Both the position numbers and the translations under genes were made by a program. Under the pieces are notes generated by a model. That model was not told the origin of the DNA, ran no database searches, and was given only the letters and a program-made list of their open reading frames with translations. This document shows, piece after piece, positions 1 to 64,000 of a stretch of 64,000 nt of DNA. This stretch comes from Iodidimonas sp. SYSU 1G8. Its GTDB lineage: Bacteria; Pseudomonadota; Alphaproteobacteria; SMXS01. Every line of letters begins with the position of its first letter. Positions within the stretch are counted from its first letter, which is position 1. The stretch covers positions 1-64,000 of the forward strand of contig NZ_JBBYXJ010000002.1 in NCBI RefSeq assembly GCF_039655775.1. The letters run 5' to 3'.

Positions 1-470
1 GGTTCAGGCCACCACGGGCAGCTTCGACACCGTCTCCGCCGGCACTGTCTCCGCTGACACGGTTCAGGCCACCACGGGCAGCTTCGACACCGTCTCCGCT
101 GACACGGTTCAGGCGACCACCGGCAGCTTCGATACCGTACAGGCCAACAATGGCAGCTTCGGTACCGTATCCGCCGATACGGTCCAGGCCACCAACGGTG
201 CGTTCGACAACATCCAGGCGGATAACGGTAACTTCGGTACCGTTCAGGCCAGCTTCGGCAGTTTCGACACGGTCCAGGCGACTACCGGCAATTTCGATGT
301 CGTCGTCTCCCAAACCGTGTCGGCCAATACGGTTCAGGCAAGCACGGGCAGCTTCGGCACCGTGTCGGCCAATACCGTGCAGGCCAATGTCGGCAGCTTC
401 GGCACCGTGTCCGCCGACACGGTTCAGGCCGATGTGGGCAGCTTCAACGACCGCATCGACCTGACGGCGA
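1..470 (+). repeat. In-frame tandem repeats of the adhesin stalk
   Basis: The repeats are coding, with units of 30 and 45 bases (10 and 15 codons). The first 39 bases recur exactly at 61-99. The underlying period is five residues ([15 protein letters not shown]), so the array expands in multiples of 15 bases and keeps frame. It probably continues upstream of the window. Confidence 0.85.
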
Positions 471-1093
471 ACCAGGGCATCACCATCGGCGGCGGGTCGA
501 TCACCGGCCTGGGCGCCGATGGCGGTAATGGCGACTTCGCCGAAGCCGCCTCTGCCGGTGCGTTCGCCGGAGACGTGACCGCCATGGCCATCGGTAACGG
601 CGCGCAGGCCGTGAGCGAAAATTCCGTCGCTCTCGGCACGGGCGCCGTCGCCAACGGCGCCAACTCGGTTGCCCTGGGCGCCGGATCGGTGGCCAGCGCG
701 CCGAATACGGTGTCGGTGGGCTCGCCCGGCAACGAGCGCCGCATCACCAACGTGGCCCCGGGCGTGGACGGCACCGACGCGGTGAACGTCAACCAGCTCA
801 ACGCGGCGATCGCCGAACAGAGCTGGCAGATCCACCGGGTCCGCAAGGAGATGGATGCCGGCGTCGCCGTCGCCATCGCCATGGGCGGCAGCATCATGCC
901 GTCGGATGTCGGCAAGACCACCATCAGCGCCAATTTCGGTACCTATGGCGGCGAGCAGGCCTTCGCCTTCTCGCTCACCCATCTGGTGACCGAGACGAGC
1001 TGGGGCAAGGTGTCGGTCAACGGCGCCGTCGGCACCGGCTTCAATGGCTACAGCAAGGTCGGCGGCCGCGTGGGCGTCGGGCTTGAGTTCTAA
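1..1093 (+). CDS. Trimeric autotransporter adhesin (YadA-like), 3' part only
   Basis: This is the C-terminal part of a surface adhesin; the frame is open to the left edge, so the start lies outside the window. The first ~155 codons are Thr/Ser-rich repeats built from [10 protein letters not shown] and VSADT modules. YadA-head-type repeats follow ([31 protein letters not shown]), then the neck motif [17 protein letters not shown] with DAVNVNQLN. The last ~77 residues are the membrane anchor ([10 protein letters not shown] to VGVGLEF), ending in the terminal Phe typical of outer-membrane barrels. In this family three anchors form one 12-stranded barrel that exports the fibre to the cell surface. 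The next two genes on the same strand are GT41 glycosyltransferases. The family is secure; the binding target is unknown. Confidence 0.93.
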
Positions 1094-1173
1094 CCCACTA
1101 CACGTCTAGCGTGTGAGGCGCGGGATCCATTTCTCGGATGCCGCGCCTCCTTCGCAGAGAAAGGTCCGGCGCC

Positions 1174-3756
1174 ATGTCATCAGGTTCTCTCCGACAAGCC
1201 GGCTCGCTGTCACCGGACGCGGAAGCAGCCCGGGCCCGGCTCATCGAACTGGGCAACCGTTTCATTCATTCCTCGGATTTCGACAAGGCCACGGATGCCT
1301 TCTCCCGCGCCCACGCGCTGAGGCCCGAGGCCATGACCGCCTATGGGCTGGGCCTGGTGCGCGAGAAGACCGGCGAGCCGCGTCTGGCCATCAAGTATTT
1401 CCGCCAGGCCCTGACGCTGGATCCCACCTTCCTCCCCGCCAGGGTCAATCTGGGCAATTTGCTGCGCGAGGACGGCGCGCTGGAGGACGCCCTGCACCAC
1501 CACCTCATCGCCTACGGCCTGTCGCCGCTGCATCGGCTGACGCTGTACAACCTTGGACTGACTCAGATCCACCGTCAGGCGCTGCGTCAGGCATTGCATC
1601 TGCTGCGGGAGTGCCGGACCCGCTACCCCGATTTTGCCCTCAACACCACGGCCCTCCAGGAGTTCGGGTCAGAGCGGCCCCCGAAAGCGGCGCCGCGAAC
1701 GGCGGCGCGGAACTGCCCCGACGCGCTGCGGGCCGCCGAGGATGGACGTACAGAGGAGGCGCTGGCCCTGTTCGAGACGTTCGTCGCGGCGAAACCGGAC
1801 GCGGCCGAGGCCTGGTCCGATTACGGCGCGTTGCTGCAGCGGGTTGGCCGCACCCAGGATGCGATCGTCGCGCAGGAAACCGCTCTGATGGCATCGCCCT
1901 ACTTCGCACCGGCGCTGAACAATCTGGGCAGCGCTCTTTGCAGCGCCGGGCGCATGAAGGTCGGCGCCGGCTTCCTGCAGGACGCCATCGTCTACGAGCC
2001 GGGCATGCTGCGCGCCTGGACCAATCTCGCCAAGGCCTACAAGGCTCTTGGCGACACCGAACGGGCGCTCGAGGCCCTGCTGGTCGCGACCCTGGTGCCG
2101 CAGGCCAACGCGGAAATCTTCGCGGAGTTCGCCGAACAGGCCCGCCAGAGCGGCCGGACCGACCTGGCCATCGATGCCATGAACCGGCTCGAGCAGCGGC
2201 GGCCGGACGACTACATGGTGTTCAACAACCGAGGCACCTATCTGCTGGATCGCGGCGACACGGACGCCGCCCTGACGAATTTCGACCGCGCCGCCGCCCT
2301 GCGTCCGGATGCGGCGCTGCCCCATTCCAATCGGGGCGCCGTGCTGGAACTGGCCGGTCGCTACGAGGAAGCGCGGACCGCCTATGCCAGCGCGGCCGCC
2401 CTGTCCGACGAGATCGGCACGCTGACCCGGCTCGTCCATGTCTCCCAGCATGCCTGTCAATGGGATGGCATCGAGCCCATGTTCGAGCGGCTCGCCGCCG
2501 GCATCTCGGCCGGACAGCTGCGCAAGGTCCAGCCCTTCAGCCTGCTCGCCGTTCCCGGCGTCGATGCCGCCATGATGCGCGCCGCCGGGCGCGCATATGG
2601 CGACCAGTTCGGCGGCCACACCGTCGCCGCGCCCCACGCGGCCCGTCCTGCCGGGCAGCGCCTGCGGATCGGCTATGTCTCCAGCGATCTTTACGGTCAT
2701 GCGACCGCATGGCTTCTGGCCGAGGTGCTGGAACGGCACGATACCGCGCGGATCGAGGTCTTCGTCTATTCCTACGGCGCGGTGCCGGAGGACGAGACGC
2801 GCGCACGCCTGCGCCGGGCCAGCGAGCACTTCATCGACATCGCCGCCTTGTCCGACGATGCAGCGGCGGAGCGCATCCGGGCCGACGGCATCGACGTGCT
2901 GATCGATCTCAAAGGCTATACGCGCGGCGGCCGTCCCGGGATCTTCGCGCGTCGTCCTGCGCCCGTTCAGGTCAACTATCTGGGATTTCCGGGAACGCTG
3001 GGGACGGATTTCATGGACTACATCATCGCCGACGCGGTGGTGATCCCGCCGTCGCTGGAGCGCTTCTATGCCGAGACGGTGCTGCGCCTGCCCCACTGCT
3101 ACCAGCCCAACGACCGCAACCGTCCGCTGCCGCCGCCCGCCCGCCGCGCCGATGTGGGCCTGCCCGAGGACGCGTTCGTGTTCTGCAGCTTCAACAACGC
3201 CTACAAGCTGACGCCGGACGTCTTCGACCAGTGGTGCGCCCTGCTGGCCGATGTGCCCGGCAGCGTGCTCTGGGTGCTGTCGGGAAATACCGCCGCCAAC
3301 GACAATCTGCACCGCGAGGCCGCCGCGCGCGGCATCGACCCGGCCCGGCTGGTGTTCGCCGGGCGCATGGACCTGGCCGGCCATCTGGCCCGTTTCCGCT
3401 GCGCCGACCTGTTCCTCGACACCTTCCCCTGCACCGCGCACACCACCGCCAGCGATGCCCTGTGGTGCGGCGTACCCGTCGTCACCCGGCTGGGCGAGAC
3501 CTTCGCCAGCCGCGTCGCCGCCAGCATCCTGCATGCCGCCGGACTGCCGCAACTGGTCGCCGAGAGCGCCGATGACTATCTCGCCCTCGCCCGCCGCCTC
3601 GCCACCGCGCCCGCCGAACTGGCCGCGATCAGGCAGCACCTCGAGCAGGTCCGCATGACCTGCCCCCTCTTCGACAGCAAGACATACACACGGGATCTCG
3701 AGGATCTGTACGCCTCCATCGCCGGAGAACCGGCCGCGCGGCGGGCCATCCTTTGA
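1174..3756 (+). CDS. TPR/SPINDLY-type glycosyltransferase (GT41, O-GlcNAc transferase-like), copy 1
   Basis: This is an 860-residue cytoplasmic glycosyltransferase predicted to move a sugar from a UDP-sugar to protein. Roughly residues 1-490 are TPR helices (for example NLGNLLREDGALEDAL and NNRGTYLLDRGDTDAAL), which bind the substrate protein. The catalytic SPINDLY domain starts near RLRIGYVSSD (about residue 496). His509 in GHATAWLL matches the conserved OGT histidine, Lys678 in FNNAYKLTP the UDP-contacting lysine, and FPCTAHTTASDALWCG with GETFASRVAASIL the nucleotide pocket. The ATG at 1174 is preferred over 1138 because AGAAAGG lies about 9 bases upstream. It follows the adhesin by 80 bases, so adhesin glycosylation is a reasonable but unproven role. 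Confidence 0.88.
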   Translation: MSSGSLRQAGSLSPDAEAARARLIELGNRFIHSSDFDKATDAFSRAHALRPEAMTAYGLGLVREKTGEPRLAIKYFRQALTLDPTFLPARVNLGNLLREDGALEDALHHHLIAYGLSPLHRLTLYNLGLTQIHRQALRQALHLLRECRTRYPDFALNTTALQEFGSERPPKAAPRTAARNCPDALRAAEDGRTEEALALFETFVAAKPDAAEAWSDYGALLQRVGRTQDAIVAQETALMASPYFAPALNNLGSALCSAGRMKVGAGFLQDAIVYEPGMLRAWTNLAKAYKALGDTERALEALLVATLVPQANAEIFAEFAEQARQSGRTDLAIDAMNRLEQRRPDDYMVFNNRGTYLLDRGDTDAALTNFDRAAALRPDAALPHSNRGAVLELAGRYEEARTAYASAAALSDEIGTLTRLVHVSQHACQWDGIEPMFERLAAGISAGQLRKVQPFSLLAVPGVDAAMMRAAGRAYGDQFGGHTVAAPHAARPAGQRLRIGYVSSDLYGHATAWLLAEVLERHDTARIEVFVYSYGAVPEDETRARLRRASEHFIDIAALSDDAAAERIRADGIDVLIDLKGYTRGGRPGIFARRPAPVQVNYLGFPGTLGTDFMDYIIADAVVIPPSLERFYAETVLRLPHCYQPNDRNRPLPPPARRADVGLPEDAFVFCSFNNAYKLTPDVFDQWCALLADVPGSVLWVLSGNTAANDNLHREAAARGIDPARLVFAGRMDLAGHLARFRCADLFLDTFPCTAHTTASDALWCGVPVVTRLGETFASRVAASILHAAGLPQLVAESADDYLALARRLATAPAELAAIRQHLEQVRMTCPLFDSKTYTRDLEDLYASIAGEPAARRAIL
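3004..3692 (+). repeat. 689-bp near-identical block, copy A (in GT41 copy 1)
   Basis: Aligned with 5280-5968 at a constant offset of 2276 bases, only two differences were found: 3093 C/A and 3147 C/G, both synonymous. Just outside both edges the genes differ at many third positions. No transposase or terminal inverted repeat is present, so this is a homogenised coding segment and not a mobile element. Confidence 0.95.
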
Positions 3757-6008
3757 ACAGCCCGACCGCCGTGTCACCGGTCTCGGCGGCGCCTCTCGAA
3801 GCCGAGGCGCTCAACCTGCTGAACGGCGGCCAGCACGCCCGCGCCCTGCCGCTGCTCCGCGCGCTGCACGCACAGGCGCCGGGCGCGCTGACGGCCTACC
3901 GGACGGGTGTTGCCCTGGCCCGGTCCGGCGAGACGGACGAGGCGGCATGGTTCTACCGGCAGGCGCTGATCTTCGATCGCCACATGATAGAGGCCAGGGT
4001 CAATCTGGGCAATATCCTGCGGACGGACGGCAACCTCGCCGAGGCCCGTTTTCATCACCTCCTGGCCTATGCCCGCGCGCCACGCCACGCCATCGTGCTC
4101 GGCAATCTGGCGGAAACCTTCGCGGCGTCCGACCTGCGGGAAGAAGCACGGTTCATCGCCGCGTTCATGGACGCTCCGCCGCGGCTCGTGATGACGCAAG
4201 CCGCCCCCACGCCCGCGGAGCCTGCCTGGCGCCGGGCCGACGCCTGTCACACGGCGCTGGTCTACAACCCGTCGGCGGCCCAGGCATGGCTGGCGCTGGG
4301 ACGCGCCTATGCCGCCCTGGCGCGTCCCGAAGACGCATGGGATGCCTTCGCCGCCGCCACCGACGCCGGACCGGATCTCGCCGAGGCCTGGAGCGAACTG
4401 GAAGTCGCCTCCCGCCGCCTCGGCCGCACCCAGGCGACTCTGGAGGCGCTGGAGCGATTACGGACGCTGTTGCCCGACAACGTTCAGGTCCTGAACAATC
4501 TGGGCGGCATGCTGGTGGAGAGCCGCGACTACCACGGCGCGTTGCGGTGGCTTTCGCAGGCCGCGGCGCGCGCGCCGGCCGACGCCATGGTACTGACGAA
4601 TCTCATGGCGGCCCATACCGGCTTGGGCCAGCACGCCGAGGCGCTGGCGGCCGGGCTTAGGCTCGCCGCGGTGTCGCGGCCCGACGCCGCCTTGACTTCC
4701 AAGCTGGCGGTCGCCTCGCAGCACCTGTTCGACTGGTCCGCGCTTCCCGAGCTCCGCCACGCTCTCGACCAGGCCCGCCAGCGCGGCGATACGAGCGCGC
4801 ACCCGTTTTCGCTGGTCGCACTGCCCGGAGCCGGCCCCGAATACCAGCGCGCCTGCGCCGCCCATTTCGGGCACGGCCGCGCCCAAGGCGTGCCCGCCCT
4901 GCCGCGTCCCGCGCCCAGCGCGGCGGGCGGGCCGCTGCGGATCGGCTATGTCAGCGGCGAGTTCCGCGAGCACGCCACCGCCTGGCTGCTCGCCGAGGTG
5001 CTGGAGCATCACGACAAGGCCCGCTTTCACGTCACCGGCTTCAGCACCGCCGAGGATGAAACGCCCGGGCCCACCCGCCGGCGGCTGGCACGCGCCTTTT
5101 CCGAACTGGTGGATATTTCCAGACAGTCCGACGAGGAAGCGGCCGCGCTGATTCGCGCGCGCGGCATCGACGTGCTGCTCGACCTGAATGGCTATACCGG
5201 CACCATGCGCCCGGGGATTTTCGCGCGTCGTCCGGCGTCCGTCCAGGTGAACTATCTGGGATTTCCCGGCACGTTGGGCACGGATTTCATGGACTACATC
5301 ATCGCCGACGCGGTGGTGATCCCGCCGTCGCTGGAGCGCTTCTATGCCGAGACGGTGCTGCGCCTGCCACACTGCTACCAGCCCAACGACCGCAACCGTC
5401 CGCTGCCGCCGCCCGCCCGCCGGGCCGATGTGGGCCTGCCCGAGGACGCGTTCGTGTTCTGCAGCTTCAACAACGCCTACAAGCTGACGCCGGACGTCTT
5501 CGACCAGTGGTGCGCCCTGCTGGCCGATGTGCCCGGCAGCGTGCTCTGGGTGCTGTCGGGAAATACCGCCGCCAACGACAATCTGCACCGCGAGGCCGCC
5601 GCGCGCGGCATCGACCCGGCCCGGCTGGTGTTCGCCGGGCGCATGGACCTGGCCGGCCATCTGGCCCGTTTCCGCTGCGCCGACCTGTTCCTCGACACCT
5701 TCCCCTGCACCGCGCACACCACCGCCAGCGATGCCCTGTGGTGCGGCGTACCCGTCGTCACCCGGCTGGGCGAGACCTTCGCCAGCCGCGTCGCCGCCAG
5801 CATCCTGCATGCCGCCGGACTGCCGCAACTGGTCGCCGAGAGCGCCGATGACTATCTCGCCCTCGCCCGCCGCCTCGCCACCGCGCCCGCCGAACTGGCC
5901 GCGATCAGGCAGCACCTCGAGCAGGTCCGCATGACCTGCCCCCTCTTCGACAGCAAGACATACACACGAGACCTGGAAGCGCTTTATCGCCGCGTCGCGG
6001 GACGCTAG
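3753..6008 (+). CDS. TPR/SPINDLY-type glycosyltransferase (GT41), copy 2
   Basis: A second, shorter GT41 enzyme (751 residues) with fewer N-terminal TPRs. The TTG start overlaps the preceding stop as TTGA, which suggests translational coupling; no strong ribosome site is visible and a GTG at 3771 is an alternative. Catalytic His407 (REHATAWLL) and Lys577 (NNAYKLTP) are present. From about residue 510 to 738 the protein is identical to copy 1, while the TPR half and the first part of the catalytic domain have diverged. The pair may modify different proteins, or different sites on one protein, with the same sugar. The function is firm at family level; the substrate is unknown. Confidence 0.87.
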   Translation: MNSPTAVSPVSAAPLEAEALNLLNGGQHARALPLLRALHAQAPGALTAYRTGVALARSGETDEAAWFYRQALIFDRHMIEARVNLGNILRTDGNLAEARFHHLLAYARAPRHAIVLGNLAETFAASDLREEARFIAAFMDAPPRLVMTQAAPTPAEPAWRRADACHTALVYNPSAAQAWLALGRAYAALARPEDAWDAFAAATDAGPDLAEAWSELEVASRRLGRTQATLEALERLRTLLPDNVQVLNNLGGMLVESRDYHGALRWLSQAAARAPADAMVLTNLMAAHTGLGQHAEALAAGLRLAAVSRPDAALTSKLAVASQHLFDWSALPELRHALDQARQRGDTSAHPFSLVALPGAGPEYQRACAAHFGHGRAQGVPALPRPAPSAAGGPLRIGYVSGEFREHATAWLLAEVLEHHDKARFHVTGFSTAEDETPGPTRRRLARAFSELVDISRQSDEEAAALIRARGIDVLLDLNGYTGTMRPGIFARRPASVQVNYLGFPGTLGTDFMDYIIADAVVIPPSLERFYAETVLRLPHCYQPNDRNRPLPPPARRADVGLPEDAFVFCSFNNAYKLTPDVFDQWCALLADVPGSVLWVLSGNTAANDNLHREAAARGIDPARLVFAGRMDLAGHLARFRCADLFLDTFPCTAHTTASDALWCGVPVVTRLGETFASRVAASILHAAGLPQLVAESADDYLALARRLATAPAELAAIRQHLEQVRMTCPLFDSKTYTRDLEALYRRVAGR
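5280..5968 (+). repeat. 689-bp near-identical block, copy B (in GT41 copy 2)
   Basis: This is the partner of 3004-3692. It encodes the UDP-sugar-binding half of the catalytic domain. The sharp edges suggest gene conversion between tandem paralogues. Confidence 0.95.
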
Positions 6009-6018
6009 GACTGGATCC

Positions 6019-6489
6019 ATGAAGGCATTTCTCATTCCGATTCTCGCTGCTCTGGTCGCGCTGGGGTCTCCCGCATGGAGCCAGCAAGCCAAGTCCAAGA
6101 CCGCGCCCGGCTCCCGGCCACACGTGCTGCAGGGTCTCTGGAAGATCTACTGGCTGGACCAGAACAAGCAGACCGAAATGCGGATCGTCGAGGTCTTTCC
6201 CGGCAAGGGCACCACCAACCTTGTCGGCGCCATGGCTCTCATGTCCGGCGTGGTCTGCCCGATGACCGGCAGCGTCTCCGACACCATGACGGGCGAAGTC
6301 GTGGACGGACTGGAAAAGCGGATCGTCACCACGTCGGCCTTCGTCACCTTGAAGGCCCAATGCCCGGACCGGCAATTATGGGTCGAAGCATTCGGTCTGC
6401 CGTCCGGCCCTTACCTGATGAACGGCCGCGCCACCCAGATCGACAAGGCCGATCGCCGCAGCTTCGGCGCGGTGGCGCTGGGCCGCTAG
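6019..6489 (+). CDS. Secreted protein of unknown function
   Basis: A 156-residue protein starting MKAFLIPILAALVALGSPAWSQ: a basic start, a hydrophobic core and a likely signal-peptidase cut near AWSQ, so export to the periplasm is likely. The mature part begins with a Trp/Tyr-rich segment (LQGLWKIYWLD) and holds two Cys (in VVCPMTG and AQCPDRQ) that could form a disulfide. I do not recognise the family. It starts 10 bases after the second glycosyltransferase and may be co-transcribed with it, which would place it in the adhesin/glycosylation operon. Confidence 0.7.
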   Translation: MKAFLIPILAALVALGSPAWSQQAKSKTAPGSRPHVLQGLWKIYWLDQNKQTEMRIVEVFPGKGTTNLVGAMALMSGVVCPMTGSVSDTMTGEVVDGLEKRIVTTSAFVTLKAQCPDRQLWVEAFGLPSGPYLMNGRATQIDKADRRSFGAVALGR

Positions 6490-6498
6490 GTAGCCAGC

Positions 6499-6807
6499 CT
6501 AGTTTTCGTCATCGTCGATCAAGCCCAGCCGGCTCGCGATCAGCGCGGCCTGCAGCCGCGTACGCACCCCAAGTCTGTTACAGGCATTGGCCAGATGTTC
6601 ATCCACCGTATTCCGGGATATCTCGAGTATGGAAGCAATATCCGTGGAACTCTTTCCCTGCGCCACCCATTTTAGGCAGTCTCTCTGACGACCAGTGAGA
6701 GATTTCGTGCGAGAATTCTGGCTAGTCACTAAGTACATACCCTTATCCTTTAGATCAAGCCGACTAAATTCGGCCCGCATTGTCAGATCACCGCCGAAAT
6801 TATTCAT
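6499..6807 (-). CDS. Single-domain LuxR-type transcriptional regulator
   Basis: A 102-residue protein that is almost entirely a LuxR/GerE DNA-binding domain at about residues 36-96: LTGRQRDCLKWVAQGKSS, then the recognition region ISRNTVDEHLANACNRLGV. No receiver or autoinducer domain is seen; only ~35 unremarkable residues precede the HTH. The frame stays open to 7002, but that extension is low-complexity and AT-rich, so I chose the ATG at 6807; ATG 6780 is also possible. It faces the adhesin-glycosyltransferase operon tail to tail and lies beside an AT-rich intergenic region. Stand-alone HTH proteins of this type often respond through protein partners; its signal and targets are unknown. Confidence 0.78.
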   Translation of the reverse strand: MNNFGGDLTMRAEFSRLDLKDKGMYLVTSQNSRTKSLTGRQRDCLKWVAQGKSSTDIASILEISRNTVDEHLANACNRLGVRTRLQAALIASRLGLIDDDEN

Positions 6808-7251
6808 CCGGCAGCCCGTTGATTGACGACGCTTAACGCTTCTTTTGTTTCCTCCACCGCAGTCCGACCCCACATCGGCGATCGGGGTTACACGTCCCTT
6901 CGCTATATACAAACTACATTTATAAAATTTGAAACACATCGCCTTTGTAAATATTATCAAGGCAATGAGAATGAACAGAGCCAAGAAACCAACAAAACAC
7001 AACCAAGGGTACGCGTAAAAAGTAGCGCGTTGCCACCCCTAGATTTAGGGGGTGCGATCCAATGATTACAGTAGGTTAGGGTATTTTTGACATGCAATCA
7101 TCAGTGCCGTGAGGAGATACCCACAGTCACGGACATCTAAACATTGCATCTTGTGACAGCACTAGGTGAGCGCCATCCACAGGGTAAATAGCATCGCCCT
7201 CGCGAGGAAGGCGATGCTTGTTCTACGCGCCCTGAGGCACCTGGTTCCCGA
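6808..7251. other. AT-rich intergenic region
   Basis: About 440 bases with no convincing gene and visibly lower GC than its surroundings. It holds the upstream region of the LuxR gene, a near-perfect hairpin at 7034-7054 (CACCCCTA with TAGGGGGTG, one bulge) and a TTGACA hexamer near 7087. The plus-strand open frame at 6823-7065 looks non-coding (no ribosome site, odd composition). Confidence 0.6.
7191..7217 (-). terminator. Probable terminator of the minus-strand MDR/amidohydrolase operon
   Basis: The arms GCATCGCC and GGCGATGC form a perfect 8-bp stem around an 11-base loop. Read on the minus strand, it lies about 35 bases past the stop at 7252 and is followed by TATTT. The T tract is short, so strength is uncertain. 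Confidence 0.6.
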
Positions 7252-8274
7252 CTAGTGGGAATAATCGATGACGATCTTGCCGATCACCGTCTGGGAGGTC
7301 ATGGCCGCGAACGCGTCCTTGGCCTGGTCGAACCCGAAAGTTGCCCCGATCACCGGCTGCATCTGGGCTGTCTCGATGGCCCGGCACATATCCTCGAACC
7401 AGTCGCGGTTACCGACCGAGATGCCCTGGATATGGGCGCTCTTGCCCATGATCGAGGCGGTCGGCACCTCGCCCATGCCGCCCGACAGCACGCCGATGAC
7501 GCCGATGAAACCGCCGATCCGTACCGCCTTGAGGGATTCCACCATGGTGCCGGCGCCGCCGACCTCGACCACGATGTCCGCACCGCCGCCATTGGTGAGC
7601 TTCATCACCTCGGAACCCCATTTCGGGGTGGTCTTGTAATTGATCAGGTGGGTGGCGCCGAGCTGCTTGGCCCGCTGCAGCTTGTCATCCGAGGACGAGG
7701 TCGCGACCACGCGCGCGCCCGCCATGCGCGCGAACTGCAGCGCGAACATGGACACGCCGCCTGTTCCCTGGACCACCACCAGATCGCCGGCCTTCAGGCG
7801 GCCGGTGCAGTTGAGCGTGTTCCAGGCGGTCAGCGCCGCGCAGGGCAAGGTCGCCACTTCCAGGTCGGTCAGATGGGCCGGCACCTTGGAGACGCCGCGC
7901 TCGTTCAGGCACATATATTCGGCCAGGCAGCCATCGACGCCGCCGCCCAGCGCGGTCAGCACGTACTCGCCCTTGCGCGGCCCGGACATCCAGTCCTGGA
8001 AGAACAGCGGCGCGACCCGGTCGCCCACCTTCACGCGGGTGACGCCCGCACCGATCTCGACCACCTCGCCGCAGCCATCCGACAGCGGCACGATCGGCCG
8101 GTTGGTCGGCGCGCCATACTGGTTCTTCACCACGATGGTGTCGCGGTAATTGATGCTGCCGGCCTTCATCTTCAGCAGGACCTGGCCCGGACCCGGCGAC
8201 GGAATCGGCCGTTCCTCGATCTTCAGATTCTCGTAGCCCGGCTCGTCGGAAATCCAGACCTTCATGGTCGCCAT
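7252..8274 (-). CDS. Zinc-independent MDR oxidoreductase (quinone oxidoreductase-like)
   Basis: A 340-residue medium-chain dehydrogenase/reductase that probably reduces an enone or quinone with NAD(P)H. The N-terminal GroES-like domain lacks the Cys/His zinc ligands of true alcohol dehydrogenases. The Rossmann domain shows VVVQGTGGVSMFALQFARM and GGADIVVEVGG. The start at 8274 is supported by AGGGAGA just upstream; a second Met lies at codon 4. The gene begins 2 bases after the amidohydrolase-like gene, so the two form an operon. Substrate unknown; the context suggests xenobiotic or aromatic metabolism. Confidence 0.85.
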   Translation of the reverse strand: MATMKVWISDEPGYENLKIEERPIPSPGPGQVLLKMKAGSINYRDTIVVKNQYGAPTNRPIVPLSDGCGEVVEIGAGVTRVKVGDRVAPLFFQDWMSGPRKGEYVLTALGGGVDGCLAEYMCLNERGVSKVPAHLTDLEVATLPCAALTAWNTLNCTGRLKAGDLVVVQGTGGVSMFALQFARMAGARVVATSSSDDKLQRAKQLGATHLINYKTTPKWGSEVMKLTNGGGADIVVEVGGAGTMVESLKAVRIGGFIGVIGVLSGGMGEVPTASIMGKSAHIQGISVGNRDWFEDMCRAIETAQMQPVIGATFGFDQAKDAFAAMTSQTVIGKIVIDYSH

Positions 8275-8276
8275 GA

Positions 8277-9134
8277 TCACTCTCCCTGTTGGTGTGCCGC
8301 GATCATATCGGCCAAACCGTAAACCGCTACCGCATTGTCGCGCAGGAACGGCGCCCAGAGATGATCGCGCAGCGGCAGGTCGTTCATCTCGCCGAAGACC
8401 CGGTCCCAGCCGAGTAGCGGATAGTAACCGGCGAACAGCAGTTTTTCGGGCGCCCGTTTGTTGCAGAACTCGATGACATCGCGCGGATAGTATTTCGGCG
8501 CGAAGGCCGAGGTGGAATAGAACAGGTTCGGCCATTTCAGCAGCAGCTTGCAGCACAGCGCCGTCCACGGCTCGCCGCCATGGCGCATGACGATCTTCAG
8601 TTCGGGAAAGAACCAGGCGATCTCGTCGAGCAGGCCCGGGTGCTGGAACTTGTACGGCACGCGCGGCCCGGGCACGCCGACGAACACGTTGATCGGCAGG
8701 TCCAGCTCGATGCACTTGGCATAGACCGGGTACCATTTCTTGTCGTCCAGCGCGGCGGGCGGGTTGATGAAGCCGGGCGCCACGGTGACCGATTTCACGT
8801 TGCGGTGAAGCGCCGCCATGCACCCGATGGCGCGGACCGCCTCCATGCCCCGGTTGCAGTCGATCCACACCTCGCCGATGAACCGGTCCGGCCAGCGCTC
8901 GAACAGGGCCAGCGCCGGCTCGGGATTGTCGGGATCGACCCGGATCTGCGCGATCGCCACATTGTGAGCGTCCATGGCCTCGATGACACGCGCCGGGTCC
9001 TTCGCCTCGTCCTTGCGCCCGCCGCCATCCCCGAACAGGTAATCGACCGGATTACCCGTCGCGGGCTGTCCCTTGACCGGCGAGGCGAGCCGGTTGCTCC
9101 ACACGCCGGGCTCGCCCAGCGGCAAGGACACCAT
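8277..9134 (-). CDS. Amidohydrolase-2-like TIM-barrel protein lacking metal ligands
   Basis: The 285-residue body matches COG2159-type amidohydrolases: RFIGEVWID, VTVAPGF, the strand with IVMRHGGEPWT, and a C-terminal LLFAGYYPLLGW. In active members the N-terminus carries a metal-binding His-X-His after IDAD, and the last motif reads SDYP. Here those positions read IDLMVSL and AGYYP, so metal ligands appear lost. The start is unclear. Codons for PTIPAIDL continue upstream of ATG 9134 in frame, while the ATG with a good Shine-Dalgarno (AGGGGAG, ATG at 9178) is in another frame and meets a stop. Either translation starts at 9134 or there is a frameshift near 9150-9178. Confidence 0.75.
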   Translation of the reverse strand: MVSLPLGEPGVWSNRLASPVKGQPATGNPVDYLFGDGGGRKDEAKDPARVIEAMDAHNVAIAQIRVDPDNPEPALALFERWPDRFIGEVWIDCNRGMEAVRAIGCMAALHRNVKSVTVAPGFINPPAALDDKKWYPVYAKCIELDLPINVFVGVPGPRVPYKFQHPGLLDEIAWFFPELKIVMRHGGEPWTALCCKLLLKWPNLFYSTSAFAPKYYPRDVIEFCNKRAPEKLLFAGYYPLLGWDRVFGEMNDLPLRDHLWAPFLRDNAVAVYGLADMIAAHQQGE

Positions 9135-9238
9135 CAGATCGATGGCCGGTATCGTCGGTGGTCTCGGTATGGCGGCATCTCCCCTGTTGAAGGGATGCTA
9201 GCCACTGGTCCGGGCGCCGACAAGCATGGCCCGGGCTG

Positions 9239-9445
9239 CTAGTCCTTCAGCATGTTCATGGCGGCCTGGCGCTCGCCGGGCTTCAGCTTCAGGAACAGGG
9301 TGCGCGCCTTCTTGATGTCGGCGGCCGCGCCGCTTTCCGAGGCGGTGCGCAGCGCCACCACGGTGGGATGGGCGGCGCTGAGGATGAAGGTCAGCGCCTT
9401 GGCCAGGCGGCCCATGGCGACCTGGTCGATGGCTGTGTCGGTCAT
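9239..9445 (-). CDS. Small protein of unknown function
   Basis: A 68-residue soluble protein (MTDTAIDQVAMGRLAK to AAMNMLKD), predicted mostly helical, with a basic C-terminal half (KKARTLFLKLKPGERQ). It has no Cys, signal peptide or membrane segment. It lies between the amidohydrolase-like gene and the aldehyde dehydrogenase on the same strand. The family is not recognised; codon use is like the neighbours, which supports a real gene. Confidence 0.55.
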   Translation of the reverse strand: MTDTAIDQVAMGRLAKALTFILSAAHPTVVALRTASESGAAADIKKARTLFLKLKPGERQAAMNMLKD

Positions 9446-9487
9446 GCTGCGCTCTCGTCTTGTCCCCGGTGATCTCCGGGTTCTACC

Positions 9488-10897
9488 CTATTTGCCGATC
9501 ATCATGGCGGCGATTCTTTCCAGCCCGGCGCCGAAGGGCGGGCGCAGCGCGCCGCCCAGATTGAAGCGCGACTGGCGCAGCACCGACTTGGCGTGGCTGA
9601 AGGTGCGGAAACCCGCCTCGCCATGATAGGCGCCGATACCGCTGGGGCCGACGCCGCCAAAAGGCAGTTCCTCGACCGCCACATGCAGGATGGTGTCGTT
9701 CACGGTCATGCCGCCGGCCGTGGTGCGCGCGATCACGCGCCGCTGCGCCGCCTTGTCGTCGCTGAAGTGATAGAGCGCCAGCGGCCGGTCGTGGGCGTTG
9801 ATGTAGTCGATGGCCTCGTCCAGCGCGCCATAGGTCTTCACCGGCAGCACCGGGCCGAAGATTTCCTCCTGCATCACCTTCATGTCGTCTGTCACGTCCA
9901 GGATGAGGGTCGGGGCGATCTTGCGCTGGTTGCCCAGATCCTCGCCGCCCGGATTGATCGGCTCGATCCGCGCGCCTCGCGCGCGTGCATCCTCGATCAG
10001 CCCGTTGATCCGCTCGAAATGCCGGTCCGCGACGATCGAGGTATAGTCCGGGTTAGCGGCCAGCGTCGGGTACATGCCGCTGATCCGCGACGACAGCGCA
10101 CGGGCAAAGGCATCGGCCTTGCCCTCCGGGACGAACACATAGTCCGGCGCGATGCAGGTCTGGCCGGCATTCAGCATCTTGCCCAGCGCGATGGAGCCCG
10201 CGGCCCTGTCGAGATCGTAGTCCTCGCCGATGATGACCGGCGACTTGCCGCCCAGCTCCAGCGTCACCGGCACCAGGTTCTCGGCGGCGGCCATCATGAC
10301 CCGCCGGCCCGTCGCGGTGGAGCCGGTGAACATCAGATGATCGAATTTCTGGCGGCTGAATTCGGCGGCCACGTCCGGCCCGCCCTCGATCACCGCGACC
10401 TGCTCCTCGCTGAACACCTCGCCCAGCATGCGGGCCATCAGCGCCGACGCCCCCGGCGTGAACTCGGATGGCTTGAGCATCACCCGGTTGCCCGCCGCCA
10501 GCGCCTGTCCCAGCGGCACCAGCGCCAGCTGGAACGGATAATTCCACGGCGCCATGATGCCGATCACGCCCAGGGGCTGGTAATGCACCGCCGCCGAGGC
10601 GAAGGGATGCTGCAGCCGGCTGAGCGGCCGCCGCGCCGGCCGCATCCAGGAGGCGAGGTGCTTTTTCGCGTGTTTGAGCGACATCACCGTGGCCATGGTC
10701 TCGGCCAACAGGGTCTCGTGTCGGCTGCGGTTGCCGAAATCCTCGCTCAGCACCTCGCCCATGTCGCGCTGATACTTGCGCACCTGGCCTTCCAACGCCG
10801 ACAGATGCGCCTTGCGCTCGGCCAGCGTCGGCGGCCCATCGCGCAGGAAGGCGCGCCGCTGGATGCCAAGGATCTCGTCGATGGATCGCCCGCTCAT
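9488..10897 (-). CDS. calB: Coniferyl-aldehyde dehydrogenase-type aldehyde dehydrogenase
   Basis: A 469-residue ALDH that oxidises an aldehyde to a carboxylic acid with NAD(P). It shows APWNYPFQ with Asn119, FTGSTATGRRV (cofactor turn), general base Glu214 in LELGGKSP and catalytic Cys248 in NAGQTCIAPDY. The short N-terminus, the CIAPDYV context and C-terminal features such as LPFGGVGPSGIGAYHG resemble coniferyl-aldehyde dehydrogenases, which act in phenylpropanoid breakdown; other medium-chain aldehydes are possible. GGAGG lies just upstream of ATG 10897. It is divergent from the ABM gene across a 141-base gap. Confidence 0.85.
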   Translation of the reverse strand: MSGRSIDEILGIQRRAFLRDGPPTLAERKAHLSALEGQVRKYQRDMGEVLSEDFGNRSRHETLLAETMATVMSLKHAKKHLASWMRPARRPLSRLQHPFASAAVHYQPLGVIGIMAPWNYPFQLALVPLGQALAAGNRVMLKPSEFTPGASALMARMLGEVFSEEQVAVIEGGPDVAAEFSRQKFDHLMFTGSTATGRRVMMAAAENLVPVTLELGGKSPVIIGEDYDLDRAAGSIALGKMLNAGQTCIAPDYVFVPEGKADAFARALSSRISGMYPTLAANPDYTSIVADRHFERINGLIEDARARGARIEPINPGGEDLGNQRKIAPTLILDVTDDMKVMQEEIFGPVLPVKTYGALDEAIDYINAHDRPLALYHFSDDKAAQRRVIARTTAGGMTVNDTILHVAVEELPFGGVGPSGIGAYHGEAGFRTFSHAKSVLRQSRFNLGGALRPPFGAGLERIAAMMIGK

Positions 10898-11038
10898 GCA
10901 TAGCCTCCATTGGAATGGCGCGCATTCTACGCTGTGTTACCGATAAGTAAATTGCTGCTGTTCCGGATCGGTGCTCGACGCCATTCCCCACGGCGGCGCG
11001 GCGGGCTAGGGTGCGGCGACGCAACGAGGGAGAATCCA

Positions 11039-11329
11039 ATGATTGAAATGCTGATCCGTTTGAAAGTGGCCGAAGGCAAGGTGGAGGAATTCGAGGCGCT
11101 GGTGGCCGGGCTGGTCGCCGACATCTATGCCAACGAGCCCGATCCCAAGCTCTACGCCGTCCGCAAGGTCGCGGGCGCGCCGCGCACCTATGTCTATTTC
11201 ATCTCCTTCACGGACAAGGACGCCTATGACCGCTACGTCAACGCGCCCTATCACAAGCAGGTCGCGCCGCCGATCATGGCCTGCCTCGATGGTGATCCCG
11301 TCTATGAGACGCTCGAAGGGTTCTACTGA
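11039..11329 (+). CDS. Antibiotic-biosynthesis-monooxygenase (ABM) domain protein
   Basis: A 96-residue dimeric alpha/beta-barrel protein: MIEMLIRLKVAEGKVEEFEAL, with YAVRKVAGAPRTYVYFISFTD as the strand pair and DRYVNAPYHKQVAPPI as the conserved helix. ABM proteins act as cofactor-free monooxygenases on quinols or as isomerase-like barrels. GAGGGAGA precedes the ATG. Its end overlaps the start of the small membrane protein. A role in aromatic or quinone metabolism fits the neighbours but is inferred. Confidence 0.82.
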   Translation: MIEMLIRLKVAEGKVEEFEALVAGLVADIYANEPDPKLYAVRKVAGAPRTYVYFISFTDKDAYDRYVNAPYHKQVAPPIMACLDGDPVYETLEGFY

Positions 11330-11675
11330 TCCGGACCACGGCCGCGCCCTCGGGCGCATCAGGCTGGCGCACACCGTCATCTGGGCGGTGTTCGCCGGCG
11401 CGATCCTGCTGATCCCCGTCGCGGTCGCGTCAGGCCGTCTGGGTCTTGCCGCATGTCTCAGCGCGCTCGTCTGGATCGAGGTCGCCGTGCTGGCCGCGAA
11501 CGGCATGCGCTGCCCGCTGACCGGCATCGCGGCGCGCTACACCGAGGATAGGTCCGACAATTTCGACATCATCCTCCCGCTCTGGCTGGCGCGTCACAAC
11601 AAGACGCTGTTCGGCACGCTCTTCGCGGCAGACCAGGCCTATCTACTCTGGGACCTGGTGTCGCGCGGCGCTTGA
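11304..11675 (+). CDS. Small integral membrane protein (CPLT motif)
   Basis: About 123 residues in a different frame from the ABM gene, overlapping its last 26 bases. Two hydrophobic helices (TVIWAVFAGAILLIPVAVA and GLAACLSALVWIEVAVLAA) are followed by GMRCPLTGIAARYTEDRSDNFDIILPLW and a C-terminal half-helix. The CPLT motif recalls DUF2784-type inner-membrane proteins, though I cannot confirm the family. The start is uncertain (ATG 11289 or 11304; neither has a strong ribosome site). Function unknown. Confidence 0.6.
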   Translation: MRRSKGSTDPDHGRALGRIRLAHTVIWAVFAGAILLIPVAVASGRLGLAACLSALVWIEVAVLAANGMRCPLTGIAARYTEDRSDNFDIILPLWLARHNKTLFGTLFAADQAYLLWDLVSRGA

Positions 11676-11731
11676 ATTGTTCCCGTAATGTTCTATCATG
11701 GCCGCAGGTATTTCGGCGAATGGTATGGTCC

Positions 11732-12874
11732 ATGCAGGTTTGGTCGGTCGGCATTGAAGGCTATCGCAGCATCCGGCGGCTTAACTTTCCCCTGAAGCGG
11801 CTGAACGTGTTCATCGGCGAGAACGGCGTCGGCAAGACCAACCTCTATCGCGGCCTGCAACTGGTTCAGGCGGCGGCGCTGGGCACGCTGACCCGCGAGC
11901 TGGCCATGGAAGGCGGCATGGAAAGCGCCCTCTGGGCCGGCCCGCGCAAGAAGAACGACAAGGCGCGGATCAGGCTTCATGCCGATGTAGGCGCCCTGAC
12001 ATCCGACTACGCCTACCGTGTCGAGGCCGGGCTTGTGCAGCAGGCCGGCGGCACGACCATCGGCGCAGGGTTCCTGCGCGAACCGCAGGTGAAGGAGGAG
12101 GAACTGATCTTCCTTGGCGGACGGCGTGCCGAAACCCTCCTGGTTCGACGCGGACCCGCCGGCTATGCACGCGACGAGAGCGGCGTGCGAGTCGATCTGG
12201 ACAACGACCTCCTGCCCAGCGAGACCGCGCTCGCTAGCCTGAAGGATCCCGGCCGGTATCCCGACCTGCATGTGGTGCGCGCCGCCATGACGGACTGGCG
12301 CTTCTACCACTCATTCCGGACAGACCCGCAATCGCCGCTGCGCCATCCGTGTCTGGCTGTCACCTCGCCGACCATGTCGTCCGACGGATCGGACCTGGCG
12401 GCGGTCTTCGCGACCTTGGCGCATATCAGGCAGGATACGGCCGATCTGGATAGGGCGATCGCCGATGCCTTTCCGGGTGCCAGGCTGTGGGCCCGAACAC
12501 CGGGCCGCACCGCCTCGTTCGGCATGGTCTATGAAGAATTTCCCAAGCGGGTGTTCGATGCGTCCGAGCTTTCGGACGGCACGCTGCGGTTCCTGGCGCT
12601 GGCGGGCGCGCTGCTGGGCTACCGGCTGCCGGCGCTGGTGGCGCTGAACGAGCCCGAGACCAGCCTGCATCCGGACCTGCTGCCGGCGCTGGGACGGCTG
12701 ATCGCCAAGGCGGCCGAACGGACGCAGGTATGGGTGGTCACCCATTCCCAGATCCTCGCCGACACGCTGGAGGACGCCACCGGCGTCCAGCCGCGCCGGG
12801 TCTACAAACAGGACGGCGAGACCCTGATCGAGGGCATCTCCTCCCTGGGCGAGGTGGACGACGACGACGGTTGA
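11732..12874 (+). CDS. AAA15/RecF-like predicted ATPase
   Basis: A 380-residue SMC/ABC-type ATPase. Walker A GENGVGKT is at residues 29-36 after an N-terminal EGYRSIRRL strand. The signature-like region is ELSDGTLRFLALAGALL, and Walker B with catalytic Glu is LVALNEPETSLHP, followed by the switch segment VWVVTHSQI. This layout matches the COG4637/AAA_21 group of stand-alone ATPases. There is no TOPRIM or nuclease domain, so it is not a complete OLD nuclease. It is the first of two plus-strand genes with the OsmC gene 36 bases downstream. Role unknown. Confidence 0.8.
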   Translation: MQVWSVGIEGYRSIRRLNFPLKRLNVFIGENGVGKTNLYRGLQLVQAAALGTLTRELAMEGGMESALWAGPRKKNDKARIRLHADVGALTSDYAYRVEAGLVQQAGGTTIGAGFLREPQVKEEELIFLGGRRAETLLVRRGPAGYARDESGVRVDLDNDLLPSETALASLKDPGRYPDLHVVRAAMTDWRFYHSFRTDPQSPLRHPCLAVTSPTMSSDGSDLAAVFATLAHIRQDTADLDRAIADAFPGARLWARTPGRTASFGMVYEEFPKRVFDASELSDGTLRFLALAGALLGYRLPALVALNEPETSLHPDLLPALGRLIAKAAERTQVWVVTHSQILADTLEDATGVQPRRVYKQDGETLIEGISSLGEVDDDDG

Positions 12875-12910
12875 GTGCCATCATGCGCCTCTGCAAGAGG
12901 AGAACCGCTC

Positions 12911-13399
12911 ATGGCACGCGTCCAGGTCACCCAGAAATCCGCGCCCTTTCAGGTCGCGGTGAAAGCCGGCAAATACAGCCTGACCGCCGATGAACCGGCC
13001 GCGCTGGGCGGCGGCGGCACCGGTCCCGCGCCCTATGACCTGCTGCTGGGCAGTCTGGGCGCCTGCACCGCCATCACCCTGCGCATGTACGCCGAACGCA
13101 AGGGCTGGGCGCTGGACGGGGTCACCATCGACCTCGCCCACCGCAAGGAGGACAAGCGCTCGAAGATCGAGCGGCGGCTGCATCTGTTCGGCGCTCTGGA
13201 CGATGAGCAGCGCGCGCGGCTGGCGGATATCGCCGAACGCACGCCGGTCACCCTGACCCTGAAGGACGGCGCGGACATCGACACCATCCTGTCGCCCGCG
13301 GAAGAGACACCCGCCGTGCTCGACGACCGGCTGGATCAGGCGCTGGACGAAAGCTTTCCGGCCAGCGACCCGCCGGCCGTGTCGCCGCGCGTCGACTGA
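12911..13399 (+). CDS. OsmC-like protein, second cysteine missing
   Basis: 162 residues. OsmC/Ohr proteins reduce organic hydroperoxides through a Cys pair. The first cysteine is present (Cys52 in LGSLGACTAITL), but where YhfA-type members have CPVH the sequence reads AERTPVTLTL, so the second Cys and His are absent. The C-terminus has a tail, LDQALDESFPASDPPAVSP, that I recall from several unrelated alphaproteobacterial proteins. AAGAGGAG precedes the ATG. It may be catalytically altered or act as a binding protein. Confidence 0.82.
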   Translation: MARVQVTQKSAPFQVAVKAGKYSLTADEPAALGGGGTGPAPYDLLLGSLGACTAITLRMYAERKGWALDGVTIDLAHRKEDKRSKIERRLHLFGALDDEQRARLADIAERTPVTLTLKDGADIDTILSPAEETPAVLDDRLDQALDESFPASDPPAVSPRVD

Positions 13400-14167
13400 T
13401 CAGCGGCCGCCGGCCACTTCCAGCCATTGGCCCGTCGTCCATTCGGCGGCGGGCGAGGCAAAGAACACGGCCGCGGCCGCCACGTCCGACGGCTGGCCGA
13501 TCCGGCCCAGCGGAATTTCGGCGTCCGCGTAGGCCTGGGCCGAGGCTTGGTCCATGCCGAGGGATTCGGTCAGCAGATCGGTGTAGATCTCACCCGGCGC
13601 GATGCAGTTCACGGTGATGCGGCGCGGCGCCAGTTCCACCGCCAGCGTGCGGCCCATGGCGATGATGCCCGCGTTCCCCGCGCCATAGCAGCCGAAGCCC
13701 GGATAGGGATGGGTCGCGGCGATGGACACGATGTTGACGATGCGCCCGCCATCGCGCATGCGCCTCGCCGCTTCCTGCGAGCCCTGGAACTTGTGACGCA
13801 TGTTCAGATTGATCTGCTCGTCCCATTTCTCGAGCGTGATCTCGTCCAGCGTGTAGCCGCGCCGGTCCGTGTTGCCGCCCGCATTGTTCACCATGATGTC
13901 GAGATGCCCGAAATGCTCGATCACCGCATCGAGCGCCGCCGGAATGGCCGCACCGTCCATGACGTCGCCGGTCAGCGCCAGGCCACGGCGCCCGAGCGCC
14001 CCGATTTCGAGCGCGACGGCGTCCACATCCGCCTGCCGGCGCGCCAGCACGGCGACGTCGGCGCCGCATTCGGCCAGCGCCAGCGCGATGCCGCGGCCGA
14101 TCCCGCGCCCGCCGCCGGTGACCAGCGCGACCTTGCCGTCGAGCCGGAACCGTTCATGCATGTTCAT
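13400..14167 (-). CDS. SDR-family oxidoreductase with Asn in place of catalytic Lys
   Basis: A 255-residue short-chain dehydrogenase fold. The cofactor loop TGGGRGIG spans residues 17-24, NNAG spans 94-97, and Ser148 and Tyr161 are in place. The YxxxK motif instead reads YGAGN, with an AAC codon at residue 165. In classical SDRs this Lys lowers the Tyr pKa and holds the nicotinamide ribose, so activity may be weak or different. The last residue is only 1-2 bases from the OsmC stop (convergent). The SnoaL-like gene lies 50 bases upstream on the same strand, suggesting a shared pathway. Confidence 0.83.
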   Translation of the reverse strand: MNMHERFRLDGKVALVTGGGRGIGRGIALALAECGADVAVLARRQADVDAVALEIGALGRRGLALTGDVMDGAAIPAALDAVIEHFGHLDIMVNNAGGNTDRRGYTLDEITLEKWDEQINLNMRHKFQGSQEAARRMRDGGRIVNIVSIAATHPYPGFGCYGAGNAGIIAMGRTLAVELAPRRITVNCIAPGEIYTDLLTESLGMDQASAQAYADAEIPLGRIGQPSDVAAAAVFFASPAAEWTTGQWLEVAGGR

Positions 14168-14217
14168 GGCGACTGCCCCCTCTTCTCTCGATCATTAGAG
14201 ACGCCGCCGAGACCCCT

Positions 14218-14775
14218 TCAGCCCCGGTTGAAGCGCCAGTACAGCGGATGCCGCGGGTTCAGCCGGCCCCGGTCGTTCAGCCCGGCGACGAATCCCGAAA
14301 CCGTATCGGCGGGCGCCGTGTCGGTATAGCGGAAATCGCAGATCAGCACCCGGCGGGCCACGCGCCATTCGCCGCCGCGCCGCTCGAACACATCCAGATA
14401 GCGGCCGCCGATGAACTGGGCTTCCATGTCGCCGGTCACGTTGGGCTGGGTGCTGCCGCCGAGGAAATAGCACTCGGCGTTGGCGCTGTCCGGCCCGGTC
14501 AGGCTGACGGTCTGGCCCGAGATCGCGTGCCAGGGACGGCAGCCGGACGACCGGCTGATGTCGACCAGCACCTTCACGAACTCGTCGCCCCGGCCGACGA
14601 AGAAGCCGTAATCCACGTCGGCGTCCGGCCAGAACACTTCGGCCAGCAGCGACTCGTCGTCCCAGTCCAGCGCGCGGCCATAGCGCAATTGCTGGTCGCG
14701 GATGGCCTGAATGGCGTCCAGTTCGGCGAGGCGTCTGGCCATCGCTTCCATGTCGAAGGTCGTCGTCGCGCTCAT
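14218..14775 (-). CDS. SnoaL-like (NTF2-fold) protein
   Basis: A 185-residue protein: a helical start (RRLAELDAIQAIRDQQLRYG), then ALDWDDESLLAEVFWPDADVDYG and the curved sheet, ending with GRYLDVFERRGGEWRVARR and ICDFRY. This matches SnoaL_4-type cone-fold proteins found with steroid, polyketide and aromatic degradation enzymes, where they act as hydratases, isomerases or dehydratases. GAAGGGGAG supports the ATG at 14775. It is probably co-transcribed with the SDR downstream. The reaction cannot be told from sequence. Confidence 0.8.
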   Translation of the reverse strand: MSATTTFDMEAMARRLAELDAIQAIRDQQLRYGRALDWDDESLLAEVFWPDADVDYGFFVGRGDEFVKVLVDISRSSGCRPWHAISGQTVSLTGPDSANAECYFLGGSTQPNVTGDMEAQFIGGRYLDVFERRGGEWRVARRVLICDFRYTDTAPADTVSGFVAGLNDRGRLNPRHPLYWRFNRG

Positions 14776-14882
14776 CGGTCTCCCCTTCGTTGAGCGGCGC
14801 GCCGGAAACACGCCTTCCGGCGTTCCATCGTTCTCCCCACTTGGATAGGATGTCCCGAGTTGGGGAGCGGGAGAAGCATTAA

Positions 14883-15797
14883 ATGAGTCCTTTGAAGCTG
14901 AGCGTCATCATCACCAGCCAGGACTGGGCCACGCCGCATCTGGAGGAGATCGACGCCACCGCGCTGCACGGGCTCTACGTCGCCGATCACCCGTCTTTCC
15001 CCGTCACCGAATCCTGGACATGGCTGGCCTACGCGGCGGCCAGGACCCGCCGGATCAGGCTGGGCACCCATGTCACGGGCGCGCCCTTCTATCATCCGAC
15101 GCGGCTCGCCAAGCAGGTGGCCAGCGTCGACGCCCTGTCGAACGGGCGCGCCGTGCTGGGTATCGGCACCGCCTACGAGGTGCAGGACTTCATGCCCTAC
15201 GGCTTTCCCATGGCCGGATTCCGCGACCGGGTCGAGTATCTGGAGGAAAGCCTGGTCATCATCAAGCAGCTGTTCACGGGCCGGATCGACGGCTTCCGGG
15301 GCCGCTTCCATACCTATGAGGGCGAGGCGGATTTCGCGCCGGTGCCGGTCAACGGGTCGGTGCCGATCTGGATCGGCCTGAACAAGGCGGGCCTTGCCCT
15401 GCAGGTCGCCGCGCGGCACGCCGACGCCATCAACACCTGGCAGCTGTCGCCCGACCAGGTGCGCGAGATCGCCGGGCCGCTGGCCGAGGCGGTGGAGAAG
15501 GCCGGCCGCACGGCGGGCGACGTGGCGATCACCTGCGACGTGGTCATGGCGCGCGGCGCCGACACCAAGGGCGCCGAGGACCTCGCCCACCGCATCCGCG
15601 ACATGGCGCGCGGCTGGGGCCGCAAGGACTCGGTCACCGACTGGGGCGTCGGCGGCGTGCTGCACGGCGACGGCGACGCCATGCTGGAGCAGCTCCAGCG
15701 CTTCGCCGACGCCGGCTGCAGCGAGGTCACGGTCTCGGCCTCCAGCATCGAGGACGTGCGCTGGGTCGACGAGAACGTGGCGCGGCGGCTGGCGTGA
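14883..15797 (+). CDS. LLM-class flavin-dependent oxidoreductase
   Basis: A 304-residue luciferase-like TIM barrel. Diagnostic stretches are IRLGTHVTGAPFYHPTRLAKQ, SNGRAVLGIGTAY, EYLEESLVIIKQLFTG and VPIWIGLNKAGLALQVAARHADAIN. Members use FMN or F420 for monooxygenation or reduction of small organics; the cofactor cannot be assigned here. A GAGCGGGAGA ribosome site lies upstream. The stop overlaps the GTG of the next gene. The combination with P450, SnoaL and SDR genes suggests oxidative catabolism. Confidence 0.87.
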   Translation: MSPLKLSVIITSQDWATPHLEEIDATALHGLYVADHPSFPVTESWTWLAYAAARTRRIRLGTHVTGAPFYHPTRLAKQVASVDALSNGRAVLGIGTAYEVQDFMPYGFPMAGFRDRVEYLEESLVIIKQLFTGRIDGFRGRFHTYEGEADFAPVPVNGSVPIWIGLNKAGLALQVAARHADAINTWQLSPDQVREIAGPLAEAVEKAGRTAGDVAITCDVVMARGADTKGAEDLAHRIRDMARGWGRKDSVTDWGVGGVLHGDGDAMLEQLQRFADAGCSEVTVSASSIEDVRWVDENVARRLA

Positions 15798-16216
15798 GCT
15801 CGCTGCTCTACTTCGCCTATGGCCGCAACATGCACCCGGCGATCATGGCCCAGCGCTGTCCGGCCGCCGGCTTCGTGGGACCGTCGGCGCTGCCCGGACA
15901 CCGGCTGCTGATCAACACGCGCGGCGTCAGCACCATCGTGCCCGAGGCGGGACAGATCGTGCATGGCGTGCTGTGGCGCCTGACGCCCGCCTGCGAGGCC
16001 GCGCTGGACGAGATCGAGGGCGTGGCGCGCGGCGTCTACCACCGGGAGATGGTGCGGCCATCCGGAGCGGCGGCGGCGGCGATGGCCTATGTGGCGAGCG
16101 ATATCGCCCCCGCCCTGCCCCGCGAAGGCTATCTGGAATCGCTGGAAGAGGCGGCGGCCCATCACGGCTTCCCCGAGCCCTACCGGCTCTATCTGGCGGG
16201 ATTGCGCCGTCCCTGA
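15794..16216 (+). CDS. Gamma-glutamylcyclotransferase-like (GGCT/AIG2) protein
   Basis: 140 residues. The N-terminal YFAYGRNM corresponds to the YGSN substrate loop of the GGCT fold, with Arg11 replacing the usual Ser. LDEIEGVARGVYHRE matches the conserved region with the acidic catalytic residue. The GTG start overlaps the previous stop (GTGA), which argues for translational coupling with the LLM oxidoreductase. Family members cleave gamma-glutamyl amines or glutathione-like substrates; the altered loop makes the substrate uncertain. Confidence 0.75.
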   Translation: MSSLLYFAYGRNMHPAIMAQRCPAAGFVGPSALPGHRLLINTRGVSTIVPEAGQIVHGVLWRLTPACEAALDEIEGVARGVYHREMVRPSGAAAAAMAYVASDIAPALPREGYLESLEEAAAHHGFPEPYRLYLAGLRRP

Positions 16217-16283
16217 TCGAAGACGGTTTCGCGGCGCGCCCGCCGGCGCTAGATTGCCGCCCGCGCAACACGAGGAACACGCC

Positions 16284-16700
16284 ATGAAAGCCCGCATCAA
16301 GTGGATCGAGGACCGCAATTTCCTGGGCCAGTCCGACACCGGCCACGCCGTGGTCATGGGCAGCATGGGCGGCAAGACCGGCGTCGCCATCGCGCCGACC
16401 CCCATGGAGATGATCCTGATGGGTCTGGGCGGCTGCACCTCCTATGACGTGGTGCACATCCTCGAGCGCGGCCGCGAATCCATCATCGACTGCGCCGTCG
16501 AGATCGAAGCGGAGCGGGCGGCGGAAGACCCGAAGATCTTCACCCGCATCCACCTGCATTTCCTGCTGACCGGCAAGGCCCTCAACCCCGCCAAGGTGGA
16601 ACGCGCCATCGCCCTGTCGGCGGAGAAGTACTGCTCGGCCTCGGCCATGCTCGCCAAGGCGGCCGACATCACCCACGATTTCGAGATCGTCGAGGGCTAG
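16284..16700 (+). CDS. OsmC-family peroxiredoxin-like protein
   Basis: 138 residues, the YhfA/OsmC-like type with both cysteines: Cys51 in GLGGCTSYDVV and Cys117 in EKYCSASAML. Such proteins reduce organic or fatty-acid hydroperoxides in the cytoplasm. CGAGGAAC precedes the ATG. Unlike the OsmC protein at 12911-13399, this one keeps the complete active site. It lies between the GGCT-like gene and the P450 and may protect against peroxide by-products, though this is inferred from position only. Confidence 0.85.
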   Translation: MKARIKWIEDRNFLGQSDTGHAVVMGSMGGKTGVAIAPTPMEMILMGLGGCTSYDVVHILERGRESIIDCAVEIEAERAAEDPKIFTRIHLHFLLTGKALNPAKVERAIALSAEKYCSASAMLAKAADITHDFEIVEG

Positions 16701-16776
16701 CCTGTTACCGGTCGGTAGCCTTCTACCGGCGGCTTCGGCATACTGACGCCCGGGGAACGATGAACCGGGGACGCTC

Positions 16777-18030
16777 ATGCACGCCGAAACCCTCGATTAT
16801 GCCGCCATCGCCGATCCGCGCACCTGGGGCGACGCGCCCCTTCTGCACGCCCTGCTGGACGACATGCGCCGCAACGCGCCCGTGGCCTGGGTCGAGCCGC
16901 CCGGCTTCCGGCCGTTCTGGGCCGTCTCGCGCCATGCCGACATCATGGAGGTCGAGCGGCAGAACGAGCGCTTCCTCAACGGGCCGCGCGCCGTGCTCCA
17001 GAGCATCGAGCAGGAAGACGCCGTCCGCGCCTTCACCGGCGGCAGCCATCTCCTGCTGCGCACCCTGATCCATATGGACAATCCCGACCACCGGGTATTC
17101 CGCGCCCTCACCCAGGAATGGTTCCAGCCGCGCAGCCTCAAGCGCCTGCAGGACGGCATCGCCGACCTGGCGCGCCGCACGGTGGACAGGATGGCGGCAC
17201 GGGACGGCGCGTGCGATTTCGTCGGCGAGGTCGCCGTCTGGTATCCGCTGCACGTCATCATGATGATCCTCGGCGCGCCCGAATCCGACGAACCGCGCAT
17301 GCTTAAGCTGACCCAGGAGCTGTTCGGCCCGCAGGACCCGGACATGCAGCGGCAGAAATCGGCGGCCGACATGGGCACGGTGCAGGACTTCTTCGCCTAT
17401 TTCACCGCGATGACCGAGGAGCGCCGCGCCGATCCCAGGGACGATGTGGCGACCGTGATCGCCAACGCCCGGATCGACGGCAAGCCCATCGGACATCTCG
17501 AGGCCATGTCCTACTACATCATCGTCGCGACGGCGGGTCACGACACCACCAGCGCCTCGACCTCGGGCGGCATGCTGGCCCTCATCCGCAACCCGGAACA
17601 GCTGGCCAGGCTCCAGGCGGATCCGGCGCTGATCCCGTCGGCGGTCGACGAGATGATTCGCTGGACGACACCGGTGAAGCACTTCATGCGCACCGCCACC
17701 GAGGATTACGTACTGGGCGGCCAGACCATCCGGGCCGGTGACGCGCTGATGCTGCTCTATCACGCGGCGAACCGGGACGAGGCGGTGTTCGAGGACCCGC
17801 TGTCCTTCCGCGTCGACCGGTCGCCCAACCGCCATATCGCCTTCGGCTACGGTCCGCATCTGTGCCTGGGCCAATATCTGGCAAAGATGGAAATGCGCGC
17901 CCTGTTCGCCGAATTGCTGCCCCGGCTGGAGTCGATCGAACTGGCGGGCGAGCCCGCCTTCGTGCAATCCAGCTTCGTCAGCGGCCTGAAACGCCTCCCG
18001 GTGCGGTACCGCATGCGCTCATCAGTTTAG
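16777..18030 (+). CDS. Cytochrome P450 (first)
   Basis: A 417-residue bacterial class I P450. It has I-helix ATAGHDTTSAS (oxygen activation), a K-helix DEMIRWTTP (Glu and Arg of ExxR) and a haem loop FGYGPHLCLGQ with axial Cys363. No ferredoxin or reductase gene is adjacent, so electrons must come from elsewhere. The ATG lies 7 bases after CGGGGACG. The substrate is not predictable; FMN/SDR/SnoaL neighbours hint at terpenoid, steroid or aromatic substrates. Confidence 0.9.
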   Translation: MHAETLDYAAIADPRTWGDAPLLHALLDDMRRNAPVAWVEPPGFRPFWAVSRHADIMEVERQNERFLNGPRAVLQSIEQEDAVRAFTGGSHLLLRTLIHMDNPDHRVFRALTQEWFQPRSLKRLQDGIADLARRTVDRMAARDGACDFVGEVAVWYPLHVIMMILGAPESDEPRMLKLTQELFGPQDPDMQRQKSAADMGTVQDFFAYFTAMTEERRADPRDDVATVIANARIDGKPIGHLEAMSYYIIVATAGHDTTSASTSGGMLALIRNPEQLARLQADPALIPSAVDEMIRWTTPVKHFMRTATEDYVLGGQTIRAGDALMLLYHAANRDEAVFEDPLSFRVDRSPNRHIAFGYGPHLCLGQYLAKMEMRALFAELLPRLESIELAGEPAFVQSSFVSGLKRLPVRYRMRSSV

Positions 18031-18047
18031 AATTATTCTAAATATTC

Positions 18048-18076
18048 TTGACGGCACCCCAGTTGCGGCATAAATT
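18048..18076 (+). promoter_or_regulatory. Sigma70-like promoter of the DUF2061/globin pair
   Basis: TTGACG at 18048-18053, a 17-base spacer, then TAAATT at 18071-18076. It sits in the 74-base gap after the P450 stop and upstream of ATG 18105. Confidence 0.55.
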
Positions 18077-18092
18077 GATAATCGTTCGCAAC
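18075..18092 (+). promoter_or_regulatory. Fur-like operator
   Basis: TTGATAATCGTTCGCAA overlaps the -10 element and the predicted transcription start. The right half TTCGCAA and the TTG/CAA ends resemble alphaproteobacterial Fur sites. The palindrome is imperfect, so this is tentative. Confidence 0.4.
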
Positions 18093-18104
18093 AGAGTGAC
18101 CGCC

Positions 18105-18335
18105 ATGACCCGCGACCTGATGAAGACCGCCACCTTCGCCGTGCTGCACTTCGCCGTCGGCTTCACCGTGACCTACGCCTTCACCGGCTCGGTCGCCATC
18201 GCGACCGGTGTCGCCCTGGTCGAGCCCGCGATCAACACAGTGGTGTTCTTCTTCCACGAGCGCGCCTGGCGCCGCGCCGACGCGGCCCAAGCGCACGGCT
18301 GGAAGGACATGCTGCGCCAGCAGGCCTGCCACTAG
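18105..18335 (+). CDS. DUF2061 membrane protein
   Basis: A 76-residue protein with two hydrophobic helices (FAVLHFAVGFTVTYAFTG and VAIATGVALVEPAINTVVFFF), then the DUF2061 hallmark FFFHERAWRRA. It is probably an inner-membrane protein of unknown function. The ATG at 18105 fits the promoter and Fur-like site just upstream, suggesting iron-linked expression. The truncated globin gene follows by 77 bases and may share the transcript. Confidence 0.8.
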   Translation: MTRDLMKTATFAVLHFAVGFTVTYAFTGSVAIATGVALVEPAINTVVFFFHERAWRRADAAQAHGWKDMLRQQACH

Positions 18336-18412
18336 GCGGATTGATCGCCGTCAATGCCGCCCTCGGCCCTCTCGGTTTTCATCCCCGGATCAACCAACGG
18401 GGAGAGTTCACC

Positions 18413-18775
18413 ATGTCCATGGTCGAGGATATCGGCGGCGTCGAGGGACTGCACAAGGCATCCGACGCGTTCTTCAGCCACGCCCGGGCGCATCCCGCCG
18501 TCCGCGCCTATTTCGAGGCGGTCGACGGCCCGAGCCTGCGGGCCGGCATCGAGGAAGCCCTGAAGCTGCACCTGGACTTCGCCTCCGATCAGGTGCCCGA
18601 GGCCATGGCCCGCGCCCATCAGGCGCTGGTCGGCAAGGGCCTGTCAGACAAGGAATTCGACGCGATCTATGATCTCTACCACGAGACGCTGAGCGACGTG
18701 GGCGTGCCCGGCGGCATGCTCTACGGCTTTCTCGAGGCGTTCGAGGATTTGCGCGGCGCGCTGGTGGCGCACTAG
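18413..18775 (+). CDS. Truncated-haemoglobin-like protein
   Basis: A 120-residue all-helical protein: GVEGLHKASDAFFSHARAHPAVRAYF, a central AGIEEALKLHLDFA and MARAHQALVGKGLSDKEFDAIY. The spacing from HxxVRAYF to RAHQAL matches truncated (2/2) globins, with His69 the candidate proximal haem ligand. Such proteins bind O2 or NO. GGGGAGAG supports the ATG at 18413. Its position behind a Fur-like operator fits haem-iron control. Sequence identity to classic members looks low, so haem binding is inferred. Confidence 0.7.
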   Translation: MSMVEDIGGVEGLHKASDAFFSHARAHPAVRAYFEAVDGPSLRAGIEEALKLHLDFASDQVPEAMARAHQALVGKGLSDKEFDAIYDLYHETLSDVGVPGGMLYGFLEAFEDLRGALVAH

Positions 18776-19467
18776 CCCAGCTTGCGGCTCGCCACCGGAT
18801 AGACCCGCTCCTTGCCGATCATCCAGGCATGGAACGGCCCGGCCAGCAGGAAGGCGAAAGCGCGGTCCAGCACGTCGAGCCCGCCCGTATACGCCCCGAA
18901 GGACGGCAGGATGAGGCGGCTGCCATCGGTGACGAAGCAGCGGCGGCGCAGCCCGCGCCCACGTACGGTCACCTTCGCCGCCGGATGCAGATGACCGGCG
19001 ACCTCGCCCGGCTGCGTGCCCGGCTGCGGCAGGTGGCGGAAGGTCAGCGGCCCGCAGGCCAGCGTGCCCGCGACCCAGCCGCCCAGATCCTCCGGCGGCT
19101 TGGGATCGTGATTGCCTTCGATCCAGTACCATTCATGGGCCGATGTCAGCGCCCTGATTTGCGCGACCTCGCTGGCGGCGAGGCGCCCGGCGGCCTGCAT
19201 GTCGTGAAAGCTGTCGCCCAGCGCGATCACGGTCTTGGGCCTGTAATAGGCGCAGGCCTGCTCCAGCCGCGCCAGGGTTTCCCGCGTGTCATAGGGCGGC
19301 AGCAGCACGCCGCGCCGCGCCGCGAAGGCCGAGCCCTTTTCGAAATGCAGGTCGGCGACGACCAGCAGCCGCTCCTCGGGCCACCACGCCGCGCCGGAGC
19401 GGTCGAAGACCAGGGCCGCGCCATTGACCGAGGCGGTCGCCATCTCGTCCGTTGCCGCCTCAGCCAT
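18772..19467 (-). CDS. pdeM: Ligase-associated metallophosphoesterase PdeM
   Basis: A 231-residue calcineurin-like phosphoesterase with the metal motifs in order: VADLHFEKG, ALGDSFHD, IEGNHDP and AGHLHP. A distinctive SFGAYTGGLDVLD motif occurs near the C-terminus. This gene type travels with the Lhr-like helicase, MBL exonuclease and ATP-dependent ligase as a DNA-damage-response set, all of which are within 6 kb here. It overlaps the helicase gene by 8 bases, so the two are co-transcribed. Confidence 0.92.
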   Translation of the reverse strand: MAEAATDEMATASVNGAALVFDRSGAAWWPEERLLVVADLHFEKGSAFAARRGVLLPPYDTRETLARLEQACAYYRPKTVIALGDSFHDMQAAGRLAASEVAQIRALTSAHEWYWIEGNHDPKPPEDLGGWVAGTLACGPLTFRHLPQPGTQPGEVAGHLHPAAKVTVRGRGLRRRCFVTDGSRLILPSFGAYTGGLDVLDRAFAFLLAGPFHAWMIGKERVYPVASRKLG

Positions 19468-21997
19468 TCAGGATCTCCATGAACTCGTCCGAGACCTCGG
19501 ACAACAAATCTTCATTCGCCGCGTCGCCGATGGTTTCCCGGCCGATCTCCATCATCAGCGGCACCGCCAGCGGCGAGATGCGGTCCAGCACCTTGTGCAG
19601 GATCCTGCCCTCCGGCCGCACCCGTTCCAGCAATTGTCGCATGCGCGCCAGATCGAGCAGACCGGACGAGACATCCTCGCGGGTCGCCTGCAGCAATATA
19701 TGGTCGGGCTCGTGCCGCCCCAACACCTCGTAGATCAGATCCGAGTTCACCATCATCTGCCGGCCGGTCTTTTCGTGGCCCGGATGACGCCGGTCGATCA
19801 GCCCCGCGATGGTGGCGCAGGTGCGGAACGTGCGCTTGAGCAGATTGGAATCGGCCATCCAGGCATCGAGCCCGTCGCCCACGCCCTCGTCGGAAAACAG
19901 GCCGTGCATGTCGGCGCGCGACATGTCGCGCAGCGCCCAGACCGTCAGCGCGTAATCATTGGCCATGAAGCCGAGCGGCCGGTAGCCCGCCCGTTCGAGC
20001 CGCTGGGTCAGCAGCATCCCCAGCGTCTGATGCGCCAGCCGGCCTTCGAACGGATAGCAGGCCAGGTAATGCTTGCCGCCGCGCGGGAAGGTCTCGACCA
20101 GCATCTGCTGCGGCCCGGGAATGCAGGATTTGGCCTGCTGCAACTCCAGCCACCAGCTGACCTGTCCGGGCAAGGCGCGCCACTGCGCCGGATCGGCGAG
20201 AAGCGCCCTGACCCGCGCGGCGAGGAAGGTGGACAGCGGGAACTTGCCGCCCTGATAGGACGGCACCATGGGCTCCTTTTCGTCGGTGCGCGAGGCATAG
20301 GCCTCGTTCTCGGCCATCCCCTCGAAACGCCAGACCATGCCGCCGAACAGGAAGGTATCGCCGGGCCGCAGCTGCTCGATGAACCATTCCTCGACCTCGC
20401 CGATATGGCCGCCCGCGCGGCCCACCGGCTTGCCCGCCACGTGCGTGACCTGCGCGGCGAGGCCGGACTTGCGCGTCTTGCCGCCGCGCCGGATCGAGCG
20501 CAGCTTGATCATGGGCGCCTCGACGATGGTGCCCACGTTCAGACGGTATTGTTGCGCCGCCTTGCGCGAGGCGATGGTGTAACGGCCGTCCTGCAGCTTC
20601 TCGAGCTTGTGATACTGCTCGTAGCGGCGCAGCGCATAGCCGCCGGTCGCGGCGAAATCCACCACCCGCGCAACCGTGTCCCGGTCCAGATGGGCATAGG
20701 GCGCCGCCGCCGTGATTTCCTCGAACAGCGTGTCCATGTCGACGGGCTCGGCGCAGGCGCGGCCGACCACATGCTGGGCCAGCACGTCGAGGCCGCCGGG
20801 CCGCGGCAAATCGCCGTCCTGGATGCCCTCCATGATCGCCTGCCGCGCGGCAACGCATTCCAGCACCTCGAACCGGTTGGTCGGCACGAACAGCGCCTGG
20901 GACGGCTCGTCGAGCCGGTGATTGGACCGGCCGATGCGCTGCATCATGCGCGACGAGCCCTTGGGCGCGCCGAGCTGGATCACCAGATCGATGGCGCCCC
21001 AGTCGACGCCCAGCTCCAGCGTCGAGGTACACACCACGGCCCGCAGCTTCCCCAGGGTCATGGCCTGCTCGACCCGGCGGCGCTGTTCCGCCGACAGCGA
21101 GCCGTGATGCAGCGCGATCGGCAGATTCTCGTCGTTTAGCTGCCACAGCGCCTGGAACGACGCTTCCGCCTGCGAGCGGGTATTGACGAACAGCAGCGCC
21201 GAGCGCACGGCCTTGATGGCGCCCATGATGTCGGCCATGGCGTAGGTGCCCCGGTGCCCGGCCCACGGAATGCGCTCGCGCGTGCGCAAAATCGCCACGT
21301 CAGGCGGCGCGCCGGCATCGGCGATCACCAGATCGGCCATCCGCTCGTGCCCCTGGAACTGGGGTACCAGATAGCGCCGCAACCGGCCCGGATCGGCGAC
21401 GGTGGCCGACAGGCCGACCCGCCTGGCCTGCGGCGCGAGACTGGCCAGCCGGCCGAGGCCTAGCGCCAGCAGGTCGCCGCGCTTGGTGTTCTCGATGGCG
21501 TGCAATTCGTCGAGCACGATGGTGCGCAGGCCGCCGAACATGTCGGCCGCATCCTTGTGCGACAGCAGCAGGGCGAGCTGCTCCGGCGTGGTCAGCAGGA
21601 TATCGGGCGGGTCGCGCCGCTGGCGCTGGCGCTTTTCGGCCGGCGTGTCCCCCGTGCGGGTTTCGACGCGCACCGCCAGCTTCATCTCCCGCGCCGGCGC
21701 CTCCAGATTGCGCGCGATGTCCACGGCCAGGGCCTTGAGCGGAGAGATGTAAAGGGTGTGGAGGCCGCGCCGCCGATCGGCCGGCGCGATCATCTGCTCG
21801 GCGTGCAACTCGATCAGGCTGGGCAGGAAGCCGGCAAGGGTCTTGCCCGCGCCCGTCGGCGCAACCAACAGCGCCGAGCGCCCGGCCCGCGCCAGATCGA
21901 GCAACTCCTGCTGATGCCGCCGGATCGCCCAGCCACGCACGGCGAACCAGTCGGCGAAGACCGGTGGCAGCGTGATGGGAAGCGGAGGCGAATCCAT
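19460..21997 (-). CDS. Ligase-associated DEXH-box helicase (Lhr-like)
   Basis: An 845-residue SF2 helicase. Walker A is APTGAGKTLAG, the DEXH box is VLDELHAIENTKRG, motif III is LSATVAD, and motif VI is QRIGRSNHRLDEPS. A long Lhr-core C-terminal part follows (DUF4011/WH region, FLFGGMVWRFEG and CYPFEGRLAHQ). It unwinds DNA with 3'-5' polarity in this family and is linked to interstrand-crosslink repair together with the ligase. It is the first gene of the minus-strand unit and is divergent from higBA, exonuclease and ligase. Confidence 0.93.
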   Translation of the reverse strand: MDSPPLPITLPPVFADWFAVRGWAIRRHQQELLDLARAGRSALLVAPTGAGKTLAGFLPSLIELHAEQMIAPADRRRGLHTLYISPLKALAVDIARNLEAPAREMKLAVRVETRTGDTPAEKRQRQRRDPPDILLTTPEQLALLLSHKDAADMFGGLRTIVLDELHAIENTKRGDLLALGLGRLASLAPQARRVGLSATVADPGRLRRYLVPQFQGHERMADLVIADAGAPPDVAILRTRERIPWAGHRGTYAMADIMGAIKAVRSALLFVNTRSQAEASFQALWQLNDENLPIALHHGSLSAEQRRRVEQAMTLGKLRAVVCTSTLELGVDWGAIDLVIQLGAPKGSSRMMQRIGRSNHRLDEPSQALFVPTNRFEVLECVAARQAIMEGIQDGDLPRPGGLDVLAQHVVGRACAEPVDMDTLFEEITAAAPYAHLDRDTVARVVDFAATGGYALRRYEQYHKLEKLQDGRYTIASRKAAQQYRLNVGTIVEAPMIKLRSIRRGGKTRKSGLAAQVTHVAGKPVGRAGGHIGEVEEWFIEQLRPGDTFLFGGMVWRFEGMAENEAYASRTDEKEPMVPSYQGGKFPLSTFLAARVRALLADPAQWRALPGQVSWWLELQQAKSCIPGPQQMLVETFPRGGKHYLACYPFEGRLAHQTLGMLLTQRLERAGYRPLGFMANDYALTVWALRDMSRADMHGLFSDEGVGDGLDAWMADSNLLKRTFRTCATIAGLIDRRHPGHEKTGRQMMVNSDLIYEVLGRHEPDHILLQATREDVSSGLLDLARMRQLLERVRPEGRILHKVLDRISPLAVPLMMEIGRETIGDAANEDLLSEVSDEFMEILNG

Positions 21998-22085
21998 GTT
22001 GTCAATCTAACCGAAAGGAACATAATGGGAACAATAAGAATCTGGGTCCCGATGGCAAAGAGTGTCAGTCGGGCGACACGGTCTC

Positions 22086-22115
22086 TTGAACTTTATACAG
22101 TACGTAATACATAAT
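22086..22115 (+). promoter_or_regulatory. Promoter of the higBA operon
   Basis: TTGAAC at 22086-22091, an 18-base spacer and CATAAT at 22110-22115, each 5 of 6 matches to consensus. It lies 13 bases upstream of the toxin GTG. Confidence 0.6.
22094..22113. promoter_or_regulatory. Probable HigA operator
   Basis: An imperfect 20-base palindrome centred on TACGTA (22101-22106) with matching outer TAT/ATA ends, lying between the -35 and -10 elements. This is the expected place for autorepression by the antitoxin. Confidence 0.45.
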
Positions 22116-22127
22116 GGACGCGTTTCG

Positions 22128-22406
22128 GTGATCAGGAGTTTCAGGGACAAGCAGAGCGAGGCGGTCCACAGGGGCGAATTTGTCGCGAGATTTCAGGCTA
22201 TCCAAAAGGTTGCTCTCCGCAAACTGGACATGATCAACGCCGCCAGGGAACTGCAGGATCTTGTCGCACCGCCAAATAATCGCCTTGAGGCGCTGAAAGG
22301 CGACAGGGCCGGTCAGCACAGTATCCGTATCAACGACCAGTACCGTATCTGTTTTGAATGGCGGGAAGACGGCCCGCACAACGTCGAGATCATCGACTAT
22401 CACTGA
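22128..22406 (+). CDS. higB: HigB/RelE-type toxin
   Basis: A 92-residue RelE-superfamily mRNA interferase: MIRSFRDKQSEAVHRGEF at the start, LVAPPNNRLEALKGDRAGQHSIRI, and the C-terminal core NDQYRICFEWREDG with basic catalytic residues, ending VEIIDYH. The GTG at 22128 is chosen because HigB homologues begin MIxSF. The toxin cleaves ribosome-bound mRNA in this family. The antitoxin gene follows after 8 bases, in the toxin-first order typical of higBA. A promoter and operator lie just upstream. Confidence 0.9.
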   Translation: MIRSFRDKQSEAVHRGEFVARFQAIQKVALRKLDMINAARELQDLVAPPNNRLEALKGDRAGQHSIRINDQYRICFEWREDGPHNVEIIDYH

Positions 22407-22414
22407 GAGCCGAC

Positions 22415-22714
22415 ATGCGCGTCACGACACCACCAGGTGAAGTCCTCAAGGAAGAATTCATGGAGCCGCTAGGGCTGTCGGCCAACATGCTGGCGCGGCG
22501 GCTCGACGTTCCCCCCAATCGCATCACGGCGATCATCAATGGCACGAGGTCGGTGACATCGGACACGGCGCTGCGGCTGGCACGGGCGTTCGGCACCACG
22601 CCCGAGTTCTGGCTCAACCTGCAGATGGCGCATGATCTGTCGGCGGCCCGGGCCGCGGCCGAAGAAACCATTCGGCAGCGGGTGCGCCCGTTCGCGGAGC
22701 AAATGACGCGCTAG
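22415..22714 (+). CDS. higA: HigA-type antitoxin
   Basis: A 99-residue XRE-family DNA-binding protein: PPGEVLKEEFMEPLGLSANMLARRLDV and the HTH PPNRITAIINGTRSVTSDTALRL, then ARAFGTTPEFWLNLQ, diagnostic of HigA/VapI antitoxins. It neutralises HigB and represses its own promoter. The DNA-repair exonuclease gene starts only 15 bases after its stop, so transcription from the higBA promoter probably runs into the repair genes. Confidence 0.92.
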   Translation: MRVTTPPGEVLKEEFMEPLGLSANMLARRLDVPPNRITAIINGTRSVTSDTALRLARAFGTTPEFWLNLQMAHDLSAARAAAEETIRQRVRPFAEQMTR

Positions 22715-22729
22715 ACGCGTTACAGGGCG

Positions 22730-23779
22730 ATGACATCCTTCACCGACATTCTCTGCCCGACGCCGCAGGGCCTGTACTGCCCGCCGGGCGATTTCTTCAT
22801 CGACCCCACGCGGCCCTCGCCGCGCGCGGTCGTCACCCATGGCCATTCGGACCATGCCCGCGCCGGGCACGGATCGGTGCTCGCCACCGCCGAGACGCTG
22901 GCGATCATGGGCGCGCGCTATGGCGAGGCCTTCACGCCGGCGCGCCAGGCGGCCCGCTACGGCGAAAAGCACAGGATCGGCGACGCCACCGTCTGGCTGT
23001 CGCCCGCCGGGCACGTGCTCGGTAGCGCCCAGGCCGTCATCGAGGCCCATGGCCGGCGCATCGTCGTCTCGGGCGACTACAAGCGGCGCCCCGACCCCAC
23101 CTGCGCGCCGTTCGAGCCGGTGCCGTGCGACGTGTTCGTGACCGAAGCGACCTTCGGCCTGCCCGTGTTCCGCCATCCGGACGACGGCAAGGAGGTGGCC
23201 AAGGTGCTGCACACGCTGGAGCTGTTCCCCGAGCGCTGCGTGCTGGTCGGCGCCTATGCGCTGGGCAAGGCGCAGCGGATCATCGCCCTGTTCCGGCGCG
23301 CCGGGCACGACGCGCCGATCTATCTGCACGGTGCGCTGGAGAAGCTGTGCGGCCTGTACACCAGCCTGGGCGTCGAGCTGGGCGATCTGCGCCTCGCCAA
23401 GGATGCCGACAAGGTCGAGCTGATGGGCCGCATCGTCATGGCGCCGCCCTCGGCGCTGGGCGACCGCTGGAGCCGCCGCCTGCCCGAGCCGGTCACCGCC
23501 TTCGCCAGCGGCTGGATGCGCGTGCGCGCCCGGGCCCGGCAGGGCGGGATCGAGCTGCCGCTGGTCATTTCGGACCATGCCGACTGGGACGAGCTGACCG
23601 CCACGCTGACCGAGCTGTCGCCGCAGGAGGTCTGGGTCACCCATGGCCGCGAGGACGCGCTGGTGCACTGGGCCGGGCTGAACGGCCTGAAGGCCAAGCC
23701 GCTGCACCTGGCCGGCTATGACGAGGAGGGCGGCGAAGGCCCCGAGGGTGACGGCCTGAAGCCGCCGGAGGCCGCGTGA
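22730..23779 (+). CDS. Ligase-associated MBL-fold exonuclease
   Basis: A 349-residue metallo-beta-lactamase/beta-CASP nuclease of the SNM1-like, ligase-associated type. The active-site motif THGHSDHARAGHG corresponds to HxHxDH; further ligand motifs are VSGDYKRRPDPT, the FVTEATFGLPVF strand, and VISDHADWDEL near the C-terminus. It is predicted to trim DNA ends before sealing by the neighbouring ligase. Its stop overlaps the ligase GTG by 4 bases. Confidence 0.92.
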   Translation: MTSFTDILCPTPQGLYCPPGDFFIDPTRPSPRAVVTHGHSDHARAGHGSVLATAETLAIMGARYGEAFTPARQAARYGEKHRIGDATVWLSPAGHVLGSAQAVIEAHGRRIVVSGDYKRRPDPTCAPFEPVPCDVFVTEATFGLPVFRHPDDGKEVAKVLHTLELFPERCVLVGAYALGKAQRIIALFRRAGHDAPIYLHGALEKLCGLYTSLGVELGDLRLAKDADKVELMGRIVMAPPSALGDRWSRRLPEPVTAFASGWMRVRARARQGGIELPLVISDHADWDELTATLTELSPQEVWVTHGREDALVHWAGLNGLKAKPLHLAGYDEEGGEGPEGDGLKPPEAA

Positions 23780-25353
23780 ACCGGTTCGCCGAGCTGCTCG
23801 ACCGCCTGTCCTACACGCCGGGGCGCAACGACAAGCTGGCGCTGATCGTCGATTATTTCCGCCACGTGCCCGACCCGGACCGGGGCTATGCGCTGGCCGC
23901 CATGACCGGCGCGCTAAGCTTCCGGCACGCCAAGCCAGCGCTGATCCGCGGACTGATCGAGGAACGGACCGATCCCGCGCTGTTCCGCTGGTCCTATGAT
24001 TACGTGGGCGACATGGCCGAGACCGTCGCCCTGATGTGGCCTGTGCGCCGCGGCGTCAACCGGGTGCCGGACCTGTCGGAAATCGTCGAGGAACTGGACA
24101 GCACCTCCAAGGCGGACATGCCGGGCCGCATCGCCGGCTGGCTCGACGGGCTCGACGAGACCGGGCGATGGGCGCTGCTGAAACTGATCACCGGCGCCAT
24201 GCGCATCGGCGTGTCCGCCCGGCTGGCCAAGCAGGCGCTGGCCCAGTACGGCAGTCTGGACATCGCCGAGGTCGAGGAAGTCTGGCACGGGCTGACACCG
24301 CCCTATCTGGACCTGTTCGCTTGGTCCGATGGTCTTGCGGAACGGCCCGAGCATGGCGCGCTGGCGCCGTTCCGGCCGGTCATGCTGTCCCATCCGGTCG
24401 AGGAAGCGGATTTCGCCAAAATGAACCCGGCCGAATTCCGCGCCGAGTGGAAATGGGACGGCATCCGTGTCCAGGCGGTGTCTGATGGCGGCGTGAAACG
24501 GCTCTACAGCCGCACCGGCGAGGACATCTCCGGCGCCTTCCCCGACCTGATCGAGGCCATGGAGTTCGATGCCGCCATCGACGGCGAATTGCTGGTGATC
24601 CGCGACGGCACCGTCGCGCCCTTCGCCGACCTGCAGAAGCGGCTGAACCGCAAGACCGTCACCAAAAAGCAGCTCGCCGAATTTCCCGCCGGCCTGCGGG
24701 TCTACGATCTGCTGGTGGAGGATGGCGAGGATCTGCGCCCCCTGTCCTTCGACGAGCGCCGCGCCCGGCTGGAAGACTGGGTGGCGCGGCAAGCGAATGC
24801 CCACATCACCCTGTCGCCGCTGATCCCGTTCGCCGCCTTCGAGGACCTGGCGGAGCTGCGCGGCCATGTGGACGCCGAGAGCGTCGAGGGCGTGATGCTG
24901 AAACGGGGCGACAGTCCCTATCTGGCGGGACGGCCGAAGGGCCCTTGGTGGAAATGGAAGCGCGACCCGTTCCTGGTGGACGCGGTGCTGCTCTATGCCC
25001 AGCGCGGCCATGGCCGCCGCTCGTCCTTCTATTCCGACTACACGTTCGGGGTCTGGAAGGACGGCGCGCTGGTGCCTGTCGGCAAGGCCTATTTCGGCTT
25101 CACCGACGAGGAACTGAAGCAGCTGGACAAGTTCGTGCGCGACCACACGGTCAATACCTTCGGCCCGGTCCGCGAGGTCAGCCACGAGGCGGACAAGGGC
25201 CTGGTGCTGGAAGTGGCGTTCGAAGGCCTGCAACGCTCGCCGCGCCACAAATCCGGCATCGCCATGCGCTTCCCGCGCATCAACCGCATCCGCTGGGACA
25301 AGCCCCCGCGCGAGGCCGACGAGATCGCCGCGCTGGAAAAGATGCTGGCCTAG
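23776..25353 (+). CDS. ATP-dependent DNA ligase (LigC-type, damage-response)
   Basis: A 525-residue DNA ligase. It has an N-terminal DNA-binding domain (~1-200), an adenylation domain with nucleophile Lys226 in EWKWDGIRVQ (KxDG), motif III DGELLVIRDG, motif IV EGVMLKRGD and motif V WWKWKRDPF, and a C-terminal OB domain (EVAFEGLQRSPRHKSGIAMRFPR). This long form, coupled to the exonuclease by a GTGA overlap, is the member linked to cisplatin and crosslink tolerance in proteobacteria. It lacks the extra polymerase and nuclease domains of LigD. Confidence 0.93.
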   Translation: MNRFAELLDRLSYTPGRNDKLALIVDYFRHVPDPDRGYALAAMTGALSFRHAKPALIRGLIEERTDPALFRWSYDYVGDMAETVALMWPVRRGVNRVPDLSEIVEELDSTSKADMPGRIAGWLDGLDETGRWALLKLITGAMRIGVSARLAKQALAQYGSLDIAEVEEVWHGLTPPYLDLFAWSDGLAERPEHGALAPFRPVMLSHPVEEADFAKMNPAEFRAEWKWDGIRVQAVSDGGVKRLYSRTGEDISGAFPDLIEAMEFDAAIDGELLVIRDGTVAPFADLQKRLNRKTVTKKQLAEFPAGLRVYDLLVEDGEDLRPLSFDERRARLEDWVARQANAHITLSPLIPFAAFEDLAELRGHVDAESVEGVMLKRGDSPYLAGRPKGPWWKWKRDPFLVDAVLLYAQRGHGRRSSFYSDYTFGVWKDGALVPVGKAYFGFTDEELKQLDKFVRDHTVNTFGPVREVSHEADKGLVLEVAFEGLQRSPRHKSGIAMRFPRINRIRWDKPPREADEIAALEKMLA

Positions 25354-25359
25354 CGGCGC

Positions 25360-25785
25360 CTATTGGGCGGGGGCATCAGCCTTGGGCGCGCACTCACCGT
25401 CATGATCCACGTTCTTGCCTTCGCCGGCCGCCGCGCAGGCATTGCCATAGGTCTTCCCGTCGCAACCGCAGACCGGACGGTAATCCATGGTGCACATCTG
25501 CGGCTTGGGCGCGCAGGTGCCGGTACGCTTTTCCAGGCCGCAGGTGCCGGCGTCGAAACGGCAATACTGGCCTTCCCCGCAGGAGAATCCGGCGACCGTA
25601 TCGCAGATCTGGAAAGACTCCGCCCCTGAGCCGGCCATGCCCTGCGGCGTGGACGAGGCCGGCGGCACGGTGACGGCCGAGGGCGTGCCGCGCTCGATAT
25701 CCGGATCCTGGCCGCCTTGGGACGAGGCGCAGCTGGCAAGGGTCAGCGCCGCTAGGGCGAACATCAGGGTCGGAATGAGCTTCAT
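25360..25785 (-). CDS. Lipoprotein with Kazal-type inhibitor domain
   Basis: A 141-residue protein. The N-terminus MKLIPTLMFALAALTLASCAS has a lipobox (LASC), so it is predicted to be lipid-anchored in the envelope. The middle is Cys-containing (ICDTVAGFSCGEGQYC and CGLEKRTGTC). The C-terminal part matches a Kazal domain: MDYRPVCGCDGKTYGNAC followed by HDGEC. Kazal domains inhibit serine proteases; in bacteria some protect the envelope. GGAGACC precedes the ATG at 25785. It is convergent with the ligase. Confidence 0.85.
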   Translation of the reverse strand: MKLIPTLMFALAALTLASCASSQGGQDPDIERGTPSAVTVPPASSTPQGMAGSGAESFQICDTVAGFSCGEGQYCRFDAGTCGLEKRTGTCAPKPQMCTMDYRPVCGCDGKTYGNACAAAGEGKNVDHDGECAPKADAPAQ

Positions 25786-25929
25786 CGTCGGTCTCCTTGC
25801 CGCCGGGGCACATCCGCCGGCATCGCGCGCCACACCATACCGCCGACACCCCGTCCGGGCCAAGGGCGGTTGACGCCGCGACGTCCGGGCTGGCATAGCA
25901 ACCCCCTCGACGATGAAGGATGCCGCGAC

Positions 25930-26349
25930 ATGGACTATGCCGACGACGATTACCCATCGCTCGAAGACTTCGAGATCATGGCGCGTGACGCGTTCGAGAC
26001 GCTGCCCGCGCAGTTCCGCGAGCGCTGCGAGGGCGTCGCCATCCTGATCGAGGATTTCCCCGACGACGAGGTCTGCCGCGACATGGAGCTGGAAAGCCCG
26101 TGGGACCTGCTGGGGCTCTACGAAGGCGTGAACCTGCTGGAGAAAGCCTCGGGCATGACCGGCGAGGCGCCGGACGTGATCTTCCTCTACCGCGAGCCGA
26201 TCATGGACTACTGGGACGAGGGCGAGCGCGAGGAAAGCCTGCGCCATATCATCGCCCACGTCCTGATCCACGAGATCGGCCACCATTTCGGTTTTTCCGA
26301 CGAGGACATGGAACGGATCGAGGAAGCCGCCCGGTCCGGCGAGGATTAA
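25930..26349 (+). CDS. Minimal zincin-like metallopeptidase family protein
   Basis: A 139-residue acidic protein with a HExxH zinc motif in HVLIHEIGHHFGFSDED and a preceding FLYREPIMDYW strand, matching the PF06262 minimal-gluzincin family common in alphaproteobacteria. GVAILIEDFPDDEV is another family signature. The ATG at 25930 follows GAAGGA. The natural substrate of the family is not established. It stands alone between the Kazal lipoprotein (divergent) and the RND adaptor. Confidence 0.85.
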   Translation: MDYADDDYPSLEDFEIMARDAFETLPAQFRERCEGVAILIEDFPDDEVCRDMELESPWDLLGLYEGVNLLEKASGMTGEAPDVIFLYREPIMDYWDEGEREESLRHIIAHVLIHEIGHHFGFSDEDMERIEEAARSGED

Positions 26350-26413
26350 CGCACGCTTCGCGTGGAAAATTTGCCTCTCGACGTTGCGGATACGAAATGG
26401 CACTCATTCACGC

Positions 26414-27514
26414 ATGATTAAACGAATGCTCATCATGGTGCTGGCCCTGGTCGTCGTGCTCGGCGGCATTTTCGGCTGGAAGGCCTATCAGGGTGCCAAG
26501 ATGGCGGCGACCATGGCGAACATGAAGCCGCCGCCCGCCGCCGTCTCCTCGTCCGTGGTGAAAGAGGAAACCTGGCGCTCGGAGCTGACCGCCGTCGGCA
26601 CGCTCCGCGCGGTCCAGAGCACCGATCTGACCGCCGAGACGGCCGGCATCGTGCGGGAAATCCTGTTCGAATCCGGCGCCGAAGTGAAACGCGGGACGCC
26701 GCTCGTGCGCCTCGATTCTTCCACCGAACAGGCCCGACTGAAATCTCTCGAGGCGCAGGTGGCGCTGGCTCGAGCGACGTTCGAGCGCGACACCCGCCTG
26801 ATCGGCCAGGGCCACGTCTCGCAGGCCCGGCTCGATACCTCGAAAAGCAGCCTCGACAGCCTGCTGGCGCAGGCCGAGGAGCAGAAGGCCGTGATCGCCA
26901 GGAAGACCATCACCGCGCCCTTCTCGGGACGGCTGGGCATCCGCCAGGTCAATCTGGGCCAGTTCATCCAGGCCGGCACGCCCATGGTCGAGCTGCGCCA
27001 GATGGACCCGATCTATGCCAACTTCACCCTGCCCGAGCGCTATCTGGACGCCATCGGCCAGGGACAGGACGTGCGTTTCGCCGTCGCCTCGTTCCCCGGG
27101 CGCACCTTCACCGGCAAGGTGACCGCCGTCAGCCCGCAGGTCGATGCCGCGTCGCGCAGCGTGGCGGTGCAGGCAACGATCGCCAATCCGGACAGGACAC
27201 TGCGCCCCGGCATGTCGGCGCAGATGACGGTCGGCCTGCCCGACGAGCGCGCGGTGCTGACCCTGCCGCAATCGGCGGTCACCTATAACCCCTACGGCAA
27301 CGCGGTGTTCCTGATCGTCGACAAGGACGGCGCGCGCATCGTGCAGACGACGCCGATCAAGACCGGCGAAATCCGCGGCGGCGCCATCGAGATCCTCGAT
27401 GGGCTCAAGGCCGGTCAGGAAGTGGTCAGCGTCGGCCAGAACAAGCTGCGCAACGGCGTGACCGTCGCCGTCGACAACCGCGTCGCTCCGCCGCAGGCGG
27501 TGAACGCGCCATGA
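26414..27514 (+). CDS. RND efflux periplasmic adaptor (membrane fusion protein)
   Basis: A 366-residue MexA/AcrA-family adaptor. The N-terminal membrane anchor is MLIMVLALVVVLGGIFGW, followed by a biotinyl-lipoyl half ELTAVGTLRAVQSTDLTAETAG, a helical hairpin (QARLKSLEAQVALARATFERD), FSGRLGIRQVNLGQFI, and beta-barrel and MP domains (PERYLDAIGQGQDVRF, VTYNPYGNAVF). It bridges the inner-membrane pump to an outer-membrane channel. The permease gene begins 13 bases downstream. The start MIKRM has no strong ribosome site. Confidence 0.92.
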   Translation: MIKRMLIMVLALVVVLGGIFGWKAYQGAKMAATMANMKPPPAAVSSSVVKEETWRSELTAVGTLRAVQSTDLTAETAGIVREILFESGAEVKRGTPLVRLDSSTEQARLKSLEAQVALARATFERDTRLIGQGHVSQARLDTSKSSLDSLLAQAEEQKAVIARKTITAPFSGRLGIRQVNLGQFIQAGTPMVELRQMDPIYANFTLPERYLDAIGQGQDVRFAVASFPGRTFTGKVTAVSPQVDAASRSVAVQATIANPDRTLRPGMSAQMTVGLPDERAVLTLPQSAVTYNPYGNAVFLIVDKDGARIVQTTPIKTGEIRGGAIEILDGLKAGQEVVSVGQNKLRNGVTVAVDNRVAPPQAVNAP

Positions 27515-27527
27515 CGGGCCGCCGGCG

Positions 27528-30500
27528 GTGAGGTGGACCGACATCTTCGTCCGCCGGCCCGTGCTGGCCAGCGTGATCAGCCTGCTGATCCTGCTGATCG
27601 GCCTGCGCTCCATCGCCATGATGGAATTGCGCGAATATCCCGAGACCAAGACCACCGTGGTCACGGTACGCACCACCTATCCGGGCGCCAGCGCCGACGT
27701 CATCCAAGGCTTCGTCACCACGCCGCTGCAGCAGGCCGTCGCCGAAGCGGACGGCATCGACTACATCTCCTCCACCAGCACCCAGGGCACGTCGGTGATC
27801 GAGGCGCACATGCGCCTGAACTACGATCCCAACGCGGCGGTCTCGGAAATCCAGGCCAAGGTGGCGAGCCAGCGCAACGTGCTGCCGCGCGAGGCCGAGG
27901 ACCCGGTCATCAGTTCCTCGACCGGCGACAACATGGCGCTGATGTACGTCGCGTTCTTCAGCGAGAAGATGACGCCGTCGCAGATCACCGACTACCTGCT
28001 GCGCGTCGTCCAGCCCAAGCTTCAGGCCATACCGGGCGTCGCCAAGGCCGGCCTGATCGGCGAGAAGACCTTCGCGCTGCGCGTCTGGCTGGATCCGGCG
28101 CGGCTGGCCGCCCACGACATGACCGCCGACGACGTGGCCGCCGCCCTGCGGGCCAACAATTACCTGGCCGCCGCGGGCAAGACCAAGGGCGCCGCCGTCG
28201 CCATCGACATGAGCGCCGAGACCGACATCCGCGATCCCGACAAGTTCCAGGACATGGTGCTGCGCGCCGACGGCGACCGCATGGTGCGCCTGCGCGACGT
28301 GGCCACGGTGGAGCTTGGCTCGAAGAACTACGAGATCACCAGCTGGTACAACGGCAAGATGGCCATGTTCCAGTTCGTCGAGACCACGCCCGGCGCCAAC
28401 CCGCTGGCGGTCAGCAAGGCGGTGCGGGCGCTGCTGCCGGACATCGAATCCCAGTTGCCCACCGGCCTCGAGATGGATCTGGCGGTGGATTTCAGCGAGT
28501 ACATCGACGAATCCATCGACGAGGTGTTCTGGACGCTGGGCGAGACGGTGCTGATCGTGCTGCTCGTCATCCTGATCTCGCTCGGATCCCTGCGCGCCGC
28601 CGTCATTCCCAGCGTGGTCGTGCCGCTGGCGCTGGTCGGCTGCGCGTTCCTGATGCTGATGATGGGTTTCTCCATCAATCTGCTGACCCTGCTCGCCATG
28701 CTGCTCGCCATCGGCCTCGTCGTCGACGACGCCATCGTCGTGGTCGAGAACGTGGACCGGCACATCGTCGAGGGCATGACCCCGTTCCAGGCGGCCATCG
28801 CCAGCGGCCGCGAACTGGTGGTGCCGATCATCTCCATGACCACGACGCTGGTCGCCGTCTACGCCCCGATCGGCTTCATGGGCGGTCTCGTCGGCACCCT
28901 CTTCGTCGAATTCGCCTTCGCCCTCGCCGGATCGGTGCTGATCTCGGGCATCGTGGCGCTGACCCTGTCGCCCATGCTGGCCTCGCGCATCCTCAAACCG
29001 CACTCGGAACATGGCCGCTTCGAGCAGCGGGTGCAGCAGTTCTTCCAGTCCCTGTCGGACCGCTACCAGCGGGTGCTGCACGGGTCGCTGAACTATGTGC
29101 CGGTGACCATGGTGTTCGCCGCCGTGGTGCTCGCCAGCATCTATTTCATGTTCGTCACCACCAAGACCGAGCTGGCGCCGCCGGAAGACCAGGGCATCCT
29201 GTTCGTCCAGACCAGCGCGCCGCAGACCGCGACCATCGACTACGTCCAGACCTATGCCCGCGAGATGGTCAAGCAGTTCGAGACCATTCCCGAATACCGC
29301 CACAGCTTCCTGATGCTGGGCGGCAGCGGTGACCCCAGCCTGAGCTTCGGCGGCTTCAAGCTGGTCGCCAGCAGCGAACGCGAACGGTCGGTGTTCGAGA
29401 TCTACCCGGAGATCCAGGGCAAGGTGTCGCAGATCCCCGGCGTGCAGGTGAACATGGGCCCGCGTCCCAGCCTGCCGGGCAGCGGCGGCGGTTTTCCCGT
29501 GCAGTTCGTCATCACCTCGCACCACGACTTCACCGAACTGGACCAGGTCGCGAGCGATCTGCTTGGCAAGGCCATGGCATCGGGCCAGTTCATGTTCCTG
29601 CGCAAATCCACCGAATTCAGCCGGCCGCGCACCACCGTGGAAGTGGACCGGGAACGCGCCGCGCAGCTGGGCATCGACATGCAGGAAGTCGGCGGCAATC
29701 TGTCCGCCATGCTCGGCGGCGCCTATGTCAACCGCTTCAGCCTGGAAGGCCGCAGCTACGAGGTGATCCCGCAGGTGGCGCGCGACTTCCGCGCCAACAG
29801 CGAGTTGCTGGACAGCTATTACGTCCGCGCCGGCAGCGGCGATCTGGTACCGCTCTCGACCATCGTGACCTTCAAGGACACGGTGGAACCGAGCAAGCGC
29901 ACCCAGTTCCAGCAGCTCAACTCGGTAACCCTCGAAGGCGTACCCGCGCCCGGCATCACTCTCGGCGTGGCGCTGGACACGCTGGAACGGGCCGCCAAGG
30001 ACAGCTTCCCGCAGGGCTTCACCTATGACTACACCGGCGAATCCCGCCAGTACGCCCAGGAAGGCAGCGCGCTGGTCTTCACCTTCTTCCTGTCGATCCT
30101 GGTGATCTACCTGGTGCTGGCCGCCCAGTTCGAAAGCTGGCGCGACCCGATCATCATCCTCGTGTCGGTGCCCATGTCCATCGCCGGCGCGCTCGCGTTC
30201 ATGACCCTGGGCTTCGCCAGCATCAACATCTACACCCAGGTCGGCCTGATCACGCTGATCGGCCTGATCGCCAAGAACGGCATCCTGATCGTGGATTTCG
30301 CCAACCAGCTGCAGATCCAGAAGGGCCTGAGCAAGCGCGATGCCGTGGAACAGGCCGCCGCCGTGCGCCTGCGCCCCATCCTGATGACCACCGTCGCCAT
30401 GATGGTCGCCATGGTCCCGCTGCTGCTCGCCGACGGCCCCGGCGCCAAGAGCCGCTTCGACATCGGCCTCGTCATCAGCACCGGCCTCGGCATCGGCACC

Positions 30501-30599
30501 CTGTTCACCCTGTTCGTGGTGCCCGCCGTCTACATGCTGATGGCCCGCGACCAGAGCGACAAGGCGCGCGCCATCGCGCCGCACCCGCAAATCCCCTGA
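27528..30599 (+). CDS. RND multidrug efflux permease
   Basis: A 1023-residue HAE1/MexI-like inner-membrane pump. The start MRWTDIFVRRPVLASV is typical. The first membrane helix is followed by a large periplasmic loop, TM4 carries the proton-relay pair in GLVVDDAIVVVEN, and GLIAKNGILIVDFAN marks the second half. The GTG start at 27528 follows the adaptor. No TolC-like outer-membrane gene is nearby, so the channel must be supplied from elsewhere. Substrates are unknown; hydrophobic toxins are usual. Confidence 0.94.
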   Translation: MRWTDIFVRRPVLASVISLLILLIGLRSIAMMELREYPETKTTVVTVRTTYPGASADVIQGFVTTPLQQAVAEADGIDYISSTSTQGTSVIEAHMRLNYDPNAAVSEIQAKVASQRNVLPREAEDPVISSSTGDNMALMYVAFFSEKMTPSQITDYLLRVVQPKLQAIPGVAKAGLIGEKTFALRVWLDPARLAAHDMTADDVAAALRANNYLAAAGKTKGAAVAIDMSAETDIRDPDKFQDMVLRADGDRMVRLRDVATVELGSKNYEITSWYNGKMAMFQFVETTPGANPLAVSKAVRALLPDIESQLPTGLEMDLAVDFSEYIDESIDEVFWTLGETVLIVLLVILISLGSLRAAVIPSVVVPLALVGCAFLMLMMGFSINLLTLLAMLLAIGLVVDDAIVVVENVDRHIVEGMTPFQAAIASGRELVVPIISMTTTLVAVYAPIGFMGGLVGTLFVEFAFALAGSVLISGIVALTLSPMLASRILKPHSEHGRFEQRVQQFFQSLSDRYQRVLHGSLNYVPVTMVFAAVVLASIYFMFVTTKTELAPPEDQGILFVQTSAPQTATIDYVQTYAREMVKQFETIPEYRHSFLMLGGSGDPSLSFGGFKLVASSERERSVFEIYPEIQGKVSQIPGVQVNMGPRPSLPGSGGGFPVQFVITSHHDFTELDQVASDLLGKAMASGQFMFLRKSTEFSRPRTTVEVDRERAAQLGIDMQEVGGNLSAMLGGAYVNRFSLEGRSYEVIPQVARDFRANSELLDSYYVRAGSGDLVPLSTIVTFKDTVEPSKRTQFQQLNSVTLEGVPAPGITLGVALDTLERAAKDSFPQGFTYDYTGESRQYAQEGSALVFTFFLSILVIYLVLAAQFESWRDPIIILVSVPMSIAGALAFMTLGFASINIYTQVGLITLIGLIAKNGILIVDFANQLQIQKGLSKRDAVEQAAAVRLRPILMTTVAMMVAMVPLLLADGPGAKSRFDIGLVISTGLGIGTLFTLFVVPAVYMLMARDQSDKARAIAPHPQIP

Positions 30600-30603
30600 G
30601 CCG

Positions 30604-31485
30604 TCACGGCGCGTCCGCCGCGCGCCGTGCCTTGAGCTCGCGCAGGAAACCGTGCAGCACTTCCGTCGACAGGCCGTGCAGCACCAGCCGGAAGCCGGCC
30701 TGCAAGGTCGAGAACGGCACCAGCGGATGCCGGTTGTTGATCATCGCCAGGTGCTTTTCCTCGCCCGTCAGCCGCGCCGCGTAGAGCCCGATGGTCTCGT
30801 CGAGCTGGAGCGAATTCGCCGCCCGCCAGAAATCCCGGTCGGTCAGCAGCAGCGCATAGGCCGGCGTGTACAGCTCGATGGCCGTGTGCAGATCGATGAC
30901 ATTGAAGCGGCCCTCGGGAATCTCGTCCAGCACGATCTCGTCCGTGATGGCCGAGAAATCCAGATGCTCGACCCGGCCGACCACGGCGCCGCGGCGCGCC
31001 AGCTCCTGATTCAGCTGGATCAGGAAATTGTACATGTTCAGGTCGTGATTGAGGAACAGGTTGGCGCGCACGTCATCGGTCCGCCGCGGCGTCATCGGCT
31101 CCAGTTCGGGCCGGAAACCCGGCGTCGCGTTGTCGGCGATGAACCGCAGGATCTGCGCGCCGAGATGGAAATGGCGCAGGATCAGCGTGTTCGCGTCCCG
31201 CGTCAGGAAATGCTTCATCCCGAACGCGATGCTCCAGTGCAGGAAGCGCGGCGCGTGCGGCCAGCGCGGCGTCACCATGTGGATCAGCTGCGCCAGCACG
31301 ATGACCAGCCGCGAAAAGGGCCGCACCACCGGCAGCAGGAACTGCCGGCTGCGCGAGGCCTGTCCGCGAATCAGCGCCGCCTTGGCCGCCGGATCGAACG
31401 GCAGCGAGCGGTCCAGCGCCAGCGCCAGCCAGGGATCGGGATCGCGCCGGTCATACGGCGTTCCGGGGACGGCCGGCTCAGACAT
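30604..31485 (-). CDS. Uncharacterised His-rich protein of the KAS III/diiron operon
   Basis: A 293-residue protein, probably soluble with one hydrophobic stretch (LVIVLAQLIHMVTP). Conserved-looking segments include LILRHFHLGAQILRF, LFLNHDLNMYNFLIQLNQEL and LTGEEKHLAMINNRHPL; the His and acidic residues could bind metal or a lipid head group. I recall a similar family labelled DUF6999 beside KAS III and haem-oxygenase-like genes, but I could not check this. Its ATG overlaps the preceding stop by 8 bases. Function unknown; a role in finishing or carrying the product of the two upstream enzymes is plausible. Confidence 0.72.
   Translation of the reverse strand: MSEPAVPGTPYDRRDPDPWLALALDRSLPFDPAAKAALIRGQASRSRQFLLPVVRPFSRLVIVLAQLIHMVTPRWPHAPRFLHWSIAFGMKHFLTRDANTLILRHFHLGAQILRFIADNATPGFRPELEPMTPRRTDDVRANLFLNHDLNMYNFLIQLNQELARRGAVVGRVEHLDFSAITDEIVLDEIPEGRFNVIDLHTAIELYTPAYALLLTDRDFWRAANSLQLDETIGLYAARLTGEEKHLAMINNRHPLVPFSTLQAGFRLVLHGLSTEVLHGFLRELKARRAADAP
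30605..30629. terminator. Hairpin at the convergent efflux/DUF junction
   Basis: CACGGCGCG and CGCGCCGTG pair perfectly (9 bp) around a 7-base loop, starting 5 bases after the permease stop and overlapping the last codons of the minus-strand gene. There is no T run, so it may act as an mRNA end-stabiliser instead of a classical terminator. Confidence 0.45.
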
Positions 31486-32152
31486 TGTCCAGTTCCTCGA
31501 GCTGCAGCCGGTAGAGCCGGGCGACGATCCTGGCGTGCCGCACGATGTCCTCCGACTCCGCGGGACCGCGCACCGCCAGCGCGAGCGCCCGGTCGAACAT
31601 GTCCAGGTGATCGCCGTCATTCTCGCCGTGATAGAGCAGGAAGCTGACGGCCTCCTCGCCCAGCGACAGCTGCGCCCGCACCGCCTCGCCCCAGGACCGC
31701 GCCAGCCGGTTGCCCAGCCCCTCGATGATGAACATGGCGCCCAGCAGCCCGACCGGATCGGCCTTCGACGCCGCCTGGTACATGAACGCCGACAGCGCCT
31801 CGGACCCGATGTTCTTCCGGGCCGACAGGATGTCCTCGCGCACACCGCCGGCCGCGACATAATTGTCCTCCAGCATCCGGTAATCCCGGTGCTCGGCCGC
31901 CGCGTGCAGCACGAACAGCGAGCGCAGCTCTTCATGCGCGGGACCCAGATTGGACGCGGCGCGGATGATCCAGCGGCTGCCCTCCACCACCTGCTGGCGC
32001 AGATTGAGCAGCAGCCGGCGGTAATCCTCGGGACGCAGCCGGCCCGAAAGGAGGCGCGCGATCACGGGCACCTGCGAAAGCGCGCTCTCGAAATCGATCC
32101 AGACCCGTGCCAGTCCGCGGTGCGTCGCCTCGATCGCGCTGTCCCCGGTCAT
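31478..32152 (-). CDS. Haem-oxygenase-like diiron oxidase/oxygenase (HDO) family protein
   Basis: A 224-residue all-helical protein of the iron-containing redox enzyme type. The C-terminal ligand motif HxxxDxxH is seen exactly as His175-Asp179-His182 in HGENDGDH. Glu144 (FIIEGLGNR), Glu58 (QQVVEGSR) and the HAAAEH stretch at 83-88 are candidate remaining ligands. Known HDO members decarboxylate fatty acids to alkenes (UndA), modify amino acids, or make folate precursors (CADD). It starts 2 bases after the KAS III stop. Substrate inferred to be acyl-derived from the neighbour, unproven. Confidence 0.78.
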   Translation of the reverse strand: MTGDSAIEATHRGLARVWIDFESALSQVPVIARLLSGRLRPEDYRRLLLNLRQQVVEGSRWIIRAASNLGPAHEELRSLFVLHAAAEHRDYRMLEDNYVAAGGVREDILSARKNIGSEALSAFMYQAASKADPVGLLGAMFIIEGLGNRLARSWGEAVRAQLSLGEEAVSFLLYHGENDGDHLDMFDRALALAVRGPAESEDIVRHARIVARLYRLQLEELDNV

Positions 32153-32154
32153 TC

Positions 32155-33288
32155 TTAACCCTCCACCACGGTCATCGCCGCATAGGCCATCACGCACTGG
32201 CCGCTTTCCGGCACCGCGCACAGCACGCGCTGGCCCGGCCGCAGCCTGTCCGACTTCATCAGATCGTCGATCAGCAGGAACAGCGAGGCCGCGCCCACAT
32301 TGCCCTTGTCGTAGAGATTGGTGAACCAGCGCTCCTCCGGGATCATGCAGCCGGCGCGGGTCGCCAGCCGGACCATCTCCTCGCGCAGGCTGTGCGCCGA
32401 GAAATGGCACAGGAACCAGTCGACCGCCCCCGGATCGATCTTGCCCTCGTCGACCAGCCGCATGAACTCGCCCATCCACACGGGCAACATCCGGTAGAGC
32501 GCGTCCACGTCCTGGCGCAGCTGGAACGCGCCGGCGCGCGCCGCCTCGCCGATGCCGTCATGCAGGCTCCAAGGCTTGATGCCGCCATCCTCCGTGCGCA
32601 CCGCGCCGCCGGTCATGCACGGCGTGAAACGGTCGGCGAAGGATCGCAGCGAGATCCAGTCGATCCGCAGCGACGGCCCGCGCCGCGCCGGCCTGTCCTC
32701 GACCAGCACGGCGGCGGCGCCGTCGCTGAGCGTCCAGCGGAGGAACTCGGCATCGCCGGGCAGAGTGCCGTCCTCGCGCAGGGTCGCCGTGTCCTGATAG
32801 AAACCCGGCCGGAAATAGCGGCTGGAGAATTCGGCGCCCACCGCGAGCGCCGCCCTGTGTTCGCCGGCGGCGACCTGCAGCCATGCGGTCTTCAGCGCCA
32901 TCATGGCGCTGGCGCACACGCTTTGCAGGCTGGCGATTTCCATGGGCGGCAGACCCGCTTCCGCGTGCACGCCGCTGGCGAGCCCCGGCACCATCGTGTC
33001 GTTCTGCGTCGTCGCGGTGGCGAGGAATCCCACGTCGGCCGCGTCCAGTTCGGCGCCGCCCAGCACGTCATCCACCGCGCGGGCGGCCAGTCTCGCCACC
33101 GTCCAGTCACTGCTCCCGTCGGGCCGGATGGCGTAGTGGCGGGTGCGGATGCGGTTCTGGCGCAAGGTCAGCCGTCCTAGGCGCTCGGCCTCGGGTGAAA
33201 GCCGGCCGATATGGTCCGCCATCCGGTCGTTCCCGACTGGCGCGCCCGGAAGACATTGGCCGGATGCGGTTATGTAGACGGAATTCAT
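32155..33288 (-). CDS. Beta-ketoacyl-ACP synthase III-like enzyme
   Basis: A 377-residue thiolase-fold enzyme with catalytic Cys125 in LQSVCASAMM, the His region CHFSAHSLREEM (His295, His299) and Asn330 in DKGNVGAASLF. It is longer than housekeeping FabH (~320 residues), and fabD, fabG and acpP are absent nearby, so it belongs to a secondary pathway. Such enzymes condense or transfer acyl groups, sometimes to non-ACP acceptors. GAGGAG sits just upstream of ATG 33288. It heads a three-gene operon with spacings of 2 and -8 bases. Confidence 0.88.
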   Translation of the reverse strand: MNSVYITASGQCLPGAPVGNDRMADHIGRLSPEAERLGRLTLRQNRIRTRHYAIRPDGSSDWTVARLAARAVDDVLGGAELDAADVGFLATATTQNDTMVPGLASGVHAEAGLPPMEIASLQSVCASAMMALKTAWLQVAAGEHRAALAVGAEFSSRYFRPGFYQDTATLREDGTLPGDAEFLRWTLSDGAAAVLVEDRPARRGPSLRIDWISLRSFADRFTPCMTGGAVRTEDGGIKPWSLHDGIGEAARAGAFQLRQDVDALYRMLPVWMGEFMRLVDEGKIDPGAVDWFLCHFSAHSLREEMVRLATRAGCMIPEERWFTNLYDKGNVGAASLFLLIDDLMKSDRLRPGQRVLCAVPESGQCVMAYAAMTVVEG

Positions 33289-33603
33289 CGCGCACTCCTC
33301 ATCGCCGGACGGGTCGTCCGGCTCATCATCACGCTCACACTAACGCGTTGCGCGCGTTCACGATATCCGAGGGCCGACCGGCGCGCGCCGGGACGCGGGC
33401 GGGAACCTCGCCCATGCGACGGCGTTTTTATCGCGGTCATTACATGCGTCGTCACGGCGTTGTTAAGGTATGCTGCCATCACGGAGATTTTCTCCGCGGT
33501 AGGAGAACGACGCAAGGATGTCGATCTGAACACGAACGAGACAAAGCCCGCTTCGCGCCGCTCATGGCCGAGGCGCCGCGTCGACAGTGCACGGCGCCAC
33601 TGG
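33289..33603. other. Divergent region between the KAS III operon and the BrkB gene
   Basis: It contains a perfect 8-bp hairpin at 33304-33322 (GCCGGACG / CGTCCGGC, loop GGT) near the KAS III start. The last ~80 bases probably encode the true N-terminus of the BrkB protein, because in-frame codons from about 33526 read LNTNETKPASRRSW. No other gene is seen. Confidence 0.5.
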
Positions 33604-34938
33604 ATGACGCTGACCGGACCGGCGCCCTTGCGCTGGCTGCCCGAAGGCGTGCAGCGCCGGGCCCTTGTTCTGCGGGTCATTCGTGCGGGCGTGCGGGACA
33701 TCACCCACGGCCATCTCAGCTTGCAGGCCATGAGCCTGGTCTACACCACGCTCCTGTCGCTGGTGCCGCTGCTCGCCGTCAGCTTCTCGGTGTTGAAGGG
33801 CTTCGGCGTCCACAACCAGATCGCGCCACTTCTCTACCGTCTGCTGGAGCCGATCGGATACGAGAAGGCGCACGAGCTCACCGATACGATCATCGCCTTC
33901 GTCGACAATGTGAAGGTCGGCTTGCTGGGCGGTGTCGGCCTGCTGATGCTGATCTACACCGTTCTTTTGCTGATGCAGAAGATCGAGGACGCGCTGAACT
34001 ATACTTGGCACATCAAGCGCGGCCGCAGCCTGGGCCAGACCTTCGCCATCTATCTGAGCGTGCTGCTGGTCGGTCCGCTGCTGATCTTCGGCGCCATCAG
34101 CCTGACCTCGGCGCTGGCCACGGACAGCTTCGTCGACTGGCTGACCCATCGCCCCGCCGTCGAACCCATCGTCGCCTGGGCAGGCCAGATCGTGCCGTAC
34201 CTCATCCTCGTGGCGGCGTTCACCTTCGTCTACATGATGGTGCCCAACACCTCGGTAAAGTTCAAACCGGCGCTGATCGGCGCCGCCATCGCGGCGGCGC
34301 TCTGGGAACTGTGGGGGTGGATGTTCGCCGCCTTCCTGACCAATTCGGCCAGCTATGCCATCTACGCGGCCTTCGCGACCCTGTTCATCTTCATGTTCTG
34401 GCTCTACGGCGGCTGGCTGATCCTTCTCCTCGGCTCGTCCATCGCCTGCTACGTCCAGAATCCGCAATATGCCACGGTCGAGCCGGAGGCCCTGAAGCTG
34501 AGCGCCCGCGCCCGCGAGGTCATCGCCATCGCCATCCTGCGGGAGATGGCCGAGCGCTTCCAGAAGGGCATGCCGCCGTGGTCGACGCCGGAGCTGGCCA
34601 AGCATATCGACGCGCCCGACCCGGCGGTGGAATGGACGGTCTGCGCGCTGCTGGACGGCGGCATCGTCATCGAGAGCGGCGAGAAGCCGCAACGGTTGAT
34701 GCTGGCACGGGATCCATCGGCGGTGACATTGGGCGAAGTGCTGACCGTCCTGCGCAACGCGGACTCCACGGGCACCCAGTCCAAGCTGAAACCGCCGCAG
34801 GACATGGAGGCCTGCGCGGTGATCGACGCCGCCGACCGGGCACGCGACGCGGTGCTGCACACCCAGACCATCCGGTCGCTGATCGAGCCCGGCTCGGCCA
34901 CCCCCGTGGACTTTCCGGCGGTGCCGCCCGCCGGTTGA
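33604..34938 (+). CDS. YihY/BrkB-family inner-membrane protein
   Basis: At least 444 residues. The N-terminal ~290 form the BrkB membrane domain with about six helices: HLSLQAMSLVYTTLLSLVPL at the start, GLLGGVGLLMLIYTVLLLMQ, FAIYLSVLLVGPLLIFGAI, and a final FIFMFWLYGGWLILLLGSSI. A cytoplasmic winged-helix-like tail follows. The family was named for a presumed RNase BN but is now regarded as a transporter or virulence-linked membrane protein. ATG 33604 has no good ribosome site. A better one (AGGAG, ATG 33518) is out of frame and hits a stop, so the true start may be further upstream. Confidence 0.82.
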   Translation: MTLTGPAPLRWLPEGVQRRALVLRVIRAGVRDITHGHLSLQAMSLVYTTLLSLVPLLAVSFSVLKGFGVHNQIAPLLYRLLEPIGYEKAHELTDTIIAFVDNVKVGLLGGVGLLMLIYTVLLLMQKIEDALNYTWHIKRGRSLGQTFAIYLSVLLVGPLLIFGAISLTSALATDSFVDWLTHRPAVEPIVAWAGQIVPYLILVAAFTFVYMMVPNTSVKFKPALIGAAIAAALWELWGWMFAAFLTNSASYAIYAAFATLFIFMFWLYGGWLILLLGSSIACYVQNPQYATVEPEALKLSARAREVIAIAILREMAERFQKGMPPWSTPELAKHIDAPDPAVEWTVCALLDGGIVIESGEKPQRLMLARDPSAVTLGEVLTVLRNADSTGTQSKLKPPQDMEACAVIDAADRARDAVLHTQTIRSLIEPGSATPVDFPAVPPAG

Positions 34939-34992
34939 CAAGCGGACGCCCCCGCCGCCTAATGCCGCCAAACGCAGCATCGGGGACAGATC

Positions 34993-36042
34993 ATGAAAAG
35001 CCAGGCGATCACCAGTTTCGGACAGCCGCTCGAGGAAGTGACGAGCGACACCCCCGTGCCGCAGGGCGCCGAAGTGGTGCTCAAGGTCACCCATTGCGGC
35101 GTCTGCCACTCCGACGTGCACATCCATGATGGCCATTTCGACATGGGCGGCGGCAACAAGCTGGACATGACGCGGGGCATCAAGCTGCCCTTCACCATGG
35201 GCCACGAGATCGAGGGCGAAGTGGTGGCCGTCGGCCCGGACGCCAGGACGGCCAAGGTAGGTGACAAGCGCGTGGCCTTTCCGTGGATCGGCTGCGGCGA
35301 ATGCGCGGTCTGCGCCCGGGGCGACGAACATCTGTGCAACGCGCCGCGCCAGCTCGGGGTGCAGATTCCCGGCGGCTACGCGGATCATGTGCTGATCCCG
35401 CACGAGAAGTATCTGCTCGATTACACCGGCGTGCCCGAAGGCCTCGCGGCGACCTATATGTGCTCGGGCGTCACCGCCTTCAGCGCCCTGAAGAAGATCG
35501 GCGAGCCCGGCCCGGACGACGCCATTCTGATCGTGGGCGTCGGCGGTGTCGGCATGATGGGCGTCCAGTTCGCCAAGGCGCTGTTCAACAAGGCGCCGCT
35601 GGTCGCCGACATCAGCGCCGAGCGCATGGCGGCGGCCCAGAAGGCGGGCGCCGGCACCGCCTATGACGCGTCCGACGCCAAGATCGTCAAGCAGATCAAG
35701 GCCGACACCGGCGGCGGCGTCTTCGCGGCCATCGACTTCGTCGGCTCGGAAAGCTCGTTCGCGCTGGCCCGCAACAGCCTGCGCAAGGGCGGCACCGCCG
35801 TGGTCGTCGGCCTGTTCGGCGGCGGCTTCGCCATGCCGATCCCCATGCTGCCCTTCACATCCATGCAGCTGAAGGGCTCGTTCGTGGGCTCGCTGGCCGA
35901 CACCCAGGAGATGCTGGACATGGTCAAGCGCGGCGCCGTCGATCCGATCCCGGTCGCCGAACGCCCCATGAACCAGGCCAGCGCCACCCTGGATGATCTG
36001 CGCGCCGGCAAGATCACCGGCCGCGTCGTGCTGCGCCCCTGA
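34993..36042 (+). CDS. Zinc-dependent alcohol dehydrogenase
   Basis: A 349-residue MDR enzyme. Catalytic zinc ligands are in HCGVCHSD and GHEIEGEV; the structural-zinc cysteines are in CGECAVCARGDEHLC. The Rossmann motif is VGVGGVGMMGVQFAK. It oxidises primary or secondary alcohols with NAD(P). In contrast to the MDR protein at 7252-8274, both zinc sites are complete. GGGGACAG precedes the ATG. It is convergent with the VOC cluster by 1-2 bases. Substrate unknown. Confidence 0.9.
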   Translation: MKSQAITSFGQPLEEVTSDTPVPQGAEVVLKVTHCGVCHSDVHIHDGHFDMGGGNKLDMTRGIKLPFTMGHEIEGEVVAVGPDARTAKVGDKRVAFPWIGCGECAVCARGDEHLCNAPRQLGVQIPGGYADHVLIPHEKYLLDYTGVPEGLAATYMCSGVTAFSALKKIGEPGPDDAILIVGVGGVGMMGVQFAKALFNKAPLVADISAERMAAAQKAGAGTAYDASDAKIVKQIKADTGGGVFAAIDFVGSESSFALARNSLRKGGTAVVVGLFGGGFAMPIPMLPFTSMQLKGSFVGSLADTQEMLDMVKRGAVDPIPVAERPMNQASATLDDLRAGKITGRVVLRP

Positions 36043-36043
36043 C

Positions 36044-36802
36044 CTAGCGTTCGGGACCGACCAGCGCGAATACGGCGCCCTGCGGGTCGCTGCACACGGT
36101 GATCCAGTTGCCACCCGGAACCTGATGGGTGCCCATCAGGATCTGGCCGCCACGCTCGATCACCCGCGCCGCCGCCGCGTCGATGGCCGGCACGATGAAA
36201 TAGAACTGCCAGACCGGCGCGGGCACGCCCTCCGGCCTGTTCATCATGGCGCCGCAGGACTCGCCGTCCGTCGCGAACAGCTGGTAGGTGCCCATCGGGC
36301 CCATGTCCATCGCCTCGGTCTTGATCCAGCCGAACTGCCCGGCATAGAAATCGAACGCGCTGCTCCAGTCATTGGCGTAAAGTTCGTGCCAGCCCACATG
36401 GCCTGGCGTCATCGGCGCGACAGGCGGCCTTTCGCGTCCCTGCGGCGTCATCAGCATGAAAACCGCGCCTTGGGGGTCGGCCACCGCCGCCAGACGCCCC
36501 ACATCGGGAACATCGAAAGGCGGCTCATGAACGATGCCGCCTGCCTGCATGATCGCGGCCGTGTCCGCATCCACGTCCGGGCTGTGAATGTAGCCGAGCC
36601 AGCAGGGCGGCGCGCCCGTGGCCCGATGCGTTTCTGGCTGCTTCATGATGCCGCCGATCCCGCGCTGGCCCGCATGCAGCACCGTGTACGCGCCGGTATC
36701 GTCGTAGGATTGCGGCCGCCAGCCTACCACGTCGGCATAGAAATCCGCCGCGGCGGCCGGATCGGTGGTCAGCAGTTCGTACCAGAAGAATGACTGTCCC
36801 AT
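36044..36802 (-). CDS. VOC-family protein with two glyoxalase domains
   Basis: 252 residues made of two tandem vicinal-oxygen-chelate modules. The first begins MGQSFFWYELLTTDPAAAADFYADVVGW and ends DPQGAVFMLM. The second begins GHVGWHELYANDWSSAFDFYAGQFGW and ends DPQGAVFALVG. This CFP30/27-kDa-antigen-like type often has unknown substrates; some act in detoxification. It is the last of four minus-strand genes (three VOC and one DUF1428) divergent from an HxlR regulator. Confidence 0.87.
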   Translation of the reverse strand: MGQSFFWYELLTTDPAAAADFYADVVGWRPQSYDDTGAYTVLHAGQRGIGGIMKQPETHRATGAPPCWLGYIHSPDVDADTAAIMQAGGIVHEPPFDVPDVGRLAAVADPQGAVFMLMTPQGRERPPVAPMTPGHVGWHELYANDWSSAFDFYAGQFGWIKTEAMDMGPMGTYQLFATDGESCGAMMNRPEGVPAPVWQFYFIVPAIDAAAARVIERGGQILMGTHQVPGGNWITVCSDPQGAVFALVGPER

Positions 36803-36815
36803 GGACGCTCTCCTC

Positions 36816-37292
36816 TCATTCGCCGGCGAAGGCGCGCTCCAGCGCCGCCACGTCCAGCTTGATCATGGTCATCATCGCGGCGGTCGCGCGCCGCACCGCC
36901 GCCTTGTCCGGCGATTTCATCATGTCGATGAATGCGCGCGGCACGACCTGCCACGACAAGCCGTAGCGATCGGTTACCCAGCCACACTGGACGGGCGTGC
37001 CGCCGTCGCACAACGCCGCCCACAGGCGGTCCACCTCGGCCTGATCCTCGCAGGTGACGGACAGGGAGATCGCCGGCGTGAACTGATAGTGAGGTCCGCC
37101 GTTCAGCGCCTGGTAGGACAGGCCCGCCAACGTGAATTCCACCAGCATCACTTTTCCGGCCGCGCCGCCCGGCCCATCGACGCTGTAGGGGATGACCGAG
37201 TCGATCCGCGAATCCGGCAGAAGCGACACGTAGAAGCGCGCCGCCTCCTCGGCCTTGCCGTCGAACCACAGGCAATGGCTGATCCTGGACAT
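36816..37292 (-). CDS. VOC-family PhnB-like protein
   Basis: 158 residues: MSRISHCLWFDGKAEEAARFYVSLLPDSRID, then the SYQALNGGPHYQFTPAISLSVTC segment and CGWVTDRYGLSWQVVP. These are hallmarks of the PhnB/YdcJ-type '3-demethylubiquinone methyltransferase-like' VOC domain, which is not itself a methyltransferase. It lies 13 bases before the two-domain VOC gene and 4 bases after the DUF1428 gene. Confidence 0.87.
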   Translation of the reverse strand: MSRISHCLWFDGKAEEAARFYVSLLPDSRIDSVIPYSVDGPGGAAGKVMLVEFTLAGLSYQALNGGPHYQFTPAISLSVTCEDQAEVDRLWAALCDGGTPVQCGWVTDRYGLSWQVVPRAFIDMMKSPDKAAVRRATAAMMTMIKLDVAALERAFAGE

Positions 37293-37296
37293 GGGC

Positions 37297-37653
37297 CTAA
37301 CCCCGTTCGTCGACGATCGGCTCGAACCCGCCGAAGATCATCCGCTTGCCGTCGAACGGCATTTCGGCGCCCATGTCCATGCGCGGGTCGGCCATGACCT
37401 TGTCATTGCCTTCGTCACGGGCGGCCTTGGACGGCCAGACGATCCAGGAAAACACCACCGTCTCGCCAGGCTCTGCCTTCACGGCGCCGCGGAAGTCCGT
37501 CACCTTGCCCTCGGGCACGTCATCGCCCCAGCACTCGACCACATGAAGCGCGCCATGATCCCGAAAGATCACCGCCGCGTCGGCGGCGAGCTTGCGATAG
37601 GCCTCCTTGTTTTCCGTGGGCACGGCGATCACGAATCCATCTACGTAGCTCAT
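37297..37653 (-). CDS. DUF1428 protein
   Basis: A 118-residue ferredoxin-fold dimer family protein: MSYVDGFVIAVPTENKEAYR, GALHVVECWGDDVPEGKVTDF, VFSWIVWPSKAARDEGN and FDGKRMIFGGFEPIV are the family's characteristic blocks. DUF1428 genes are regularly found next to VOC and HxlR/ArsR-type genes, as here. Biochemical function unknown. Confidence 0.9.
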   Translation of the reverse strand: MSYVDGFVIAVPTENKEAYRKLAADAAVIFRDHGALHVVECWGDDVPEGKVTDFRGAVKAEPGETVVFSWIVWPSKAARDEGNDKVMADPRMDMGAEMPFDGKRMIFGGFEPIVDERG

Positions 37654-37705
37654 CTTGCTTCTCCTCGTTTGCCTGATGGGTTGACTGGCGGCCTCGTCAC
37701 ATGTC

Positions 37706-38122
37706 TCAGGCCGCGTCCGGCGCGGCGTTCACGTCCATCCAGAACATTTCCCAGATGTGTCCGTCCGGGTCTTCGACACTGCGGCTGTACATGAATCCAT
37801 GATCCTGCACCGGTCCGGGATCGGCGCGGCCGCCCGCACCGATCGCCTTGGTCGCCAGTTCATCCACCTCGGCCCGGCTCTCGACGGAGAGCGCGACAAG
37901 CACCTCGGTGGCCGCATGGGCATCCGCGATCGGTTTCGACGTGAAGTCCCGAAACCGGTCATGGGTCAGCAGCATGGCGTGGATGGTGTCCGAGAACACC
38001 ATGCAGGAGGTCGTGGTCTCGTCCGAGAACTGGCCGTTCTTCACGGCGCCGAGCGCTTCGTAAAAAGCGGTCGCCTTTCCCAGATCGGCGACGGGCAGAT
38101 TGATGAAAATCATCTTCGACAT
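37706..38122 (-). CDS. VOC-family glyoxalase/bleomycin-resistance-like protein
   Basis: A 138-residue single VOC domain: MSKMIFINLPVADLGKATAFYEALG, a central AMLLTHDRFRDF and the C-terminal SVEDPDGHIWEMFWMD with the metal-binding Glu. This matches the lactoylglutathione-lyase-like group. It is the promoter-proximal gene of the VOC/DUF1428 operon, 59 bases from the divergent HxlR start, so both units likely share the operator region at 38145-38183. Confidence 0.88.
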   Translation of the reverse strand: MSKMIFINLPVADLGKATAFYEALGAVKNGQFSDETTTSCMVFSDTIHAMLLTHDRFRDFTSKPIADAHAATEVLVALSVESRAEVDELATKAIGAGGRADPGPVQDHGFMYSRSVEDPDGHIWEMFWMDVNAAPDAA

Positions 38123-38144
38123 AGGACACTTCCCCTAAGGTGAC

Positions 38145-38173
38145 TTGACCTTCCTACCGCCTATGGTTAATAA
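38145..38173 (+). promoter_or_regulatory. Promoter of the HxlR gene, possibly leaderless
   Basis: TTGACC at 38145-38150, a 17-base spacer, TAATAA at 38168-38173. A start about 7 bases later would fall on the ATG at 38182, giving a very short or absent leader. Confidence 0.4.
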
Positions 38174-38183
38174 AAACAACCAT
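38163..38183. promoter_or_regulatory. Inverted repeat overlapping the HxlR start (candidate operator)
   Basis: ATGGTT (38163-38168) and AACCAT (38178-38183) are exact inverted arms 9 bases apart in an AT-rich patch. They overlap the predicted -10 and the start codon, a likely site for HxlR autoregulation. Confidence 0.5.
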
Positions 38184-38874
38184 GAAGTTAGAAAAAACAA
38201 CTAAAGAGACCGGCATCCTCGGCCGGACTTACGATGATGCCTGTGGCGCGGCCCATGCCCTCGACCTGGTGGGCGAGCGCTGGGCGCTGCTCGTCATGCG
38301 TGAATTGATGCTCGGTCCCAAGCGTTTCAGCGATTTGCGCGCCGACCTGCCGGGCATCAGCGCCAACGTGCTGACGCAGCGGCTGGAAGGGCTCGAGGCC
38401 GTCGGCGTGCTCGTCAAACGCAAGCTGCCGCCTCCCGCCTCGACGCAGGTCTATGAACTGACCCCCTGGGGCTACGAGAGCGAGCCGATCTTCCAGGCGC
38501 TGGGACGCTGGGCGACCCGCTCGCCGCTGCACGACCCGACCCTGCCGTTCAGCGCCGTGTCGCTGTTCCTGTCCTTCCGCACCATGATCGACGCCGAACG
38601 GGCAAGGGATCTCGACACGCGCGTCGGATTCAGGCTGGGCAACGAGATCTTCCTCGCCCGGCTGCTGGGTGGAGGCATCCATATCAGGCGCGGTCCTGTC
38701 GAAGGCGCGCAGGTCACCTTCACCACCACACCGCCCGTCATGGCCGCGGCGGTCTATGGCGGTGTTCCCCTGACGGAACTTGAGGCGCAGGGCACCCTGG
38801 CCATCAAGGGCGACAGGGCGCTCGCCGAGCGTTTCGTTACGCTGTTTCCCCTGCCGCCCAAGATCGAGCGCTAA
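38182..38874 (+). CDS. HxlR-family winged-helix regulator with C-terminal sterol-carrier-like domain
   Basis: 230 residues. The first ~105 are an HxlR DNA-binding domain ([52 protein letters not shown]). The remaining ~120 residues ([19 protein letters not shown] to [18 protein letters not shown]) look like an SCP2-type lipid-binding fold, so the regulator may sense a hydrophobic ligand. It is divergent from the VOC/DUF1428 operon, which it probably controls. Its stop overlaps ilvD tail to tail by 4 bases. Confidence 0.85.
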
Positions 38875-40544
38875 CCCGTCACCGCACCCTCGCTGGCCGA
38901 GCGGGCGAGCTGGGCGTACTTGGCCAGCACGCCGCGTGTGTAACGCGGCGCGGGCTGTCGCCACGCGGCGCGGCGCGAGGCCAGTTCGGAATCGTCGACA
39001 TCCAGTCGCAGGACACCCCGCCGGCCATCGATGGTGATGCTGTCGCCATCCCGGACCAGCGCGATCGTGCCGCCGTCGAACGCTTCCGGCGTCACATGGC
39101 CGACGACCATGCCCCAGGTGCCTCCCGAGAACCGCCCGTCCGTGACCAATGCCACGCTGTCGCCCAGCCCCCGCCCGATCAGGGCCGAGGTAGGCGCCAG
39201 CATCTCGGGCATTCCGGGTCCGCCGCGCGGGCCGAGATAACGCAGAACCAGAACATCTCCCGGCTTGACCCGGTCCGACTGGATCGCCGCCATCGCCGAT
39301 TGCTCGTCCTCGAAGACCCGCGCCGGACCGGTGATCGCGAGACTCCTGAGGCCACTCACCTTGGCGACCGCGCCGCCTTCGGCCAGATTGCCGCGCAGAA
39401 CGGCCAGATGCCCTTCCGGATAGAGCGGATCGCCAACCGGACGGATCACGTCCTGCCCGGCGGGCGGTGTCCCGGGCACCGCCGCCAGTTCCTCGCCCAG
39501 GGTACGTCCGGTCACGGTCAGGCAGTCGCCATGCACCAGGCCGGCCTTCAGCAGCAGCTTCAGCACCTGCGGGACGCCGCCGGCCTTGTGCAGGTCGACA
39601 GCCATGTATCTGCCCGAAGGTTTCAGGTCGCAGATCACCGGCACCTTGCGGCGCACCCGCTCGAAATCGTCCAGCGACCACTCGACACCCGCGGCATGAG
39701 CGATGGCGAGATAGTGGAGCACCGCGTTGGTCGACCCACCCGTCGCCATGACCAGCGCGACCGCGTTCTCGATGGCGCGCCGCGTGATGATGTCGGAAGG
39801 ACGGATGCCGGCCTTGACCGCCGCCACCAGAACTCGCCCGGACTCCGCCGCCGACTCGTGCTTTTCGGCATCCGTGTTGGCCATGTTGGACGAGCCGAGC
39901 AGCGACAGGCCCAGCGCCTCGAACGAGGAACTCATGGTGTTCGCCGAATACATGCCGCCGCACGATCCGGTCGTCGGGCAGGCGTTCCGCTCGATGCCCT
40001 CGAAATCCTCGGCGCTCATGCGGCCCGCGCTGAACGCGCCGACCGCCTCGAAGGCCGAGATCACCGACAGGTCCTGCCCTTTCCAGCGGCCCGGCTTGAT
40101 GGTGCCGCCATAGACATAGACCGACGGCACGTTGGCGCGGATCATGCCGAGCATGCCGCCGGGCAGGTTCTTGTCGCAGCCGCCGACGACAAGCACGCCG
40201 TCCATCCACTGGCCCTGGACACAGGTCTCGATGCAATCGGCGATGACCTCGCGCGAGACCAGCGAGTACTTCATCCCCTCGGTGCCCATGGCCATCCCAT
40301 CGGAGATGGTCGGCGTGCCGAAGATCTGCGGATTGCCACCCGCCGACCGGATCGCCTCCACCGCGGCATCGGCGAGCGGTTGGAGGCCCGCATTGCACGG
40401 CGTGATGGTGGAATGGCCGTTGGCGATGCCGATCATCGGCTTGTCGAAATCCGCCTTCTCGTAGCCGAGCGCGTAGTACATTGCGCGATTCGGTGAGCGG
40501 TCGACACCTTGGGTGATGGCGCGGGAGCGGTGATCGAAACCCAT
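38871..40544 (-). CDS. ilvD: Dihydroxy-acid dehydratase
   Basis: A 557-residue IlvD/Edd-family iron-sulfur dehydratase of branched-chain amino-acid synthesis. Cluster cysteines are visible in [12 protein letters not shown] and [16 protein letters not shown]; the N-terminus [21 protein letters not shown] and [16 protein letters not shown] fit the family. AAGGAGAG precedes the ATG, and a minus-strand TATAAT lies at 40605-40610. A related sugar-acid dehydratase cannot be wholly excluded because no other ilv gene is here. Confidence 0.9.
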
Positions 40545-40648
40545 GAGAACTCTCCTTGCTGAGGAGACGCCACGCTAGCCATGGCTAAGTTTCGTGTGAA
40601 ATATATTATAGGCGGCTTATTAAGAGATTTTTCATATCAGGAGACGCC

Positions 40649-41533
40649 ATGGACATTCGTCAGTTGCGGCATTTCGTCACCGTCGCCGACGTGCTCCATT
40701 TCGGGCGCGCCGCCGAACAGCTGCACATGACACAGCCGCCGCTCAGCCAGAGCATCCGGCTGCTGGAGCAGGATCTCGGCATCGTGCTGTTCACCCGCAC
40801 CCGGCGCAGCGTGGCCCTGACCGCGGTGGGCAAGCAGTTCCTGCCGCATGCGCGCAAGGTGCTGGAGGATGCCCAAAAGCTGCCTGAGACCGCCCGGCGG
40901 CTGTCGCGGGGCGAGATTGGCACGCTGAGGATCGACTTCGTCAGCACCGCCGCCTACAGCCTGCTGCCCGGCCTTGTCAGCGGCTACAAGGCGCGGTTTC
41001 CCGAGGTGGATATCCAACTGCGCGAAGCGACGAGCGACGTACAGATCGAGGCGCTGCTCTCGGGCACGGCCGATGCCGGCCTTCTGATCGCGCCGCCCGG
41101 ACGCCTCCTGCCCGCGCCTCTGACCTATCGGATGCTCCGCCGCGAGCCGCTGATCGCCGCCGTGCCGCTGGACTGGGTCGAGACCGGAAAGATTCCGGCG
41201 GCGCCCGCCTTCGATGCGATCTCGGACGCCCCGCTGATCCTGTTTCCGCGCCATGGCGCGCCCGCGCTGCATGACCTGATCACCGGCTACTATGCCCGAC
41301 ACGGCGCGGCACCGGTCATGGGTCAGGCGGCCATGCAGATGCAGACCATCGTCAGCCTCGTGGCGGCGGGCCTGGGCATCGCCTTGGTACCCGAATCCCT
41401 GCGCGATATGGCGCGAACAGGCGTCGCCTATCTGCCGCTGTCGGATACGCCGCCGGTCATGGAAACCGGTCTGGCCTGGCGCCGTGACAACGATGCATCC
41501 GCCCTTGCCCATCTCGTTTCACTGAGCGCCTGA
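40649..41533 (+). CDS. LysR-family transcriptional regulator
   Basis: 294 residues: winged HTH MDIRQLRHFVTVADVLHFGRAAEQLHMTQPPLSQSIRLLE, then a periplasmic-binding-like effector domain (GTLRIDFVSTAAYSLLPGLV, QMQTIVSLVAAGLGIALVPES). AGGAGACG precedes the ATG. It is divergent from ilvD across a 104-base AT-rich gap, the usual place for LysR control, so ilvD is a likely target. The effector is unknown. Confidence 0.92.
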   Translation: MDIRQLRHFVTVADVLHFGRAAEQLHMTQPPLSQSIRLLEQDLGIVLFTRTRRSVALTAVGKQFLPHARKVLEDAQKLPETARRLSRGEIGTLRIDFVSTAAYSLLPGLVSGYKARFPEVDIQLREATSDVQIEALLSGTADAGLLIAPPGRLLPAPLTYRMLRREPLIAAVPLDWVETGKIPAAPAFDAISDAPLILFPRHGAPALHDLITGYYARHGAAPVMGQAAMQMQTIVSLVAAGLGIALVPESLRDMARTGVAYLPLSDTPPVMETGLAWRRDNDASALAHLVSLSA

Positions 41534-41586
41534 CCTTACAGCCATGCAAGGAAAGCGGCCGTTACCGCGCAAACGCGACTTGCAAG

Positions 41587-41601
41587 TGATACTGCCTATC
41601 A
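41587..41601. promoter_or_regulatory. Inverted repeat upstream of the TonB receptor
   Basis: TGATA and TATCA flank CTGCC, inside the longer TTGCAAGTGATA...TATCAA stretch at 41580-41602, 46 bases before the ATG. It resembles a weak Fur-type site, which would fit a siderophore receptor. Confidence 0.35.
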
Positions 41602-41647
41602 ATATCGTCCGCCGCACGAATGCCAGCCCTTTCACCGTTCAGGCGAG

Positions 41648-43831
41648 ATGTTCCCCATGCGCGTTTTCCGTTCCGCCAGCCGCCGCCATGCGGCGCTGAT
41701 CCTCTCCACCACCGCGCTGATCGCGAACGGCGCGCAGGCGCAGGACACCAAGAAGGCGCCCGAGCAGGTCATCGTCACCGGCTATGGCTCGCAGGTCGAG
41801 CTGGTACCGGCCTATGAGGGCGGCCAAGTGGCGCGCGGCGGCCGCGTCGGCATGTTCGGCAATCTGGACAACATGGACACGCCGTTCTCGCTGACTAGCT
41901 ATACGGCCGAGCTGATGCTGGACCAGCAGGCCCGCAGCGTCGCCGACGTGCTGCAGAACGATCCGGTCGTGCGCCCGGCGCGCGGCTTCGGCAACTTCCA
42001 GGAAGTCTACATCATCCGCGGCTTCCCGGTTTACTCGGACGACATGACCTACAATGGCGTCTACGGCATCCTGCCGCGCCAGTACGTGGCCGCCGAATTC
42101 CTGGAGCGCGTCGAGGTGTTCCGGGGCGCCAACAGCTTCCTCAACGGCGCCGCGCCGTCGGGCAGCGGCATCGCCGGCGCCATCAATCTGGTGCCCAAGC
42201 GCGCCCCGTCCGAGCCGCTGAACCGGCTGACCGCCGGCTTCGAGAGCGAGGGGCATGTCTATGGCGCGGTGGATATCGCGCGCCGGTTCGGCCAGAACGG
42301 CGAGACCGGCATCCGGGTCAACGCCACCCACCGCGACGGCGAGACGGCGGTCGAAGGCCAGGACCGCGCCCTGACCGCCCTGTCGCTCGGCCTCGACCAC
42401 CAGGGCGACCGGCTGCGCCTCTCGGCCGATGTGGGGTTCCAGGATCACGACATCGACGCGCCGCGCCCGAGCGTGACGCCGCTGGGCGCCATTCCCGAGC
42501 CGCCCAAGGCCAAGTCCAACTTCGCCCAGCCCTGGACCTACAGCCACGAGCGCCAGCTGTTCGCCGTGGTGCGCGCCGAATACGACGTCACCGACGCCGT
42601 GACCGCCTGGGTCGCGGGCGGCACCCGCAGCGGCAAGGAAGCCAACGTGCTGTCCAACCCCAGCGCCCTCGCCAATGGCGACACCAGCGCCTACCGCTTC
42701 GACAATAGCCGCAAGGACCGGATCTGGTCGGGCGAAGCCGGCGTCCGCGCTGAGTTCGAAACCGGCGGCATCGGCCACCGGCTGGTCGTCTCCGGCTCGA
42801 TCTACTCGCTCAGCGCCCGCAACGCCTATGCGTTCTCCAGCTTCGCCGGTTTTGCCGGCAACCTCTACAATCCCGTCGCGGTGACGCCGCCGACCCCGGA
42901 TTTCTTCGTCGGCGGCGATCTCGACGACCCGCTCGTCACCGAGACCCGGGACGCCAGGAGCATCGCCGTCGCCGACATGATCTCGCTGTTCGACAAGCGC
43001 CTGCTGATCACCGTGGGCGCCCGCTACCAGACGCTGGAGAACAAGAGCTTCGACTACAACACCGGCGGCTTCCTGTCCGGCTATGACAAGAGCGCGGTGA
43101 CGCCCATGGGCGGCATCGTCTTCAAGGCGACGGAGAGCCTGTCGCTCTATGCCAACTACATCGAGAGCCTGGTGCCCGGCGAGGTCGCGCCCGCGACAAG
43201 CGGCAGCACGCCGGTCTCCAATGCCGGCGAGGTGTTCTCGCCCTACAAGGCCGACCAGATCGAGGCCGGCGTGAAGTACGATGGCGGCTCGTTCGGCGCC
43301 ACCCTCGCCGTCTTCACCCTGTCCAAGCCCATCGCCTTCGTCGAGAACGGCACCTTCGGGATCAACGGCTCGCAGCGCCACCGCGGCGCGGAACTGAGCC
43401 TCTACGGCCAGGTCTTCGACAGCGTGCGCGTCATCGGCGGCCTGACCCTGCTCGACGCCACCATGACCCGCACCGCCGGCGGCGCCTTCGACGGCAACGA
43501 TCCGGTCGGGGTGCCCGACTTCCAGGCCAACATCAATCTGGAATGGGACGTGCCCTTCCTGCCCGGCCTGACCCTGGACGGCCGTTTCGTCCACACCTCG
43601 TCCCAGTTCGCCGACTCCGCCAACACCATCGACGTCTCGTCCTGGAACCGGCTCGACCTCGGCGTGCGCTACGGGCTGGAGATCGGCGGCAAGGACGTGG
43701 TCCTGCGCGCCCGCCTCGACAACGTGACCAACAAGAACTACTGGGCCTCGGTCGGCGGCTACCCGGGTTCGAACTACCTGGTGCTCGGCAACCCGCGCAC
43801 CCTGTCGATCTCGGCTTCGCTGGATCTCTAG
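41648..43831 (+). CDS. TonB-dependent siderophore-type receptor
   Basis: A 727-residue outer-membrane receptor. The signal peptide ends near NGAQAQ. The plug domain (~residues 80-190) contains RSVADVLQNDPVVRPARG, VYIIRGFPVYSDD and ERVEVFRGANSFLNGAAP with GIAGAINLVPKRAP. A 22-strand-type barrel follows, ending NPRTLSISASLDL. The layout matches FhuA/FoxA-like ferric-siderophore receptors. No TonB, ExbBD or ABC importer is nearby. The ligand cannot be stated. Confidence 0.93.
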   Translation: MFPMRVFRSASRRHAALILSTTALIANGAQAQDTKKAPEQVIVTGYGSQVELVPAYEGGQVARGGRVGMFGNLDNMDTPFSLTSYTAELMLDQQARSVADVLQNDPVVRPARGFGNFQEVYIIRGFPVYSDDMTYNGVYGILPRQYVAAEFLERVEVFRGANSFLNGAAPSGSGIAGAINLVPKRAPSEPLNRLTAGFESEGHVYGAVDIARRFGQNGETGIRVNATHRDGETAVEGQDRALTALSLGLDHQGDRLRLSADVGFQDHDIDAPRPSVTPLGAIPEPPKAKSNFAQPWTYSHERQLFAVVRAEYDVTDAVTAWVAGGTRSGKEANVLSNPSALANGDTSAYRFDNSRKDRIWSGEAGVRAEFETGGIGHRLVVSGSIYSLSARNAYAFSSFAGFAGNLYNPVAVTPPTPDFFVGGDLDDPLVTETRDARSIAVADMISLFDKRLLITVGARYQTLENKSFDYNTGGFLSGYDKSAVTPMGGIVFKATESLSLYANYIESLVPGEVAPATSGSTPVSNAGEVFSPYKADQIEAGVKYDGGSFGATLAVFTLSKPIAFVENGTFGINGSQRHRGAELSLYGQVFDSVRVIGGLTLLDATMTRTAGGAFDGNDPVGVPDFQANINLEWDVPFLPGLTLDGRFVHTSSQFADSANTIDVSSWNRLDLGVRYGLEIGGKDVVLRARLDNVTNKNYWASVGGYPGSNYLVLGNPRTLSISASLDL

Positions 43832-43839
43832 ACCGCGCC

Positions 43840-44661
43840 TCAGTTCAGGTCGCGCCGGAGCGTCGCCAGCAGTTTCTCCGCCTGTTGCTTCATGGCGGCC
43901 TCGGGCGCGAGCGCGAGGCACGCCTCGGCGGCCTCGCGGGCGCCCTTCAGCTGCCCGGATTGCATCTGAATTGCGGCGCTTTCGAGCCAAAGCTGTGGCT
44001 CAGCCGGGGCGATGAGGAGCATGCGGCGCATGATCTGGAGGCCCCGCTCGGCCTTGCCGCCCTGCAGCGCGCGGCCCCTGATGTTGTTCAGCAGCCGCAG
44101 CAGGATCGCCCGGTCGGGCATGGGCTCGTAATATTTCGGCTCCAGCTCGGCCTCCGGCCCCACATAGGTCTTGAGCAGCTGGCGCAGCGCGGGCGGCTCG
44201 ACGGTCACGCCGGCATGGAACGGGTCGAGGATCACCCGGTCCGCCTCGCCGTCCAGGCGAAAGACGAAATGGCCCGGAAAATCAAGGCCCCAGGCCGGCC
44301 AGCCGGCCCGGCGGGCGGTTTCGATGTAGAGGATGGCGAGCGCGACGGGCAACCCCTTGCGCCGGTCGATCACCGCCATCAGGTCGGCGTTGACCATGTC
44401 GTCATAGGTCTCGCGGTCGCCGCCATAACCATGATCGATATGGATCATCGAGGACAGCGCGTCCGCCCGGTCGGCGGCGGCGGGAACGACCTTTCCGGCC
44501 AGCGGCGCGGCCAGATCGTCCAGATGGCGCAGATATGGCTCGACCTCGCGGCCCGGATGATCGAGCGCGGCAAGGCGCAGCGCCGCTTCCGCGAGCGGCA
44601 TGGTCTCATCCTGCGCCGCGCCGATCTCGCGCAGCCTTTCCTCGTGCTCGGCTGGGCTCAT
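43840..44661 (-). CDS. SirB1-family transglutaminase-like/TPR protein
   Basis: 273 residues. The SirB1 core is residues ~30-190: LSSMIHIDHGYGGDRETYDDMVNADLMAVIDRRKGLPVALAILYIE and LDFPGHFVFRLDG, where the family has no proven activity. A C-terminal TPR-like region follows (NIRGRALQGGKAERGLQIM, LWLESAAIQMQSGQLKGAREAAE). The ATG overlaps the P450 stop (ATGA), so the two genes are translationally coupled although no functional link is known. It is convergent with the TonB receptor. Confidence 0.85.
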   Translation of the reverse strand: MSPAEHEERLREIGAAQDETMPLAEAALRLAALDHPGREVEPYLRHLDDLAAPLAGKVVPAAADRADALSSMIHIDHGYGGDRETYDDMVNADLMAVIDRRKGLPVALAILYIETARRAGWPAWGLDFPGHFVFRLDGEADRVILDPFHAGVTVEPPALRQLLKTYVGPEAELEPKYYEPMPDRAILLRLLNNIRGRALQGGKAERGLQIMRRMLLIAPAEPQLWLESAAIQMQSGQLKGAREAAEACLALAPEAAMKQQAEKLLATLRRDLN

Positions 44662-45911
44662 TCGGCGGCTCTCGCGGCCTCCGCCGGCTCGAACGCCAGC
44701 CGCAACTGCTTGAGGCCGCGCAGGATGAAGTTGGCGTGATGCGCCCTGGTGTCGGCCTCACTGACCAGCCGAATGTTGTCGAGCCGGCGCAGCAGCGTCT
44801 TGAAGCCCAGGAACATCTCTTCCCGCGCCAGCATGGCGCCGACACAGAAGTGGACACCCACGCCGAAGCCGATCTGGGCGCCCGCGTTGCGGCGGCACAC
44901 GTCGAGCGCATCGGGATTCTCGAACACCCGCTCGTCCCGGTTGGCGGCCGCCCACCGCAGATTGACCAGCGCCCCGGCGGGGATTTCGGTGCCGCCCAGC
45001 ACCGTGTCGCGGGTGGTCACCCGGAACAGGCCGGCCACTGGCGCTTCCAGACGCAGCACCTCCTCGCAGAACGTCCGCATGGTCTTGTCGTCGCCCGCCC
45101 GGAGCAGCGCCAGCTGATCCGGGTTCTCGATCAGCAGCACCATGCCGGCGGCCAGCGCGTTGGTGGTGGTCTCGTTGCCCGCCACCAGCAATTGCTGGAT
45201 GATGGACAGCAGTTCCGAACCGTTGAGCGGCCGGCCGTCTTCCAGCCGGGCGGCGACGAGATCGCCGAGAATATCGTCCTTGGGCGCATGCCGGCGCTCC
45301 TCGATCCGCTCGAGGAAATACTTCTGGAACTCGATCACCAGCCGGGCACGAGCCAGCTCGGCGTCCTTGCCGATGTCGAGGCCGATGGGGACCGAGGCGT
45401 CGGACCAGTCCTTGAACTTCTGCATGTCCGAACGCGGCACGCCGAGCTGGTCGGCGATGATGTAGATGGGCAGCTTGATGGCGAAGTCGGCGACGAATTC
45501 CACCTCGCCGTCAGCAATGAAACCGTCGATCAGTTCATCGACGATCTGCTGGATGTAGCCTTGCATTCCGCGCACCCGTCCTGCCGTGAACGCGCGATTG
45601 ACGAGGCTCCGGTAGCGGGTATGCTCGGGCGGATCGGCGGAAATCAGCGTGCTGGCGAAGGGCACGCCTTCCTGCTGGAACAGCGCGGCGACCTCGGGGT
45701 GGCCGCCAGCGGACGAGGCCTGGTTGATCTGGCTGGAGAACGTCGCGGTGTCACGAACCGCTTCCATGACCAGATCATAGCGGCTGACGACCCAGAAACC
45801 GGTCTGCGGCATGCGATAGACAGGCGCCTGCTCGCGCAGTGTACGATAGGCCGGAAACGGGCATTCGAGCGTGTCCGAATCGACAAGATTGATGCTCGCA
45901 AGGTCGGTCAT
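44658..45911 (-). CDS. Cytochrome P450 (second)
   Basis: A 417-residue bacterial P450. I-helix LLVAGNETTTNALAAG, K-helix EEVLRLEAPV (ExxR), haem loop IGFGVGVHFCVGAML with axial Cys356. AGGGAGA upstream supports the ATG at 45911. No redox partner gene is adjacent. It differs clearly from the P450 at 16777-18030 and is not a recent duplicate. Substrate unknown. Confidence 0.91.
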   Translation of the reverse strand: MTDLASINLVDSDTLECPFPAYRTLREQAPVYRMPQTGFWVVSRYDLVMEAVRDTATFSSQINQASSAGGHPEVAALFQQEGVPFASTLISADPPEHTRYRSLVNRAFTAGRVRGMQGYIQQIVDELIDGFIADGEVEFVADFAIKLPIYIIADQLGVPRSDMQKFKDWSDASVPIGLDIGKDAELARARLVIEFQKYFLERIEERRHAPKDDILGDLVAARLEDGRPLNGSELLSIIQQLLVAGNETTTNALAAGMVLLIENPDQLALLRAGDDKTMRTFCEEVLRLEAPVAGLFRVTTRDTVLGGTEIPAGALVNLRWAAANRDERVFENPDALDVCRRNAGAQIGFGVGVHFCVGAMLAREEMFLGFKTLLRRLDNIRLVSEADTRAHHANFILRGLKQLRLAFEPAEAARAAE

Positions 45912-46254
45912 CGCGCCGTCTCCCTGGTGGCGTTCCGCCGTCAAACGGGGCCGAAGTGTAGCGCGGCGGCGGCGCGGCGGATAGATAAACTGGTTGCCCG
46001 CCCTTGGGAAAAAAGGTAAGTAATGCTGATATAAATCGGCGGTTCACGCCGAGACGATGGCGCAGGATTGCCGGGAGTTCTGCAGCCCCTTTCCACCGGA
46101 CGGAGCCTCGGCCACCGTCCTCTGGGCCTTGGGGCTTTGTATCCTTCCGGCGAATCGGTACTCTTAACGGCCTTTAAGAAAAGACCGGAGAACGCCCGTG
46201 ACCCCGTAAGACGGCCACGTGGTGTTTTCGCGGCCTGAAGGGAGACACCCCAAG
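45912..46254. other. Divergent region and gltB leader
   Basis: About 340 bases with no gene. From 46020 onwards the plus strand can form the nested stems at 46084-46136 and a small repeat CTTAA/TTAAG at 46163-46178. AAGGGAGAC at 46238-46246 is the gltB ribosome site. Confidence 0.6.
46084..46136 (+). ncRNA. Candidate structured leader RNA of gltB
   Basis: There are two nested perfect stems. The outer is AGCCCC (46084-46089) with GGGGCT (46131-46136). The inner is GGACGG (46098-46103) with CCGTCC (46115-46120), closing an 11-base loop. It ends in TTTGT about 115 bases before the gltB ATG. It does not match a riboswitch consensus I recognise. It could be an attenuator or a protein-binding leader for nitrogen control. 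Confidence 0.35.
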
Positions 46255-50922
<4,668 letters not shown>

Positions 50923-50923
50923 G

Positions 50924-52342
50924 ATGGGCAAGCCAACCGGTTTCAAGGAATTCGACCGCGCCGACCGCAAGTACGCGCCGGTCGAGGAACGGGTAAAGCA
51001 CTATAAGGACTTCGTCATCCCGCTGCCGCCGGAAGAGCTGAACAAACAGTCGGCGCGCTGCATGGATTGCGGCATTCCGTTCTGTCACAATGGCTGTCCG
51101 GTGAACAACATCATCCCGGACTTCAACGACCTGGTGTACCGGAACGAGTGGCAGGAAGCGTTCATCACGCTGGATTCCACCAACAATTTCCCGGAGTTCA
51201 CCGGCCGCATCTGCCCCGCCCCGTGCGAGGCGGCCTGCACGCTGAACATCGACGACAAGCCGGTCACCATCAAGACCATCGAATGCGCCATCATCGACCG
51301 CGCCTTCCAGGAAGGCTGGGTCGAGCCACGCCCGGCGCCCTACCGCACGGGCAAGAGCGTGGCCATCGTCGGCTCGGGTCCGGCGGGCATGGCGGCGGCG
51401 CAACAACTGGCGCGCGTCGGCCATGACGTGACCCTGTTCGAGAAGAACCGCAAGGTCGGTGGCCTGCTCCGCTATGGCATTCCCGACTTCAAGATGGAAA
51501 AGCACATCATCGACCGCCGCGTCGAGCAGATGCAGGCCGAAGGCGTCGTGTTCCAGACCGGCGTGCATATCGGCGTCGACATGGATGCGCAGGAGTTGCT
51601 CGGCAAGTTCGACGCCGTGCTGCTGACCGGCGGCGCGGAAAAGGCGCGCGACCTGCCCGTTCCCGGCCGCGAGCTGGACGGCATCGAGTTCGCCATGGAC
51701 TTCCTGCCCCAGCAGAACCGCCGCGTGGGCGGCGAGCCGGTCGGCAACGTTAAGGAAATCGTCGCCACGGGCAAGCATGTGGTCGTGATCGGCGGCGGCG
51801 ACACCGGCTCGGACTGCATTGGCACCAGTTTCCGCCAGGGCGCTCTGTCGGTGACCCAGATCGAGATCATGCCGCAGCCGCCGGAGCGCGAGAACAAGCC
51901 GCTGGTGTGGCCGAACTGGCCCATGAAAATGCGCACTTCTTCCTCGCAGGCCGAAGGCGCCGCGCGCGACTTCGCCGTGAACACGGTGAGCTTCGAGGGC
52001 GTCAATGGCCGCGTCACGGGCCTGAACTGCGTCCGCGTCGACGAGCGCATGCAGCCGATCCCGGGGAGCGAGTTCCAGATTCCCGCCGATCTGGTGCTGC
52101 TGGCCATGGGCTTCGTCAGCCCGGTCCACGAGGGCATGATCAATCAGCTGGGCCTGAACCTGGACGGCCGGGGCAACGTGGCGGCGGATACAATCCGCTA
52201 CCAGAGCTCGCTGGACAAGGTGTTCACCGCCGGCGACATGCGGCGCGGCCAGTCGCTGGTGGTCTGGGCGATCCGCGAAGGCCGTCAGGCCGCCCGCGCC
52301 GTCGATCTGTACCTGATGGGCACGACCGAGCTGCCCCGCTGA
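50924..52342 (+). CDS. gltD: Glutamate synthase small subunit
   Basis: A 472-residue FAD/NADPH subunit that feeds electrons to GltB. The N-terminal 4Fe-4S motifs are [17 protein letters not shown] and [16 protein letters not shown]-binding [18 protein letters not shown] and NADPH-binding [14 protein letters not shown] follow. GGAGG sits just before the ATG at the end of gltB. A complete, ordinary GOGAT pair. Confidence 0.97.
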
Positions 52343-52348
52343 TCCGCC

Positions 52349-52609
52349 ATGGATGAAGGCCAGCGCGCCGACCTGGTCCGCGCCTGCCGCGACATGCTCG
52401 CGGACGGCGCGGAAAATGAGGAGGTGCTGGCCATCCTTCGCGGCGGCGCCCATGACTTCGCCGACGCGCGCGGCCTCGTGGCGCTGGTGTTCGGCATCGG
52501 CGCCGAAGCCGCCCACGAGATGATCGCCGACAGCGCCACCTGGCAAGACCGCCGCGAACCCCTGCTCGATACCGGCAGCCTGCTCGACGATTTCCGCCGC
52601 GGCGACTGA
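52349..52609 (+). CDS. Small acidic protein downstream of gltD
   Basis: 86 residues (MDEGQRADLVRACRDMLA to LLDDFRRGD), predicted helical and acidic, without signal, membrane segment or recognised family. It starts 6 bases after the gltD stop, so it is probably translated from the gltBD mRNA. Codon use matches the neighbours. Function unknown. Confidence 0.6.
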   Translation: MDEGQRADLVRACRDMLADGAENEEVLAILRGGAHDFADARGLVALVFGIGAEAAHEMIADSATWQDRREPLLDTGSLLDDFRRGD

Positions 52610-52641
52610 AAGGTCCGCGCAACACGGTGGCGCGCCAACCG

Positions 52642-52663
52642 CCCCCTACCCCTCAAGGGGGGG
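52642..52663. terminator. GC-rich hairpin after the gltBD operon
   Basis: CCCCCT (52642-52647) pairs with AGGGGG (from 52656) around an 8-base loop, followed by ATTGTG. It lies 33 bases past the small gene's stop. A weak terminator or mRNA-end structure. Confidence 0.4.
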
Positions 52664-52720
52664 ATTGTGCCCGCCCCGAAACGCCCGTTACACTTCCCGC
52701 CGAACCTGGGGAGAGACGGC

Positions 52721-53245
52721 ATGAGCGGGAACACCTTCAATTACGACAGCGTCAAGGGCTACACCCTGGACGAGGACGCCGAGCGCCAGCTGATCGAGGC
52801 GCAGAACGAATGCACCTTCATGTGGTCGACCAAGGAAGGCTGGCCCGTCGGCGTCATCATGTCCTATGTGTTCCACGAGGGCTGTTTCTGGCTGAGCGTG
52901 TCCTCGCTGCGGGTGCGGGTGCAGGCGGTGGAGCGCGACCCGCGCGTGTCCATTTCCATCACCGGCAAGGGCGTCGACGTGCCCGGCGGCCGCAGCCTGA
53001 CCTACAAGGGCACCTGCGAGGTGCTGCGCGACCGCGAGACCATCGACTGGTTCCTGCCCGCCCTCGCCAAGCGCCTGCGCTGGGGCGACGAAGAGGCGCA
53101 GAAACTGTTCGTGAAGCTGAACGACACGCCGAACCGCCGGGTGCTGAAAGTGACCCCGGTCAAGCGCATCGGCTATGACGGCCAGAAGATGCGCAAGGCG
53201 ACGGAAGAGGCGGTGGCGGCGGGGAAAGAGATCGGGCCGAGCTGA
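52721..53245 (+). CDS. Pyridoxamine-5'-phosphate-oxidase-fold (split barrel) protein
   Basis: A 174-residue flavin-binding split-barrel type protein: ECTFMWSTKEGWPVGVIMSYVFHEGCFWLSVSSLRVRVQAVERDPRVSISITG is the classical core, then SLTYKGTCEVLRDRET. This group (PPOX/F420- or FMN-dependent) reduces or protects small molecules; the cofactor cannot be assigned. GGGGAGAG precedes the ATG at 52721. It is the last GC-rich gene before the AT-rich SIR2 insert, which begins about 10 bases after its stop. Confidence 0.85.
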   Translation: MSGNTFNYDSVKGYTLDEDAERQLIEAQNECTFMWSTKEGWPVGVIMSYVFHEGCFWLSVSSLRVRVQAVERDPRVSISITGKGVDVPGGRSLTYKGTCEVLRDRETIDWFLPALAKRLRWGDEEAQKLFVKLNDTPNRRVLKVTPVKRIGYDGQKMRKATEEAVAAGKEIGPS

Positions 53246-53255
53246 TTATGTGACG

Positions 53256-54284
53256 ATGTTTGATTCACGTACGCTATTTATCATCGGTGCCGGCGCAAGC
53301 GCGGAAGTTAATCTCCCTATAGGTGATGACCTCACGAAACGAATTGCGAAGCTCTTAACGTTTCAGTTTGATGGATTCCAAAAAACCTCAGGCGATGAAC
53401 TCATCTACCGAGCGCTTCAGCAGCATATTTCCTCAACTAGACGCCATGATGCTGATCAACTACTAAATTCATGCTTGAGAATAAGCCGGGCAATGCCATT
53501 AGCATCTTCTATAGACTCATATTTAGACAGCAGCCCAGATGATACAAACATGATATTTTGTGGAAAGCTAGGAATTGCTCGTTCCATTTTGGACGCTGAA
53601 CGAACTAGCAAGTTATTCTTTGGCGCGAACCAGGCGTCTCTTGATTTTAGAGCCCTGTCAGAAACATGGTATAATAAGATATTCAAAATATTATGCAGAG
53701 GCGTTAGCCTCAAAAATATAGACTATATATTTGATAATGTTTCGATGATAGTGTTCAACTACGATAGATGCATAGAACATTTTATCAAAAACTCTTTATC
53801 CACGTACTTCAACCTTAAGCCAGAACGTGCTGAAGAGATCACCAAAACATTACATATAATTCACCCGTATGGAACTGTTGGAGAATTACCTTGGAAATCT
53901 AAAGAGAGATCTATTTCGTTTGGGGCCACCCCTAGCCCAGAAGATTTAATTAACATCTCTAACAAATTATATACATTTAGTGAGAGCTTTGAAAAAATTA
54001 CACTAAAAAAAATTATATCAGACACTGTCGATGAATCTGATACCGTGGTATTCCTCGGCTTCGGATTTCACCGTCAGAATATGGATTTAATTGACAAGAA
54101 ATCCACGCGCGAAATTAAAAAGATATTTGGGACACTAAAGGGTTCGTCCGAGAGTGACAAATTGGTTGTTTCTCAATTAGTTTCTGAAAGCTTCAATATA
54201 AACGAGCCTGAATCGAAGATTCATTTACGAACAGACCTTACTTGTAACGAATTATTCCAAGAATATTCTCTTAGCTTAGGATAA
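53256..54284 (+). CDS. Stand-alone SIR2-like domain protein (AT-rich, probably acquired; candidate defence gene)
   Basis: 342 residues. The SIR2-type NAD-binding signature is complete: LFIIGAGASAEVNLPIGDDL (GAGAS at 11-15), SIDSYL (85-90), NYD at 168-170 in MIVFNYDRCIEHF, His203 in IIHPYG, and VVFLGFGF (264-271). This matches SIR2_2-type proteins found in anti-phage systems, where they hydrolyse NAD to stop infection. Base composition is strikingly different: sampled 60-base lines at 53701 and 54001 are 30% and 38% GC. No partner gene (HerA, pAgo, TIR) is adjacent. ATG 53256 is assumed; GTG 53250 is possible. The NAD-hydrolysis and defence role is inferred. Confidence 0.82.
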   Translation: MFDSRTLFIIGAGASAEVNLPIGDDLTKRIAKLLTFQFDGFQKTSGDELIYRALQQHISSTRRHDADQLLNSCLRISRAMPLASSIDSYLDSSPDDTNMIFCGKLGIARSILDAERTSKLFFGANQASLDFRALSETWYNKIFKILCRGVSLKNIDYIFDNVSMIVFNYDRCIEHFIKNSLSTYFNLKPERAEEITKTLHIIHPYGTVGELPWKSKERSISFGATPSPEDLINISNKLYTFSESFEKITLKKIISDTVDESDTVVFLGFGFHRQNMDLIDKKSTREIKKIFGTLKGSSESDKLVVSQLVSESFNINEPESKIHLRTDLTCNELFQEYSLSLG

Positions 54285-54286
54285 GG

Positions 54287-55306
54287 TCACACCCGCACCA
54301 TCACCTTGCCCTTGTTCGACCCGTCGAACAACCGGTGATAGGCCTTCAGCGTGTTCTCCAGGCCGTCGACCAGTTCCACGTTGTAGGTGAACTTGCCGTC
54401 GCGGTGCCACGCCATGAGCTGGCGTTCGATCTCGCCGCACTTGTCGAACCAGTCGGGCGAGAAGAAGCCCTGCACGGTGGCGCGTTTCATCAGCAGCTGG
54501 TCGAAATTGCTGGGGCCGGGGCGTTTTTCCGTGTCGGCATATTGCGAAACCAGGCCGCAGATGGCGATGCGGGCATACATGGCCATGTGGCCCATGATGG
54601 TGTCGAGCACCTGCCCGCCCACATTGTCGAAATAGACATCCACGCCATCGGGGCACAGCACGTTCAGCTCGTGCGACAGGTTCTGCTGGCGGTAGTTGAT
54701 GGCGTGATCGAAACCCAGTTCCTCGGTCAGCCAGCGGCATTTTTCCTCGCGGCTGGTGAGGCCGATCACCCGGCAGCCCAGATTGCGCGCCACCTGCCCG
54801 GCCAGCGAGCCCGTGGCGCCCGCCGCCGCCGAGATCACCACGGTTTCGCCCGCCTTCGCCTTGCCCACGTCGGCGATGCCCACATAGGCGGTCCAGCCAT
54901 TGGGGCCGCCCATGGCCAGATAGGCCGGCAGGTCGATGTCGTCTTCCACCGGCAGTTTCTGGAACAGGCCGGAATGCTCGTCGGCCACGGAGTAGTCCGC
55001 CCAGTGGCCGAAGGTGCGCAGCCGGTCGCCCACGGCGAAGTCGGCGCGCTTCGACTCCACCACCTCGCCGATCATCATGCCGGCCATGGGCGTGCCGATC
55101 ACCACCGGCGGCTGGTAGGCATCGGTGCGCGGGCCCATCCACATGCGGGTGCCGGCATCCATGGAGAGGTAGAGCGACTTGACCAGCACCTGCCCGTCCC
55201 GAATCTGAGGAATGTTGCCATGTTCATGGAATTCCAGCGCGCTTTCGAAATCGTCGCCCTCGGGACGGCGCGCGAGCACCCAGTTGCGGTTGGTGTTGCC
55301 GGTCAT
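54287..55306 (-). CDS. NADP-dependent MDR oxidoreductase (CurA/PTGR-like)
   Basis: A 339-residue zinc-free MDR reductase: NRNWVLARRPEGDDFESALEF at the start, GGPNGWTAYVGIADVGKAKAGETVVISAAAGATGSLAGQVARN as the NADPH site, GVDVYFDNVGGQVLDTIM and YADTEKRPGPSNFDQLLMKRATVQGFF. These are signatures of prostaglandin/leukotriene reductase-like ene reductases acting on unsaturated ketones or aldehydes. Its stop lies 2 bases from the SIR2 gene stop (convergent). GGGGAAG precedes the ATG. Confidence 0.9.
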   Translation of the reverse strand: MTGNTNRNWVLARRPEGDDFESALEFHEHGNIPQIRDGQVLVKSLYLSMDAGTRMWMGPRTDAYQPPVVIGTPMAGMMIGEVVESKRADFAVGDRLRTFGHWADYSVADEHSGLFQKLPVEDDIDLPAYLAMGGPNGWTAYVGIADVGKAKAGETVVISAAAGATGSLAGQVARNLGCRVIGLTSREEKCRWLTEELGFDHAINYRQQNLSHELNVLCPDGVDVYFDNVGGQVLDTIMGHMAMYARIAICGLVSQYADTEKRPGPSNFDQLLMKRATVQGFFSPDWFDKCGEIERQLMAWHRDGKFTYNVELVDGLENTLKAYHRLFDGSNKGKVMVRV

Positions 55307-55409
55307 GGACTTCCCCTTTTCATTGGGGTCAGCCTAGCATGGCGGGCAGTTGCGCGACACCTGCCGCGCCGCTAGCGTGGCGTGGGTGGCAACCGAGGGG
55401 GAGCAGCGG

Positions 55410-56627
55410 ATGAGACAGCCAGCCGGCGCGGTGATCGCGGCATTCCTCGCGGGTGTGCTGCTGGCGGCGCCCGCGCGCGCCGACGAGGCGAGCGAGCTGC
55501 ACGCGCGGCTGCTGACGCTGGACACCCATATCGACATTCCCGCAGGCTACGCCACGCCCAAACACGATCCCGGCGCGGCCAGCGACATGCAGGTGGACCT
55601 GCCCAAGATGAAAGCGGGCGGCCTGGATGCCGGGTTCTTCATCGTCTATGTGGGCCAGGGGCCGGAAACGCCGGAGGGCTATGCCGAGGCCTACCGGCAG
55701 GCGGTGGAGAAGTTCGACGCCATCCGGCGGCAGACCGAGCAATATCCCGACCGGATCGGACTGGCGACCTCGCCGGATGAACTGGAGCGCATCGTCGGCT
55801 CGGGGCGGCTGGCGGCGTGCATCGGCGTCGAGAACCTGTATCCGGCGGGACCGGGCGCCGGGCGGATCGCGGAGTTCCATGCGCGCGGCGCCCGCTACAT
55901 GTCGCTGACCCATTCGGGCGACAATCATCTGGCCGACAGCGCCAATCTGCAGGGGCGGCTGGAGGAGGCATCGGCGCACACCCATGGCGGCCTGACGGCC
56001 GCGGGCCGCGCCGCCATCGCCGAGATGAACCGGCTGGGCGTGATGGTCGACGTGTCGCACGCCTCGGAGGAAACGACCCTGCAGGCCATCGACGCGTCGG
56101 CCGCGCCGGTGATCGCCTCGCATTCGGCGCTGTCCGGCGTGTACGACATTCCGCGCAATCTGAGCGACCGGGCGCTGCTGGCGCTGGCGGCGAAGGGCGG
56201 TGTGGTGCAGGTGGTCGCCTTCGACAGCTATCTGCGGGTGCCGAAGCCCGAGAAGGTGGCCGCCATCAAGGCGCTGCGCGAGGAGCTGGGCCTGACCAGT
56301 CCGGCCGCGTGGAAGGCGATCACGCCGGAACAGCGCACGGCCTACATGGAGCGGCTGAAGGCATTGCATGCGACGTATGGCCGCGCCGGCGTCGCCGATC
56401 TCGTCGATCACATCGATCACGCGGTGGCGCTCGCCGGGATCGAGCATGTGGGTATCGCCTCGGATTTCGGTGGCGGCGGCGGCATCGACGGCTGGGAGGA
56501 TGCCTCTGAAACCGCCAACGTCACCCGCGAGCTGCTGAAGCGCGGCTACTCGGAGGGCGATATCGGCAAGCTGTGGAGCGGCAATCTGCTGCGCGTCTGG
56601 CGGGCGGCCGAGGCGGCCGCGCGGTAG
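55410..56627 (+). CDS. Exported M19 membrane dipeptidase
   Basis: 405 residues. A signal peptide (GAVIAAFLAGVLLAAPARA) is followed by the renal-dipeptidase fold. Zinc ligands are in LDTHIDIP (HxD), the bridging Glu in CIGVENLY, His in MVDVSHASEE and SHSAL, and Asp in GIASDFGGGGG. It hydrolyses dipeptides in the periplasm, possibly including D-residue peptides. GAGGGGGAG precedes ATG 55410. Divergent from the MDR reductase. Confidence 0.9.
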   Translation: MRQPAGAVIAAFLAGVLLAAPARADEASELHARLLTLDTHIDIPAGYATPKHDPGAASDMQVDLPKMKAGGLDAGFFIVYVGQGPETPEGYAEAYRQAVEKFDAIRRQTEQYPDRIGLATSPDELERIVGSGRLAACIGVENLYPAGPGAGRIAEFHARGARYMSLTHSGDNHLADSANLQGRLEEASAHTHGGLTAAGRAAIAEMNRLGVMVDVSHASEETTLQAIDASAAPVIASHSALSGVYDIPRNLSDRALLALAAKGGVVQVVAFDSYLRVPKPEKVAAIKALREELGLTSPAAWKAITPEQRTAYMERLKALHATYGRAGVADLVDHIDHAVALAGIEHVGIASDFGGGGGIDGWEDASETANVTRELLKRGYSEGDIGKLWSGNLLRVWRAAEAAAR

Positions 56628-56664
56628 CGAGCCTCAACCTCCCGCGCCGCCGCTCCGGTCTCGC

Positions 56665-57870
56665 TCAGGCCGCGTTCCGTGTGGCGTTTTCGCCATCTGT
56701 ATTCGGGTCGCCTTCGCGGCCCTTCCCTTCGCCTTGCGCCTTCTCGCCCGGCGGCATGAAGGTTTCCGGCACGTCGAACGGGACTTTTTCCAGGTACACC
56801 GACTGACTGGGGAAGGCGAAAGCACTGCCAGCGCCCTCGACGATTTCCTTGATCCGGTAGGCCAGCTCTTCCTTGATCTTCAGCCAGTCGCCCCAATTGG
56901 TGGTCTTCGTGAAGCAGTACAGCATGATGTCGATGCTGGAGGCGTTGAAAGCATCCACATGCACGAAGGTCGAGACTTCGTCGCGGCCGGCGAACTCCTC
57001 GTTGCCGACGACATACTCTTCGATCGCCGAGCAGATTTCGCGCAGCTGTTCTGTCGTGGCGCCGTATTCCACGCCGATCTTCCAATAGATCCGGCGATGG
57101 GTCATGCGGCTGAAATTGGTCACAGCATTGTCCGACAGCTTGGCGTTCGGCACGAAAACCGGTGCCTTGTCGAAACGCCGGATGAAGGTGGAGCGGAAGC
57201 CGATGGACTCCACCGTGCCCTCGACGACGCCATCCACCAGCACCCATTCGCCGGGCGCGAAGCGCTTTTCCACCAGGATGAGCACGCCGGCGATGAGGTT
57301 CTTGAACAGATCCTGCGCGCCGAGGGCCACCGCGACGCCGAACAGGCCGAGACCGGCGAGCAGCGGGCCGACCTCGATGCCCCACATCTGCAGGATCACC
57401 GCGCCGCCGATGAAGGCGACGATCACCTTGAGCGCCTTGACGATCCACTGCACCGTGGCTTCGCCGAGCATGCCGTTCAGCCGCTCGAACACCTGGCTGA
57501 GCGGCGTGACCGCCCGGAAGATCGCCCAGAAAATAGTGAAGGCGACAAGTGACCGGACCAGCGTGACCAGCGTGTCCCAATAGTCCGGGTCCATGTCCAG
57601 CGAGCGGAACGCCAGATAGATGCCCAAGATGACGGGAACGAGGCGCAGGGGCGGGTCGATCGCGTCCAGCACCAGATCGTCGAACTGACCGCGTGTCCGC
57701 TGGGTGAGCACCCGGAGATTGGAGATGACGAGACGCGCGAACAGACGGCGGACGATAATGGCGAGAACCAGAATGCCCAAGGCGATCAATATCTGTCCGA
57801 CAGTGGCGCCGAACAGCCCCTCGTTCCAGACATCCTGAACAATTTCCCAGAATTCTCTTAGTTCAACCAT
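56665..57870 (-). CDS. MscS-family mechanosensitive channel, copy 1
   Basis: 401 residues. N-terminal membrane helices (QILIALGILVLAIIVRRLF, LVPVILGIYLAFRSL, SLVAFTIFWAIFRAVTPL, VIVAFIGGAVILQMW) lead to the pore helix GLGLFGVAVALGAQDLFKNLIAG. The beta domain (VLVDGVVEGTVESIGFRST) and a cytoplasmic C-domain follow, ending in a charged tail. It opens under membrane tension to release solutes. ATG 57870 is chosen over the TTG just upstream. Tandem with a close paralogue. Confidence 0.92.
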   Translation of the reverse strand: MVELREFWEIVQDVWNEGLFGATVGQILIALGILVLAIIVRRLFARLVISNLRVLTQRTRGQFDDLVLDAIDPPLRLVPVILGIYLAFRSLDMDPDYWDTLVTLVRSLVAFTIFWAIFRAVTPLSQVFERLNGMLGEATVQWIVKALKVIVAFIGGAVILQMWGIEVGPLLAGLGLFGVAVALGAQDLFKNLIAGVLILVEKRFAPGEWVLVDGVVEGTVESIGFRSTFIRRFDKAPVFVPNAKLSDNAVTNFSRMTHRRIYWKIGVEYGATTEQLREICSAIEEYVVGNEEFAGRDEVSTFVHVDAFNASSIDIMLYCFTKTTNWGDWLKIKEELAYRIKEIVEGAGSAFAFPSQSVYLEKVPFDVPETFMPPGEKAQGEGKGREGDPNTDGENATRNAA

Positions 57871-57994
57871 CAATCATTCCCGCCAGTGAATCAGCTGGCA
57901 AACCCTAGACGCCCGATTGCATTGACCGCAACCCTCGCGGGCCGAAAGTTTTACAATACGGCATCCCGCTATTGCTGTGGCGGAAGACCGCCGA

Positions 57995-59161
57995 TTATTC
58001 GCTTACAGGACGCAGATCAGGCCGTGTCGCCGGTCGATCCGGACCATCGTCCGGTACGGCGGCCGGACGGGCGGGCATCTTTTCCACATAGAGAGACTGG
58101 GATGGAAAGGCGAAGCCGGCGCCGGCCGCTTCGACGATGTCCATGATCGCGAGCAGGAGCTCCTCCTTCGTGACTTCGAAGTCACGCGCCCGCGCCGTCT
58201 TGGTGAAACACTGGACGTTGATGTCGATGCTCGAGGTATTCAGCGCGTCGATCCGAACGACCACGTCAGCCTCGGGCGGCACCGCGAAATCATCGTTACC
58301 GGTGATATAGGCCTCGATCTCGCTCCGGATGCGGCGAAGCTGGGCGGCGCTCGTGCGGTAGTCGAGACCGAGCACCCAGTTGATCCGCAAATGATTCCGC
58401 CGGCTGAGATTGACCACGGCGTTATCCGCCATCTGCGTGTTCGGCACATAGACGGGCGCCCGGTCGCCCCGGCGGATGAAGGTCGAGCGGAAGCCGATGG
58501 ATTCCACCGACCCTTCGACCCCGTTGACGCTGACCGCTTCGCCCTTGGAGAAGCGCTTTTCGGTAAGGATCGCCATCCCCGCGATGAGGTTCTTGAACAG
58601 GTCCTGCGCGCCCAGGGCCACCGCGACGCCGAACAGGCCCAGACCGGCGAGCAGCGGGCCAACGGCGATGCCCCACATTTCCAGGATGATGGCGCCGCCA
58701 ATAAAGGCGACGACGATCCGCACCGCCTTCACCAGCCAGTCGAGGGTTTCGGCACCCAGCACGGTACGCAGGGGCGAGGCGGCCTGGCTCACCGGCGTGA
58801 CCGCCCGGAAAATCGCCCAGAAAATGGCGAAAGCGACGAGCGAGCGGATAATGGTCTCAGCCGTGCGCCAGTACACGGGCGCGGGCTCGAGGAAACGGAA
58901 CGCCAGATAAAGACCGAGGATGACTGGCAGCAGTCTGAGTGGCGGCGCGATCGCATCGATCACCATGTCGTCCAGCCGATTCTGGGTCCGGGCGGTCAGC
59001 CGGCTGAGATTGGCAACCACGAAGCGGGAAAACAGGCCGCGTACCATCACGGCGACGACGACGATGAAGATGGCGATGAGGATGTCGCCCACCGTGGTGC
59101 CGAACAAACCCCTGTTCCACACATCCACCGTCAAATCCCAGAAACCTTGCATGCCGTCCAT
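57995..59161 (-). CDS. MscS-family mechanosensitive channel, copy 2
   Basis: A 388-residue paralogue of the preceding channel with the same architecture: GDILIAIFIVVVAVMVRGLFSRF, PPLRLLPVILGLYLAF, pore helix GLGLFGVAVALGAQDLFKNLIAG and GVEGSVESIGFRSTFIRRGD. The pore-region DNA is about 95% identical between copies, the rest less. ATG 59161 or 59152 may be used. It lies 124 bases upstream of copy 1 on the same strand. Different gating thresholds are a usual reason for keeping both. Confidence 0.92.
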   Translation of the reverse strand: MDGMQGFWDLTVDVWNRGLFGTTVGDILIAIFIVVVAVMVRGLFSRFVVANLSRLTARTQNRLDDMVIDAIAPPLRLLPVILGLYLAFRFLEPAPVYWRTAETIIRSLVAFAIFWAIFRAVTPVSQAASPLRTVLGAETLDWLVKAVRIVVAFIGGAIILEMWGIAVGPLLAGLGLFGVAVALGAQDLFKNLIAGMAILTEKRFSKGEAVSVNGVEGSVESIGFRSTFIRRGDRAPVYVPNTQMADNAVVNLSRRNHLRINWVLGLDYRTSAAQLRRIRSEIEAYITGNDDFAVPPEADVVVRIDALNTSSIDINVQCFTKTARARDFEVTKEELLLAIMDIVEAAGAGFAFPSQSLYVEKMPARPAAVPDDGPDRPATRPDLRPVSE

Positions 59162-59249
59162 CTATCGCATCCACGCCGTTGGAAACGCGTCATCAACGCG
59201 GGAGCGCCGAAAGAGTGCGCGGCGCAGCGAGATTCCCGCTGTGAACCCG

Positions 59250-59279
59250 TGATCTAGCCGCAGCGGGCTACCGTATCAA
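59250..59279 (+). promoter_or_regulatory. Candidate group-ECF (RpoE/ChrR-type) promoter of the sigma gene
   Basis: TGATCT at 59250-59255, an 18-base spacer, TATCAA at 59274-59279, close to the TGATCC-N18-TAAGA type known for alphaproteobacterial RpoE. An inverted repeat CCCGCTG/CAGCGGG (59235-59241, 59261-59267) surrounds the -35. Autoregulation is inferred. Confidence 0.4.
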
Positions 59280-59302
59280 CAACGTACAGAGACGAGGCAT
59301 GG

Positions 59303-59953
59303 ATGACACAGGCAGCCGCACCGACTACGATCGGGCAGCCGCGCACCCAGTGGCGGCGAGCAGCGAGAAACAGGGGTATGCAACAGAGGACCGTCTCGTC
59401 CCCTGAAATGACCAATCGACTCGAAGCGCTGGTGGAACGCGTTGCCCAGCAGCGCGACCGCACGGCCTTCGTCCAGCTGTTCGAGCATTTCGCTCCCCGC
59501 CTGAAGGCGTTCATGCTCCGCGGCGGGGCCGATGCCGAGACGGCGGAAGAGATCGCGCAGGAAGCCATGATCGTGGTGTGGAACAAGGCGGCACAGTTCG
59601 ACCGCACCCGCGCCGCTCTGTCGACCTGGATCTTCACCATTGCCCGCAACAAGCGGATCGACATGCTGCGCCGGGAAATCCGCCCGGATATCGACCCGCT
59701 GGACATGCCCGGGCCGGAAGCCGGTTCCGACGCCGCCGACGTGGTGGCGCTGGATCAGGCGGCGACCGACTTGCGCGGCTCCATCGCGCAATTGCCGGAG
59801 GAACAGCGCCAGGTGCTGCAGCTGGCGTTCTTCGAGGACAAATCGCACGGCGCCATATCCGCCGAACTCAACCTGCCGCTGGGTACCGTCAAATCGCGTA
59901 TCCGGCTGGCGCTCGCGCGTCTGCGCGGCATGATGGGAGACCACACCCCTTGA
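59303..59953 (+). CDS. ECF RNA polymerase sigma factor (RpoE/SigK-like)
   Basis: 216 residues. Region 2 is FVQLFEHFAPRLKAFMLRGGADAETAEEIAQEAMIVVWNKA with the -10-binding STWIFTIARNKRIDMLRR. Region 4 is QLPEEQRQVLQLAFFEDKSHGAISAELNLPLGTVKSRIRLALARL. The ChrR-type anti-sigma gene overlaps its stop (TTGA), which identifies it as the ECF11-like RpoE group that answers singlet oxygen and organic peroxides in alphaproteobacteria. The first ~35 residues may be untranslated; ATG 59408 is an alternative start. Confidence 0.9.
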   Translation: MTQAAAPTTIGQPRTQWRRAARNRGMQQRTVSSPEMTNRLEALVERVAQQRDRTAFVQLFEHFAPRLKAFMLRGGADAETAEEIAQEAMIVVWNKAAQFDRTRAALSTWIFTIARNKRIDMLRREIRPDIDPLDMPGPEAGSDAADVVALDQAATDLRGSIAQLPEEQRQVLQLAFFEDKSHGAISAELNLPLGTVKSRIRLALARLRGMMGDHTP

Positions 59954-60606
59954 GCGCTACCCTGGAGCAGGACAGCTTGCTGCTCGATTACGCGAGCGGC
60001 GCGTTGCCGGAAGGCCCGGCATTGGCAGTGGCCACACAGCTCGCCCTCGATTCCGAGGCGCGGGCCCGCTACCGCGCGCTGGAAGCCGCCGGCGGCATGC
60101 TGTTCGACCAGCTGGAACCGGAATCCGTCTCTGCCACCTTGCTGACGGACACGCTCACACGCCTCGACGATACCGACGGCCTGCTGACGGTGCCCGCTCC
60201 CATGCCCGACGCGCAGACCCGCCGGGTGCTGCCGGCGCCGCTGTGGCGGTATGTTCCGGAAAGCCTGGACCGGCTGGCATGGACCCGCTGGGGCAAGAAC
60301 GTACAGGAAGCGGTTCTGCCGCTGGGCAACCGTGACCATCGGGCGGTGATCCTGCGCATCCAGCCCGGCCACGCGGTGCCGCACCACACCCATGGCGGCG
60401 TTGAATACACGGTGGTGCTGTCGGGCGGGTTTCGCGACGAAGGCGGCCATTATGGCCGAGGCGACATCCAGATCTGCGACGGCAGCGTCCGGCACCAGCC
60501 CGTCGCCGACATGGGCGAGGAATGCATCTGCCTGGCGGTGCTGAGCGCGCCGATCAAGGTCAGCGGCCTGCTGGGCACGCTGGTCAACCCGTTCCTGAAA
60601 TTCTGA
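59950..60606 (+). CDS. ChrR-like anti-sigma factor with degenerate zinc site in the N-terminal domain
   Basis: 218 residues with a TTG start overlapping the sigma stop. The C-terminal cupin keeps its metal ligands His146, His148, Glu152 (HHTHGGVEYT) and His182 (VRHQPVA). The N-terminal anti-sigma domain aligns with ChrR (LLLDYASGALPEG, ALAVATQLAL), but its zinc ligands are gone: the ATHLxLCxxC signature reads ATQLALDSEA (Gln30, Asp34, Ala37) and no N-terminal His is present. It may therefore bind sigma without zinc. Terminator at 60626-60652. Confidence 0.86.
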   Translation: MSATLEQDSLLLDYASGALPEGPALAVATQLALDSEARARYRALEAAGGMLFDQLEPESVSATLLTDTLTRLDDTDGLLTVPAPMPDAQTRRVLPAPLWRYVPESLDRLAWTRWGKNVQEAVLPLGNRDHRAVILRIQPGHAVPHHTHGGVEYTVVLSGGFRDEGGHYGRGDIQICDGSVRHQPVADMGEECICLAVLSAPIKVSGLLGTLVNPFLKF

Positions 60607-60625
60607 ACCCGCCGCGAGATCATTG

Positions 60626-60652
60626 ACGGCGCCGCCTCCCGGGCGGCGCCGT
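60626..60652. terminator. Strong bidirectional terminator between chrR-like and methyltransferase genes
   Basis: ACGGCGCCGCC (60626-60636) pairs perfectly over 11 bp with GGCGGCGCCGT (60642-60652) around a 5-base loop, followed by TTGTC on the plus strand. It lies between converging stops at 60606 and 60659. Confidence 0.8.
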
Positions 60653-60658
60653 TTGTCG

Positions 60659-61936
60659 TCATTCACGGATCAGGCCGACCTGCATCACATCGATGGTGTT
60701 GGCGCGAAAGCCGCCTTCGCAATAGGCCAGGTAGTAGCGCCACAGCCGCCGGAAGCGGTCGTCGAGCCCGTCGAACCGCAAGCGGTCCGCCGCGATCTCG
60801 AACCGTTCGCGCCACAGCCGCAGCGTGCGCGCATAGTGGTCGGCGTAGAACGCCTCGTTGAGCACGGTCAGGCCCGCCTTGCCGACCTGCTCGCGGAACG
60901 CGCTGATCGACGGCAGCATGCCGCCCGGAAAGATGTGGGTCTGGATGAAGTCCGGCCGGCGGCGATAGCGGTCATAGGCATCCTCGCTGATGGTGATGAC
61001 CTGGAGCGCGGCACGGCCGCCGGGACGCACGGTTTGCGCGATCTTGCCGAAGAAGGTGGGCCAGTACTTCTCGCCGACCGCCTCGAACATCTCGATCGAC
61101 ACCAGATGATCGTAATGACCGGTGACGTCACGGTAGTCGATGAGCTGCACCGAGACCTGGTTGCCGAGGCCGGCGCGCTGCACCCGCTCGCTCGCGAAAC
61201 GGAACTGCTCCTCGGAGATGGTGATCGAGGTGACGTCGACGCCGCGCTCACGCGCCGCGAATTCGGCGAATCCGCCCCAGCCACAGCCGATCTCGAGAAT
61301 GCGCTCGCCCGGTTTTGGGTCGATCATGTCCAGCAGCCGCCGGTACTTGTGGCGCTGCGCCTCTTCAAGAGTGGTGTCCTCGGTAGGAAACACACCGGAG
61401 GAATAGGTCATCGTGTCGTCGAGCCAGGACGTATAGAAGGCATTGCCCAGATCGTAATGGGCGGCGATGTTGCGCCGACTGCCCTTGCGCGAATTGGGCC
61501 GCATGGCGTGCGCCAGACGCTGCAGCGCCTGGGAGAGCCGGTGGCCCTGAACCTCGCGCCGCGTGCCCAGACGGTTGCGGGCGGCCAGTTCGATCAGCGC
61601 GGCCAGATCGGCGGTCTCCCAATGACCCTCCACATAGGAGTCGGCGAACCCCACGCTGCCTTCGGCGAACAGACGGCGCAGCGCGTTCCAGTCGCGGAAC
61701 TGAATGTCGGCCGCGGGACCGGGCACCGCGCCGCTGATCGTCCGCCGCTCGCCCGATGGCAGCTCGATACTCAGCGTGCCCGTTTCCAGATGGCGTTCGG
61801 CGAACCCGAAGACCTGGGCCTCGCCGACGCGGCCCAGCAGGCGACCGACCCCGCCCAGCGCCAGCTTGGGCAAGCCGAGACCCCGGGCGGCGATACGCCC
61901 GATCGGCCTATCCTCTGGCGGCATAAAGTGGTTCAT
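60659..61936 (-). CDS. Cyclopropane-fatty-acid-synthase-like SAM methyltransferase
   Basis: 425 residues. The N-terminal ~120 residues are a CFA-type lipid-binding region (GSVGFADSYVEGHW). The methyltransferase core follows: RRNIAAHYDLGNAFYTSWLDDTMTYSSGVF, SAM site LEIGCGWGGFAEFAARE, QLIDYRDVTGHYDHLVSIEMFEAVG, and PGGMLPS. It would methylate unsaturated phospholipid acyl chains, giving cyclopropane, methyl-branched or furan-precursor fatty acids. GGGGGAC precedes the ATG at 61936. It overlaps the DUF1365 gene by 29 bases. Confidence 0.9.
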   Translation of the reverse strand: MNHFMPPEDRPIGRIAARGLGLPKLALGGVGRLLGRVGEAQVFGFAERHLETGTLSIELPSGERRTISGAVPGPAADIQFRDWNALRRLFAEGSVGFADSYVEGHWETADLAALIELAARNRLGTRREVQGHRLSQALQRLAHAMRPNSRKGSRRNIAAHYDLGNAFYTSWLDDTMTYSSGVFPTEDTTLEEAQRHKYRRLLDMIDPKPGERILEIGCGWGGFAEFAARERGVDVTSITISEEQFRFASERVQRAGLGNQVSVQLIDYRDVTGHYDHLVSIEMFEAVGEKYWPTFFGKIAQTVRPGGRAALQVITISEDAYDRYRRRPDFIQTHIFPGGMLPSISAFREQVGKAGLTVLNEAFYADHYARTLRLWRERFEIAADRLRFDGLDDRFRRLWRYYLAYCEGGFRANTIDVMQVGLIRE

Positions 61937-62723
61937 CGACGTCCCCCGCCACCTGTTCGCCCGTAACCTTCGTTCCCGGCGGCGGCGGGTGCCGGAAGAC
62001 ACGGGCTCCCTTGCGCCACAGCCTGAATGCCTCCCAGTGGATGCCCCCGATGATTTTGAGCGTCATCAGGGGATGCCGGAAGAACATCCGCATCAGTATG
62101 CCATCGGTCAGCGGCTTGCGCACGCCCGACAACGCGGCGAACAGGATGTTGCCTTCCGGCGTGGCCTCGCGAATCGCCACGGCCAGCGCCTCGCCTGGAT
62201 CCGCGAGCCGGAAATGATAGCGCGCCTCCATGCCGATGAACGGCGAGACATACATGTTCTTGTCGCAGGCCTGGCGCACGGAGCCGGAATCGCCCGTCAC
62301 CGGCAGCAGATAGCTGTGCCGGTCCCTGTAGGTATTGGTGACTTCATAGAGTATGGCACGCAAGACGCCCGAAACGTCGCGCACGTAGTAGATGCTGAGC
62401 GGATTGAACACGTAGCCGAGGATGCGCGGGAAGCATAGCAGATCGACGGTCCCGACCGGAAAGTCGTAGCCCTGCGCGCGCAGGGTCCGTTCCACCCAGA
62501 CGCGGGGCGCCGTGCCGTCGCCGGGACCGAAATCGGCATCGCGGAAACTGAACAGGTTGAAGCGGTTGCGCGAGAACAGGCGAAGGCCGCTGGACAGCCG
62601 GTCCAGTTCGTCCACATCAAGCAGCAACGAGAAGACCTTGTAGGTGAAGCGGTGCCGGAACGGCCGGACCCGGTGATGCATCACCACGGCGTCATAAAGG
62701 GCGGACCGCATGGCCGTGCTCAC
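61908..62723 (-). CDS. DUF1365 protein
   Basis: A 271-residue protein of the DUF1365 family: ALYDAVVMHHRVRPFRHRFTYKVF, RFNLFSFRDADFGPGDG, LLCFPRILGYVFNPLSIYYVRD and NTYRDRHSYLLPVTG, then CDKNMYVSPFIGMEARYHFR. GTG 62723 is chosen because it overlaps the FAD-protein stop (GTGA); ATG 62711 is alternative. The family always travels with the FAD protein and the CFA-like methyltransferase, as here, and is implicated in membrane fatty-acid modification, but its chemistry is not established. Confidence 0.92.
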   Translation of the reverse strand: MSTAMRSALYDAVVMHHRVRPFRHRFTYKVFSLLLDVDELDRLSSGLRLFSRNRFNLFSFRDADFGPGDGTAPRVWVERTLRAQGYDFPVGTVDLLCFPRILGYVFNPLSIYYVRDVSGVLRAILYEVTNTYRDRHSYLLPVTGDSGSVRQACDKNMYVSPFIGMEARYHFRLADPGEALAVAIREATPEGNILFAALSGVRKPLTDGILMRMFFRHPLMTLKIIGGIHWEAFRLWRKGARVFRHPPPPGTKVTGEQVAGDVDEPLYAARG

Positions 62724-64000
62724 GCGACGGCGGCTTCTGTGGCCGGCGCGGTGGACCAGGGAAGGGCGGCGCCCAGAGCGACGCCCACGTCGAGGCCCGA
62801 CGTGAAGGCGTCTTCGTGGAAGCCGTAGCCGAAATAACTGCCGCAATACCAGATCCGGTCGGCACCCTGGATTTCCGGCAGACGCTTTTGCGCCGCCAGC
62901 GCCTTGGCGTCGAAGGAGGGGTGATCGTAGGAGAGCCGCGCGATCAGGCTCTCCGGGCGAGGCTCGTGCAGCGGGTTGAGAGTGACGAACAGCGGTACGC
63001 GGGAATCGATGGCCTGCAGGCGGTTCATCCAGTACGTGACGGAAAGCCGGCCTTCCACGTCCTCGGCGCCGCTGGAAAGATAGTTCCAGCTCGACCACAC
63101 TTCGCGCCGGCGCGGCATCAGGCTCTCGTCGCTATGGAGGACGACCGTGTTGCGCTCGTAATCAAAGGCCCCCATCACCTCGCGCTCCAGCGCGGTCGGC
63201 GTCGCCAGCATGCGGTAGGACTGGTCGCCATGAGCCGCCAGAACCACCTGATCGTAGACAATGCCATCGTCCGCATCGGTCTTCACCATGACACCCGAGG
63301 CGTCCCGCGAGACGGTGCGCACCGGATGGCCGGAGCGGATGTCACCGGCGAAGTCGGCGAGGATGGCCTGAACATAGGATTGGCTGCCGCCGGTGACCGT
63401 GCGCCAGCGCGGCCGGCCCTTGAGAGTCAGCAGGCCATGCTGCTTGTAGAAGCGGATGAAGGTGGCGGCGGGGAAGTCCTCGATCTTGTGGACCGGCATG
63501 GACCAGATCGCGGCGGCCATCGGGTAAAGATGGTTGAACCGGAAATATTTCGAGTAACGCTGCCGGTCGAGAAGCTGGCCAAGGGTGATGTCCTCCAGGC
63601 CCTCGCGCTCGAGCAGTACCGGCATTTCCCGGTAGAAGCGCAGCAGATCCCAGACCATCCGCCAGTAGAGCGGCCGGGCCATGTTGCGGCGCTGGGCAAA
63701 GAGGCCTGACATGCCGGTGCCTGAATATTCCAAGCGCCCATCGCGGATCGACACGGCGAAGGACATGTCGCTTCCCGAGGTCTCGACCCCGAGATGCTCG
63801 AACATGGCGACGAGATTGGGGTAGTTGATCTCATTGTAGACGATGAAACCCGTATCCACCGGGACATCGCCGATGATGGTCGGAGCCACCATGGTGTGGC
63901 TGTGGCCGCCGAGCCGGGTGTCCGCCTCATAGAGCGTGACGCGGTGGCGCTTCGACAGGGTCCATGCCGCGCCCAGCCCGGCCGCGCCCGAGCCGATCAC
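62720..64000 (-). CDS. FAD-dependent amine-oxidase-like protein, 5' end outside the window
   Basis: The visible 426 residues start within the Rossmann motif (IGSGAAGLGAAWTLSK, then YEADTRLGGHSHTM), so only a few N-terminal residues are missing. Later motifs are VDTGFIVYNEINYPNLVAMFEHLGV, TGGSQSYVQAIL, and the C-terminal FAD segment IWYCGSYFGYGFHEDAFTSG. These NAD(P)/FAD-binding proteins act in the same operon as DUF1365 and CFA-like enzymes. It may saturate or desaturate the fatty-acid intermediate. Confidence 0.9.
   Translation of the reverse strand: MIGSGAAGLGAAWTLSKRHRVTLYEADTRLGGHSHTMVAPTIIGDVPVDTGFIVYNEINYPNLVAMFEHLGVETSGSDMSFAVSIRDGRLEYSGTGMSGLFAQRRNMARPLYWRMVWDLLRFYREMPVLLEREGLEDITLGQLLDRQRYSKYFRFNHLYPMAAAIWSMPVHKIEDFPAATFIRFYKQHGLLTLKGRPRWRTVTGGSQSYVQAILADFAGDIRSGHPVRTVSRDASGVMVKTDADDGIVYDQVVLAAHGDQSYRMLATPTALEREVMGAFDYERNTVVLHSDESLMPRRREVWSSWNYLSSGAEDVEGRLSVTYWMNRLQAIDSRVPLFVTLNPLHEPRPESLIARLSYDHPSFDAKALAAQKRLPEIQGADRIWYCGSYFGYGFHEDAFTSGLDVGVALGAALPWSTAPATEAAVA

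Follow-up and report, generated by a model that had tools for sequence, protein, structure and literature searches.

A conserved operon of StlD/DarB-like ketosynthase, haem-oxygenase-like diiron and DUF6999 genes: a candidate route to ring-bearing lipids

Introduction

StlD and DarB are ketosynthase-cyclases that serve the dialkylresorcinol, flexirubin and Photorhabdus stilbene pathways. Their chemistry was reportedly set out by Fuchs et al. in 2013. The ring product carries a carboxylate on the carbon adjoining C5-H. The 2-enoyl-ACP partner is already supplied by fatty acid synthesis, and DarB has no need of an enzyme that makes it. DarB and DarA together yield dialkylresorcinol, and darA mutants produce none (PMC3992019, PMC6403133).

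Haem-oxygenase-like diiron oxidases/oxygenases (HDOs) form a superfamily of more than 10,000 members, of which about a dozen have been characterised; these proteins carry out several kinds of oxidation, and most substrates of the characterised ones are fatty acids or amino acids (PMC13108848). UndA converts fatty acids to 1-alkenes and CO2, while PolF and MboA are capable of desaturation, and a 2026 review lists metal-site variants of the types 3H/3C, 3H/4C with an extra Glu, and mononuclear (PMC13108848). No function has been described for the DUF6999 family, and our literature search found neither a paper naming DUF6999 nor one joining an HDO with dialkylresorcinol or StlD/DarB chemistry. 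Here we analyse an operon in which genes of these three kinds (the trio; Table 1) lie together in a 64,000-nucleotide stretch of DNA from Iodidimonas sp. SYSU 1G8 (the window).

Table 1. Position of the trio and of the neighbouring RND genes in the window.
Feature	Position	Strand	Length	Remarks
KAS III-type ketosynthase	32155..33288	-	377 aa	runs 33288-32155, stop TAA
HDO (haem-oxygenase-like diiron oxidase/oxygenase)	31478..32152	-	224 aa	
DUF6999 protein (third gene)	30604..31485	-	293 aa	
RND genes	26384-30599	+		convergent with the trio, end 4 bases from the DUF6999 stop

Results and Discussion

The trio is a conserved and partly fused unit

In the window, 2 bases separate the ketosynthase gene from the HDO gene and the HDO and DUF6999 genes overlap by 8 bases; on these minus-strand coordinates, the spacings of +2 and –8 given in the original prediction are exact. 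That prediction had also proposed a genome-neighbourhood survey for the trio. We scanned the genomes of 84,980 species with the DUF6999 protein as the query and obtained 65 loci; when extra loci from whole genomes were added, we found all three genes at 70 loci (69 distinct, as L016 and L081 are one place), which makes the trio strongly conserved. At each of the 70, the genes lie on one strand in the order ketosynthase, HDO, DUF6999. At two loci (L044 and L048) the trio is incomplete and the contig ends there, and in Novosphingobium profundi (L011) no KAS III gene lies beside the HDO gene and the ketosynthase is found elsewhere in the same genome. One candidate locus (L066) was rejected as a chance match. 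The hosts are Sphingomonadales and other alphaproteobacteria, Burkholderiales, Azoarcus, Chitinibacteraceae, Iodobacter and Myxococcaceae. Caulobacter vibrioides likewise has a DUF6999 protein. The trio on a contig labelled Bacillus sp. 2B10 (L021) is 70–78% identical to the alphaproteobacterial one, and this assembly is probably mislabelled or contaminated.

Seven of 299 Pseudomonadota genomes contain DUF6999, and these same seven, and no others, contain the trio-type ketosynthase and the trio-type HDO (Fisher p 2.5e-14, with kinship between the genomes ignored). The trio proteins are clearly set off from their next relatives in this sample, with scores of 569–620 bits as compared to at most 395 bits for the ketosynthase and 318–343 bits as compared to at most 97 bits for the HDO. 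We examined seven further members of the family to which the window belongs and all lack DUF6999, and by maximum likelihood the window ketosynthase nests among proteins of Sphingomonadales; the operon is therefore sporadic and has probably moved horizontally.

At 46 loci, in betaproteobacteria and Myxococcaceae, the ketosynthase and the HDO are encoded as a single open reading frame of about 620–660 codons; Collimonas and Iodobacter are among the hosts of such a single chain. The linker between the two domains spans 15–50 residues in the seven fusions examined and is frequently rich in Ala and Pro. In most unfused copies the two genes share 4 bases, at the start of the HDO and the stop of the ketosynthase. 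The kept gene order, the exclusive co-occurrence and the fusion together give strong support to the earlier suggestion that the three genes act together, and the joining of the HDO with a condensing enzyme suggests the condensation product as its substrate. At seven loci (L033, L042, L052, L057, L059, L060 and L062), which are some of the Myxococcaceae and Iodobacter-type loci, about 340–1200 bases lie between the fusion gene and the DUF6999 gene.

Directly upstream of 40 of the 41 fused betaproteobacterial loci, we found a gene pair for a fatty acid hydroxylase and a fatty acid desaturase, which belong to PF04116 and PF00487, respectively, at the loci scanned; the remaining locus has the desaturase without the hydroxylase, and the hydroxylase gene is also present at one Myxococcaceae locus. 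These neighbours place the trio in lipid metabolism. The pair precedes the fusion at betaproteobacterial loci within L023–L065 and L076–L079. A PDB sequence search with the betaproteobacterial desaturase returned no relative, and we noticed no dedicated carrier protein at the trio loci. In place of the hydroxylase/desaturase pair, several alphaproteobacterial loci, from Sphingomonadales and in one case from Roseiarcaceae, have a TetR-family regulator gene, which is kept beside the trio and is usually divergent (L008–L011, L013–L016 and L020).

The ketosynthase belongs to a sister subfamily of StlD/DarB

The best NCBIfam match of the window ketosynthase is StlD/DarB at 326 bits, as compared to at most 79 bits for FabH-type models. 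This agrees with the original assignment of the protein to a secondary-pathway type of KAS III, although the score is below the 450-bit cut-off of the model (PRK06816), as is the 290-bit score against the DarB model with its cut-off of 550 bits. The fused form likewise falls below both cut-offs, with 331 and 266 bits. When the ketosynthase profile was compared with solved structures, StlD was closest at 385.8 bits and the best FabH-type chain reached 87 bits. The Cys125/His295/Asn330 triad and Glu153 line up with their counterparts in StlD and DarB. Eight DarB/StlD proteins share 95 invariant columns, of which the trio proteins retain 45 (each in at least 92% of sequences) and differ at 30. 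By maximum likelihood, the trio ketosynthases form their own clade apart from DarB/StlD (support 89/100), in a tree whose rooting is unsure because the FabH outgroup has a very long branch.

The trio ketosynthase thus shares with the StlD/DarB ketosynthase-cyclases a full-length family, the C-H-N triad with Glu153 and 45 of the 95 invariant columns, and differs in its separate clade, in its coupling or fusion to an HDO and DUF6999, and in having no adjacent DarA. Since the clade is separate and the scores lie below the curated cut-offs, its sequence marks it as a sister subfamily of StlD/DarB and not as DarB itself. It likely shares their ring-forming chemistry; however, the low scores, the separate clade and the 30 changed columns mean that it may catalyse another reaction.

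We found DarA in both of the DarB genomes searched and in none of the 19 trio genomes searched. At DarB loci, a DarA-like gene adjoins DarB, and several of these loci also have BtrH-like, ABC transporter and carrier-protein genes; neither the trio HDO nor DUF6999 was found in the DarB stretches read.

The HDO has a changed ligand pattern

Residues H83, E87, D90, E144, H175, D179 and H182 of the HDO are invariant in 53 trio sequences. They include the exact HxxxDxxH motif of the original prediction (H175-D179-H182) and, with E87 and E144, the core set of the HDO superfamily. The AlphaFold2 model (pLDDT 95) has the haem-oxygenase-like helical fold and is closest, among solved folds, to 3dde (Z score 27.1, rmsd 1.9 over 217 residues) and CADD (Z score 24.7). 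UndA is among the Foldseek matches of the model. PDB sequence searches, however, returned 3dde (function unknown) as the only relative and not UndA, and an assignment to UndA by sequence was rejected; what the trio HDO has in common with UndA is the fold alone.

Compared with UndA, CADD, SznF, BesC and 3dde as a group, the trio HDO has the same fold and the core predicted ligands E87, E144 and HxxxDxxH. In contrast, the usual third His of the ExxH motif is replaced by the invariant D90 (ExxD), and there is an additional invariant His, H83, seven residues upstream. Position 90 is His in 3dde and in the 13 best-scoring other HDOs of the 299-genome sample, and position 83 is Tyr in those 13. This pattern fits none of the ligand variants as reviewed (PMC13108848). 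The HDO is a putative dimetal, O2-activating enzyme, but UndA chemistry is not to be assumed for an HDO that lacks the canonical third-His position.

HDOs related to that of the trio occur in 53 further genomes among the 299 sampled. At two places (L124:1-2139 and L126:1468-3519) an HDO domain is fused C-terminal to an AMP-binding ligase. These resemble the ketosynthase fusions in that the HDO lies C-terminal to an acyl-handling enzyme, and differ in that the partner is an AMP-binding ligase and ExxH is kept.

DUF6999 is a putative helical metalloenzyme

The third gene, which the original prediction called uncharacterised, can be given a family: it is a clear member of DUF6999 (PF22523; 371.5 bits against a gathering cut-off of 27, E 2.6e-111). 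The lack of a described function stands. The AlphaFold2 model (pLDDT 91) is all helical. A Foldseek comparison of the model with the PDB gave no assignable relative (best E 1.7), and VIA-align gave a best Z of 4.3, with matches spread over unrelated helical receptors. DUF6999 was not detectable as a distant HDO (hhalign probability 0.1), and we found no convincing second Pfam family in it. The invariant residues are H83, H105, H147, D148, E204, D229, E230, H253, H270, E275 and H278, and in the model the His, Asp and Glu residues from H105 to H278 are spread over several helices, which makes a second metalloenzyme plausible. A hydrophobic helix near residues 50–68 (best 19-residue hydropathy, family mean 1.76) suggests that the protein contacts the membrane.

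A possible pathway to a resorcinol-type lipid

Taken together, these data tentatively suggest, with a probability that we put at roughly 0.38, that the trio is a biosynthetic operon for a ring-bearing lipid of the cyclohexanedione/resorcinol type, and that the HDO serves in it, instead of DarA, as an O2-dependent aromatase. The StlD/DarB-like ketosynthase would condense a 3-oxoacyl thioester with a 2-enoyl thioester, both drawn from fatty acid metabolism, and cyclise the product to a 2,5-dialkylcyclohexane-1,3-dione that bears a carboxylate adjoining C5-H. This unstable beta-keto acid could be handed over directly, since HDO and ketosynthase are fused or translated together. With O2 and a dimetal site, the HDO would then strip the beta C-H and CO2 in the bond change made by UndA; on the ring carboxylate, this loss would create the double bond needed for a resorcinol, which the resulting enone would reach by tautomerisation, so that the HDO would do the work of the DarA/StlC aromatase. 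A further step would fall to DUF6999, which is probably a helical metalloenzyme associated with the membrane, and in betaproteobacteria the desaturase and the hydroxylase would tailor the chains. An HDO acting as the aromatase would explain both its tethering to the ketosynthase and the absence of DarA, but DUF6999 could equally have that role. A fuller version of the proposal, which we think unlikely, has the HDO as a decarboxylating O2-dependent aromatase joined to a ketosynthase-cyclase, with a rearranged His83/Glu87/Asp90 metal site in place of ExxH, and DUF6999 as a second metalloenzyme of unsolved fold in the same pathway to an undescribed lipid class.

The evidence on the ketosynthase (the StlD profile match and the triad) would apply equally if the cyclohexanedione or resorcinol that it forms were oxygenated or decorated by the HDO, DUF6999 or both, for example to a hydroxyquinone, with no aromatisation by oxidative decarboxylation. 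Several HDO oxidations are known (PMC13108848), and the invariant His, Asp and Glu residues on separate DUF6999 helices in the model would be consistent with a second metal site. With DarA absent, however, aromatisation would lack an enzyme unless it falls to DUF6999, and we consider ring decoration possible but doubtful.

A route like that of UndA, in which the HDO converts an unbranched, ring-free acyl chain to a terminal alkene, a desaturated product or an alkyne and the ketosynthase only elongates or condenses chains, would agree with the shared fold and with the preference of characterised HDOs for fatty or amino acids (PMC13108848). The desaturase and hydroxylase genes that adjoin the betaproteobacterial fusions and the AMP-binding ligases fused to related HDOs elsewhere fit it as well, but the ketosynthase groups with the ring-forming StlD/DarB and far from FabH, an invariant Asp occupies the His position of ExxH, and the fusion points to a condensation product as the HDO substrate. 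We therefore find this route rather improbable, and its alkene form weaker than the cyclohexanedione/resorcinol-type reading. The least probable order of events has the HDO precede the ketosynthase and make the 2-enoyl partner required for StlD-type ring closure; fatty acid synthesis gives 2-enoyl-ACP, DarB works without such an enzyme, and the missing DarA is left unexplained, although the coupling to the ketosynthase fits this order too and PolF and MboA can desaturate (PMC13108848).

As an aromatase, the HDO would possibly represent a second, O2-dependent finish for DarB-type lipids, in easily grown bacteria. Fusion to a KAS III gives a direct genetic hint at the HDO substrate, a kind of hint that is rare in the HDO superfamily, and it offers substrates that can be tested on an HDO whose ligand pattern is altered. 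The trio also gives DUF6999 a pathway context. The original prediction of an undescribed lipid or hydrocarbon route was right in kind and probably wrong in detail: the betaproteobacterial hydroxylase and desaturase genes, and a literature in which we found no paper joining these families, favour its lipid part, whereas the ligand pattern and the StlD/DarB-like ketosynthase lend little to an UndA-type hydrocarbon, and the RND partner likewise probably falls away.

Other genes in the window

The RND pump does adjoin the trio in convergent orientation, as had been reported, but it is an accidental neighbour: an RND homologue lies near only one other trio locus (L020, 31% identity), and the pump was rejected as a component of the system for want of conservation across the trio loci. 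On the side of the trio opposite the pump is a BrkB-type gene, which is no companion of the trio copies elsewhere. Positions 2-1090 of the window encode the end of a YadA-like trimeric autotransporter adhesin with 45-base repeats.

Follow-up and report, generated by a model that had tools for sequence, protein, structure and literature searches.

The window analyzed here is a stretch of 64,000 nucleotides from Iodidimonas sp. SYSU 1G8, in which a stand-alone gene of the SIR2_2 family lies between a PNPOx-type gene of the flavin-oxidase family and a convergent zinc-binding alcohol-dehydrogenase-type (ADH-type) gene (Table 1). The open frame is genuine, running from the ATG at 53256, which agrees with the start of the aligned homologues, to a stop codon that ends at 54284. 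The gene starts 10 bases past the stop of the PNPOx-type gene, on the same strand, and 2 bases separate its own stop from the end of the ADH-type gene. At 0.383 over the 1,026 bp from 53259 to 54284, its GC content is the minimum for stretches of this length in the window, which averages 0.661 and elsewhere falls no lower than 0.535; the description in an earlier note, of an AT-rich gene placed exactly between two GC-rich ones, is thus accurate. The family assignment made there is also borne out: the protein matches Pfam SIR2_2 (PF13289) with 26.9 bits against a curated cut-off of 24.5, 8 of 11 aligned family members match it at E<=0.01, and no other Pfam domain scores above cut-off in its 342 residues. 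Searches found no tRNA in the 64-kb window and no repeats bracketing the insert, those nearby being short and imperfect. Promoter-like matches occur only inside the AT-rich gene, with none ahead of it. The host genome encodes a second, different SIR2_2 protein (L199, G000:C1:1643061-1643576; open frame of 460 aa), which carries a canonical TLNYD...KLHG motif.

Table 1. Features of the locus and of two loci compared with it.
Feature	Coordinates	Strand	Basis or remark
Upstream flank, PNPOx-type flavin-oxidase-family gene	52667..53245	+	PNPOx_N 4.7e-9
Inserted segment (10 bp + gene + 2 bp)	53246..54286	.	Congener flank comparison
Stand-alone SIR2_2-family gene, 342 aa	53256..54284	+	Pfam SIR2_2; AlphaFold2 model with SIR2 fold
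NAD-site residues of the SIR2 protein			G11/G13, N168/D170, HPYG 203-206
Downstream flank, convergent zinc-binding alcohol-dehydrogenase-type gene	54287..55306	-	ADH_N_2 6.6e-30, ADH_zinc_N 4.6e-21
Single AT-rich NACHT gene of congener G003	L043:3014-4801	+	Same intergenic slot as the window SIR2 gene
Relative in G007 (another genus)	L048 7003-8900		Same contig as L085; few bases either side

Comparison with six congeners established that the segment is an insertion. None of the six carries the SIR2 protein or any match for the inserted DNA, and a copy of host-like composition at the same place was not seen. In five of them the flanking orthologues stand side by side, the PNPOx-type proteins being 84–87% and the ADH-type proteins 85–90% identical to those of the window; the remaining genome (G005, 78% complete) has only weaker paralogues of the flank genes. 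Three congeners (G002, G004 and G006) have an empty site, with a gap of 7 bp between the two genes, which, together with a segment unmatched in all six genomes, places the insertion beyond chance. The empty-site comparison proposed in the earlier note therefore supports its claim of a foreign gene. In G001 the slot is filled by 242 bp of GC-rich sequence. This stretch (G001:C74, about 25018–25259) looks noncoding.

The fifth congener, G003, has a gap of 1,859 bp with a GC content of 0.40, which encodes a 595-residue NACHT-domain protein (E = 3.1e-7; 30.8 bits against a cut-off of 26.7). This gene is oriented opposite to the SIR2 gene, following the ADH-type gene on the latter's strand. Its product is present in 1 of 7 genomes, gave no matches among PDB sequences or solved structures, and is a candidate one-gene STAND-type defence. 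With SIR2 in the window and NACHT in G003, at least two AT-rich genes, unrelated to each other, have come to occupy this slot singly, and both belong to families with immune members. The PNPOx/ADH intergenic site is a one-gene cassette slot, in keeping with the single-gene insertion first suspected.

Relatives of the SIR2 protein are widespread and patchy. Matches were found in 2 of 10 genomes of the host's family, in 12 of 385 genomes of its class, and in 14 plasmid records, all from Rhizobium or Agrobacterium. Single-sequence scans of genome and viral contigs returned no relatives; an alignment query succeeded, yielding 367 confirmed stretches in the genome-contig collection and 43 loci in viral contigs. 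The best 80 of the 367, which were used onward, are mostly from Pseudomonadota, with some from other phyla by record titles. A protein search of 50,697 phage records gave no match, no NCBIfam family was assigned to 11 members and no PHROGs family to four, and the best named defence-model match of the SIR2 protein is weak (Aga_SIR2, 4.1e-5, 20.8 bits). With four near-duplicates set aside, 109 of the 123 relative loci encode proteins of 325–395 aa. One relative (L097) is broken by two in-frame stops, and the copy in R. etli is split around IS5 genes.

The relatives also put the base composition into perspective. At the 120 of 123 loci with enough flank, the SIR2 genes average 0.102 below their surroundings in GC (sd 0.059), the difference being negative in 117, and gene GC correlates with that of the surroundings (r 0.74). 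The 493 same-size open reading frames taken as a control from these loci differ from their flanks by +0.015 on average (sd 0.037). Since the family is some 10 points poorer in GC than its surroundings, low GC alone is weaker evidence of foreignness than it seems. The difference of the window gene (-0.274) is nevertheless extreme against the control frames and lies beyond those of all 120 relatives (lowest, -0.249), as would suit a gene that arrived recently.

The fold was predicted with AlphaFold2 from an alignment (A2) of 106 sequences, comprising the window protein and the products of 105 of the 123 loci. Excluded from it were sequences outside 325–395 aa, the near-duplicates L145 and L166–L168, and L092 (coordinates out of range), L097 (stops), L106 and L151. 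The model is confident over the whole chain (pLDDT 95.9, pTM 0.92) and displays a SIR2 fold, with a sizeable region of helices between residues 48 and 117 that separates the GAG loop from the Asn motif. Foldseek retrieved KomBC/KomC, SPARSA, SIR2-HerA and ThsA as the best PDB matches, and VIA-align ranked SIR2/HerA first (8wld_R, Z 14.3; 247 aligned residues, 4.3 Å, 13% identity), followed by BcThsA (8btp_A, Z 14.2; 219 residues, 3.1 Å), SPARSA (8y80_E, Z 13.6), KomC (9v12_i, 12.8), DSR2 (8wyc_B, 12.4) and FAM118B (9r3e_B, 11.8). Sirtuin deacetylases fit the fold too (Sir2 homologue 1ici_B, Z 13.1; Sirt5, 12.8); their Cys4 zinc module is lacking here, C172 being the only nearly invariant cysteine among the 106 sequences. 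A viral-protein fold library gave no useful match. As modelled, the protein consists of a SIR2 core plus helices at about residues 48–117, and no separate sensor domain is recognizable.

Conservation across the 106 sequences outlines the NAD site. G11, A12, G13, D87, E115, W138 and N168 are invariant, as are Y169, D170, R171, G206, G209, G268 and N275, so that the catalytic Asn in its N-Y-D context is present in every member. The second motif departs from the canonical His-Gly: the window protein reads H203-P204-Y205-G206, with Tyr at position 205 in 105 sequences and Phe in one, and with His at position 203 in 100 and Arg in six. Five of these six have His at the preceding residue; L132 has Phe there. 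By comparison, His-Gly follows the Asn motif in 20 of 20 canonical SIR2_2 proteins of the class picked by the motif T[TL]N[YFW]D; outside this selection, L197 and L203 have His-Gly, L198 has Asn-Gly, and L207 and L209 have Tyr-Gly. The A2 profile sets H146 of KomC (from an entry named KomC(H146N)) opposite Tyr205, and the divergent L182 reads HLHGSLG where L184 and L186 read HVYGSLG, again placing His opposite Tyr205. A profile–profile alignment by hhalign dissents, aligning LHG three residues later, opposite 207–209. Judged from sequence, Tyr205 appears to occupy the canonical catalytic-His position, with His203 two residues upstream. The earlier note had taken the SIR2 NAD-site motifs, with Asn168 and His203, to be intact; this holds for Asn168 and is not supported for the His motif. 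A quick tree, from a search cut short of the careful one, did not decide whether Tyr or His is ancestral.

A change from His to Tyr is the standard inactivating mutation of human sirtuins. With Tyr apparently at the catalytic-His position, NADase activity is not to be assumed: the family may use another chemistry, His203 may substitute, or NAD+ cleavage may have been lost. Among related enzymes, the catalytic residues of DSR2 are given as N133 and H171 (PMC10973363, PMC10981675), N133A or H171A being reported to lower its NADase activity (PMC10981675), and H206A or N163A is described as preventing NADase activity in FAM118 (PMC12700824). A literature search for a SIR2 phage NADase with tyrosine at the catalytic histidine found no paper.

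The main rival explanation follows from this substitution. The protein could be a pseudo-sirtuin, binding NAD+ or ADP-ribose without cleavage; it would then serve as sensor or blocker, for instance as an immunity or superinfection-exclusion factor that binds a phage protein. The near-universal Tyr where the canonical proteins of the class have His speaks for such a loss. We consider it unlikely all the same, as none of the 106 sequences varies at Asn168, Asp170 or the GAG loop, seemingly more conservation than mere binding requires, and the neighboring His203 could take over.

Clustering of 1,058 proteins encoded within five genes of the 123 loci revealed no recurrent partner, the largest cluster being present at nine loci with scattered offsets, as the earlier note had surmised from the window. 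A defence-island setting of the chromosomal relatives found no support: PADLOC models (E<=1e-10) were not enriched beside the relatives over the locus ends, in scans that covered 140 near proteins (of 166) and 134 far ones (of 155). Members of the family stand tightly between convergent genes only slightly more often (6/105) than other genes do (13/576). In G007, a genome of another genus, a relative with 36–37% identity directly follows a PNPOx-family gene and precedes a convergent gene. This second pairing of SIR2 with PNPOx was treated as coincidence, PNPOx not being recognized among the largest neighbor clusters; a search through the ABM gene of G007 for the corresponding site without an insert met too many paralogues to single one out. 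At seven loci (L139, L162, L171, L173, L176, L177 and L179), a serine-recombinase-type protein is encoded no more than three genes away from SIR2, the arrangement expected of cargo next to an integrase.

The relatives in viral contigs provide a second view of placement. Among 140 neighbors at 40 loci (L145, L167, L168 and proteins shorter than 75 aa were left out of the scan), the PHROGs seen most often are major head proteins, repressors or regulators, integrases and head proteases. In L163 and L165–L168, the SIR2 gene sits within the head operon in reverse orientation, with the major head gene on one side and the operon's next gene, in L165 that for a head-tail adaptor, on the other. A survey of related major head genes gave 38 loci, nine of which had both flanks by tblastn. 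All nine hold 537–1,149 bp in the head/adaptor slot: SIR2 in two (both already in the viral-contig set), a TIR_2-like protein in one and other proteins in six. The TIR_2-like protein (289 aa; E 1.4e-8, 27.2 bits, below the cut-off of 28) had no matches among solved structures. Different inserts occupy the slot in L232, L233, L234, L235, L238, L239 and L240; one is TIR_2-like, several are short proteins starting with a hydrophobic stretch, and other proteins make up the rest. The phage head/adaptor site is a cargo slot that independently pairs SIR2 with another immune-type domain. Together with the NACHT gene at the chromosomal site, these prophage relatives support a defence-like context, in line with the earlier note.

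These distributions weigh against a metabolic or regulatory enzyme, either a sirtuin-type deacylase or an ADP-ribosyltransferase, that was carried into the slot as a chance passenger with no defence role. Such an enzyme would account for the deacetylases among the fold matches and for the lack of defence-island enrichment; it sits poorly with the extreme patchiness and viral-contig occurrence of the family, with slots held in common with NACHT and TIR-like genes and with the absence of a conserved Cys pattern for a zinc module, and we regard it as improbable. That the gene is a decaying remnant is very improbable, its full-length open frame keeping every family-invariant residue despite the lack of a promoter-like site ahead of it and the broken relatives.

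The window gene is apparently a recent stand-alone SIR2 insertion from a widespread mobile family. Our favored reading, to which we give a probability of roughly 60%, is a one-gene immune system that spreads horizontally and whose effector, of the SIR2 (sirtuin) superfamily, acts as an NADase. Arriving as little more than a coding sequence, the gene would have inserted at a neutral site where two genes converge, and it is probably expressed by read-through from the upstream PNPOx-type gene. Its product may wait as an inactive oligomer until an infection cue, perhaps a phage component, releases it; the released protein would then attack NAD+ through Asn168/Asp170, and the infected cell would cease to support the phage. 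With Tyr205 at the usual His position, the chemistry may differ from that of ThsA/DSR2-type NADases. More tentatively, and with the odds against it, one may envisage a large clade of one-gene immune sirtuins in which Tyr replaces the catalytic His, giving an NAD+ chemistry unlike that of ThsA/DSR2, and which moves bare between shared single-gene immunity slots of chromosomes and prophages, swapping with NACHT and TIR genes.

What is new here is that single-gene slots are shared and that Tyr apparently stands at the histidine position. Should Tyr205 truly lie where the catalytic His is expected, the clade lends itself as a natural experiment on the residue that immune sirtuins require for cleaving NAD+. 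The PNPOx/ADH slot of the genus and the head/adaptor slot of the phage group are places to seek further one-gene defences.

Among known systems, the SIR2 subunit of SIR2-HerA (Nezha) is the best structural match to the model (residues 1–342), but that system has a HerA-type ATPase next door, whereas the window gene has PNPOx- and ADH-type neighbors and its family no recurrent partner. ThsA of Thoeris shares the SIR2 domain; the SLOG domain of ThsA and the adjacent ThsB that mark Thoeris were both absent for the 342-residue protein. KomC, a SIR2 NADase known from PDB entries of KomBC, is the best PDB sequence match by profile (E 1e-5), shares the NYDR motif and is likewise compact (264 aa); it differs in the His aligned to Tyr205, and the present family shows no recurrent partner. 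FAM118A/B, human noncanonical sirtuins annotated as SIR2_2, are described as related to antiphage sirtuins, and FAM118B retains H206/N163 and is active only with the help of its paralogue (PMC12700824). The P2/P4 phage hotspots are mobile-element sites with SIR2-domain genes, listed as uncharacterized or STAND-fused systems (PMC9122126). A literature search for stand-alone, solo or single-domain SIR2 found no paper. DSR1/DSR2 are single-gene SIR2 defences; DSR2 chains are about 1,000 residues long and are described as having a C-terminal sensor (PMC10973363), and DSR2 has N133/H171 where the window protein has N168 with Tyr205. The known SIR2 defences in this comparison have either a partner or a distinct sensor domain. 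Lacking both, a 342-residue SIR2 protein would make a minimal system, in which the switching-on of a bare SIR2 domain becomes directly testable.
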